Assembly: GCF_902143375.2 (NCBI RefSeq)
Contig: NZ_CABFVA020000072.1
Coordinates: 1-35,451 of the forward strand
Direction of reading: 5' to 3'
Length of the DNA: 35,451 nt
DNA from: Methylacidimicrobium tartarophylax
GTDB lineage: Bacteria > Verrucomicrobiota > Verrucomicrobiia > Methylacidiphilales > Methylacidiphilaceae
The notes under the pieces were generated by a model. It searched no databases, had not been told where the DNA came from, and was given only the letters and a program-made list of their open reading frames with translations. The stretch's first letter is position 1. The number at the start of each line of letters is the position of its first letter. Shown piece after piece: positions 1 to 35,451 of this stretch. The translations under genes and the position numbers were made by a program.

Positions 1-1018
1 GAGCGAAGATCGCGTCGGCATCCCGCTGCCACTCTCCGGTGCGAAACGATCGGTTCGAGAGGCGAAGCACGATCGTACAACTCTCCTCCGGCCCCAGGGT
101 CAACGGGTAGTGGACCGACGCCTTGGTTCCGACCCCGAGAGGGTTGACCGTCGGGCTTCCGTGAATCAGGTAATCGTGGATTCCATCCTTCGGATAGGGG
201 GTCGTGTTCTCTCCCCAGCCGAACCGGCTTCGATTGGTCTCGTTCTCGACGAAGAGAACTTCCCGCCCGGGAGAGTGGTAGAGCCGCATGGTGCCGAGTT
301 CGGAATGCTCCGCCTCGATCCAGGAGAAGGACGATTCCGAACCGGCGGCCATGCGGAGGATCGGCTTCGGGGTTCCCGGATTCCAGGACCAGGTGTTGCG
401 GAACCAGAGCGTGGGAAGAACGTGGAGAACTGCCGAGGCGGCGGCCCGGTTGGTCACCCGAATTCGGATGACGATGTCGGTCGGCCCCTCCTTCGCGTAT
501 TCGAGCAGCAGGTCAAAGTAGGCTCCGTTTTCAAACACGCCGGTATCCGCCAACTCGTATTCCGGGAGGTGGAGATCGGCTTTGCGGAGCCGATTTTCCG
601 CAAGAAGATCGTCATAGGGGAAGGCAGTCTGCGGGTACTTGTAGAGGAATTTGAGGTAACTGTGGGTCGGCGTGCTCTCCAGCGGGAAGTAGTACTCCTT
701 CACATCCTCCCCATGATTCCCCTCGGTGTTGCTTAGGCCGAAGAGGCGTTCCTTGAGGATCGGATCGACCCCGTTCCAGAGAGCGAGAGCAAAGCAGAGC
801 CGGCAACCCTCATCGCAAATGCCGCCTAGACCATCCTCTCCCCACCGGTAGGCGCGGGAGCGGGCATGATCGTGGGGAAAGAAGGACCAGGCATCTCCAT
901 CCGGGCTATAGTCCTCCCGCACCGTGCCCCACTGGCGATCGCTCAGGTAGGGGCCCCACAGTCGCCAGGGAGCGACGCCGTCGGCCGCCTCCCGCAGTCT
1001 TCGATCTTCCTCCGTCAT
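1..1018 (-). CDS. GH63 / MGH1-type glycoside hydrolase (3' end outside window)
   Basis: The minus-strand frame stays open from an ATG at 1018 to the window edge, giving the first 339 residues of a protein that in this family usually runs to roughly 880. The N-terminal part carries the family's conserved stretches WRLWGPYLSDRQWGTVREDY, a Ser-Phe-Phe-Pro-His-Asp-His-Ala-Arg segment and an Arg-Trp-Gly-Glu-Asp-Gly segment, followed by GNHGEDVKEYYF. These are hallmarks of bacterial GH63 (mannosyl-oligosaccharide-glucosidase-like) proteins. Known family members hydrolyse alpha-glucosidic or mannosylglycerate-type bonds; the catalytic acids lie in the C-terminal (alpha/alpha)6 barrel, which is not visible here, so substrate cannot be judged. 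No signal peptide is seen, which suggests a cytoplasmic enzyme. It starts 46 bases after the ROK kinase stop on the same strand, so the two are probably co-transcribed and may act together on an intracellular glucoside or storage glucan. Confidence 0.85.
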   Translation of the reverse strand, partial: MTEEDRRLREAADGVAPWRLWGPYLSDRQWGTVREDYSPDGDAWSFFPHDHARSRAYRWGEDGLGGICDEGCRLCFALALWNGVDPILKERLFGLSNTEGNHGEDVKEYYFPLESTPTHSYLKFLYKYPQTAFPYDDLLAENRLRKADLHLPEYELADTGVFENGAYFDLLLEYAKEGPTDIVIRIRVTNRAAASAVLHVLPTLWFRNTWSWNPGTPKPILRMAAGSESSFSWIEAEHSELGTMRLYHSPGREVLFVENETNRSRFGWGENTTPYPKDGIHDYLIHGSPTVNPLGVGTKASVHYPLTLGPEESCTIVLRLSNRSFRTGEWQRDADAIFA

Positions 1019-1064
1019 CGCCACGCCATCAGGGTGCCGCGGCCCGGGATCGGTCCTCCCCTTT

Positions 1065-1793
1065 TCATCGATAGACCTTCGTCCCGCGTAGTTCCGCGGG
1101 GAGCCCCTCCCAGAGGCGAAGACCGCCAGGGAAGGCAAGCGCATTTTCTCCCGGGAAGCAGTCCGGAGGAAGCTTCTTGAGCAGCCGGACGTTCCCTCCC
1201 CCCAGGATCACATAATCGGCCTGCACGATATAGCGGAGCAAGGCCACCACGCGGCGGACATGGCTCCGCCACTTCTTGTGGCCGAGGCTTTGCAAGCCGG
1301 CCTCTCCGACGTAGGCTTCGACCGTCTTTCCCTTCCGATAAGGAACTGCTTCGAGTTGAAGCGGCTGGAGAACTCCTTCGACGATCAGTGCCGATCCCAA
1401 GCCCGTGCCTAGGCCCAGGAACAGCATATCCCCGCCCCGGTAGCTTCCCAGCGCCTGCATGGCCGCATCGTTGACGATCCGAACGGGCAATTCGAATCCT
1501 TTCTCGAAATCATAGGAGGTCCATCCCGGCCCCAGGTGTAGCGGCTCCTCGGCAGGCCGCCCCTTGCGGACGGGACCCGGGTAGCCGATCGCCACGCGGG
1601 AATAGGCCCAATCCGGGACGAGCCGGCCCACCTCGCGGACCAGCATTTGCGGGGTGAACTTGGGACCGGTCGCAATCTCCCGTGGTTCCGGATGATCCGA
1701 AGCGTAAACCTTGACGTGATGCCCTCCGACGTCGAGAACCAGCGTCTTCTCCCTAGCCGAATCATCTTTCCGATGCTCCTTTTTCTTCACCAT
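1065..1793 (-). CDS. ROK-family sugar kinase, polyphosphate-glucokinase-like
   Basis: This 242-residue protein has the ROK/actin-like ATPase layout: a phosphate-1 loop LVLDVGGHHVKV (residues 18-29), the catalytic Asp in VNDAAMQALG (Asp109) and a glycine-rich phosphate-2 loop FLGLGTGLGSA (125-135). A C-terminal KKWRSHVRRV...VILGGGNV segment resembles polyphosphate glucokinases. The family phosphorylates glucose with polyphosphate or ATP. Oddly, the usual sugar-binding Glu-x-Gly-His motif is not recognisable; LEAVPYRKG occupies its place (about 147-155), so substrate is uncertain. The start at 1793 was chosen over an upstream ATG (1901) because GGAGGAAAG precedes it and homology begins just after it. 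The GH63 gene follows immediately downstream, consistent with release and phosphorylation of glucose. Confidence 0.8.
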   Translation of the reverse strand: MVKKKEHRKDDSAREKTLVLDVGGHHVKVYASDHPEPREIATGPKFTPQMLVREVGRLVPDWAYSRVAIGYPGPVRKGRPAEEPLHLGPGWTSYDFEKGFELPVRIVNDAAMQALGSYRGGDMLFLGLGTGLGSALIVEGVLQPLQLEAVPYRKGKTVEAYVGEAGLQSLGHKKWRSHVRRVVALLRYIVQADYVILGGGNVRLLKKLPPDCFPGENALAFPGGLRLWEGLPAELRGTKVYR

Positions 1794-2034
1794 GTCTCGC
1801 CCCTTTCCTCCTTCCGACGACCGCATTCTACCCCGTTGATGGGCAATGGCAAGGCAGCCCCGTGCCGCCGCCCTGGGTGCCGCGTCCTCCCGCGGGCGCA
1901 ATCCCCATTCTCAAGACAAGGCCGGATTCCGGTACCCTGGGGAATGGACCGACCGGACTCTCCCACCCATGCTCGTTTGCCAAAAGCGAAGAAAGAACGT
2001 AAGAGGGAGAGCGCCCGATCCCCGAAGGAACAAC

Positions 2035-2376
2035 ATGGAAACGGACAACTCGGAAGGAAGGAACCTCGCCCTGCTCGCCCATCTAGCGCCCATTTTCGGC
2101 TACTTGATCACGATCGGCCAGATTCTCATCCCCCTTTTGATCTACCTGCTGGCCAAGGAGACCTTTGCCAAAAAGCAGGCCCGGGAAGCGCTCAACGCGC
2201 AGATCACCTTCACGATCTATTTTCTTGCGGCAGGCCTCCTCTGCTTCGTCTTGATCGGATTCCCTCTCCTTCTCGGTCTCGGAATCTTCGTGCTCTGGAC
2301 GATGATTTCAGCGGCAATCGCGGTCTCCAAGGGCGTTTCCTACCGGTACCCCCTCATCTTCCGCTTCGTTTCCTGA
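2035..2376 (+). CDS. DUF4870-type small membrane protein
   Basis: This 113-residue protein has a short polar N-terminus followed by a hydrophobic helix (LAPIFGYLITIGQILIPLLI), an amphipathic polar loop with KKQAREALNAQITF, and two close hydrophobic stretches to about residue 95. The pattern 'LAHLAP...G.ll.PLliyl..ke......qareAlNaqit' is characteristic of the DUF4870 (Tic20-like) family, whose function is not established. An AAGGA precedes the ATG at 2035; a longer frame starting at 1846 is rejected because the added sequence is low-complexity and opposite the ROK leader. The gene is convergent with the nucleotidyltransferase-like gene, and the two coding ends overlap by about 69 bases. Confidence 0.8.
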   Translation: METDNSEGRNLALLAHLAPIFGYLITIGQILIPLLIYLLAKETFAKKQAREALNAQITFTIYFLAAGLLCFVLIGFPLLLGLGIFVLWTMISAAIAVSKGVSYRYPLIFRFVS

Positions 2377-2814
2377 GCGGGAGTCTGCTTTTGCCGCCTC
2401 ACCGGGGCAATCCAGGTAGGGGTCATCGAGAGCGAAGGAAGCGAAGCCCCCCTTTCCTCCGGGTCCCCGAAAATCCCAGCATTCCTCCCCCGCGAGAGTG
2501 ATCCTTCGCGCCCCTTCCCGCTCGCGCGTCCGCCGGATTCTGCGGAGAAAGTCCGAGGCGAATCGCCCCCGCTCGAGCGGCGCTACCGCACGTCCGGAGA
2601 AAGCATCGAACCTATCCCGGCGCCCCGGAGGCAACCGGTCGGCGATCAGGAGGAGATCGATGTCCGAATCGAACCGCGCATTGCCGCGCGCCACCGATCC
2701 GAAGAGCAACAAGGCGAGGAGCCCCTCCCCGTAGATCTCCCGGCAGGCCTGAACACAAAACGGGAGGAGCTTGCGCAATTCTTCGGTCGCTTCCGTTGGT
2801 TTGCCGTGCTCCAT
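2308..2814 (-). CDS. Nucleotidyltransferase-fold (MNT-type) protein
   Basis: The N-terminal half is a Pol-beta-like minimal nucleotidyltransferase: LLALLLFGSVARG (about residues 32-44) gives the Gly-Ser motif and DSDIDLLL gives the two metal-binding aspartates (Asp51, Asp53). A good ribosome site (AAGGAG) precedes the ATG at 2814. Standalone members are often antitoxin or AMPylating partners of HEPN proteins, but no HEPN gene lies beside it. The C-terminal half, beyond about residue 75, is Arg/Gly-rich, lacks the usual closing helices, and its last 23 codons run antisense into the DUF4870 gene. This may reflect a frame disruption or a degenerate tail. Activity is plausible from the intact metal motif; the partner and target are unknown. 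Confidence 0.65.
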   Translation of the reverse strand: MEHGKPTEATEELRKLLPFCVQACREIYGEGLLALLLFGSVARGNARFDSDIDLLLIADRLPPGRRDRFDAFSGRAVAPLERGRFASDFLRRIRRTREREGARRITLAGEECWDFRGPGGKGGFASFALDDPYLDCPGEAAKADSRSGNEAEDEGVPVGNALGDRDCR

Positions 2815-2936
2815 CCGAGGCTCCTTCCCTCCGCCGTTCTTATCGCAACATCCGGGGATCCCATTTCCAATGTTCTGCCCTCAAGAACCCGGCGACGGAC
2901 GAGCAGCCCGTTCCCGAGGTCGATCCCATCTCGGAA

Positions 2937-3623
2937 TTACGACTGGGAAAGGCTAGGATGGTTTTGGGACCAGTGCCGACGGAACCAGTCGGCAGCCAAA
3001 CGGGCGACTTCCTCCAGGGTGCCCGGCTCCTCGAAGAGATGGGTTGCGCCGGGTACCACGGCGAGCTCCTTTTCGCAGCGAAGCTCGTGCAGGGCCTCTC
3101 GATTGAGGCGGAGCACAAAGTGGTCTGCCCCTCCCACAATCAGCAGGGTAGGGCTCCGCACCCGCGCCAGGGCGGCGCCAGCCAAGTCGGGCCGGCCTCC
3201 CCGGGAAACGACGGCGGCGATCTCCGATCCTTCCCGAGCTGCGGCGACAAGCGCGGCCCCTCCGCCCGTGCTCGAGCCAAAGTAGCCGAGCGCCGGCCTG
3301 TGCTCGCCGAGATAGTCTTGGAGCCAGCGGGTGGCGCTGCAGAGCCTCTGGGCCAGAAATTCGATATCGAAGCGGAGTGCTGCGGTCCTCTCGTCTTCCT
3401 CTTCCTCTTCGGGCGTCAACAAGTCGAAGAGAAGGGTCCCCGAGCCGTTTCTCTGCAAAACCTGGGCAACGAACTGGTTCCGGGGGCTCAAGCGGCTCGA
3501 ACCACTGCCATGCGCAAAGAGAACGATGCCTCCCGCATCGGACGGCACGTTCAGCGTCCCCGATAGCAGGATCTCCTCGATCCTGACTTCGACCTCCTCC
3601 TTCCTTCTTTCCTTATTTTTCAT
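2937..3623 (-). CDS. Alpha/beta hydrolase, dienelactone-hydrolase-like
   Basis: The 228-residue product has an alpha/beta-hydrolase layout: an oxyanion strand with FAHGSGSSRLSPRN (residues 36-49), a nucleophile elbow GYFGSSTGGGAAL (Ser118), an acid in LLIVGGADHFV (Asp167) and a catalytic His in VPGATHLFEE (His195). The HGSGSSRLSPRN signature matches the dienelactone-hydrolase-like family often found next to phosphoribosyltransferases, but no such neighbour is present here. A run of seven acidic residues (about 72-78) is unusual. No signal peptide is visible, so it should be cytoplasmic; the substrate is not known. It is transcribed divergently from zwf. Confidence 0.85.
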   Translation of the reverse strand: MKNKERRKEEVEVRIEEILLSGTLNVPSDAGGIVLFAHGSGSSRLSPRNQFVAQVLQRNGSGTLLFDLLTPEEEEEDERTAALRFDIEFLAQRLCSATRWLQDYLGEHRPALGYFGSSTGGGAALVAAAREGSEIAAVVSRGGRPDLAGAALARVRSPTLLIVGGADHFVLRLNREALHELRCEKELAVVPGATHLFEEPGTLEEVARLAADWFRRHWSQNHPSLSQS

Positions 3624-3826
3624 GGAGAGCGAACCCGAAGCAGCCTTTAGAAGTTAGCTCTCTGCTCTGCCCACCGCAACGCCCTTCCCGGGAATCGACG
3701 AGGCTTGCGCTCCGGCAAAGCCTTCCCGTAATGTTTCAGGCAGCCCTGCGGAATCGGCCCGCGGTCGGGATCAGCCGCAGAATGGGCAGATCGCCCAGAT
3801 AACCCACGGAATAAAAGCCTTCAGCC
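3624..3826. other. Divergent intergenic region hydrolase / zwf
   Basis: This 203-base gap must contain the start signals of both divergent genes, but no convincing -35/-10 pair stands out on either strand. A minus-strand frame of 30 codons starting over the zwf ATG is present but has no ribosome site or recognisable homology. Confidence 0.5.
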
Positions 3827-5335
3827 ATGAACCGCTCCTCTCTCTCCCCCACCGTCCTTGTCATCTTTGGTGCCGCGGGCGACCTCGCCTGGCGCAAGAT
3901 TGCGCCCGCCCTCTACTCCCTTTCGGCGGAAGGATGGCTTCCCGAGAAGTTCGCCATCATCGGCGTCGACCGGAAGGAAATGACCAAGGAAGAATTTATC
4001 GGCCACCTTCGTTCCGGCGTCGAATCCTTCTGCCGCCGGAAGCTCGACGAAGCTTCCTGGTCTACGTTCGCCGCCTCGCTCTCCCAGTACCATTCCGGAG
4101 ACCTCACCCATCCCGACACCTTCGAGGTCCTGGCCAAGGCGATCGGCGATTTCCGCCAGCAGTGGGGCGGGGCCGCCAATCCCGTCTTTTACCTCGCTAC
4201 CTCTCCCACGCTCATTGAGGCCATTGCCACGGGATTGGGCAAGGCAGGCCTCGGAAGGAACATTCCCGGGAGCCGAATCGTGGTCGAAAAGCCCTTCGGA
4301 CGGGACCTGGCCTCGGCCCAGGCACTCAATCGCTCCTTGGCCGAAGTCTTTGCCGAGAAGCAGATCTTCCGCATCGACCACTATCTCGGCAAGGAGACCG
4401 TGCAGAACATCTTGGCGCTCCGCTTCGGAAATGCCTGGTTTGAGCCCATCTGGGATCGCCGCTACATCGACTCCGTCCAGATCACGGTAGCTGAAACGAT
4501 CGGGGTCGAGCAGCGAGGAGGATATTACGAGCATGCAGGCGCCCTGCGCGACATGGTTCAGAACCACCTATTCCAACTCCTGTGCATCGTTGCGATGGAG
4601 CCGCCGGTCTCCTTCGAGGCGGAAGAGGTCCGCAACAAGAAGACCGATGTGCTCCATGCCATCCGCCCCTTTCCCACCGAAGCCGTCCACCGGCTTGCTG
4701 TGCGCGGCCAATATGGCGCTGGTTGGGTGCACGGCCAGCATGTGCCTGCCTACCGGAGCGAGCCTGACGTCTCCCCGGACTCCAAGATGGAATCCTTTGT
4801 TGCCCTGAAGGTCTTCGTCGACAATTGGCGGTGGCAGGACGTCCCGTTCTACTTGCGGACGGGCAAGCGGATGGCTCAACGCGTCTCCCAAATCGTGATC
4901 AACCTTCGACCTGTCCCCCACCAAGCCTTCCCTGAGATCGCGGTCGACCAGTGGCATCCCAACCGGATGATCCTGCACATCCAACCCAAGGAGAGCATCC
5001 TGCTCAACTTCCAGGCGAAACGGCCCGGGCCGACGATCCGGCTCACTCCGGTCGACCTCCACTTCTCCTACCCCGACGCCTTCAAGACCGAATCACCGGA
5101 AGCCTACGAAACCCTGCTGCGGGATGTCATCCTCGGGGACGGCACCCTCTTCATGCGGGCCGACCAGGTCGAGGCAGCCTGGTCCCTGGTCGATCCGATC
5201 CTCCAAGTCTGGGAATCCAATCCACCGACCGACTTCCCTAACTATTCGGCCGGAAGCTGGGGACCGGAAGCAGCCCAAGTCCTGATCGCCCGCGATGGAA
5301 AGAGCTGGTTCGAGGGCCCGGAAGACGGGGAATGA
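3827..5335 (+). CDS. zwf: Glucose-6-phosphate 1-dehydrogenase
   Basis: This 502-residue protein oxidises glucose-6-phosphate to 6-phosphogluconolactone with reduction of NAD(P)+, the first step of the oxidative pentose phosphate pathway. The N-terminus carries the family coenzyme motif in VIFGAAGDLAWRKIAPALY (about residues 12-30) and the substrate-binding signature RIDHYLGKETVQNI (about 182-195) is intact, followed by a conserved ALRFGNAWFEPIW stretch. Full length is typical of bacterial Zwf. Its partner gnd lies 23 kb away in the same window; no 6-phosphogluconolactonase is seen. The ATG follows a 203-base gap shared with the divergent hydrolase; no strong Shine-Dalgarno is visible at the start. 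Confidence 0.97.
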   Translation: MNRSSLSPTVLVIFGAAGDLAWRKIAPALYSLSAEGWLPEKFAIIGVDRKEMTKEEFIGHLRSGVESFCRRKLDEASWSTFAASLSQYHSGDLTHPDTFEVLAKAIGDFRQQWGGAANPVFYLATSPTLIEAIATGLGKAGLGRNIPGSRIVVEKPFGRDLASAQALNRSLAEVFAEKQIFRIDHYLGKETVQNILALRFGNAWFEPIWDRRYIDSVQITVAETIGVEQRGGYYEHAGALRDMVQNHLFQLLCIVAMEPPVSFEAEEVRNKKTDVLHAIRPFPTEAVHRLAVRGQYGAGWVHGQHVPAYRSEPDVSPDSKMESFVALKVFVDNWRWQDVPFYLRTGKRMAQRVSQIVINLRPVPHQAFPEIAVDQWHPNRMILHIQPKESILLNFQAKRPGPTIRLTPVDLHFSYPDAFKTESPEAYETLLRDVILGDGTLFMRADQVEAAWSLVDPILQVWESNPPTDFPNYSAGSWGPEAAQVLIARDGKSWFEGPEDGE

Positions 5336-5345
5336 TGGGCAGAGG

Positions 5346-6545
5346 CTAAGCTTGCTGCTGCTGTCGTCGCGCTGCCGTCCGAAGCCGAAGAGCGTTGAGA
5401 TGGATAAAGCCTGTCGCATCCCGGGGATCGTAGGCTCCCTGATCGGCCTCCATCGTCGCCAGATGCAAATCGTAGAGTGATTGCGGGCTTTTTCGTCCCA
5501 TCGTTTGCAGAGCCCCCTTAAAGAGCCGAAGTCGGACCGTGCCGGTTACGACTTGCTGGCTCTGCTCGATGGCCGCTTGGAGGAACTCCCGCTCCGGAGA
5601 AAACCAGAACCCGTAGTAGACCAGTTCGGCATAGCGCGGAAGGAGAGAGTCCCGCAGATGCATGACCTCCCGATCGAGCGTCAAGGTTTCGATCTGGCGG
5701 TGGGCAAAACGAAGGATCGTCCCTCCGGGACACTCGTAGACCCCGCGCGATTTCATGCCGACGAAGCGGTTTTCGACGAGATCGACTCGGCCGATTCCGT
5801 GCCTGCCGCCGATTTCGTTGAGCAGGCTCAAGAGCGCCGCAGGCGAGAAGCTCTTGCCGTTGACGGCGACGCAGTTCCCGGACTCGAAGGAGAGCTCCAA
5901 GGTTTCCGGCTCGTCCGGTGCATCCTCCGGATTGCGCGTCAGCCGGAAAAGATCGGGGGGCGGAGGCTGCCACGGGTCTTCCAGAACCCCGCTCTCGTAG
6001 CTGATGTGAAAGAGGTTGCGGTCCATCGAGTAGGGCTTGGCCGTCGTGACCGGGACCGGGATCCCGTGCTCTTCCGCATAGCGGATGAGATCGGCTCTCC
6101 CCGCAAGATCCCACTCCCGCCAGGGAGCAATCACGCGCAGATCCGGAGCCAAGGCAGCAAAAGCCAGCTCGAAGCGGACTTGATCGTTCCCCTTGCCCGT
6201 CGCCCCGTGCGCAACGGCATCGGCTCCGACCTCACGGGCGATCTCGACCTGCCTTTTCGCGATCAAGGGACGCGCGATCGAGGTTCCCAGCAGGTACTGA
6301 TCCTCGTACAGCGCTCCCGCCCGAATCATGGGGAAGACATAATCCCGGACAAACTCCTCCCGCAGGTCGGAGACCAGGCACCGGGATGCCCCTGTTTGGC
6401 GGGCCTTCTCTTCGAGTCCGGTCAACTCCTCCGCCTGTCCGACATCCGCACAATAGGCGATGACATCAGCCTTGTACTTCTCCGTGAGCCATTTGAGAAT
6501 CACGGAGGTGTCGAGCCCTCCCGAATAGGCCAAGACGATTTTCAT
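5346..6545 (-). CDS. argG: Argininosuccinate synthase
   Basis: The 399-residue enzyme condenses citrulline and aspartate with ATP to make argininosuccinate in arginine synthesis. It opens with the N-type ATP pyrophosphatase loop [19 protein letters not shown] (residues 2-20), and further conserved stretches such as [14 protein letters not shown] and [18 protein letters not shown] are present. The start is ATG 6545; an upstream in-frame ATG (6578) would add eleven residues before the universally N-terminal nucleotide loop. It lies 51 bases downstream of dxs on the same strand and is probably the last gene of that run, although arginine and isoprenoid synthesis have no functional link. Confidence 0.97.
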
Positions 6546-6596
6546 AAAAGCTTCTCGAGCGGCCGGGCGAGTTCCCAACCAAAGAGTTTGCGCAGC

Positions 6597-8486
6597 CTAG
6601 GCGATCTCGTCCGCCGAGCGAAGTCTTCCCTTGAAGATCGGGCGGAGCTTTTCCAACGCCGCCTCCGCGGTCACACCGTATTTCTTCCTTAGCTGTTCCA
6701 CCTTCCCGTGTTCGATGTACTGGTCCGGCCAGCCGACGCGTACGACCGGGACCGCAATCCCCATCTCGGAAAGTGCCTCGAGCACGAGGGATCCGAACCC
6801 GCCGGCCAGGACGTGATCCTCGATGGTCACGATTGCATCGACGCTTCGGCCGAAGAACTCGAGGGTCCCTCGATCGAGCGGCTTTACCGTTCGTGGATTG
6901 ATCACGGCCGCGGAGATGCCCTCGGCACCGAGAGCCGCAGCAAGCTCGCAGGCCATCGGAACCATCATACCCAGGCCGAAGATCGCGACATCCCGTCCAT
7001 GCTGGAGGACTTCGGCCCTGCCGATCGGGATCATCTCGGGGAACGGCTTTACGGCAACCCCCGAGCCGACTCCCCGCGGATATCGGATCGCGACGGGGCC
7101 GGGATGGTGCATGGCCGTGAAGAGCATGTCAGCCAGCTCGTCCTCGTCCTTGGGATGGAGCAAGGTGATGTTCGGAACACACCGCAGGAAGGAGATGTCG
7201 AAGAGGCCGTGATGCGTGGGCCCATCGTCTCCCGACAGGCCGCCCCGGTCCATGCAGAAGACGACGGGCAGGTTTTGCAGGCAGACGTCATGAACGATCT
7301 GGTCATAGGCGCGCTGCAGAAAGGTAGAATAGATGGCGCAATAAGGCTTGAACCCCTTGGTCGCCAGTCCGGCGGCAAAGAGAACGGCATGTTCTTCGGC
7401 GATCCCCGTATCGAAATACCGGTCGGGGAACTTTGGCTGAAACCGGTCGAGCGCGGTTCCGTTGGGCATCGCCGCCGTGATCGCCACCACGTTGCGGTTT
7501 TGGTCGGCAAGCTTGACCAGGGTATCGGCGAATACCTGGGAACAGGTCAAGGCCGAACTCGCAGGAGTCTCCCCGGTCACAGGGTGGTATGGGCCCAGCC
7601 CGTGGAACTTCTTCTGCTTTTCCATGGCCGGGGCAAAGCCCTTCCCCTTTTGGGTCAGCACGTGGAAGAGGACCGGATGCTCCTGCTGCTTCAGAAACTC
7701 GAACATCGAGATCAGCATCGCCACGTCGTGGCCGTCGACCGGACCGTAATAGGTCAAGCCGAGCTCCTCAAAGATCACGCTCGGTAGGAGCAGGCTTTTG
7801 ACCGCCTCTTCCGCCTTCCGCGCCGCGCGAAGGACCCCGCGATTGGGAATCTTCTTCAGGAATTCCTCCGCCCGATCCCGGAGCCAAGAATAGGCCGGAT
7901 GACTGACGATACGGCTGAAATAGCTGGCGATCGCGCCGACGTTCTTATCGATCGACCATTCGTTGTCGTTCAGGATCACGATCAGACGCTTCGTCTGATC
8001 GCAGACATTGTTGAGCGCCTCGTAGGTGATGCCACAGGTGAACGCGGCATCTCCGCAGACCGCAACTACGTTCTCCTTTCCTCCTCGGAGGTCACGGCCG
8101 ACGGCCATTCCCAGGGCGGCAGAGAGAGCGGTTCCGGCATGGCCCGCTCCGTAGCAGTCGTGCGCGCTCTCCTCTCGATTGAGGAATCCGGAGAGACCGC
8201 CGGGTTGCCGAATCAGGGGAAAGCGGTCGCGCCGCCCCGTCAGCAGCTTGTGGACGTATCCCTGGTGGCTTACGTCGAAAAGAAACCGATCCTCGGGAGT
8301 CTGGAAAACGTAATGGAGAGCAATCGTCAGCTCGACCACTCCGAGGTTCGGGCCGAGATGGCCTCCGTTTTTCGCCAGGATGGTGATCATCTCCTGGCGG
8401 ATTTCCTCCGCGAGCTGAGGCAGCTCTGCGACGGGAATCTGCTTCAGGTCCGCCGGAGAATTGATCTGATCGAGCAATCGCGCCAA
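6597..8486 (-). CDS. dxs: 1-deoxy-D-xylulose-5-phosphate synthase (TTG start)
   Basis: DXS joins pyruvate and glyceraldehyde-3-phosphate in a thiamine-diphosphate-dependent reaction, the entry step of the MEP isoprenoid pathway. Visible motifs include HLGPNLGVVELTIALHYVF, the TPP/Mg site starting at VCGDAAF and ending at ILNDNEWSI, and the transketolase-like DRGGLSGDDGPTHHG region followed by the Rossmann-like C-terminal domain. The best start is the TTG at 8486: a strong AAGGAGGAG lies six bases upstream, the protein becomes 629 residues (normal for DXS), and the start falls 19 bases after the xseB stop. The first ATG in frame (8627) would give a 47-residue basic extension lying entirely inside xseB. 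xseB followed by dxs is a common bacterial arrangement. Confidence 0.95.
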   Translation of the reverse strand: MARLLDQINSPADLKQIPVAELPQLAEEIRQEMITILAKNGGHLGPNLGVVELTIALHYVFQTPEDRFLFDVSHQGYVHKLLTGRRDRFPLIRQPGGLSGFLNREESAHDCYGAGHAGTALSAALGMAVGRDLRGGKENVVAVCGDAAFTCGITYEALNNVCDQTKRLIVILNDNEWSIDKNVGAIASYFSRIVSHPAYSWLRDRAEEFLKKIPNRGVLRAARKAEEAVKSLLLPSVIFEELGLTYYGPVDGHDVAMLISMFEFLKQQEHPVLFHVLTQKGKGFAPAMEKQKKFHGLGPYHPVTGETPASSALTCSQVFADTLVKLADQNRNVVAITAAMPNGTALDRFQPKFPDRYFDTGIAEEHAVLFAAGLATKGFKPYCAIYSTFLQRAYDQIVHDVCLQNLPVVFCMDRGGLSGDDGPTHHGLFDISFLRCVPNITLLHPKDEDELADMLFTAMHHPGPVAIRYPRGVGSGVAVKPFPEMIPIGRAEVLQHGRDVAIFGLGMMVPMACELAAALGAEGISAAVINPRTVKPLDRGTLEFFGRSVDAIVTIEDHVLAGGFGSLVLEALSEMGIAVPVVRVGWPDQYIEHGKVEQLRKKYGVTAEAALEKLRPIFKGRLRSADEIA

Positions 8487-8505
8487 GGCCCTCCTCCTTT
8501 TTTGC

Positions 8506-8778
8506 CTATTCTCCTGGGCGAGTCGAGTCTTGCTCTGCTGCCCGAAGTTCGCTGGCCGTCGATTCTCCCCCTTCGGCCCCTTGTGCCAAAACGCTGATCT
8601 TTTGTTCCGCCAGGGATAGTTTGTCACTACAAATCTTCACGAGCCGCATCCCCTCTTCATAGCGCTCCAGCAGTTCCTCGAGGGCCAGATCGCCGCTCTC
8701 CATCCTTGCCACGATTTCCTGCAGCTTCCGAAAGGCCTCCTCGAACGTAGGCCCCTTTGCCGTTTCGGTTTTCCCCAT
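8506..8778 (-). CDS. xseB: Exodeoxyribonuclease VII small subunit
   Basis: This 90-residue protein has the XseB signature: FEEAFRKLQEIVARMESGDLALEELL followed by YEEGMRLVKICSDKLSLAEQKI, a helical hairpin that binds the large subunit XseA. Together they degrade single-stranded DNA into oligonucleotides. The start MGKTETAK (ATG 8778) is chosen because homology begins a few residues later; a longer frame from 8871 would overlap the preceding gene. xseA is not in the window. The gene sits 11 bases after the unknown gene and 19 bases before dxs, which suggests one transcript. Confidence 0.93.
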   Translation of the reverse strand: MGKTETAKGPTFEEAFRKLQEIVARMESGDLALEELLERYEEGMRLVKICSDKLSLAEQKISVLAQGAEGGESTASELRAAEQDSTRPGE

Positions 8779-8789
8779 GCCAAGCCGCC

Positions 8790-9314
8790 CTATCCCCGAG
8801 CCCCCGAGGTTGCCTGCCTTCCGAACTGCAGCCGCTCGTCCGCGGAGAGGATCTCCTCCAGACCCTTCCATCCCACATCCTCGATCTCGTTAAAAAGACG
8901 AAGATAAATTGCCACATCCAAACTCGGAAATCGAGCAAGCAGCCCTTCCAGCGCATCTCGCAGCTTCTCCGCAGGCGGCTCCTGCGGAAACTCCTCGACC
9001 ACCCCATCTGCATCATGGGAGATCCCGAGCGCATCGAGCCAGGCACAAAGCATCGGGGCGCGCTGGTGTACCAGCCAGTGAGAGAAGAGGTGCGAGGAGA
9101 GCGTCTCGCTTTCCGGTAGGGAAAGGACACGGCGCGAGAGCTGATGCCGCTCCAACTTGGGCATTTCCAGGAGCTTCGCCTGCCGGATCCCCAGGCGGCG
9201 GCTCGTCAGTTCGACGACGACGCGGTAGAGGCGCTTGTCGGATTCACGAACGGCCAAGAGCACTTCGTGAACCAGTTCTTCCGGAATTTCCTGCCAGAGA
9301 GTGCACGTTGCCAT
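8790..9314 (-). CDS. Unknown conserved-looking helical protein upstream of xseB-dxs
   Basis: I do not recognise this 174-residue protein. It is rich in Leu, Glu and Arg with no signal peptide, membrane segment or cysteine cluster, so a soluble, mostly helical protein is likely. Notable stretches are EELVHEVLLAVRESDKRLYR near the N-terminus, a His-rich middle (SSHLFSHWLVHQRAPMLCAW, about residues 73-92) and an acidic C-terminal half with VAIYLRLFNEIEDVGWKGLE. It heads the xseB-dxs-argG run and is spaced 11 bases from xseB. Codon use and GC look like its neighbours, so it is probably a real resident gene. The role is unknown. Confidence 0.7.
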   Translation of the reverse strand: MATCTLWQEIPEELVHEVLLAVRESDKRLYRVVVELTSRRLGIRQAKLLEMPKLERHQLSRRVLSLPESETLSSHLFSHWLVHQRAPMLCAWLDALGISHDADGVVEEFPQEPPAEKLRDALEGLLARFPSLDVAIYLRLFNEIEDVGWKGLEEILSADERLQFGRQATSGARG

Positions 9315-9388
9315 AGGCGTTGCGGGCTGTCATCTTGCCTCAGCTCGTGAGAAAGACAATCGTTTTTCCCGGGCGCCGGAGCAGGAGA

Positions 9389-10426
9389 ATGCGAGGAGAC
9401 CAAAAAGGGGAAGGAACGCGGAGGAGGGCTTCCCACCCGAAGGCCGAGCCGCCTCCGGCCCATCCGCTTGCTCCCTCGGAACTCTCCGGGCGGCTCTTCG
9501 GTGCGCATGTCTCGGTCGCCGGGGGATTCGAACGGGCGGTGGAACGCGCCATCCAGTGCGGCTTTTCCGCCGCGCAGCTCTTCCTGAAGAACTGCCGGCA
9601 GTGGAAGGCCCCCGCGATGCGCGCACAGGAAGCCTCGGCCTTTCGAAGAGCGGCTTCCTCTTCCGGAATCTTCTTCTTCGGCCATGCCGGCTATCTAATC
9701 AACCTCGCCTCCCCCTCGGAGCCTCTCGCCACGCAATCTTTGGAATCGCTCCGGGACGAGATCACGCGCGCCGAGCTTCTCGGCCTTCCCTTTCTCGTCC
9801 TGCACCCCGGCACGGGTCTGCACGGCGAAGAACCCAAGACAGCCCTCTTTCGGCTCGCGCACCGACTCCGCCTTCTCTTTCCGGCAGACTCCTCGGAGCC
9901 GACCGTCCGCATCGCCCTAGAGACGATGGCGGGACAAGGAAACCAGCTCGGGGGGCAGCTGGAGCAGCTGGCCTGGGTTCTCGAGAATCTGGCCGACCCC
10001 CGCCGTTTCGGCCTCTGCCTCGATACGGCCCACCTTTGGGCCGCTGGCTACCCGATTGCTACCCGGGCTGGCTACCGGCATTTCACCGAAGAACTAGAAA
10101 GGCTGGGCCTGGCGGACCGGATATGGGCCTTCCATCTCAACGATTCGGCCGCCCCTTTCGGGTCGAGGCGGGACCGTCACGAGCATCTGGGTCGGGGCAC
10201 GCTGGGCCTCGCCGCCTTTCAGCAGATTCTCCAGGACCCACGCTGGTCCAAGCTCCCGATGGTCCTGGAAACGCCAAAAGAGGGCGGGATGGAAGCCGAC
10301 TGCCGCAACCTCCGTGCGATCCTGCCCTTCCTCTCCCCGAGCCATTCGTCGCTCACCGAAGGAAGCCCGGAAAAGGTTCGAAAATTAGAAAAAAGCACTA
10401 GCGTTCGCCGCTTGCCGGACCTATAG
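9389..10426 (+). CDS. nfo: Endonuclease IV (AP endonuclease)
   Basis: The product is a TIM-barrel AP endonuclease that cleaves DNA 5' to abasic sites in base-excision repair with a trinuclear zinc centre. Family stretches are present in order: FGAHVSVAGGFERAVERA, the AQLFLKNCRQWKAP region, the FFGHAGYLINLASP region, LVLHPGTG, IALETMAGQGNQLGG, GLCLDTAHLWAAGY, and the zinc-ligand segments FHLNDS and DRHEHLGRGTLG. The start was taken at ATG 9389 (GGAG nearby); an in-frame ATG at 9320 would add 23 basic residues. Even so, about 36 residues precede the conserved domain and look disordered. It overlaps nothing and is followed after 8 bases by the glutaredoxin gene. Confidence 0.92.
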   Translation: MRGDQKGEGTRRRASHPKAEPPPAHPLAPSELSGRLFGAHVSVAGGFERAVERAIQCGFSAAQLFLKNCRQWKAPAMRAQEASAFRRAASSSGIFFFGHAGYLINLASPSEPLATQSLESLRDEITRAELLGLPFLVLHPGTGLHGEEPKTALFRLAHRLRLLFPADSSEPTVRIALETMAGQGNQLGGQLEQLAWVLENLADPRRFGLCLDTAHLWAAGYPIATRAGYRHFTEELERLGLADRIWAFHLNDSAAPFGSRRDRHEHLGRGTLGLAAFQQILQDPRWSKLPMVLETPKEGGMEADCRNLRAILPFLSPSHSSLTEGSPEKVRKLEKSTSVRRLPDL

Positions 10427-10434
10427 GGTATAAT

Positions 10435-10773
10435 ATGAGTCAACCCAAGATTATCGCCTATCTCAAGCCCACCTGCGGGTGGAGCCAAGGGGTGCGGGCG
10501 ATCCTCCGGAAATATCAGCTTCCCTACGAAGACCGCGACATCGTCAACGTCCTTGAATACCGGGAAGAGATGATCCAGAAGAGTGGCCAGCCCTTTTCTC
10601 CCTGCGTCGAAGTCAACGGCGAATTGCTCGCCGACGTCAGCGGGCAGGAACTGGAACAATGGCTGATCGCCAAGGCCCTGGTCCAAGCGAATGACCGCCC
10701 GGTCGAGACCCCGACCGACCAGGGATGCTCGGGAGAGCATCACGGCGAAATTCCCGTACGGATCAATTTCTAG
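10435..10773 (+). CDS. Monothiol glutaredoxin (Cys-Gly-Trp-Ser)
   Basis: This 112-residue thioredoxin-fold protein has the active site KPTCGWSQGVRA (Cys14), in which the second cysteine is serine, as in monothiol glutaredoxins (usual motif CGFS). The cis-proline region SGQPFSPCVEVNG and the GSH-contact segment LLADVSGQELEQWL are present. Monothiol members typically bind a glutathione-ligated [2Fe-2S] cluster or reduce glutathione mixed disulfides. A roughly 25-residue C-terminal tail with a Cys and two His (CSGEHH) is atypical. It lies 8 bases after nfo with a weak AGGG site, so it is probably co-transcribed. Its last 4 bases overlap the convergent uracil-DNA glycosylase gene. Confidence 0.85.
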   Translation: MSQPKIIAYLKPTCGWSQGVRAILRKYQLPYEDRDIVNVLEYREEMIQKSGQPFSPCVEVNGELLADVSGQELEQWLIAKALVQANDRPVETPTDQGCSGEHHGEIPVRINF

Positions 10774-11573
10774 CCTGTCCTTTGCTCCTCCTCCCGGGGC
10801 GGTTTCTGCTCCGGGACGTCCTCCAGTGCGGCACGCGCGCGGGAAAAAACCGCGTCGAACATCTCTTCGGTCAGTCGGCCGGTGAAGGTGTTCTGTTGGC
10901 TGGGGTGGTAGGACATGAACAGGGTCCGACCCTTCGGAAGCGGCATCTCCGCCCCATGGGAGAAGGAGGGTCGCTTCCGAAGCAGCAGCCGGGCTTCTTC
11001 CGGCCAGCGCTCCTTGACCCAACGAAGCAGGGTCTCAAAGGCCATGCCCCCGAGGGCGATCAGAACCCGAAGATTGGCGAGCGTCTCCAGTTCCCGGACG
11101 AGGAAGGGATAGCAGTTTTTCCTCTCCGAAGGGAGTGGCCGGTTTTCCGGCGGACAACAGCGCACGGCGGCAGTCACAAAACAGTCGGAGAGCTGCAGAC
11201 CGTCCTCTCGGTTGCGGGAAAACGGTTGGCTGGCAAAGCCGATCCGATGGAGTGCCCGGAAGAGCCAATCCCCGCTCCGGTCCCCCGTAAACATTCTTCC
11301 GGTCCGGTTTCCTCCATGAGCGGCGGGTGCGAGTCCCACGAGGACAAGACGGGCTTGCGGATCACCGAATCCCGGAACCGGTTTGGCCCAATAACGGCAG
11401 CCCGCATAACGCTTCGGAGGATGCATGGCGGCTTCCTCACGCCAAGCGACCAGGCGCGGACAACGGCCGCAGGCGACCACCTCCCTTTCGACCTCGGCCA
11501 GGAGAGCGCCGGGAGAGAATACAGCCTCTGGCGGCGGATCCCCCATGCTTTGCGACTCTCCCCCTTCCCTCAC
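10770..11573 (-). CDS. Family 5 uracil-DNA glycosylase (UDGb)
   Basis: The 267-residue protein carries the family 5 motif A, GLAPAAHGGNRTGRMFTGD (residues 80-98), and motif B, SYHPSQQNTFTGRLT. It also has four [4Fe-4S] cysteines: the Cys-x2-Cys pair ACGRCPR (35, 38), one in AAVRCCPP (about 140) and one in RKNCYPF (154). This class removes uracil, and often hypoxanthine or other deaminated bases, from DNA, and is common in thermophiles and acidophiles. The ATG overlaps the stop of the upstream cytosine deaminase gene (ATGA at 11570-11573), so the two are translationally coupled. The deaminase makes uracil from cytosine and this enzyme removes uracil from DNA. Confidence 0.93.
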   Translation of the reverse strand: MREGGESQSMGDPPPEAVFSPGALLAEVEREVVACGRCPRLVAWREEAAMHPPKRYAGCRYWAKPVPGFGDPQARLVLVGLAPAAHGGNRTGRMFTGDRSGDWLFRALHRIGFASQPFSRNREDGLQLSDCFVTAAVRCCPPENRPLPSERKNCYPFLVRELETLANLRVLIALGGMAFETLLRWVKERWPEEARLLLRKRPSFSHGAEMPLPKGRTLFMSYHPSQQNTFTGRLTEEMFDAVFSRARAALEDVPEQKPPREEEQRTG

Positions 11574-12055
11574 GAGCCCGCGCTCTCCCCTTGCGCTCGT
11601 TCTCCCTCTCGAAGTCCGATATCCTCATCCCAGGAAGCGGGAGAGCGGCGAATAAAAGAGGCAAGAAGCTCCCGGCACTCCGCGTCGTCTCTCACCTCGA
11701 CCAAGACTCCCTGGCTACGCAAAAGCTCTTCCGAGCCCAGGAAGGTCCGATTCTCTCCGATGACGATCCGCGGGATGCGGTAGAGGAGGATCGCTCCCGT
11801 GCACATCGGGCAGGGCGACAGAGTGGTATAGAGGGTGCAGGACCGGTAGAGGGAAGCGGGTTGCCGACCGAGGCTTTCCAACGCGTCCATCTCGCCATGG
11901 CGAATGACGCTACCCCACTGAATCCTGCGGTTCCGGCCCCGTGCCAGGATCCGGTCCCCCTGGACGATCAGTGCGCCAATGGGGATTCCGCCTTCTGCGA
12001 GTCCCGCCCGCGCTTCCGCGATCGCCGCTTCCAAAAATGGGTCTGAACCCGCCAT
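11570..12055 (-). CDS. Cytosine deaminase, yeast FCY1-like
   Basis: This 161-residue zinc deaminase has the ligands His53 and catalytic Glu55 in IRHGEMDALE and Cys82/Cys85 in LYTTLSPCPMCTGAILLY. The order HGEMDALE, TTLSPCxMCTGAI, RIVIGEN and the C-terminal SWDEDIG match fungal FCY1 cytosine deaminase (cytosine to uracil, pyrimidine salvage) more closely than tRNA adenosine deaminase TadA. The C-terminal lid typical of FCY1 is present. The start at ATG 12055 gives a length almost equal to FCY1 (158 residues); an upstream ATG (12208) would add 51 residues with no family counterpart. Guanine deaminase or a general nucleoside deaminase remains possible. It is coupled to the downstream glycosylase gene by an ATGA overlap. 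Confidence 0.85.
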   Translation of the reverse strand: MAGSDPFLEAAIAEARAGLAEGGIPIGALIVQGDRILARGRNRRIQWGSVIRHGEMDALESLGRQPASLYRSCTLYTTLSPCPMCTGAILLYRIPRIVIGENRTFLGSEELLRSQGVLVEVRDDAECRELLASFIRRSPASWDEDIGLREGERAQGESAGS

Positions 12056-12529
12056 CTCCAAACTTTCCTCAGACCGACCCCTTCCCGTCCAGAAGGTTTT
12101 GCGGCTCCGACGATTCTCTTGGGCGGGAGATTCCAAGGGATGCACAGCAAAAACGTGCTCCACTGTTTCCCGGATTCGACTCTCGGACCATTCCGCAAAA
12201 GTGGACAAGGGGTTTTCGGCCTGGAACCGGATCCTCCCGTCTCCTCGATTCGGTTCGGATGCAAAAAGGGAACAAGAGAGGCGGCGATTGACTTGTCCGC
12301 GCTCTTAATGGCATCTTAAGTTCCAGCAAAGCGGATCCACACGGCCGGCGCTCGGGGAAAAAGCCCTCGAGATGCCGAGCATTCGCGAAGCGACCATGAC
12401 TTCCCCGGCACCTAAAGGGTGAGTCGCACACATTCACCAGTGTAGGAGAAAACGGGAGAGATAAACTACCAGATCCTGGGAGGAGCCGTTTGGTTTGAAA
12501 ATCCGAATTGACCGGGAAGGAGGATCGCT
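12056..12529. other. Divergent intergenic region, deaminase / HAD phosphatase
   Basis: This 474-base gap between divergent genes holds a direct-repeat operator at 12304-12320 (separate entry) and a strong ribosome site for the HAD gene near 12519. No RNA gene is recognisable, and frames through it are low-complexity. A TTGACT at 12288-12293 has no good -10 partner at normal spacing. Confidence 0.5.
12304..12320 (+). promoter_or_regulatory. OmpR/PhoB-type direct-repeat operator, copy 1
   Basis: CTTAAT and CTTAAG are separated by five bases, a perfect fit to the YTTAAK-N5-YTTAAK layout of PmrA-type boxes; the 11-base period is also that of Pho boxes. It lies 209 bases before the HAD gene and 249 bases before the divergent deaminase. 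The flanks resemble copy 2 at 15750-15766, with GCG, one variable base, then TCTTAATG shared. Which regulator binds is unknown. Confidence 0.5.
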
Positions 12530-13288
12530 ATGACCGAAGAGAATCGCATAGAAGCTTCGATAGAGGGAGGCCACCAAGGGAGCGCATCCGGGACAGCAAC
12601 GGCGGGTATCTCGCACGCTTCGCGCGGCAAGGCTCGATGGGCAGCCATCTTTGATTGGGATGGGGTCATTGCCAATTCCGCCGGCCCCCACGAGGAGAGT
12701 TGGCATCGACTCGCTCGGGAGGAAGGACGAACGCTCCCCCCTGGCTTTTTTCTCCCTTCCTTCGGAAGAAAAAATGATTGGGTCATCCCTCATCTGCTCC
12801 ACTGGACGGAGGATCCCCAAGAGATTGTTCGACTCCGCGAGAGGAAGGAAGAACTCTTTCGGGCGATCGTCGCGGAGCAAGGAATCGATCTCTATCCCGG
12901 GGCGCTCGCCCTCTGCCAATCCCTTGCGAAGGCATCGATTCCCGCGGCGATCGCCTCCTCCACGGCGCGGGCCAATATCGAACTCATCCTCGATCAATGG
13001 AACATGCGTGGGCTTTTTCAAGCCCTGGTGGCGGCCGAAGATGTGAGCCGCGGCAAGCCGGACCCCGAGGTCTTCTGTCTTGCCGCCAAAGAGGTTGGGT
13101 TTGCGCCCGAAGAGTGCATCGTTTTCGAGGACGCGCCCGCCGGAGTGGAAGCGGGCAAACGGGCGGGCATGCGGGTGATCGCTGTTACGACGACCAATCC
13201 TGCCGATGCATTGCAGAAAGCGGATCGGACGCTATCCAGCCTTCAGTCGGTAACCCCCGCCCTGATCCAAGACTGGTTCTTTTCCTAA
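12530..13288 (+). CDS. HAD-superfamily phosphatase, beta-phosphoglucomutase-like
   Basis: The 252-residue protein is a HAD subfamily IA hydrolase. Motif I is AAIFDWDGVIANS (nucleophile Asp near residue 43, second Asp two on), motif II is AIASSTARAN, the motif III Lys is in SRGKPDPEVF, and motif IV is CIVFEDAPAGVEAGKRAGM. The cap region between motifs I and II is the helical type used by phosphoglycolate phosphatase and beta-phosphoglucomutase. It most likely acts on a sugar phosphate or phosphoglycolate; which one cannot be told. The ATG has an excellent AAGGAGG site, so the 36-residue Ser/Gly/Ala-rich extension before motif I appears to be translated. It is convergent with the phosphotransferase gene. 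Confidence 0.85.
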   Translation: MTEENRIEASIEGGHQGSASGTATAGISHASRGKARWAAIFDWDGVIANSAGPHEESWHRLAREEGRTLPPGFFLPSFGRKNDWVIPHLLHWTEDPQEIVRLRERKEELFRAIVAEQGIDLYPGALALCQSLAKASIPAAIASSTARANIELILDQWNMRGLFQALVAAEDVSRGKPDPEVFCLAAKEVGFAPEECIVFEDAPAGVEAGKRAGMRVIAVTTTNPADALQKADRTLSSLQSVTPALIQDWFFS

Positions 13289-13364
13289 GCAGGGTCCCGG
13301 CGCCCGTCGACCGACGGGGAGCGGCAACCGCAGAGCAAGTGTTCTCTCGTCCCTCGCTCGTCCC

Positions 13365-13391
13365 GCACCCCATGGGACGCACCCCATGGGG
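13365..13391. repeat. Tandem GCACCCCATGGG repeats
   Basis: Two copies of GCACCCCATGGG start 14 bases apart in the gap between convergent genes; the second extends to the 10-base palindrome CCCCATGGGG. The inverse orientation, CCATGGGGTGC, recurs at 15948-15958 inside the promoter spacer of the SAM-riboswitch operon. The function is unknown. Confidence 0.5.
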
Positions 13392-13433
13392 ACAAACGAT
13401 CCACCGGGCTTCCTGCCGCGCGGTCACCTGACG

Positions 13434-14597
13434 TCAGGCGGCCGCGTTTCCCTGAAATTTCCATTGGCTCGCCCGTTCCATCCTCTCTGCCGGGATTCTA
13501 CCGCTTTGCTCGGCCACCGCGTCGATGAGATGCGGGCAATGGTCTTTGAGCAGCCGGTTCAGGAGATAGACACCAGTGGCATAGATCGCAACCGCCTTCG
13601 CCTCCTTTTCATCTCTGCTGAGATGGAAGGGCATATCGGAGATGAAGTGAATGGCTTCGTTGAACAAGGAAAGCATTGTCACCTGTTCTTCCGACGCATA
13701 CTGGGTAAGCAGTTCCTCCAGTTTCTCCGAAATCTTATTGTACTTGTGGTAGGCCGGCGTCGGGTAAAACCGGAAGTCGATTTCAACGCCGCCCCGCTTC
13801 CCCGCGGTCCAGTCGATGTCAAACTCCTGCCGATGGATCAAATCATACTTGCCGCGGGCCGAATGATAGAGCTTCCCGGCATCATACCAAGGATCGCAAT
13901 ATTCATAGCCTCGAGGATCGACGAGTTTGAACGACCCCGTATCGCGATCGACCAGGATATTGTCGAAATGGAGGTCGCCATGGACGAAGGGCGAGACCCT
14001 GCTCGGCCGCAGACTCCGGCAGAGTTCCGCGTCTTCTTCTATGACCCGAAGGATCTGCGGCGCATTATAGCACTCTTCTCCTTGGACGTAGATCCGATCC
14101 GCTAGAATGATCTCTTCGAACAAGGGAGCTTTCCTCATCGTTTCGGAAAATCGCGCCCAAGCTCTCAGAAAGTGGAGCTCCTCCAAGTAGTCATCCGGAG
14201 GCAGTCTCTCTTCACGGCTGTAGACCTGGGAAAAGAGGAAGTCGAGGATTCGCTTCACCCAGTCGATTCCTTCGCTGGCAGTGGCATCCCCCTCGCAGAG
14301 AATCTTCCTGAGCGTCGGCAGTTGAACGAATTCCTGCTCCATCGCCACCGCCGAGGGCGAAGCATAGTATCGGATGATTCTCGGATATTTCTCGGCAAGA
14401 TCCTGCGGGAGCCGAAGCAGGAACTGAACCTCATCGTTGAGCTTCCGGGCGCCGTCTCCTTTCGCCTCCTTCCTCAGGTACGGAATCACCTTAGTCCCGG
14501 CATGCGATCCGCCGATCCTCCCGATGCCGCCATCGATCCGATTCGGAACTAATTGCCTTTCTTCGAATACACCTTCACCGACCTGCATCTTGATCAT
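13434..14597 (-). CDS. APH-fold phosphotransferase (small-molecule kinase)
   Basis: This 387-residue protein has the aminoglycoside-phosphotransferase/choline-kinase fold. The catalytic loop is FVHGDLHFDNILVD (residues 204-217), the metal-binding motif is LVDPRGYEY (from 225), and an N-terminal GGSHAGTKV plus KGDGARKLNDEVQFLLRLP covers the nucleotide loop and conserved helix. The KGDGARKL...E motif occurs in kinases encoded with polysaccharide or sugar-nucleotide genes, so a sugar kinase is more likely than antibiotic resistance. The ATG at 14597 has GGAGG five bases upstream and lies 23 bases inside the end of the reductase gene, implying translational coupling. No polysaccharide cluster surrounds the pair. 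Confidence 0.8.
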   Translation of the reverse strand: MIKMQVGEGVFEERQLVPNRIDGGIGRIGGSHAGTKVIPYLRKEAKGDGARKLNDEVQFLLRLPQDLAEKYPRIIRYYASPSAVAMEQEFVQLPTLRKILCEGDATASEGIDWVKRILDFLFSQVYSREERLPPDDYLEELHFLRAWARFSETMRKAPLFEEIILADRIYVQGEECYNAPQILRVIEEDAELCRSLRPSRVSPFVHGDLHFDNILVDRDTGSFKLVDPRGYEYCDPWYDAGKLYHSARGKYDLIHRQEFDIDWTAGKRGGVEIDFRFYPTPAYHKYNKISEKLEELLTQYASEEQVTMLSLFNEAIHFISDMPFHLSRDEKEAKAVAIYATGVYLLNRLLKDHCPHLIDAVAEQSGRIPAERMERASQWKFQGNAAA

Positions 14598-15585
14598 AGG
14601 ATCCTCCGTAGGTTTTGGGTTGCGTTTGTCCAGAGTGTCCCCGGCACCCAGACGGCTCCTGAGCGTTCCGGAATTCTTCCGCTACCCGAGCGATCGCGTC
14701 GCGCAGCGGACGGAAATGAAAGCGGCCGGAAGCCGCTTGTAAAAACTTGGCATTCGAAAGCCGCATCGACATCGGCCGCCGAGCGCAACCGGCCGGCACT
14801 TCCGCCGTCTTCTCCAAAATAAGGTCCAAGGGCTTTCCCAAGCACTGAGCCAGCACCCGAGCGAATTCATACTTGGTTGCCGATTCGGAAGGCGCCAGAT
14901 GATAGATTCCCGAGGACGGGGAACCGGCAAGAAGCGCAATGGCCTCCGCCGCCTCTTCCCGCAGCAGAGGGGTCCGGAGCTGGCGGTGGTCATAGGGATA
15001 GCGCTGCTCCGTCCAGAGCCGGTACGCAGTATCCGTGGCGAAATCGCGCCTTTCCGGGGCAGACGTATAGCCAAAGAGAAAGGGGAGTCGAATCACCAGG
15101 TTCTCCGGAAGCTCCAGAACGAGCCGTTCGGCCACCGCCTTGGTCTGGCCATACACTTGCACCGGGCAGACGGGATCTTCTTCCGTATAGAGGCCGTTTT
15201 TTCGGCCGTCGAAAACGTAGTCCGTCGAAAGAAGGACGAGCTTCCTCCGGTGCGCCCTGCAGATTTCGACCAGGTTCCGTGTTCCTTCTACGTTGATCCT
15301 CCAAGCCGATTCGGGACTCTTCTCACAGAGATCCGGATCGGCCAGCGCCGCCGCGTGAATACAGTAGGCAAAGGGGACCTTTTCCAGTGCCCGAACGACC
15401 TCCTCTCCGTTCGTGAGATCGACCATCACAGATTCCGAATCGAGAGGACCAGGACGGCGTGCGAGAGAATAGACTTGCTCCCGGACTGCCAGTCGCTCCA
15501 CGAGCTTTGTTCCTAAAAAACCGCTGGCGCCGGTCACGAGAACGGATTCTCCAAATTGCTGTTTTCTCCGTTTTGCCGTTTCCAC
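14575..15585 (-). CDS. RmlD-like extended SDR reductase/epimerase (GTG start)
   Basis: The product is an NAD(P)-dependent extended SDR: the dinucleotide loop is SVLVTGASGFLGTKL, the active-site Ser/Thr lies in LLSTDYVFDG, and the Tyr-x3-Lys motif is VYGQTKAVAERL. The YVFDG and VYGQTK motifs match the dTDP-4-dehydrorhamnose reductase (RmlD) and MAT2B-like branch. The GTG at 15585 is preferred: GGAGGG lies about seven bases upstream and the Rossmann motif then follows after a short basic stretch. An ATG at 15720 would add 45 residues of unlike sequence. The product is 336 residues. The phosphotransferase start lies within its last codons, so the pair likely modifies one sugar or sugar nucleotide. 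Neither rmlA, rmlB nor rmlC is present. Confidence 0.8.
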   Translation of the reverse strand: METAKRRKQQFGESVLVTGASGFLGTKLVERLAVREQVYSLARRPGPLDSESVMVDLTNGEEVVRALEKVPFAYCIHAAALADPDLCEKSPESAWRINVEGTRNLVEICRAHRRKLVLLSTDYVFDGRKNGLYTEEDPVCPVQVYGQTKAVAERLVLELPENLVIRLPFLFGYTSAPERRDFATDTAYRLWTEQRYPYDHRQLRTPLLREEAAEAIALLAGSPSSGIYHLAPSESATKYEFARVLAQCLGKPLDLILEKTAEVPAGCARRPMSMRLSNAKFLQAASGRFHFRPLRDAIARVAEEFRNAQEPSGCRGHSGQTQPKTYGGSYDQDAGR

Positions 15586-15941
15586 GCCTGCCACCCTCCG
15601 TTCCGGTTCTTTTGGGAACCACCATGCGCTCCATGGCAAACCAACAGAACTCCCATGAGATAAATCGATCAGAAGCAAAACCTTCTTCCCCGGACGGGGA
15701 GGGCAACCACTACATTGCAAATGCGACTCCCCAAATGGGAAGGCGCGATCTTAATGTTATCTTAATCCAGGTTCTCATCCAGTCAACCGGGATTTTCGCT
15801 TTTTCTCGCATAATCCCGCTCCCACGGTTCTTCCCAGGCCGGGCAAGCCAGCGATCGCCGATCCAACCGGATGAGCAAGCCGATCGGGCAATGCGGTACA
15901 CGTGCGGCCCGGTTTTTCCGCAAAAGACTGCTCTTTTGGGA
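15586..15941. other. Divergent intergenic region upstream of riboswitch operon
   Basis: About 356 bases lie between the reductase start and the riboswitch promoter. They hold a direct-repeat operator at 15750-15766 (separate entry) and an AT-rich patch with CATAAT at 15809-15814 that could be a -10 element without a clear -35. No coding sequence is convincing on either strand. Confidence 0.5.
15750..15766 (+). promoter_or_regulatory. OmpR/PhoB-type direct-repeat operator, copy 2
   Basis: Two identical CTTAAT half-sites are separated by five bases (YTTAAK-N5-YTTAAK). The 22-base block around it differs from copy 1 (12304-12320) at only about four positions. It lies 165 bases before the reductase start on the minus side and about 175 bases before the riboswitch promoter on the plus side. 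Confidence 0.5.
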
Positions 15942-15969
15942 TTGACTCCATGGGGTGCCCACGCATACT
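15942..15969 (+). promoter_or_regulatory. Predicted sigma-70-type promoter of the SAM-riboswitch operon
   Basis: TTGACT (15942-15947) and CATACT (15964-15969) are separated by 16 bases. A start about seven bases further on would place transcription initiation just before the first paired stem of the aptamer at 15979, which supports the call. Confidence 0.65.
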
Positions 15970-15978
15970 TCACCCTAA

Positions 15979-16099
15979 CTCTTATCAAGAGCGGCGGAGG
16001 GTAACTGGCCCTGCGAAGTCGCGGCAACCGGGGAGAGGCTACAGCCGAACCCGTCAGGTGCCAACCCCAGCTCCGGTGAAAACCGGGGAAGGATGAGAG
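15979..16099 (+). promoter_or_regulatory. SAM-I (S-box) riboswitch aptamer
   Basis: The conserved S-box core is present in order: CTCTTATCAAGAG (15979 on), GGCGGAGGG, ACTGGCCC (16004-16011), CGGCAACC (16022-16029), GGTGCCAA (16057-16064), and the closing GATGAGAG (16092-16099), which pairs with CTCTTATC to form stem P1 with one G-U pair. A further stem CCGGT-GAAA-ACCGG (16073-16086) matches P4 with a tetraloop. SAM-I riboswitches bind S-adenosylmethionine and switch off methionine or sulfur-assimilation genes. The aptamer ends 55 bases before the ATG of the threonine-synthase-like gene and so governs the three-gene operon. Confidence 0.95.
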
Positions 16100-16151
16100 G
16101 GATGAAAATCCCTACTCTAGTCTGTCGCATCGGTAAGAGTGAGAAAGGGAG
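16095..16151 (+). promoter_or_regulatory. Riboswitch expression platform sequestering the ribosome site
   Basis: Two mutually exclusive hairpins can be drawn. Hairpin A pairs AGGGAT (16098-16103) with ATCCCT (16108-16113) around a GAAA loop and can extend into the 3' strand of P1. Hairpin B pairs TCCCT (16109-16113) and ACTCT (16114-16118) with AGGGA (16146-16150) and AGAGT (16136-16140), burying the Shine-Dalgarno AGGGAG. With SAM bound P1 forms, hairpin A is lost and B hides the ribosome site; without SAM, A forms and translation proceeds. No U-tract terminator is seen, so control is probably translational. Confidence 0.65.
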
Positions 16152-16154
16152 CCG

Positions 16155-17429
16155 ATGCAGACCCAATTTTTTGCTCACCTCCGGTGTCGCGAATGCGGCC
16201 GGCTGTATCCCAAGGAAGCGATCCATGTCTGTGAGTGGGACTTTGGCCCGCTGGAGGCGATCTACGACTACGAAGCCATCCGCCGACACGTTTCGCGCAA
16301 ACGGATCGAATCCCGTGCTCCCACGATGTGGCGCTACCGGGAGTTCCTTCCGCTGGAGGGGGAGCCGAGCGTCGGCACTCAGGTCGGATTTACACCGCTG
16401 GTCCGGTCCGAACGCTTGGCGAAGGCCCTCGGTGTGCGGGAGGCCTACGTCAAGAACGACACCGTCAACTACCCTACCCTTTCTTTCAAGGATCGGGTTG
16501 TTGCCATCTCCCTCTCTCGTGCGAAGGAGATGGGATTTACCACCGTCGCCTGCGCCTCCACAGGCAATCTGGCCAACAGCGTTGCGGCTAATGCGGCGAG
16601 CGCGGGCCTGGAAAGCTATGTTCTCATCCCGTCCGACCTGGAAGCGTCCAAGGTTTTGGGGAGCCTGGTTTACGGAACCCGGGTGGTGGGAATTCGAGGC
16701 CCTTACGACAAGGTGAATCGGCTCTGCTCGGAAATCGCCGGGAAATACCAGTGGGCATTCGTCAACGTCAACCTTCGACCCTACTACGCCGAGGGATCGA
16801 AGACCATGGGTTTCGAAATCGCCGAGCAGCTCGGCTGGCGCCTGCCCGCCCACACGGTGATTCCCATGGCCAGTGGTTCCCTCTTGACCAAGATTGCGAA
16901 GTCCTACCAGGAGATGATCGACACGGAGCTGGTCGAAAAAGCACCCTTTGCCATTTACGGGGCCCAAGCCACCGGCTGCAATCCGATCAGCGATGCCTTC
17001 CGGAAGGGCACCGAGCTCGTACAGCCGGTACCCAAGCCGCAAACCATCGCCAAGTCGCTCGCGATCGGCACTCCGGCGGACGGCTACTATGCGATCCAGA
17101 CGATGCGCAAGAGCGGAGGAGCGGCCGAAGATGCTTCCGATGAGGAGCTTCTCGAGGGAATTCGTCTTCTGGCGGAGACCACGGGGATCTTTGCGGAAAC
17201 AGCCGGTGGCGTGACTGTTGCCTGCGCGCGCAAGCTCATCGCCTCCGGGAAGATTCCCAAAGACGGAACGGTGGTGCTTTGTATCACCGGCCATGGCTTG
17301 AAGACCGCCGAAGTTCTGACCGGAGTTTTGGCTCCCCCTCGGGTCATCGAGCCCAGCTTGCGAGAATTCGATCGACTGGTCTCGTCGGACTTGGCCCACG
17401 CGTCCATTCCGGCGAAGATGGAGACTTAA
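16155..17429 (+). CDS. Threonine-synthase-family PLP enzyme under SAM control (candidate homocysteine synthase)
   Basis: This 424-residue fold-type II PLP enzyme resembles threonine synthase. A short Cys-rich N-terminus (CRECGRLYP...HVC, Cys11, Cys14, Cys26) precedes the PLP-lysine motif TLSFKDR (Lys112), the phosphate-cup ASTGNLANSVAANA (134-147) and a C-terminal TGHGLK loop. Classical threonine synthases convert O-phosphohomoserine to threonine. Here the gene follows a SAM-I riboswitch and precedes genes for a Gly-Gly-ending sulfur carrier and a NIL-domain protein. Repression by SAM makes little sense for threonine synthesis but is what a methionine-branch enzyme needs. I infer that it may use O-phosphohomoserine with sulfur from the carrier thiocarboxylate to form homocysteine, by analogy with CysM/CysO. 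A true ThrC with a second role is the main alternative. Confidence 0.8.
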   Translation: MQTQFFAHLRCRECGRLYPKEAIHVCEWDFGPLEAIYDYEAIRRHVSRKRIESRAPTMWRYREFLPLEGEPSVGTQVGFTPLVRSERLAKALGVREAYVKNDTVNYPTLSFKDRVVAISLSRAKEMGFTTVACASTGNLANSVAANAASAGLESYVLIPSDLEASKVLGSLVYGTRVVGIRGPYDKVNRLCSEIAGKYQWAFVNVNLRPYYAEGSKTMGFEIAEQLGWRLPAHTVIPMASGSLLTKIAKSYQEMIDTELVEKAPFAIYGAQATGCNPISDAFRKGTELVQPVPKPQTIAKSLAIGTPADGYYAIQTMRKSGGAAEDASDEELLEGIRLLAETTGIFAETAGGVTVACARKLIASGKIPKDGTVVLCITGHGLKTAEVLTGVLAPPRVIEPSLREFDRLVSSDLAHASIPAKMET

Positions 17430-17472
17430 GAAGAGGGTAGAGCACCTCAGAACGAGAGAAAGGAAAGAAACG

Positions 17473-17769
17473 ATGAGCGACCTGACAACAGAACAAGCGA
17501 TCCCCGTAAGGATTCCGACTCCTCTTCGCGGCTTGACCGGCAACAAGGACCTGGTCTCCGTCCGGGGAAGCACGATTGGAGAACTCCTCGAGGATCTTCA
17601 GACCCAGTTTCCGGGCATCGGAGAACGGCTCTTCGATCAGACGGGCGCCCTTCGGCGCTTCGTTGCGATCTATGTCAACGGAGAAGACATCCGCTTCCTG
17701 CAGGATCAGAAAACGCCGGTCTGCTCGGAAGATGAAGTCAGCATCGTGCCGGCTGTGGCGGGAGGCTGA
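17473..17769 (+). CDS. MoaD/ThiS-family sulfur carrier protein ending in Gly-Gly
   Basis: The 98-residue protein is a ubiquitin-like beta-grasp sulfur carrier. IPTPLRGLTGNKDLVSV forms the first strands, TIGELLEDLQTQFPGIGERL the central helix, FVAIYVNGEDIRFLQ the core strands, and DEVSIVPAVAGG the C-terminal tail that ends exactly at the Gly-Gly pair. In this family the final glycine is adenylated by a MoeB/ThiF-type E1 and converted to a thiocarboxylate. Because the tail needs no trimming, no JAMM-type protease is required. The ATG has a strong AAAGGAAAG site 43 bases after the PLP enzyme stop. The context suggests a CysO/HcyS-like donor for the PLP enzyme rather than molybdopterin or thiamine synthesis. 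The E1 partner is not in the window. Confidence 0.88.
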   Translation: MSDLTTEQAIPVRIPTPLRGLTGNKDLVSVRGSTIGELLEDLQTQFPGIGERLFDQTGALRRFVAIYVNGEDIRFLQDQKTPVCSEDEVSIVPAVAGG

Positions 17770-17774
17770 AGTCC

Positions 17775-18023
17775 GTGGCCTTTGCAAAACAGCGGTTTTG
17801 GCTCACATTCGGCGAGGATCTCTGCCAACGACCGATCATCTGCCAACTCGCCCGGTCCTTCGATCTGGCCTTCAACATCCGAAACGCCCAGGTAACGCAG
17901 AGTACCGGGATCGTCGCCATCGAACTCGAAGGGGAACGGGAAGTCCTCAAGCAGGCCATCCTATGGCTTGAGAAAGAGGGCGTCACCGTGGAGCCCGTCG
18001 AGCTCAGCACAATCGAAGGGTAA
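17775..18023 (+). CDS. NIL-domain protein (GTG start)
   Basis: This 82-residue protein is a stand-alone NIL domain: KQRFWLTFGEDLCQRPIICQ (first strand and helix), then the signature region FDLAFNIRNAQVT (about residues 29-41, with NIR in place of NIL), GIVAIELEG, and a closing helix and strand LKQAILWLEKEGVTVEPV. NIL domains occur at the C-terminus of the methionine transporter ATPase MetN and with ferredoxins in the methanogen homocysteine pathway, where they are tied to sulfur-amino-acid sensing or sulfur transfer. The GTG at 17775 is five bases after the carrier stop; the GGGAGG that encodes the carrier's last glycines serves as its ribosome site, so translation is tightly coupled. Confidence 0.85.
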   Translation: MAFAKQRFWLTFGEDLCQRPIICQLARSFDLAFNIRNAQVTQSTGIVAIELEGEREVLKQAILWLEKEGVTVEPVELSTIEG

Positions 18024-18078
18024 TCCTAACTCGATTCCCCGTAGGACAGCCGGCTTATAGGCGCGGTTCAGGAGCGGC

Positions 18079-18534
18079 TTAGGCGGAAGCGGAGGCCGTA
18101 GTAGCCGCCTCGCTCGGCGTGCCCGCCTTGGCCGCCTTAGACTCCTTGGCAGGATGCTCGCCGCCCTCGCCCGGCGTCCCCGGCTCGGTCCACTCGATCA
18201 CGGCCATCCGTGCAGCGTCGGACAGACGATAGCCGATCTTGGTCACTCGGGTATAGCCTCCGGCCCGTTGAGCAAATCTCGGGCCGAGTTCTCCAAAAAG
18301 CTTTTGAACCGCTTCTTTCCCGTGGAGGCGGGAAGCCGCAAGGCGCCGGTGATGCAAGGCACCCTTCTTGGCCAAGGTGACTAACTTTTCTGCATACGGC
18401 TGCAACGCCTTTGCCTTGCTGAGCGTGGTGGTTGTTCGGTTGTGTTGGATCAGCGCGGTTGCCAGGTTGGCGAGAAGCGACTCCCGGTGCTTCGAAAGCC
18501 TTCCCAGCTTCCCACGTCGTTTCAAATGGCGCAT
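18079..18534 (-). CDS. rplQ: 50S ribosomal protein L17
   Basis: The 151-residue protein opens with the L17 signature MRHLKRRGKLGRLSKHRESL and contains RTTTTLSKAKALQPYAEKLVTLAK and GGYTRVTKIGYRLSDAARMAVIE. L17 lies near the polypeptide exit tunnel of the large subunit. It is longer than the common 115-130 residues because of an Ala/Lys/Glu-rich C-terminal tail (about 30 residues) that resembles the tail of S11 in composition. It is the last gene of the alpha operon, 17 bases after rpoA, and converges with the SAM-riboswitch operon. Confidence 0.97.
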   Translation of the reverse strand: MRHLKRRGKLGRLSKHRESLLANLATALIQHNRTTTTLSKAKALQPYAEKLVTLAKKGALHHRRLAASRLHGKEAVQKLFGELGPRFAQRAGGYTRVTKIGYRLSDAARMAVIEWTEPGTPGEGGEHPAKESKAAKAGTPSEAATTASASA

Positions 18535-18551
18535 GGAACACGTCTCCCAGA

Positions 18552-19571
18552 TTAATCCTCGGGCAAGGCTTCCGAAACCACAGGAGCTTCCAGTAGTTCC
18601 GCGCCAAACTTCATCCCGAGAGAAAGGCCCAATTGGGCGAGCTTCGACTTGATTTCGTTCAGAGACTTTTTCCCGAAATTCCGATACTTGAGCATTTCCG
18701 CTTCGGTCTTCTGCGCCAGTTGACCAACCGTGGCAATGTTGGCGTTGTTGAGACAGTTGGCGGCTCGAACCGACAGCTCGATTTCGTTCACGCTCATATG
18801 GAGGGTCTTCCGGAGCCGGTTCTCTGCCTCCTGTACGGGAGGCTTCGGCTTTTCGAACTCCACGATCTCTTTTCCGTGACTGACGAAAAGGTCCAGGTGG
18901 TGACGAAGGATCGCCGCAGCCTGCACGAGCGCATCGTCAGCGCTGACCCGACCGTCGGTCCAGACCTCCATGATCAGCCGGTCATAATCCGTCCGCTGTC
19001 CGAGACGCGTGTTTTCTACCTCGTATTTGACGCGGCGCACCGGCGAAAAGAGGCAATCGATGGGAATGAGGCCGATAGCCTGTTCCTCTTTCTTATTCTC
19101 CTCCGCGATCAGGAAGCCCCGGCCGACCTTGATCTCCAGCTCCATCGCCAGCTCCTGCTTCTTGTCCAAGGTGCAAATAAGCTGGTCGGGATTCATCAGA
19201 TCCACTCCGGTCTCCAACTGGATGTCGCCGGCGGTTACGGCGCCCTCTTTCTCCACCTCCAGAAAAAGAGTATGCGGCTCCCGAGAAGGGACGCGGAAAC
19301 GAATCTTCTTTAGATTCAACACGATTTCCGGAACGTCCTCCACAACACCAGGTAAGCTGGAAAACTCATGAAGCGCCCCATTGATCTTGACAGCCGAAAT
19401 GGCAGCACCTTCGAGAGAAGAAAGGAGCGTCCGCCTCAGACAGGTTCCGATCGTCTGCCCATATCCAGCCTCGAGAGGCTCCACGACGTAGCGACCATAC
19501 GTCTCCGTGGAAACCGCTTCATCCCTTGCTAAGGAATGGGGCATTTCAAAACGACCTAAGCGCACTGCCAT
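18552..19571 (-). CDS. rpoA: DNA-directed RNA polymerase subunit alpha
   Basis: This 339-residue subunit has the N-terminal assembly domain (FVVEPLEAGYGQTIG-like stretch, TCLRRTLLSSLEGAAISAVKI, then FSSLPGVVEDVPEIVLNLK) and the C-terminal DNA/activator-binding domain (ELSVRAANCLNNANIATVGQ to NFGKKSLNEIKSKLAQLGLSL). The dimer scaffolds assembly of beta and beta'. GGAGGT lies just before the ATG at 19571. The gene is separated by 100 bases from rpsD, a gap with two hairpins, and is followed by rplQ, the standard alpha-operon order. Confidence 0.98.
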   Translation of the reverse strand: MAVRLGRFEMPHSLARDEAVSTETYGRYVVEPLEAGYGQTIGTCLRRTLLSSLEGAAISAVKINGALHEFSSLPGVVEDVPEIVLNLKKIRFRVPSREPHTLFLEVEKEGAVTAGDIQLETGVDLMNPDQLICTLDKKQELAMELEIKVGRGFLIAEENKKEEQAIGLIPIDCLFSPVRRVKYEVENTRLGQRTDYDRLIMEVWTDGRVSADDALVQAAAILRHHLDLFVSHGKEIVEFEKPKPPVQEAENRLRKTLHMSVNEIELSVRAANCLNNANIATVGQLAQKTEAEMLKYRNFGKKSLNEIKSKLAQLGLSLGMKFGAELLEAPVVSEALPED

Positions 19572-19602
19572 AGTAACGATTACCTCCTAGAATCCACCCA
19601 AT

Positions 19603-19648
19603 GACCTTGCCCTTCCGCAAGGTCGCCGAATTTCCGCGTTCGCCGCGG
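19603..19648 (-). promoter_or_regulatory. Paired hairpins in the rpsD-rpoA gap
   Basis: An 8-base inverted repeat, GACCTTGC/GCAAGGTC (19603-19610 and 19617-19624), and a 5-base one, CCGCG/CGCGG (19634-19638 and 19644-19648), lie in the 100-base gap upstream of rpoA. Neither is followed by a U-tract. They may set the relative expression of rpoA or act as an RNA-processing or ribosomal-protein binding site. Confidence 0.4.
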
Positions 19649-19671
19649 AGGGGCTTCGAGCTTCGCAATTC

Positions 19672-20277
19672 CTACGAATAGAATTCGACCACCAACTGCT
19701 CGTTCGCGATCGGTCGCATCTCCTCTTTGCTCGGGAGCCGTTTCACTTCGCCGCGAAGCTTCTCTTTTTCCAAAATAAGCCAATCGGGGATGCGCGCCGC
19801 CTGCATCGCCTCGAGGTTCCGCAACGCCAATTTGCGGGATTGCGGCTGATCCCGCACCTCGACCAGGTCCCCGGGACGCGTCCCGAAGCTCGGTGACATT
19901 GTCCGGCGCCCATTGACCTGCACGTGGCCGTGTGTGATCATCTGCCGGGCGCCGAAGCGCGTCGTAGCGAAGCCCAGGCGGTGGACGATATTATCGAGCC
20001 GAGCCTCGAGGAGTTGAAGGAGCACTTCCCCGGTGACCCCCCGCTTCCGAACGGAGGAGGCAAAATAGCGCCGAAATTGACGTTCCCTCAGACCATACAT
20101 GAGGCGAAGCTTCTGCTTTTCGCCGAGCGCAATCGCGTAATCAGACTGCTTGCGCCGGCTTTTTTCTCCATGAACCCCCGGAGGATACGGCCGCTTTTCC
20201 AGAGCCTTGCAAGGCCCGAACAGGGCGACGTTGTAGCGGCGAGCTTTCTTTGCTCGCGGACCAAGATATCGTGCCAT
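19672..20277 (-). CDS. rpsD: 30S ribosomal protein S4 (zinc-free type)
   Basis: The 201-residue protein has the S4 N-terminal domain (MARYLGPRAKKARRYNVALF, then RPYPPGVHGEKSRRKQSDYA) and an S4 RNA-binding domain (RLDNIVHRLGFATTRFGARQ, ITHGHVQVNGRRT). S4 binds 16S rRNA early in assembly and represses the alpha operon in many bacteria. The four-cysteine zinc knuckle seen in some S4 proteins is absent; only one Cys occurs in the N-terminal region. It lies between rpsK and rpoA as usual. Confidence 0.97.
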   Translation of the reverse strand: MARYLGPRAKKARRYNVALFGPCKALEKRPYPPGVHGEKSRRKQSDYAIALGEKQKLRLMYGLRERQFRRYFASSVRKRGVTGEVLLQLLEARLDNIVHRLGFATTRFGARQMITHGHVQVNGRRTMSPSFGTRPGDLVEVRDQPQSRKLALRNLEAMQAARIPDWLILEKEKLRGEVKRLPSKEEMRPIANEQLVVEFYS

Positions 20278-20313
20278 AAGACCTTTTGTGTAAAGTGACG
20301 ATCGCTCCTCGGA

Positions 20314-20814
20314 CTAGACCCGCCTCGACTTTCTCGGCCGACACCCGTTGTGAGGGACCGGCGTGACATCCAGGATCAAGCTCACCTCCAGCCCGACCAC
20401 CTGCAAGGCGCGGATCGCCGATTCCCTGCCCGTCCCCGGCCCCTTGACCTTGACGAGCACCTCCCGCAAGCCCTGTCCTACTGCTTGCCGTGCGGCATCC
20501 TGCGCAGCCAACTGGGCGACATAGGCCGTCGACTTCCTCGAGCCTCGAAATCCGCATCGGCCGGCACTCGACCAGGAAATCGTCTTCCCATTGAGATCCG
20601 TTATCGTGACCACGGTATTATTGAAGGTAGCCAAAATGTGCGCGATGCCGCTATGAACGCCCTTCCCGCCCTTGACCTTGTGCTTCTTCTCCTTCTCCAC
20701 GGGCTCCGCCGGAGCGGCCTTGACTTCGGTCCCTTTCGGCAATGCCTCGCCTTCCCGCCCCTCCGTTGGACGAGCTTCTTCCGCTTCAGGCTTCGTCTGC
20801 GCTTCTTCCGCCAT
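20314..20814 (-). CDS. rpsK: 30S ribosomal protein S11 with acidic/Ala-rich N-terminal extension
   Basis: The core domain is unmistakable: [55 protein letters not shown] and the terminal [19 protein letters not shown]11 forms part of the 30S platform. Unlike the usual roughly 129-residue protein, this one starts with about 45 residues rich in Ala, Glu, Pro and Lys before the core. The start was placed at ATG 20814 (Met-Ala-Glu-Glu); an ATG four codons upstream is equally possible, and an ATG at 20994 would overlap rpsM. No clear Shine-Dalgarno is seen. Confidence 0.95.
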
Positions 20815-20855
20815 AAAATGTCCCATTAACGGTCTGCTTACGCAAAAGCTGCGAG

Positions 20856-21251
20856 CTATACCTTGCCCTTCTTGGCTTCCTTCCTTCGAACAACCCCGAC
20901 GGTCCGCCGCGGTCCTTTGCGTGTCCGCGCGTTCGTCGACGTCCGCTGCCCGCGGACCGGCAAGCCGCGGAGGTGACGAATCCCTCGATGACACTTGATC
21001 GCCTGCAAGCGCTTGAGGTTTTGCTGAATCTCCCGCCGCAGATCGCCTTCGATCAGAAAATTGTTTTCCTGAATCACCTGGATCATTCGATTGATCTGCT
21101 GGTCGGTCAGATCTTTCGCCCGCAGGTTGAAATCGACCTCGGCAAGCTCGCAGATCAACTTCGCCCGGGAGGGGCCGATGCCATAGAGGTAAGGAAGTGC
21201 CGCGACGGTCCGCTTCCCCCCAGGGATTTCTACTCCAAGGATACGAGGCAT
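20856..21251 (-). CDS. rpsM: 30S ribosomal protein S13
   Basis: The 131-residue protein begins [20 protein letters not shown], contains [14 protein letters not shown] and the hallmark basic C-terminus [20 protein letters not shown] followed by [10 protein letters not shown]13 sits in the 30S head and contacts tRNA and the S19/B1 bridge. The gene is 19 bases after rpmJ and 41 bases before rpsK in the alpha operon. Confidence 0.98.
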
Positions 21252-21270
21252 GGTCTTATCCTGTTCTAAA

Positions 21271-21387
21271 TTATCCCTGCCGCTGCTTGAGCCGAGGATT
21301 TTTCTTGTTGATGATGTATATTCGTCCTTTGCGACGCACGACCTGACAGTTGGCGGTACGCCGGCGAACGGAAGCGCGAACCCTCAT
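21271..21387 (-). CDS. rpmJ: 50S ribosomal protein L36 (zinc-free type)
   Basis: This 38-residue protein reads [20 protein letters not shown], then [18 protein letters not shown]. It keeps the L36 frame (MKVRxSVKxxxxxC...RRKGxxxVI...NPRxKQRQG) but has only one cysteine, so the Cys-x2-Cys...Cys/His zinc site is missing. The ATG at 21387 is preceded by AAGAGGAG. It is the first gene of the operon driven by the promoter at 21445-21473; infA, often found between map and rpmJ, is not present here. Confidence 0.93.
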
Positions 21388-21412
21388 GAAACTCCTCTTG
21401 TTAGGACTTACT

Positions 21413-21440
21413 CGCTTCCCAGCCTTCAAGCGAGGAAGCG
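21413..21440 (-). promoter_or_regulatory. Leader stem-loop of the rpmJ-rplQ operon
   Basis: The inverted repeat CGCTTCC (21413-21419) / GGAAGCG (21434-21440) lies at the very 5' end of the predicted transcript and 26 bases before the rpmJ start. It could be a site for autogenous control by a ribosomal protein such as S4, or simply an RNA-stabilising 5' hairpin. Confidence 0.4.
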
Positions 21441-21444
21441 TTAA

Positions 21445-21473
21445 TTATTAGCGGAACGGCGTTTCTTTGACAA
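21445..21473 (-). promoter_or_regulatory. Predicted promoter of the rpmJ-rpsM-rpsK-rpsD-rpoA-rplQ operon
   Basis: On the minus strand TTGTCA (21473-21468) and TAATAA (21450-21445) are spaced by exactly 17 bases, a near-consensus sigma-70-type promoter. Predicted initiation near 21438 leaves a leader of about 50 bases before rpmJ. It indicates that the operon is transcribed independently of map. Confidence 0.75.
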
Positions 21474-21497
21474 GTATTTTGTCGTTTGCCTTCCCCT

Positions 21498-22310
21498 TCA
21501 TTCGCCCGGGCCCTCTTCCGGACCTGCCGTTGCCCCATCTTTTTCCGCCGAGCGGCCGACCGTCACCGGATCGGTGAGGACTTCAGGCTCGCCCTTCGTG
21601 ATGAGGACGGTGTGCTCGAAGTGAGCAGAGCGTTGTCCGTCCTCCGTCACGACCGTCCAACCATCCGAGAGAAGCCGCACCCCAGCCGCGCCGGCATTGA
21701 CCATGGGCTCGATGGCAAGAGTCATGCCCGCCTTGAGTCTCGGCCCGGTTCCTGCGCGTCCATAGTTCGGGACCTGGGGTTCTTCATGGAGCTTGCGACC
21801 CACCCCATGACCGACAAACTCCCGCACGACCTCAAGGCCTTGCGCCCGGACATATCTTTCGATCGCGGCGGCAATGTCGCCGATCCGATTGCCCTCTCTG
21901 GCTTGGGCGATTCCTTCCCACAGAGCCTGCCGTGTGACTGCAATCAACTTCAGATCGCCAGCCTCCCCCATCCCGATGACAACGGTTGCCGCCGTGTCGC
22001 CCACCCATCCGTTCTTCACCAGGCCCACGTCGAGCTTAACCAAGTCTCCATATTGAAGCATCCGGTCCCTGCCGATCCCATGAACTACTTCCTCGTTCAC
22101 CGAAATGCAGATGTTTCCCGGAAACCCTCGATACCCGAGAAAAGGGCTTTTCGCTCCCCGGGCGGCAATCAACTCGGCCGCATAGCGGTCGACCTCGGCC
22201 GTGCTCATCCCCGGAGCCATAATCGACCGCAACGCTTCCACGACTTCCGCCACGAGGCGGCCGCTGAGGCGCATTCCGTCGATCTCCTTCCCTCGCTTGA
22301 TCGGGATCAT
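21498..22310 (-). CDS. map: Type I methionine aminopeptidase
   Basis: The 270-residue pita-bread metalloprotease removes initiator methionine from new proteins. The five metal ligands can be placed in the first Asp of KLDVGLVKNGWVGDTAATV and the Asp of VGDTA, the His of FVGHGVGRKLHEEPQVPN, the Glu of GMTLAIEPMVNAG and the Glu of SAHFEHTVLI. The SVNEEVVHGI substrate-site stretch is present. A Glu/Gly/Ala-rich tail of about 20 residues is dispensable-looking. The gene lies just upstream of the alpha operon, as in many bacteria, but without the usual adk or secY partners in view. Confidence 0.97.
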   Translation of the reverse strand: MIPIKRGKEIDGMRLSGRLVAEVVEALRSIMAPGMSTAEVDRYAAELIAARGAKSPFLGYRGFPGNICISVNEEVVHGIGRDRMLQYGDLVKLDVGLVKNGWVGDTAATVVIGMGEAGDLKLIAVTRQALWEGIAQAREGNRIGDIAAAIERYVRAQGLEVVREFVGHGVGRKLHEEPQVPNYGRAGTGPRLKAGMTLAIEPMVNAGAAGVRLLSDGWTVVTEDGQRSAHFEHTVLITKGEPEVLTDPVTVGRSAEKDGATAGPEEGPGE

Positions 22311-22411
22311 GGTGCTGCAGGAAAAGATAAAAGGCGATCCGAGCCCGGTCTTTGGGTCGATCGCGTCCAGCCGCCACGCTCGCCGCGGCCCAAAAACCTA
22401 GCCTTGTTTTC

Positions 22412-22705
22412 CTATCCTTGTTTTGCTGCTTCCTCTCCGGAAGACGGCGAGGCGAAAACAATCTTGGCGACTCGCTGTTTGCGCCGGGCAGCGGCATTCC
22501 GGGTAAGACGGCCACGCTTGACGAGCCGGTCCAGGACGGACTGGTACTGGGAGAAAAACCCGACGGCTTCTTCCTTGATCCCGGAAGCGACCTTCTCACG
22601 CATCTGGCGCGATACCTGCTGCAATTCCTTCTTGGCTTTTAGGTTGTATCCTCTTTTGCGGAGACTCTTCCGCGCTTGCTTTGCAGCTGAACGAGTGTTA
22701 GGCAT
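22412..22705 (-). CDS. rpsT: 30S ribosomal protein S20
   Basis: This 97-residue basic protein begins MPNTRSAAKQARKSLRKRGY and ends with the helical KRGRLTRNAAARRKQRVAKI stretch typical of S20, which bundles at the base of the 30S body. No Shine-Dalgarno precedes the ATG; the sequence before it is AAAACCCCC. A strong promoter lies so close (22715-22744) that the mRNA would have almost no leader. Confidence 0.95.
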   Translation of the reverse strand: MPNTRSAAKQARKSLRKRGYNLKAKKELQQVSRQMREKVASGIKEEAVGFFSQYQSVLDRLVKRGRLTRNAAARRKQRVAKIVFASPSSGEEAAKQG

Positions 22706-22714
22706 GGGGGTTTT

Positions 22715-22744
22715 CTAATAAGAACGTTCTGCCGGCGGTGTCAA
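22715..22744 (-). promoter_or_regulatory. Predicted rpsT promoter (near-leaderless)
   Basis: On the minus strand a perfect TTGACA (22744-22739) is followed after 18 bases by TATTAG (22720-22715). Expected initiation near 22708 is only about three bases from the rpsT ATG at 22705. The -35 element overlaps the GTG proposed as the start of the divergent membrane protease gene. Confidence 0.65.
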
Positions 22745-23478
22745 GCCTAGCGAAGATCTTTAAGTTCCTTTTTGCGCTATCCGCCTTGCCACTGATCGCG
22801 GCGGAGCTTCTTCTCCTCAAGGAACTGGTTGAAAGCTATCTGCACGAGCGCACCTGGCTCACGATGCCGGCAGCGAGCTTCGGCGGAGGCCTGCTGCTCT
22901 GGTCCCTGGTCTGTTTTGCCTGGAAGGTCCCGCAACGCCCGTACATCTTCGCCCATGAATTGACCCATGCCCTGGCGGTTTATCTCCATGGAGGGAAGGT
23001 CTCCCGTTTCCGGGTCGGCAGCCGCAGCGGCAGTGTCCGCTGCGACCGGTCCAACCTCTGGATCGTCCTCTCCCCCTATTTCATCCCGTTCTATATGCTG
23101 CTCTGGCTTGGTCTGTGGACCATCGTTGACTTTTACTGGCCGATTCGTTCCTATCAATGGCTCCTCTACGCAGGAACAGGATTTACATGGGGATTTCATC
23201 TCTTCTTTACCGTGGAAGCCGTTCATCGCGAACAGCCCGATCTCCACGTGGGAGGTTGGTTCTTTTCCCTCGTCGTGATCGCAGGGCTCAATCTACTCAT
23301 CCTGGCGTCGTTGCTCGGTTTTCTCTCGCCCTTTTGGCCCGTTTCCCGCTTCCTTTCCCGCTTTGGGGACGATCTCTTTTTTTGCTACCGGCTTTCTGGA
23401 GATGGTTTCGCGGCTCTTGCCTCCTGGATCGGCTCTGCTCGTCCTGAGTTGGACCGTTTGCGAGCCGATCGCCCATGA
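22738..23478 (+). CDS. M50-like membrane metalloprotease homologue
   Basis: This 246-residue polytopic protein has an N-terminal membrane helix (residues 7-28), a second near 47-62, then the zinc motif FAHELTHALAVYLHGGKVSR, an HExxH (His73-Glu-Leu-Thr-His77) embedded as in M50-type proteins. Further helices follow around 110-130, 140-155 and 172-195. The second-motif aspartate typical of site-2 proteases is not obvious, so activity is uncertain. It may be a conserved Verrucomicrobial membrane protein. The GTG start is the only sensible one before the first helix but overlaps the rpsT promoter and lacks a ribosome site. argS follows 52 bases downstream. Confidence 0.7.
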   Translation: MSSLAKIFKFLFALSALPLIAAELLLLKELVESYLHERTWLTMPAASFGGGLLLWSLVCFAWKVPQRPYIFAHELTHALAVYLHGGKVSRFRVGSRSGSVRCDRSNLWIVLSPYFIPFYMLLWLGLWTIVDFYWPIRSYQWLLYAGTGFTWGFHLFFTVEAVHREQPDLHVGGWFFSLVVIAGLNLLILASLLGFLSPFWPVSRFLSRFGDDLFFCYRLSGDGFAALASWIGSARPELDRLRADRP

Positions 23479-23530
23479 TTCTCTATTCATGTAAAATGTT
23501 AAGGTCAGGAGTCCGCCCGAGCCCTTTCCC

Positions 23531-25243
23531 ATGCAATTCCCCGCAGAGTTTTTACGAGAGAAGCTGATTTGCGCCCTCGCAGGCCGCTTTGAGCCGCCGC
23601 TACCCGAGCCGCTCCTGGAGCCTTGTGCCGATCCCCGCTTCGGCGATCTCCAAAGCAGCGCCGCCCTGGTGCTGGGCAGGCGCTATTCTCTGGATCCGCG
23701 CGCACTCGCCGGCGAAATGGCTGCCTCGGTGGGAGAGACCGACTGGTCGCTGCCACCGGAGGTCGCCGGCCCCGGGTTCCTGAATTTTCGTCTGAAGTCC
23801 GAGCGGTGCGTGGGTGCCTTCCTCTCCCTCGCCGGGGATCCTCGGCTCGGAATCGAGAGGACGAAGGAGCCGCAGACGGTCGTGGTGGACTACTCCAGTC
23901 CCAACATCGCCAAGGAGATGCACGTCGGCCATCTGCGGAGCACGATCCTGGGGGAGTCTCTCGCACGAGTCTACCGCTTTTTCGGCCACCGGGTGGTCAC
24001 CGTCAATCACTTGGGCGACTGGGGCACCCAGTTCGGCATGGTGCTCCTCGGCTTCAAGCGAAGGAGAGAGGAAACCCGCCTGGAAGACCGCCCCCTCGAA
24101 TATCTCGAAGAGCTCTATCAGCGGATTCAAACCGCAGCGAAGGAAGATCCGGGAATTCGCCAAGAAGCGAAGGCCGAGCTCTGGAAGCTCCAGAACGGCG
24201 ACGCGGAAAACCTCGCCCTTTGGCATCGCTTCGTCGAAGCGTCGAAAGTGGAGCTCACTCGAATCTATGAGGAACTCGGGGTCCATTTCGAGTTTACGCT
24301 AGGGGAAAGCGCCTATCGCGAGGAGCTTCCCTCGGTCGTGCGCGATCTCCGTGCCGCCGGCATCGCCCAGTCGAGCCAGGGGGCCGTCTGCGTCTTTTTT
24401 CCAGAGGACCCGGAGCTCAAGGACAAGCCCTTCCTAATCCAGAAAAGCGATGGCGCTTATCTCTATGCGACGACAGACCTGGCCGCCCTGCGCTTCCGAG
24501 TCGCAAAGTGGAAGGCCGATCGGATCCTCTACGTCACCGACGGCCGGCAGCAGCTCCATTTCCACCAGCTCGCCGCCACTGCGAAGCGCTGGGGACTCTC
24601 CGTTCGGATCGAGCACGTCTGGTTCGGCTCGATCCTGGGAGAGGATAAAAAACCCCTCAAGACCCGGGAGGGAAGGCCGATCAAGCTGCGAGAGCTCCTC
24701 TCCGAGGCAGAGCGGCGAGCCTATGCCATTATCGCAGCAAAGAGGCCGGATCTGCCCGAGGAGCGCAAGATTCGGATTGCGAGAGCGATCGGCATCGGAG
24801 CGCTCAAGTACGCCGACCTCTCCCAGAACCGCAATCTCGACTACGTCTTTCGATGGGAAAAACTTCTCTCCTTCGAAGGCAATACCGCCCCCTATTTACT
24901 CAATGCCTACGTCCGCATCCGGGCGATCCTGCGCAAAGCCGAGGCTTCCGGCGTCTCCCCAGCCGCCGGCCCTCTCGCCGCTCCTGCCGAGGTGCAGCTG
25001 ACCAAGCTCCTCCTCGATTTCTCCTCCATCCTTGCGCGGGTCCAGAGCGAAAACCGCCCCCACTTTCTCTGCACCTATCTCTACGAGGTAGCCCGCTCCT
25101 TCCATCGCTTCTACGAATCCTGCCCCGTCCTGACCGCACCTCCGCCCATGCAAGCCGCCCGGATTCTGCTCTGCCAGGGGACCGCCGCCACCTTGGGAAC
25201 CGGTCTCGACCTCCTCGGCATCGAGCGGCTGGAAGAGATGTAG
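23531..25243 (+). CDS. argS: Arginyl-tRNA synthetase
   Basis: The 570-residue class I synthetase charges tRNA-Arg with arginine. It has the N-terminal Add-1 domain, the HIGH-type motif in SSPNIAKEMHVGHLRSTILG (residues about 122-141), the NHLGDWGTQFGMVL stretch, the YATTDLAALRFR region, and the DALR anticodon-binding domain ending in GLDLLGIERLEEM, the typical terminal-Met ending. As in many ArgRS the KMSKS loop is altered, here to KKPLKTREGRPIKLREL. It is full length. An AT-rich patch with TAAAAT just upstream may form part of its promoter. Confidence 0.97.
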   Translation: MQFPAEFLREKLICALAGRFEPPLPEPLLEPCADPRFGDLQSSAALVLGRRYSLDPRALAGEMAASVGETDWSLPPEVAGPGFLNFRLKSERCVGAFLSLAGDPRLGIERTKEPQTVVVDYSSPNIAKEMHVGHLRSTILGESLARVYRFFGHRVVTVNHLGDWGTQFGMVLLGFKRRREETRLEDRPLEYLEELYQRIQTAAKEDPGIRQEAKAELWKLQNGDAENLALWHRFVEASKVELTRIYEELGVHFEFTLGESAYREELPSVVRDLRAAGIAQSSQGAVCVFFPEDPELKDKPFLIQKSDGAYLYATTDLAALRFRVAKWKADRILYVTDGRQQLHFHQLAATAKRWGLSVRIEHVWFGSILGEDKKPLKTREGRPIKLRELLSEAERRAYAIIAAKRPDLPEERKIRIARAIGIGALKYADLSQNRNLDYVFRWEKLLSFEGNTAPYLLNAYVRIRAILRKAEASGVSPAAGPLAAPAEVQLTKLLLDFSSILARVQSENRPHFLCTYLYEVARSFHRFYESCPVLTAPPPMQAARILLCQGTAATLGTGLDLLGIERLEEM

Positions 25244-25307
25244 CAGAGTTGCCCCCAAGGAAAACCATTGCCGAGCCCCTGGAGTAACGTCATTCTTTCT
25301 TCCGGGC

Positions 25308-26447
25308 ATGAAACGACAAGCCGCCAAGCAAGAGGAAAATGGTTTCTCTCGCGTGCCGTGCGGCCTCTCGGTCGCCAACTGCCTCGGCTCCGAGCGGATC
25401 CAAAGCTTTTGCAGCATCGCGGGTTGGATGCACGAGATGCTCGACCGGATGCTCGAGGGGATGCTCGTTCTCAACCTCGACCTATCGATCGAAATCGCCA
25501 ACCGTGCGGCGGCGCAGATTTTTGGATATCGTCCGGATGAACTCGTCGGCCAGTCTCTGACCTCCCTCTTGCAGACGCCCGAGCAATTTGCCATTCCCTC
25601 TCTCCATTTTCCCCCTCGCCCGGCGAAAAGCCTCATCTTTGGCACCGGCCGCCACGAGTCGCTTGGACGTAGAAAGAACGGGGAGGTCTTCCCCATCGAG
25701 CTTTCCGTGAGCCAGTCGATCGTCGAAAAGCAGTCCACCCTGACCATCCTGATACGGGATCTGACGGAAAAACGAGTCTTAGAACAGTCTCTCTTCGATG
25801 CGGAAACGCGAGAGCGGCTGCGGATCGGGCAAGACATCCACGATAGCCTTTGCCAGATGCTGATCGGAATCCACTACCAGGCGGAGCTTCTCCAGACGAA
25901 GCTTTCCGCGCGTTCCCTCCCGGAATCCGCTCTTGCCTCCCGGATCGGAGAACTCGTCCGGGAAGCCAGTGACTGCGCGCGCGCCCTGGCGCAGGGACTG
26001 ATGCCGCTGGCGATCTCTCCCGCCCAACTCCCGCAGGCATTGGGAGAACTGGCGCGCAAAACGCGGGAACATTCGCAGACCGCCTGCCGCTTTGCACTGG
26101 TCGGCCAGCCAAGCATTCCCGATTCGGCAACTGCCCTGCAGCTCTATCTGATCGCTCAAGAATCGATCCACAATGCCATTCGTCACGGGAAACCGGACCA
26201 GATCGAAATTCTTTTGGGTGAAGGAGCCGGTTCCCTTTATCTTCGCATAGCGGATGACGGAGGCGGGATGGATGCGAAAGCCGCATCGGGATCCGGCCTT
26301 GGGCTACGATCCATGCGATACCGGGCGAGGATGATCGGAGGGGTGATTGGCTTCGAATCCAAACCTAAGGAAGGAATGATCGTCCTCTGTACGGTCCCTT
26401 CCGGCGCAAGGGCGAAAGAGAAAAAAAAGAGGGATAGAAGGAAATGA
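25308..26447 (+). CDS. Cytoplasmic PAS sensor histidine kinase, NarL/HisKA_3 type
   Basis: The 379-residue kinase has no membrane segment. A PAS domain (about residues 42-155: LNLDLSIEIANRAAAQIFGY, DELVGQSL, GRRKNGEVFPIELSV) is followed by a HisKA_3 dimerisation box ERLRIGQDIHDSLCQMLIGI with phospho-acceptor His178. The ATPase has its N-box in LIAQESIHNAIRHGKP (Asn289) and G-boxes DDGGGMDA (316-323) and GSGLGLRSM (328-336). It should sense an intracellular cue through PAS; no heme or flavin signature could be assigned. Its last codon overlaps the response regulator start (ATGA at 26444-26447), so the pair is translationally coupled. Confidence 0.9.
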   Translation: MKRQAAKQEENGFSRVPCGLSVANCLGSERIQSFCSIAGWMHEMLDRMLEGMLVLNLDLSIEIANRAAAQIFGYRPDELVGQSLTSLLQTPEQFAIPSLHFPPRPAKSLIFGTGRHESLGRRKNGEVFPIELSVSQSIVEKQSTLTILIRDLTEKRVLEQSLFDAETRERLRIGQDIHDSLCQMLIGIHYQAELLQTKLSARSLPESALASRIGELVREASDCARALAQGLMPLAISPAQLPQALGELARKTREHSQTACRFALVGQPSIPDSATALQLYLIAQESIHNAIRHGKPDQIEILLGEGAGSLYLRIADDGGGMDAKAASGSGLGLRSMRYRARMIGGVIGFESKPKEGMIVLCTVPSGARAKEKKKRDRRK

Positions 26448-27130
26448 AGGAAACGAGAGGCAAGACGCCTCAGCCGAAGAAGGTGCTGATCGTGGACGAC
26501 CATGCGCTGGTCAGCGAAGGGATCGCACAGCTGATCGAGGCGAGGAGTGGACTCACGGTCTGCGGAACGGCTGCGAACGCTCACGAAGGATTCGACCTCG
26601 TGGCGAAGACACGACCCGATCTGGTCATCGTCGACCTCTCCCTTCCCGGGAAAAGCGGTCTTGAGCTCATCAAGGACATCCATGCCTCTTATCCCGAGAT
26701 AGCCATCCTGACTCTATCCATGCATGAGGAGTCGATGTACGCGGAACGGGCTCTCCGAGCGGGAGCGCGCGGTTATCTCATGAAGAGCGAAGGAGGCCAG
26801 AGGCTCCTGGAAGGAATTCAGCGGGTGTTGGATGGAGGCATGTTCGTGAGCGAGGCGGTCGCAACGCGCGTCCTCGAGAGATTTTCCGGACGCCGGGCCA
26901 AGCCGACCTTGAATCCGGTGGAATCGCTCAGCGACCGGGAATTCGAAGTCTTCCAGCTGATCGGTCGCGGCCTAGGGACCCGGCACATCGCCGATCAGCT
27001 CCATTTGAGCATCAAGACGGTGGAAGCCTACCGGGGAAGCCTCAAGGAAAAGCTGAAGCTCGCCTCCGGACCGGAACTCGTTCATTACGCGATTTCGTGG
27101 CAACAGTCCCAGGCGGTCGCCAGCGCTTGA
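26444..27130 (+). CDS. NarL/FixJ-family response regulator
   Basis: The 228-residue regulator has a receiver domain (KKVLIVDDHALVSEGIAQLI, phospho-acceptor Asp64 in DLVIVDLSLPGKSG, and the conserved Lys in GYLMKSEGG) and a C-terminal LuxR-type helix-turn-helix (LSDREFEVFQLIGRGLGTRH, then IADQLHLSIKTVEAYRGSLK). It is the partner of the preceding kinase by overlap. A NarL-type protein would bind inverted or heptamer sites, so it is unlikely to be the factor for the CTTAAT direct repeats at 12304 and 15750. The target genes are unknown; the membrane protein gene starting 45 bases downstream is one candidate. Confidence 0.93.
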   Translation: MKETRGKTPQPKKVLIVDDHALVSEGIAQLIEARSGLTVCGTAANAHEGFDLVAKTRPDLVIVDLSLPGKSGLELIKDIHASYPEIAILTLSMHEESMYAERALRAGARGYLMKSEGGQRLLEGIQRVLDGGMFVSEAVATRVLERFSGRRAKPTLNPVESLSDREFEVFQLIGRGLGTRHIADQLHLSIKTVEAYRGSLKEKLKLASGPELVHYAISWQQSQAVASA

Positions 27131-27175
27131 TCCGTCCCCAAGCCATCTTCCGAAGTCGGTTCGCTCCATCGCGCA

Positions 27176-28357
27176 ATGGACCAGGCTAACTGGGTGGTCG
27201 AAAGCGTGCGAGAGGCCGCCCGTTCCCTTGCGGAGGCCTGCTGGATCGCGGTACTCCTCGGGCGTTTCTCGTTCTGGATTCCGATCTACCGGATCTTCGG
27301 CGATCGGTTGCCTCCGAATGCCGCCCTCTCGGCGCAGAGGGCCATTCTCTTCTTCCTGGCCGTGGGGGCCATCCCCGTCTTGGGCTCCCTTTTCCCCGCC
27401 TGGCAAAGAAGCGTCGCCCCGGCGACCTTCGGCGCGTTCCTGGGCGGCCTCTTCGGACTAGGTTTTCTTTGCTCCTTGCCCCTTCGGAAACCGACCATTT
27501 CCTGGCCGGTGGTTCCCTGGTTCCTCTGGGCCCTGCTGGTATTTGTGTTCCTTCTCGATCCTGCCGGAAAGCCGGCCATCCCCCTCGGACCCGAAGCTCC
27601 CCTGCTCTGGACGGCGCTCATGCGGCTCTTTCTCCTTTCCCTCTCCCTATGGCTAGCCACCCTGCTCGCCGAGCTGCTGATCCTGACACCGATCCTGGCG
27701 CAAGCGGGCCGACGCGATCCTTTGATTCTTCTGCTAGGAACAGGCTCTCTGCTCAACAGCATCGCCGTCACTCTCTTTGGACTAAGCGGACTCATTTTGA
27801 CCTGGTTGCTGCTCTTCCACCCCCTGCCTTTCGCCCCCGTCGCTTCCGGCTCGCTGCTCGACCTGATCGGGCTCTCCTCTCTCTTCGCCCTTCTCCTCCG
27901 ATCCTTTCATCAGATCTTGGCCGAGCCGGCGGCCACCGCCGTTCTCATGCGTCCCCGAGCTCGCCGTTCGTCGCCCTCTGCCCAACCCGAAGCCCCGGCC
28001 GCCTGTCGCCTCCCGCTGACCACGCATGCCCTCGAGATGTTCGCGGTCGCCGGGACCCTCGTTGCGGGAAACTTCCTGGCTGCCCGACCGCTCTCCACTG
28101 CTCCTTCGGCAGTGGAATTCCGGTGGAGCGACCTTCTCCTGTTGCCTCTGCTCGCAGTCGTGGCCGCCGGAGGCCATCGGCTCTTTCATTTCAGCCGGCA
28201 ACTCGTTCAAGCGTGCATCGATCTGCCTCGGGCGGAAGACTCCGACCGGGTTCCTCCGGTCCTAGTACAGCTCGGGCTACGCCAATGGCTCTGGGCCGGG
28301 GGAGTCTTTTCTCTGGGTGCCATGGCCATCCTCCTTGTGACGACCCATCTTCATTGA
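27176..28357 (+). CDS. Polytopic membrane protein of unknown function
   Basis: I do not recognise this 393-residue protein. It has about nine hydrophobic segments, among them RAILFFLAVGAIPVLGSLF, FLGGLFGLGFLCSLPL, VVPWFLWALLVFVFLLDP, LFLLSLSLWLATLLAELLIL, SIAVTLFGLSGLILTWLLLF, DLLLLPLLAVVAAGG and WLWAGGVFSLGAMAILLVTT, with an Arg/Pro-rich cytoplasmic-looking loop (about 258-278). There is no nucleotide or metal motif. It lies 45 bases after the response regulator, so it may be in the same transcript. A membrane role in the response controlled by the two-component pair is possible but unproven. Confidence 0.7.
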   Translation: MDQANWVVESVREAARSLAEACWIAVLLGRFSFWIPIYRIFGDRLPPNAALSAQRAILFFLAVGAIPVLGSLFPAWQRSVAPATFGAFLGGLFGLGFLCSLPLRKPTISWPVVPWFLWALLVFVFLLDPAGKPAIPLGPEAPLLWTALMRLFLLSLSLWLATLLAELLILTPILAQAGRRDPLILLLGTGSLLNSIAVTLFGLSGLILTWLLLFHPLPFAPVASGSLLDLIGLSSLFALLLRSFHQILAEPAATAVLMRPRARRSSPSAQPEAPAACRLPLTTHALEMFAVAGTLVAGNFLAARPLSTAPSAVEFRWSDLLLLPLLAVVAAGGHRLFHFSRQLVQACIDLPRAEDSDRVPPVLVQLGLRQWLWAGGVFSLGAMAILLVTTHLH

Positions 28358-28453
28358 AACCGCAAGAGCGCGCCCAATGCCTTTCCTGCTTGCCGCGTCC
28401 GCCGGGATCTGCTTTGCTCTTCCCGTAGGCGTTCGCGCAAGCATCGTCGACCT

Positions 28454-28525
28454 GACCCCATTGTGTAGCGGTTAGCACCCCACCCTTTCACGGTGGTAGC
28501 ACGGGTTCGAATCCCGTTGGGGTCG
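28454..28525 (+). tRNA. tRNA-Glu (anticodon UUC)
   Basis: The 7-base acceptor stem GACCCCA/TGGGGTC closes a full cloverleaf: D-arm with TGTAGCGGTTAGCAC, anticodon stem CCACC/GGTGG with loop CTTTCAC giving anticodon TTC, and T-arm ACGGG-TTCGAAT-CCCGT. The discriminator is G and no CCA is encoded. Two hairpins follow at 28543-28601. Confidence 0.95.
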
Positions 28526-28542
28526 CTTCCCGGACCTTCTCT

Positions 28543-28601
28543 GAAGGCTGCTTGCCAGCCTTCCTTTCTCACAAGCTGCCGCGGACCGCTTGTGAGAAAG
28601 G
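28543..28601. terminator. Two hairpins between tRNA-Glu and gnd
   Basis: An 8-base stem GAAGGCTG/CAGCCTTC (28543-28563) is followed by a 14-base perfect stem CCTTTCTCACAAGC/GCTTGTGAGAAAGG (28564-28577 region and 28588-28601). They lie between the convergent tRNA-Glu and gnd. A T-rich run occurs about 16 bases beyond the second stem on the plus strand, so they may terminate both transcripts, although neither stem has an immediately adjacent U-tract. Confidence 0.5.
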
Positions 28602-29624
28602 CTAGTCTCCGTCCGTCTTTTTTTCTAAGTGGCCGCCAAACTCGTAGCGCATCGCCGAAAGGAGCTTGTCGGCGAACTCGTCCTTTCGACGTGAACTGAA
28701 GCGGGCGTAGAGGGCGGAGCTGATGACCGGAGCCGGCACCCCTAGATCGACGGCCGCTTGCACCGTCCAGCGCCCTTCTCCGGAATCGGAAACCCGACCG
28801 GCGAACTTCTCCAGCTTCGGATCTTCCAGCATCGCTTGCGCGATCAAATCGAGAAGCCAGGAGCGGACTACACTTCCCCGGCGCCAGACCTCAGCGACAT
28901 CAGCCAGATCGAGTTCATATTGGTAATTGGCCGGTTTGCGAAGCGGAGTCGTTTCCGAATCGACCTCTTGCCCCAGCTTTCCGGCATTCGCGTGATGGAG
29001 AATATTCAAGCCTTCGACGTAGGCGGCCATCATGCCGTATTCGATCCCGTTATGGACCATCTTCACCAGATGTCCCGCCCCGTGAGCTCCGCAGTGCAGA
29101 TATCCCTTTTCCGCCGTCCCCGGCTTCTTCTCCCTTCCGGCAATCCGTTCGGCAACCTCCATCCCCGGAGCCAACGCCTCGAAAAGAGGATCGAGTCGTT
29201 CGACGACCTCCTTCTCCCCTCCGATCATCAGACAGTAACCGCATTCCAAGCCCCAGACTCCTCCGCTCGTGCCGACATCCACATAGTGGATCGCTCGGGT
29301 CTTCAATTCCTCGGCCCGACGAATGTCATCGTGGTAGTAGGAATTTCCCCCGTCGATGAGAATGTCCCCGGGTTCCAAATGGGCGGTCATCTCTCCAAGC
29401 ATGGCGTCGACCGCTCCGGCAGGAACCATCAGCCAGATTGCTCGCGGCTTTTGCAGCTTTGCCGCGAGATCGTTAAGGGAGGAAGCTCCGACCGCGCCCT
29501 CCCGGCTCAAGGTTTCCACGAACTTTTGGTTCAGGTCATAGACCACGCATCGGTGCCCCTTCCGCTGCCAACGACGCACCATGTTCGCCCCCATTCTCCC
29601 CAATCCGATGACTCCGATTTCCAT
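28602..29624 (-). CDS. gnd: 6-phosphogluconate dehydrogenase, short decarboxylating type
   Basis: The 340-residue enzyme oxidatively decarboxylates 6-phosphogluconate to ribulose-5-phosphate. The dinucleotide loop is MEIGVIGLGRMGANMVRRWQ (residues 1-20), followed by DGGNSYYHDDIRRAEELK, the substrate-binding VDVGTSGGVWGLECGYCLMI and the catalytic Lys/Asn in LVKMVHNGIEYGMM. The length matches the short GndA/YqeC-like class, which is often NAD-dependent, rather than the roughly 470-residue E. coli type. The ATG at 29624 has AAGGAGG upstream; the longer frame to 30017 is rejected. With zwf it completes the NAD(P)H-forming part of the pathway. Confidence 0.95.
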   Translation of the reverse strand: MEIGVIGLGRMGANMVRRWQRKGHRCVVYDLNQKFVETLSREGAVGASSLNDLAAKLQKPRAIWLMVPAGAVDAMLGEMTAHLEPGDILIDGGNSYYHDDIRRAEELKTRAIHYVDVGTSGGVWGLECGYCLMIGGEKEVVERLDPLFEALAPGMEVAERIAGREKKPGTAEKGYLHCGAHGAGHLVKMVHNGIEYGMMAAYVEGLNILHHANAGKLGQEVDSETTPLRKPANYQYELDLADVAEVWRRGSVVRSWLLDLIAQAMLEDPKLEKFAGRVSDSGEGRWTVQAAVDLGVPAPVISSALYARFSSRRKDEFADKLLSAMRYEFGGHLEKKTDGD

Positions 29625-30038
29625 GATGGTTTCCTCCTTGCGTTTTTCTCTGAAGGACCGCTGACCTTTTGTTTTTTTCGGGATTCCGTTGTTGCCATTT
29701 CCGCGCCGGCGGATGCGAAGAGTCCCATAGCAAGCGGGGGAAAAGGACTCCTTCCGCCCTTCCCGCTCCGTGTGAACGAATCGCCACGTCCCTTCCGCTA
29801 CGACGGAAAGCAGAACCAGCCTAGCTCTCGCCTGACAGCCTTGCAAAGGCAAAAGTCTTATCCTGCCTGTCTCGCCTAGCCCGTCCTTCCTCCCGGAAAA
29901 ATCGTCTTCCGCGGCTGGAATAAAGCCCGTCTCGGAACAAGAGACCTCCGCCATTCGGACGCCAGGGAAACTCGGGAAGACCGTTCGCGCTTGGGAAGCG
30001 ACGTCCGAAGGACGCAATCCAACTGAAACACCGAGGCG
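29625..30038. other. 414-base gap between the DsrE-like gene and gnd
   Basis: Both flanking genes are on the minus strand, so this gap should hold the gnd promoter. TTGCAA with TAGGCT 17 bases later, in the minus-strand direction near 29820-29850, is the best but weak candidate. No conserved RNA or coding sequence is seen; a run of frame here is only an upstream extension of gnd without homology. Confidence 0.45.
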
Positions 30039-30383
30039 CTAAAACGTGAGGACCGTCATGCCTTCGCCGATACACCGTCGAATTTCCACGGCTCCTTTCA
30101 CCAGCCTTGCCGGAAGCATCCGATCCGCTTCGACACCGTAGGCTTCCAGGGAAACCTGACAGGCAGCAACGTCCACCCCCAGTTGGCGCAGATGATCGAG
30201 CGCCTCCGCAATGATCGGGGTCGATTTCTGATTGGCACGCAGCAGTTCGACTCCCGGACCCAATAAGAGGAATTCGATCTTGGTTTCCGGCTGATTCGCC
30301 AAAACTCCCGTCATATGAAGGAGCGAATTCGCCCGCGGGAAGGCCTCCTTCCCCGTTGTTACCACGACCAACACCGCGCTCAT
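30039..30383 (-). CDS. DsrE-family protein
   Basis: This 114-residue protein has the DsrE/DsrF-like fold pattern: VLVVVTTGKEAFPRANSLLH (first strand and helix), IEFLLLGPGVELLRANQ (second strand), HLRQLGVDVAACQVSLEAYG and a C-terminal GAVEIRRCIGEGMTVLTF. Its single conserved-region Cys in VAACQVS corresponds in position to the persulfide-carrying Cys of some family members, suggesting a sulfur-relay role, though many DsrE-like proteins of this kind are uncharacterised. GAGGTAGG precedes its ATG. It lies 47 bases downstream of the Old Yellow Enzyme gene on the same strand. Confidence 0.8.
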   Translation of the reverse strand: MSAVLVVVTTGKEAFPRANSLLHMTGVLANQPETKIEFLLLGPGVELLRANQKSTPIIAEALDHLRQLGVDVAACQVSLEAYGVEADRMLPARLVKGAVEIRRCIGEGMTVLTF

Positions 30384-30430
30384 CGTCCTACCTCAGTCAG
30401 CGGATTCCTTCACCTCGGGCTCCTTAACTC

Positions 30431-31546
30431 CTATGCGCCTGTCGTTTGGAGGCTCGGGTAGTCGGTATACCCCTTCTCCCCGCCTCCATAAAACGTGGAC
30501 GGATCGGGTGCGTTGAGCGGTGCCTGGCGGCGGAAGCGCTCCGGAAGATCCGGGTTGGCGAGAAAGAGCTTGCCGAAGGCGATCGCGTCGGCAACCCCGG
30601 CGGCGATCGCCGCTTCGGCGCGGGTGGCGTCGTAACCTCCGCAGAAGACGAGAACGGGAGCGAAGGCGTGGCGCAAGGAGCGCCTCTCCTCCTCGGTCAG
30701 CGGCGGCCCTCCCGCCCAATCGGGCTCCGCGATGTGCAGATAGGCGATCTTCCGCTTGTCGAGCTCGGCCGCCACGTACAAGGCGGTCTCCCAACTCCCT
30801 TCGACCGTCATGTCGGAAAATACACCCTTAGGAGAGAGCCGGACTCCCACCCTTTCCCGGCCGATCGCTTGGGTGACGGCATCGACGACTTCGAGCAAGA
30901 ATCGCGCCCGGTTCGGGAGAGAGCCCCCATATTCGTCGCGACGCTGGTTGGCCTGCAGGTCGAGAAACTGGTTGAGAAGATAACCGTTGGCGCTATGGAT
31001 TTCGACTAGGTCGAATCCCGCCCGGCGTGCACGGACCGCCGAGTCGGCATATTCTCCGATGATTCGTCGGATCTCCCGCTGCGAAAGCTCCCGCGGCAGA
31101 TCCACGGGAACCTGGGCGGGGGTACCATCGGGCAGAACGACGAAACACTCGGTCTTCTCGGCCCGGACCGCCGAGGGAGCCACCGGCTGCTGCCCTCCTT
31201 CCTGCAAAAGGTGATGGGAGACTCGACCTACGTGCCAGAGCTGAAGTCCCATCCTCCCTCCGGCGGAGTGGACCGCTTCCACGACCCGGCGCCAGCCCGC
31301 TTCCTGGGCATCGGTGTAGATTCCCGGTGTCCAGGCATAACCTTGGCCTTCCCGGCTGATCTGGGTCGCCTCGCTCACAATGAAGCCGGCGGAAGCCCGC
31401 TGGGCGTAATAGCGGGCATTGAGTTCCGTCGGAACATCCCCCGGCTGACCCGCCCGAGACCGCGTCAGCGGTGCCATCCAGATCCGGTTAGGCGTCGTGA
31501 CCGCTCCCACGGTCAACGGTAAAAAAAGATAAGTGAGAGAAGACAT
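30431..31546 (-). CDS. Old Yellow Enzyme family flavoprotein (NemA-like)
   Basis: The 371-residue FMN-dependent TIM-barrel enzyme reduces activated alkenes, N-ethylmaleimide or nitro compounds with NAD(P)H. Family stretches include NRIWMAPLTRSRAGQPGDVP, GLQLWHVGRVSH, the active-site VEIHSANGYLLNQFLDLQAN and RRDEYGGSLPNRARFLLEVV, the FSDM region, and the C-terminal phosphate-binding GVADAIAFGKLFLANPDLPE. In HSANGY the His and Asn needed for substrate anion binding are present. GGAGG precedes the ATG at 31546, so a far longer upstream frame is rejected. It is divergent from an arylamine N-acetyltransferase, an arrangement consistent with detoxification. Confidence 0.93.
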   Translation of the reverse strand: MSSLTYLFLPLTVGAVTTPNRIWMAPLTRSRAGQPGDVPTELNARYYAQRASAGFIVSEATQISREGQGYAWTPGIYTDAQEAGWRRVVEAVHSAGGRMGLQLWHVGRVSHHLLQEGGQQPVAPSAVRAEKTECFVVLPDGTPAQVPVDLPRELSQREIRRIIGEYADSAVRARRAGFDLVEIHSANGYLLNQFLDLQANQRRDEYGGSLPNRARFLLEVVDAVTQAIGRERVGVRLSPKGVFSDMTVEGSWETALYVAAELDKRKIAYLHIAEPDWAGGPPLTEEERRSLRHAFAPVLVFCGGYDATRAEAAIAAGVADAIAFGKLFLANPDLPERFRRQAPLNAPDPSTFYGGGEKGYTDYPSLQTTGA

Positions 31547-31720
31547 TGGCACCTCCAACAGTTCTATGGCTGGATGCCTCGGAACCGAACCATGCCGCGC
31601 TCCGAGGAGAGATCCGCGTCTTGGACAACCAAGCCGCCCTGGCTTTTTGTAGCAGACTTCTCCGGTCCGAGTCGAGCCGAGAGGGGGCACTCGGCAAAAC
31701 AATCTGCTATGCTCTCCCGG

Positions 31721-32539
31721 ATGCACGAACTGATCCACCTCGACGCCTATTTTGCCCGAATCGGCTACGACGGCCCGAGAGCAGCGGACCTGGACACCCT
31801 TTATTCCCTTCACGCACTCCACCCCCAAGCCATCCCGTTCGAAAACCTCGATTCGCTGCTCGGCCGATCGGTTGCGCTCGACTTCGCCTCGCTCCACCGG
31901 AAGCTGGTTCTGGGAGGCCGAGGAGGGTACTGCTTCGAGCACAACCATCTTTTGGGCGAGGTCTTGCGGGCGCTCGGCTTCTCGGTCACCGGGCTCGCCG
32001 GGCGCGTCTGCTGGAACCTTCCCGAGAATGCCCCGCCCCCTCGAACGCATATGGTTCTTCTCGTGAACCTCGACCCACCTTACATCGCCGACGTCGGATT
32101 CGGCGGGCTCACCTTTACCGCTCCTCTCCGATTGGAAGCCGGCATCATTCAGGAGACCCGCCACGAACCGATGCGGATCCTCCGCTCCGGAGACGGCTTT
32201 CTCGTGCAAGTTCTTCTTGCCGAGCAGTGGCAATCGCTCTATCGATTTGATCTTCAGCCCCAACTCCCCGTCGATTATGAGATGGCCAACTGGTACGTCT
32301 CTTCTCACCCGGCCTCTCGGTTCCGGAAGGAGTTGATCGCGGCGCGGGCGGACATCGGCTGCCGGTATTCGCTCCGGAATAGCGAGCTGACGATCCACCG
32401 GCTCCGTGGGAAGACCGAGCGCCTCCGCCTGCGGAGCGGCGTGGAGATCCGTCAGCGGCTCGAAAGCCTGTTCCGGCTCTCGCTGCCCGAAGAAGAGAGC
32501 TTCGACACCGTGCTGGAGAGGCTGACTTCCGATGTGTGA
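31721..32539 (+). CDS. Arylamine N-acetyltransferase
   Basis: The 272-residue enzyme transfers an acetyl group from acetyl-CoA to arylamines or hydrazines. The Cys-His-Asp triad lies in GGRGGYCFEHNHLLGEVL (Cys), PRTHMVLLVNL (His) and YIADVGFGGLTF (Asp), with the N-terminal LDAYFARIGYDGPR and the HPQAIPFENLD stretch. Length is normal. Start choice is uncertain: ATG 31721 fits the family N-terminus, while an in-frame ATG at 31709 adds four residues, and neither has a Shine-Dalgarno. A TATGCT just before 31721 could be a -10 element for a near-leaderless message. Confidence 0.92.
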   Translation: MHELIHLDAYFARIGYDGPRAADLDTLYSLHALHPQAIPFENLDSLLGRSVALDFASLHRKLVLGGRGGYCFEHNHLLGEVLRALGFSVTGLAGRVCWNLPENAPPPRTHMVLLVNLDPPYIADVGFGGLTFTAPLRLEAGIIQETRHEPMRILRSGDGFLVQVLLAEQWQSLYRFDLQPQLPVDYEMANWYVSSHPASRFRKELIAARADIGCRYSLRNSELTIHRLRGKTERLRLRSGVEIRQRLESLFRLSLPEEESFDTVLERLTSDV

Positions 32540-32657
32540 CCCCCGTCGCGCCCATTCCTCCTGTCATGATAATAGGAAAAACCCGGTAGCTACGGGAGGG
32601 ACAATCCCGTTACTCTTTCCACTTTCTTCCGGTCGAGGGAGAGCGAAATTCCTTTGT

Positions 32658-33155
32658 ATGATCTGGATCCGCCCCCGCTTCCCTATCGCACTGTTTTTTG
32701 CGTTTTTCCTGCTGATTCCCTCCCTCCATGCAAGGAACGGCCACCGACTTTTCCTAGAGAACTGCGCGCGCTGCCATGGCACCGGCGGAGAAGGGCTCGA
32801 TCCCAATCCTCCTTTGAAACACTCGTCGTGGGTAACCGGCGATCCGGAGAGGCTGATTCGCATCGTTTTGAACGGCTATGCCGGGGTGATTCGCGTCGGA
32901 GAGGAAGAGTACCGAGGCCGGATGCCCGCCTGGAGAACGATGCTGAGCGACGATCAGGTTGCTTCCGTGCTCACCTATCTCCGCTCGAACTGGGGGGGAG
33001 AGGAAATCTCCGCCGACCAGGTTGCCTCCGTCCGCCGGAAAACCGAGGGGGAGCCCACCACGGGAGCTGCTTCGGGCTGCATGGGAGGAGGCAGGATGAG
33101 ACACGGCCACCATCACGGCATGGGCGGCGGGATGGGATGCGGCTGCGGACACTGA
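32658..33155 (+). CDS. Secreted c-type cytochrome with His/Met/Cys-rich tail
   Basis: This 165-residue protein has a signal peptide (IWIRPRFPIALFFAFFLLIP, cleavage near HARNG), one heme-c site NCARCHG (residues 35-41) and a likely axial Met in YRGRMPAW (Met89), so it is a class I periplasmic monoheme cytochrome. From about residue 140 the chain ends in a tail of Gly, Met, His and Cys (Cys141, then HGHHHGMGGG and CGCGH) that looks like a copper- or nickel-binding peptide. Its redox partner is not in the window. A role as an electron shuttle with metal buffering, perhaps for a copper oxidase, is inferred. A GAGGGAG lies slightly far upstream of the ATG. Confidence 0.88.
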   Translation: MIWIRPRFPIALFFAFFLLIPSLHARNGHRLFLENCARCHGTGGEGLDPNPPLKHSSWVTGDPERLIRIVLNGYAGVIRVGEEEYRGRMPAWRTMLSDDQVASVLTYLRSNWGGEEISADQVASVRRKTEGEPTTGAASGCMGGGRMRHGHHHGMGGGMGCGCGH

Positions 33156-33163
33156 GCAGGCTG

Positions 33164-34555
33164 TTAAGGTCGGAGTAGCACCAGGGCGATGGCGGTAGGT
33201 GCAAGCGCTCCGGCGGCCAACCCTAGCGGAGAGAGTCCATTGGGGAAGAAGCGGCTCAAAAGAGCCTGACCCGCCGGGTTGGGAGCGTTGGCGATCACCG
33301 TGAGTCCCCCGGAGGCCATTGCCCCTGCCATCACCGCCTGCTTCGACGATTCCGGCAAGCCGGGAACGAGGCTCGCTAGATAGGTCACGAGCGTATTGTC
33401 GTTGAAGGCAGTGATCGCCGAGATGCTGAAGAGGAGGCTTGTTTCGCTGAGCCGCTCGAAGAGCGGGCTGATCCACCAACTCTGCTGGCTTCCTAGGATC
33501 TCCAGCCCGGCCAGAAAGCAGCCGACCAGTACCGCTTGTCGGAGGGAGACCTCGTCTTGGAAGGGGCTCGTCACGCGAAGGAAGGCCAGGAAGAAGAGGA
33601 GTCCACCGATGCAGAGGACCGGCGTATCGGCGGCAGCCACGATCCAAACAACGAAGAGGAGATGTATCCCGGTAATCCATCCGGGAATCCGTTCCGGGGC
33701 GACTTCTTCCGTCGAGCCTCGGCAGCGGAGCGCTTCCAGACGGGCGAACTCTTTCCAGAAGAACGCCAGGTAGAGGAGGCTACTCAAGAACGTTGCTATG
33801 ATCGCCTTCGCCCCGAAGTGGACAAACATATATCCGCTTCCCCAGCCCCAAGGCCGCGCGGCCATGAACACCGGCGCGGCCGCGAAATGAGTGAGGCAGC
33901 CACCGATCGATACGTTGGCGAAGAGAAGTCCGACCGTTGCGTAGGAGAGGGCCGGGCGGGGGCCAAGAGCAAAAAAGCGCTTGCCAAGCAAAAGAGCGGT
34001 CACGGTCATTGCTCCGGCCTCCGTGACGAGGGAGCCGGTCAAGGTACCCAGCGTCAACAGGGAAAACCACCAGATTGCGACTGACCCGCGACCCAAGGCA
34101 GCCACCTGTTGCAGCCATCGGTCCAGGCAGAGAAGGATCGGCTGGCTGGAAGCGACCGTCATGATCGCGACCACGAAGATTGCTTCCGCGAAATCCCGGC
34201 TCAGCCCCAACTGCTGGATCGCCCCGGCCCACCCCTTCACGCCGACCAGAATCCAAAAAAGCGGAATGACCCAGAGGCCGAAGACCACTTCGACCTGGCC
34301 TAGAAAGAGAAGCAGCTCCGCAACCACTCGCTCCTTCGCGGCACTCGTCTGTTGCCCGGATTCGAGTCGGCGCGCCTGCTCTAACCGGAGGCATCCCAGG
34401 CGATGGAGGGAGGGGGCGAGGAAGGTGTGCACGATCGCCAGGAAGAAGATTCCCGCCCCGAGAAGCCGGACAGGCTCTTCCCCGGCGGCCTTCCACAAGA
34501 GTTGCGGGAGGGGCAAAGAGCTTGCCCCATCCGAAATGACCGAGGACCAAAACAT
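33164..34555 (-). CDS. Putative Na+/H+ antiporter (YhcC-unrelated, Na_H_antiport_3-like)
   Basis: The 463-residue protein has about eleven membrane segments, including GAGIFFLAIVHTFLAPSLHR, VVAELLLFLGQVEVVFGLWV and GVKGWAGAIQQLGLSRDFAE. The motif SAITAFNDNTLVTYLASLVP near the C-terminus, with an Asp and two Asn in a hydrophobic context, followed by a GAMASGGLTVIANAPNPAG stretch, is typical of the putative Na+/H+ antiporter family of Verrucomicrobia and Proteobacteria. Transport function is inferred from family membership only. The ATG at 34555 was chosen over 34693 because the upstream sequence lies within the bioA end. It starts 34 bases after bioA. Confidence 0.8.
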   Translation of the reverse strand: MFWSSVISDGASSLPLPQLLWKAAGEEPVRLLGAGIFFLAIVHTFLAPSLHRLGCLRLEQARRLESGQQTSAAKERVVAELLLFLGQVEVVFGLWVIPLFWILVGVKGWAGAIQQLGLSRDFAEAIFVVAIMTVASSQPILLCLDRWLQQVAALGRGSVAIWWFSLLTLGTLTGSLVTEAGAMTVTALLLGKRFFALGPRPALSYATVGLLFANVSIGGCLTHFAAAPVFMAARPWGWGSGYMFVHFGAKAIIATFLSSLLYLAFFWKEFARLEALRCRGSTEEVAPERIPGWITGIHLLFVVWIVAAADTPVLCIGGLLFFLAFLRVTSPFQDEVSLRQAVLVGCFLAGLEILGSQQSWWISPLFERLSETSLLFSISAITAFNDNTLVTYLASLVPGLPESSKQAVMAGAMASGGLTVIANAPNPAGQALLSRFFPNGLSPLGLAAGALAPTAIALVLLRP

Positions 34556-34589
34556 CGCTTTTCGTTCCCTACCCTGTTCCGCTCGGCGG

Positions 34590-35451
34590 TCACGGCAGCT
34601 CCTCCCAGAGAGCCCGATCGAGAGCGCCGACCATCCCGGCCAAATCGTCGGCAGAGACGCAGAGGGGAGGCACCAGCACCAGGACATCGCCAACGGGCCG
34701 AGTCAGCAGCCCGTGGGCCCGGGCCCGTTCGCAGACGCGAAAGCCCACTTCCCGCTCTTTCGGAAAGGATGCCCGGTCGGCTTGTCTCTCGACAAGCTCA
34801 ACCGCCAGCACGAGCCCCTCCTGCCGGACATCCCCCACATGGGGATGCCGCCAGAACCGCTGGGAGAGAGCACTCAGGCCCTCCGCATGCCGGGCGATGC
34901 GCGGGAAGACCTCTTCCTCCTCGAAGACGGCGAGCGAGGCCAGCGCCGCCGCGCACCCGATCGGGTTCGCCGTGTAGCTATGCCCGTGCAGAAAAGCCCG
35001 GCTTTTCTCCCCGGTAAACCCCGCATAGATCTCTTCCCGCGCGAGGGTCGCGGCCAGCGGCGTCATTCCTCCCGTCAGCCCCTTGGCCAGGCAGAGGAGG
35101 TCGGGAAAGACCCCTTCCCGTTCGCAGGCGAACCAGCTCCCCAGCCGACCGAATCCCGTGAAGACCTCGTCGGCGATCCAGAAGATACCTCGCTCCCGGC
35201 AGAGCCGGTCGAGCTCGCGCAGGTAGCCCTCCGGGTGCATCCACATTCCGGCGGCCGCCTGCACCTTCGGCTCGATCAAGAGGGCGGCCAGCCGGTTGCC
35301 GTGGCGATCGAGAGTCTCCTCCAGAACCCGGATACATTCCCAGGAGCAACGGCGACCCTGGCGAGCATCCTTTCTTCCCGGCTTCGCTCGATTGAATGGG
35401 CAGCGGTAGCAGGCCGGCGCTTGGATGGAAACGGAAGGAAAGCGCAATGGC
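34590..35451 (-). CDS. bioA: Adenosylmethionine-8-amino-7-oxononanoate aminotransferase (5' end outside window)
   Basis: This is the C-terminal 286 residues of a class III PLP aminotransferase; the frame stays open to the window edge, so the start lies outside. Motifs include LIEPKVQAAAGMWMHPEGYL, WIADEVFTGFGRLGSWFACE (cofactor-contacting Asp), the Schiff-base lysine in DLLCLAKGLTGGMTPLAATL, and HGHSYTANPIGCAAALASLA. The AAxGMWMHP and HGHSYTANPIGC stretches are typical of BioA, which uses S-adenosylmethionine as amino donor for biotin synthesis. Other bio genes are not in view. Confidence 0.9.
   Translation of the reverse strand, partial: PLRFPSVSIQAPACYRCPFNRAKPGRKDARQGRRCSWECIRVLEETLDRHGNRLAALLIEPKVQAAAGMWMHPEGYLRELDRLCRERGIFWIADEVFTGFGRLGSWFACEREGVFPDLLCLAKGLTGGMTPLAATLAREEIYAGFTGEKSRAFLHGHSYTANPIGCAAALASLAVFEEEEVFPRIARHAEGLSALSQRFWRHPHVGDVRQEGLVLAVELVERQADRASFPKEREVGFRVCERARAHGLLTRPVGDVLVLVPPLCVSADDLAGMVGALDRALWEELP

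Follow-up and report, generated by a model that had tools for sequence, protein, structure and literature searches.

Two copies of a short tandem repeat, 3.4 kb apart on one contig of Methylacidimicrobium tartarophylax, flank a cluster of genes predicted to act on sugars and sugar phosphates, and they raise the question of whether the copies form a shared operator for a transcriptional regulator or are a promoter fragment and an accident of AT-rich intergenic DNA. The host is a methanotrophic verrucomicrobium of the Methylacidiphilaceae with a 2.33-Mb genome of 60.7% G+C in 137 contigs, and the stretch analyzed here (the window) is the whole 35,451 nucleotides of contig C72. The reading that we favor, at about an even chance of being right, is that the repeats are a small, lineage-specific pair of candidate operators to which a single OmpR/PhoB-type regulator (a winged-helix response regulator) would bind, a judgment made from sequence and its conservation.

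Results

Position and form of the two sites

Both repeats match YTTAAKN5YTTAAK, just as a preliminary description of this DNA had reported. They are the sole matches to that consensus within the window, and the 22-base blocks at 12299-12320 and 15745-15766 share 18 of 22 letters and differ at four positions. Its further statement that the sites bracket a HAD phosphatase gene and a reductase/phosphotransferase pair also held when set against the called genes, since both sites fall outside called genes, on either side of the HAD, APH-fold kinase, and RmlD-like reductase genes (Table 1). Site 1 lies upstream of two genes, 210 bp from the ATG of the HAD gene at 12530 on the plus strand and 249 bp from the probable ATG of a tadA-like deaminase gene at 12055 on the minus strand. 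Site 2 lies about 165 bp before the GTG start of the RmlD-like gene (15585, minus strand), a start inferred from the aligned ATG in relative G002, and precedes a SAM riboswitch by 213 bp. The possibility that the sites are the ends of a mobile element was rejected because their flanks are unlike, and no repeats of at least 12 bases were found inside either of the two intergenic stretches.

Table 1. Sites, genes, and promoter-like sequence at the locus (positions in the window)
Feature	Position	Strand	Description
Site 1, CTTAATGGCATCTTAAG	12304..12320	+	CTTAAT-GGCAT-CTTAAG tandem half-sites, intergenic
HAD hydrolase, beta-phosphoglucomutase/YqaB-like	12530..13288	+	TIGR02009, 132 bits (cut-off 153)
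APH-fold phosphotransferase	13434..14597	-	PF01636, 1.7e-7
RmlD-like NAD-dependent sugar reductase	14575..15585	-	TIGR01214, 163 bits (cut-off 224)
Site 2, CTTAATGTTATCTTAAT	15750..15766	+	CTTAAT-GTTAT-CTTAAT tandem half-sites, intergenic, upstream region of the rmlD-like/kinase pair
Promoter-like TTGACT-N16-TAAGAT	15759..15786	-	Promoter scan; reads toward rmlD

The genes between the sites are unevenly distributed in the family. Close orthologues of the RmlD-like reductase occur in G001 and G002, and the APH-fold kinase gene, whose product has no relatives among solved structures in the PDB at an E value of 0.001, is found in 4 of 13 family genomes, with the G006 copy broken. That copy lies beside the HAD gene (L077 3362-4424) in three pieces, with a TAG codon within one of them, and no rmlD match was found in G006. 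The rmlD/kinase pair seems to decay or to be lost jointly, as in G006.

On the plus strand, the threonine synthase gene thrC is preceded by a SAM-I riboswitch (RF00162, 80 bits; riboswitch and hairpin together span 15979-16158), as it also is in the four relatives that were fetched with thrC (L074-L077). Just past the riboswitch, at 16127-16158, comes an 8-bp hairpin whose loop carries AAAGG, which resembles a ribosome-binding site, and whose 3' arm includes the thrC AUG; the arm letters are invariant in all five sequences, and the fold has a z score of -2.95. A further hairpin overlaps the SAM aptamer stem on its 3' side. This arrangement suggests that SAM exerts translational control at the methionine/threonine branch point. 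For control of thrC, it is T-boxes, not SAM, that are named in passages of PMC12452182.

Conservation in relatives

An exact-pattern search covered 40 genomes, our own (G000) included, and found CTTAATNNNNTCTTAAK in four of them at seven places: three in G000, two in G002, and one each in G003 and G007. The reversed control gave two matches over the same 40 genomes. Five of the seven exact matches lie at the HAD-rmlD locus (two in G000, two in G002, one in G003), and the G007 match, which lies in AT-rich DNA, may be due to chance. In G002 both sites are again 3.4 kb apart (site 1 at L075:2445, site 2 at L075:5858) with the gene order unchanged. Not one of the 24 half-site letters differs between G000 and G002; the five changes in the two sites (two plus three) are all in the spacers.

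How much weight this retention deserves depends on the surrounding DNA, where identity between G000 and G002 is 0.52 in the site 1 region and 0.72 in the site 2 region. By plain identity, site 1 (15 of 17 letters, against a mean of 8.7) is equaled by 22 of 457 stretches, and site 2 (14 of 17, against a mean of 12.2) is equaled by 105 of 376 and is unexceptional. When a mask consisting of the half-sites plus one preceding T each was applied, all 13 positions were identical in 7 of 457 stretches for site 1 and in 5 of 375 for site 2, counts that include the sites themselves. The stretches compared in the mask test and in the identity comparison overlap one another, and other places in both intergenic regions are conserved equally well.

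Nearly all of the conservation weight is carried by the comparison of G000 and G002, and only G002 is both complete and distant enough. G003 (L015) has an identical site 1, but its whole region is near-identical and yields little information, and its contig stops inside the HAD gene. G001 has all of the genes; its site 2 reads CTTAATGATAGATTAAC and retains TTAA-N7-TTAA (L074:5383-5399), and its site 1 is absent, the stretch upstream of HAD being devoid of TTAA. HAD and thrC are present in G005 and G006, where no rmlD match was found and neither site is present, with no TTAA in the stretches examined. In G004 the sole HAD relative, at 64%, was treated as a paralogue. The co-occurrence of site 2 with rmlD was excluded as evidence, being trivial for a site within the rmlD upstream region. 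Taken together, the sites have the attributes of an OmpR/PhoB-type operator, namely an 11-bp tandem that is upstream, intergenic, and conserved, in few genomes.

A promoter-like sequence at site 2

A promoter scan placed a promoter-like sequence over site 2, with its -10 hexamer (15764-15759) overlapping the second half-site. The scan gave three promoter-like matches in 4.1 kb, against a shuffle mean of 0.9. The counterpart in G002 is TTGACG-N16-TAAGAT with unchanged spacing (two matches in 800 bp, shuffle mean 0.1), and the counterpart in G001, TTGACC-N16-TAATCT, was recognized by eye and falls under the scan threshold. The same scan gave no promoter-like match at site 1, and the idea that both sites are promoters alone was rejected for that reason. 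Beyond the site 2 promoter, at 15781-15815, a block around GTCAAC..GGATTTTCG.TTTTTC is well conserved between G000 and G002 and may be an upstream promoter element.

Site 2 could therefore be kept merely as the -10 and start region of rmlD, with no regulator involved and with the likeness of site 1 arising by chance, an explanation that we consider somewhat unlikely. It accounts for the overlap of TTGAC-N16-TAAGAT with the second half-site in both G000 and G002, and for the G001 version, in which the spacing and TAnnnT are retained by eye and the diverged half-site still fits a -10 element; a further point in its favor is that 13 of 60 shuffled windows contained tandem hexamers at two places. 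It does not account for the first half-site, which lies outside the -10 element yet is retained in G000, G001, and G002 alike, or for site 1, whose half-sites are intact in G002 at a surrounding identity of 0.52 with no promoter-like match.

If the two sites are operators, a regulator dimer would bind head-to-tail on the two half-sites of each, at an 11-bp offset that puts both on the same side of the helix. Bound at site 2, it would mask the -10 element together with the point where rmlD/kinase transcription probably starts and would block RNA polymerase, and from this placement we guess that the effect there is probably repression. The action of the two sites would be local and confined to one lineage, not genome-wide, with the HAD phosphatase and the reductase/kinase pair under common control.

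Chance expectation and genome-wide frequency

The exact consensus occurred in none of 100 dinucleotide-shuffled windows, versus twice in the real one, and averaged 0.0125 per window over 400 shuffles. Because the consensus had been chosen post hoc, look-elsewhere shuffles were also made. The 13 of 60 shuffled windows already mentioned held some hexamer repeated at 11 bp in two places; by itself the repeat is therefore not proof. When periods of 8 to 13 were allowed, the three such families in the window were reached in 8 of 60 shuffles.

Across the genome, the exact consensus matched five times at four places, one of which (C40:17215) is a palindrome scored on both strands; the reversed-pattern control gave none. 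At one mismatch there was no enrichment (16 matches versus 33 for the reversed-pattern control), and two mismatches of the narrower pattern CTTAATNNNNTCTTAAT gave no excess either (6 versus 7). With four exact places and no excess at one or two mismatches, the regulon envisaged in the preliminary description was rejected for this consensus on the genome-wide scale. That description had also named a chance frequency across the genome as grounds for abandoning the motif; the frequency is indeed largely that of chance, but this reasoning did not foresee that these two sites would be conserved, and lack of enrichment across a genome does not prevent a motif from being conserved locally.

The remaining exact place, C43:7315 (in L081 7063-7331), is a fourth CTTAAT tandem, CTTAATGTATTCTTAAT, located 179 bp past a tRNA-Thr(TGT) gene. 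It lies in AT-richer DNA, and no open reading frame of at least 60 amino acids covers it. Elsewhere in the genus, the exact-pattern search gave no exact match outside the two-site locus, so C43:7315 was set aside.

With the chance and genome-wide counts this weak, the case for anything beyond chance rests on conservation in relatives. That the sites are simply two AT-rich tandem hexamers, spotted post hoc in intergenic DNA, is in our view unlikely. The look-elsewhere shuffles and the genome-wide counts, which do not exceed the control at either one or two mismatches, are what this explanation would predict, and the site upstream of HAD is missing in three of the five relatives for which an orthologous HAD region was fetched. 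It is opposed by the fact that both places were fixed before G002 was seen and were then recovered there, and by the mask test.

Likeness to known systems

In form, the sites are like PmrA boxes. PMC3973317 gives the PmrA box of Klebsiella pneumoniae pbgP as TCTTAATATTATCCTAAGC, reports that the DNA-binding domain prefers CTTAAT, and describes the Salmonella form as CTTAAG-N5-xTTAAT and the box as a first half of CTTAAT or CTTAAG, five bases, and a second half of xTTAAT or CCTAAG. Compared with TCTTAATATTATCCTAAGC as it appears there, sites 1 and 2 are the best two places in the window, with 16 and 14 of 19 letters (the next has 13), and both have head-to-tail half-sites 5 bp apart. The likeness to the PmrA (BasR) box of the Enterobacteriaceae extends to the half-sites, the five-base spacer, the head-to-tail arrangement, the promoter position, the T before the first half, and the AT before the second. 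These matches, together with the retention of the sites in G002, lend support to the OmpR/PhoB-type tandem layout that the preliminary description had recognized. The differences are that the present sites belong to another phylum, without a regulon, an EptA N-domain, or, among the six regulators scanned, one over the cut-off, and that site 2 sits on the -10 region, unlike the PmrA box. Membership in the PmrA system fails on the regulator and the target genes.

Other family members offer further parallels. The sites of QseB and other OmpR/PhoB regulators have the TTAA core and the 11-bp direct repetition seen here; their regulator and target genes differ. The Pho boxes of PhoB and SphR are also 11-bp direct repeats, with half-site letters other than YTTAAK, so that the repeat is shared and the letters differ.

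Candidate regulators

Seven OmpR-type DNA-binding domains were found in the genome, and six of the regulators (L019-L024) were scanned with family models; L025, the seventh, was left out. The best models were the TIGR01387 heavy-metal group for L019, L022, and L023, KdpE for L021, and PhoB for L020 (226.7 bits, cut-off 296.2) and, weakly, for L024. None of the six passed the cut-off of the PmrA or PhoB model or that of its own best model, and none qualified as a PmrA-family regulator, the top PmrA score being 195.1 (L019) against a cut-off of 330.

According to PMC4660055, N188 and N196 of PmrA read bases, T187, V192, and H195 make contacts, and R210 enters the minor groove. Aligned to BasR chain 8jo2_H, with residue numbering assumed to be common with PmrA, L019 keeps T187, N188, V192, and R210 and has Q at 195 and K at 196. 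N188 and N196 occur together in none of the six regulators; L023 has N188 only and L024 has N196 only. At the regulators' own loci, the motif scan gave nothing better than two mismatches among the matches listed, and the regions surrounding the regulators and phoU yielded no lead.

A speculative extension, which we regard as very doubtful, is that a response regulator of the copper/heavy-metal (CusR-like) branch, such as that at C12:46157, independently reads a PmrA-type box, and that the two operators make up a private sugar-phosphate switch for the HAD, kinase, and reductase genes next to the SAM-riboswitch-controlled thrC.

The preliminary description had also likened the sites to Pho-type and PmrA boxes, and neither link was supported. 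No match to the EptA N-domain (PF08019) was found in the genome, and a connection to EptA-type lipid A modification was rejected on that ground. The three PstS-like (PF12849) loci contain no YTTAAKN5YTTAAK at up to two mismatches, the contigs that carry them (C15, C74, and C10) have no one-mismatch matches, and the Pho link was rejected as well. A phoU gene is present, and the matches to the E. coli-type Pho box listed around it are all degenerate (2 to 4 mismatches). That PhoB or PmrA itself binds the sites and connects the enzymes with phosphate or envelope stress is highly improbable, as the PmrA box match, phoU, and the PhoB-like L020 are outweighed by the box-free PstS-like loci, the missing EptA N-domain, and PmrA scores that stop so far short of the required bits.

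Discussion

The locus is best described as a pair of candidate operators in one lineage, alike in form to the box of a distant response regulator and placed where a bound protein could act on two neighboring transcripts. Our literature searches found neither PmrA together with Methylacidiphilum nor such a site there, which is no proof of absence. If real, the pair would be the first candidate binding site, with target genes, of an OmpR-type regulator in the verrucomicrobial methanotrophs.
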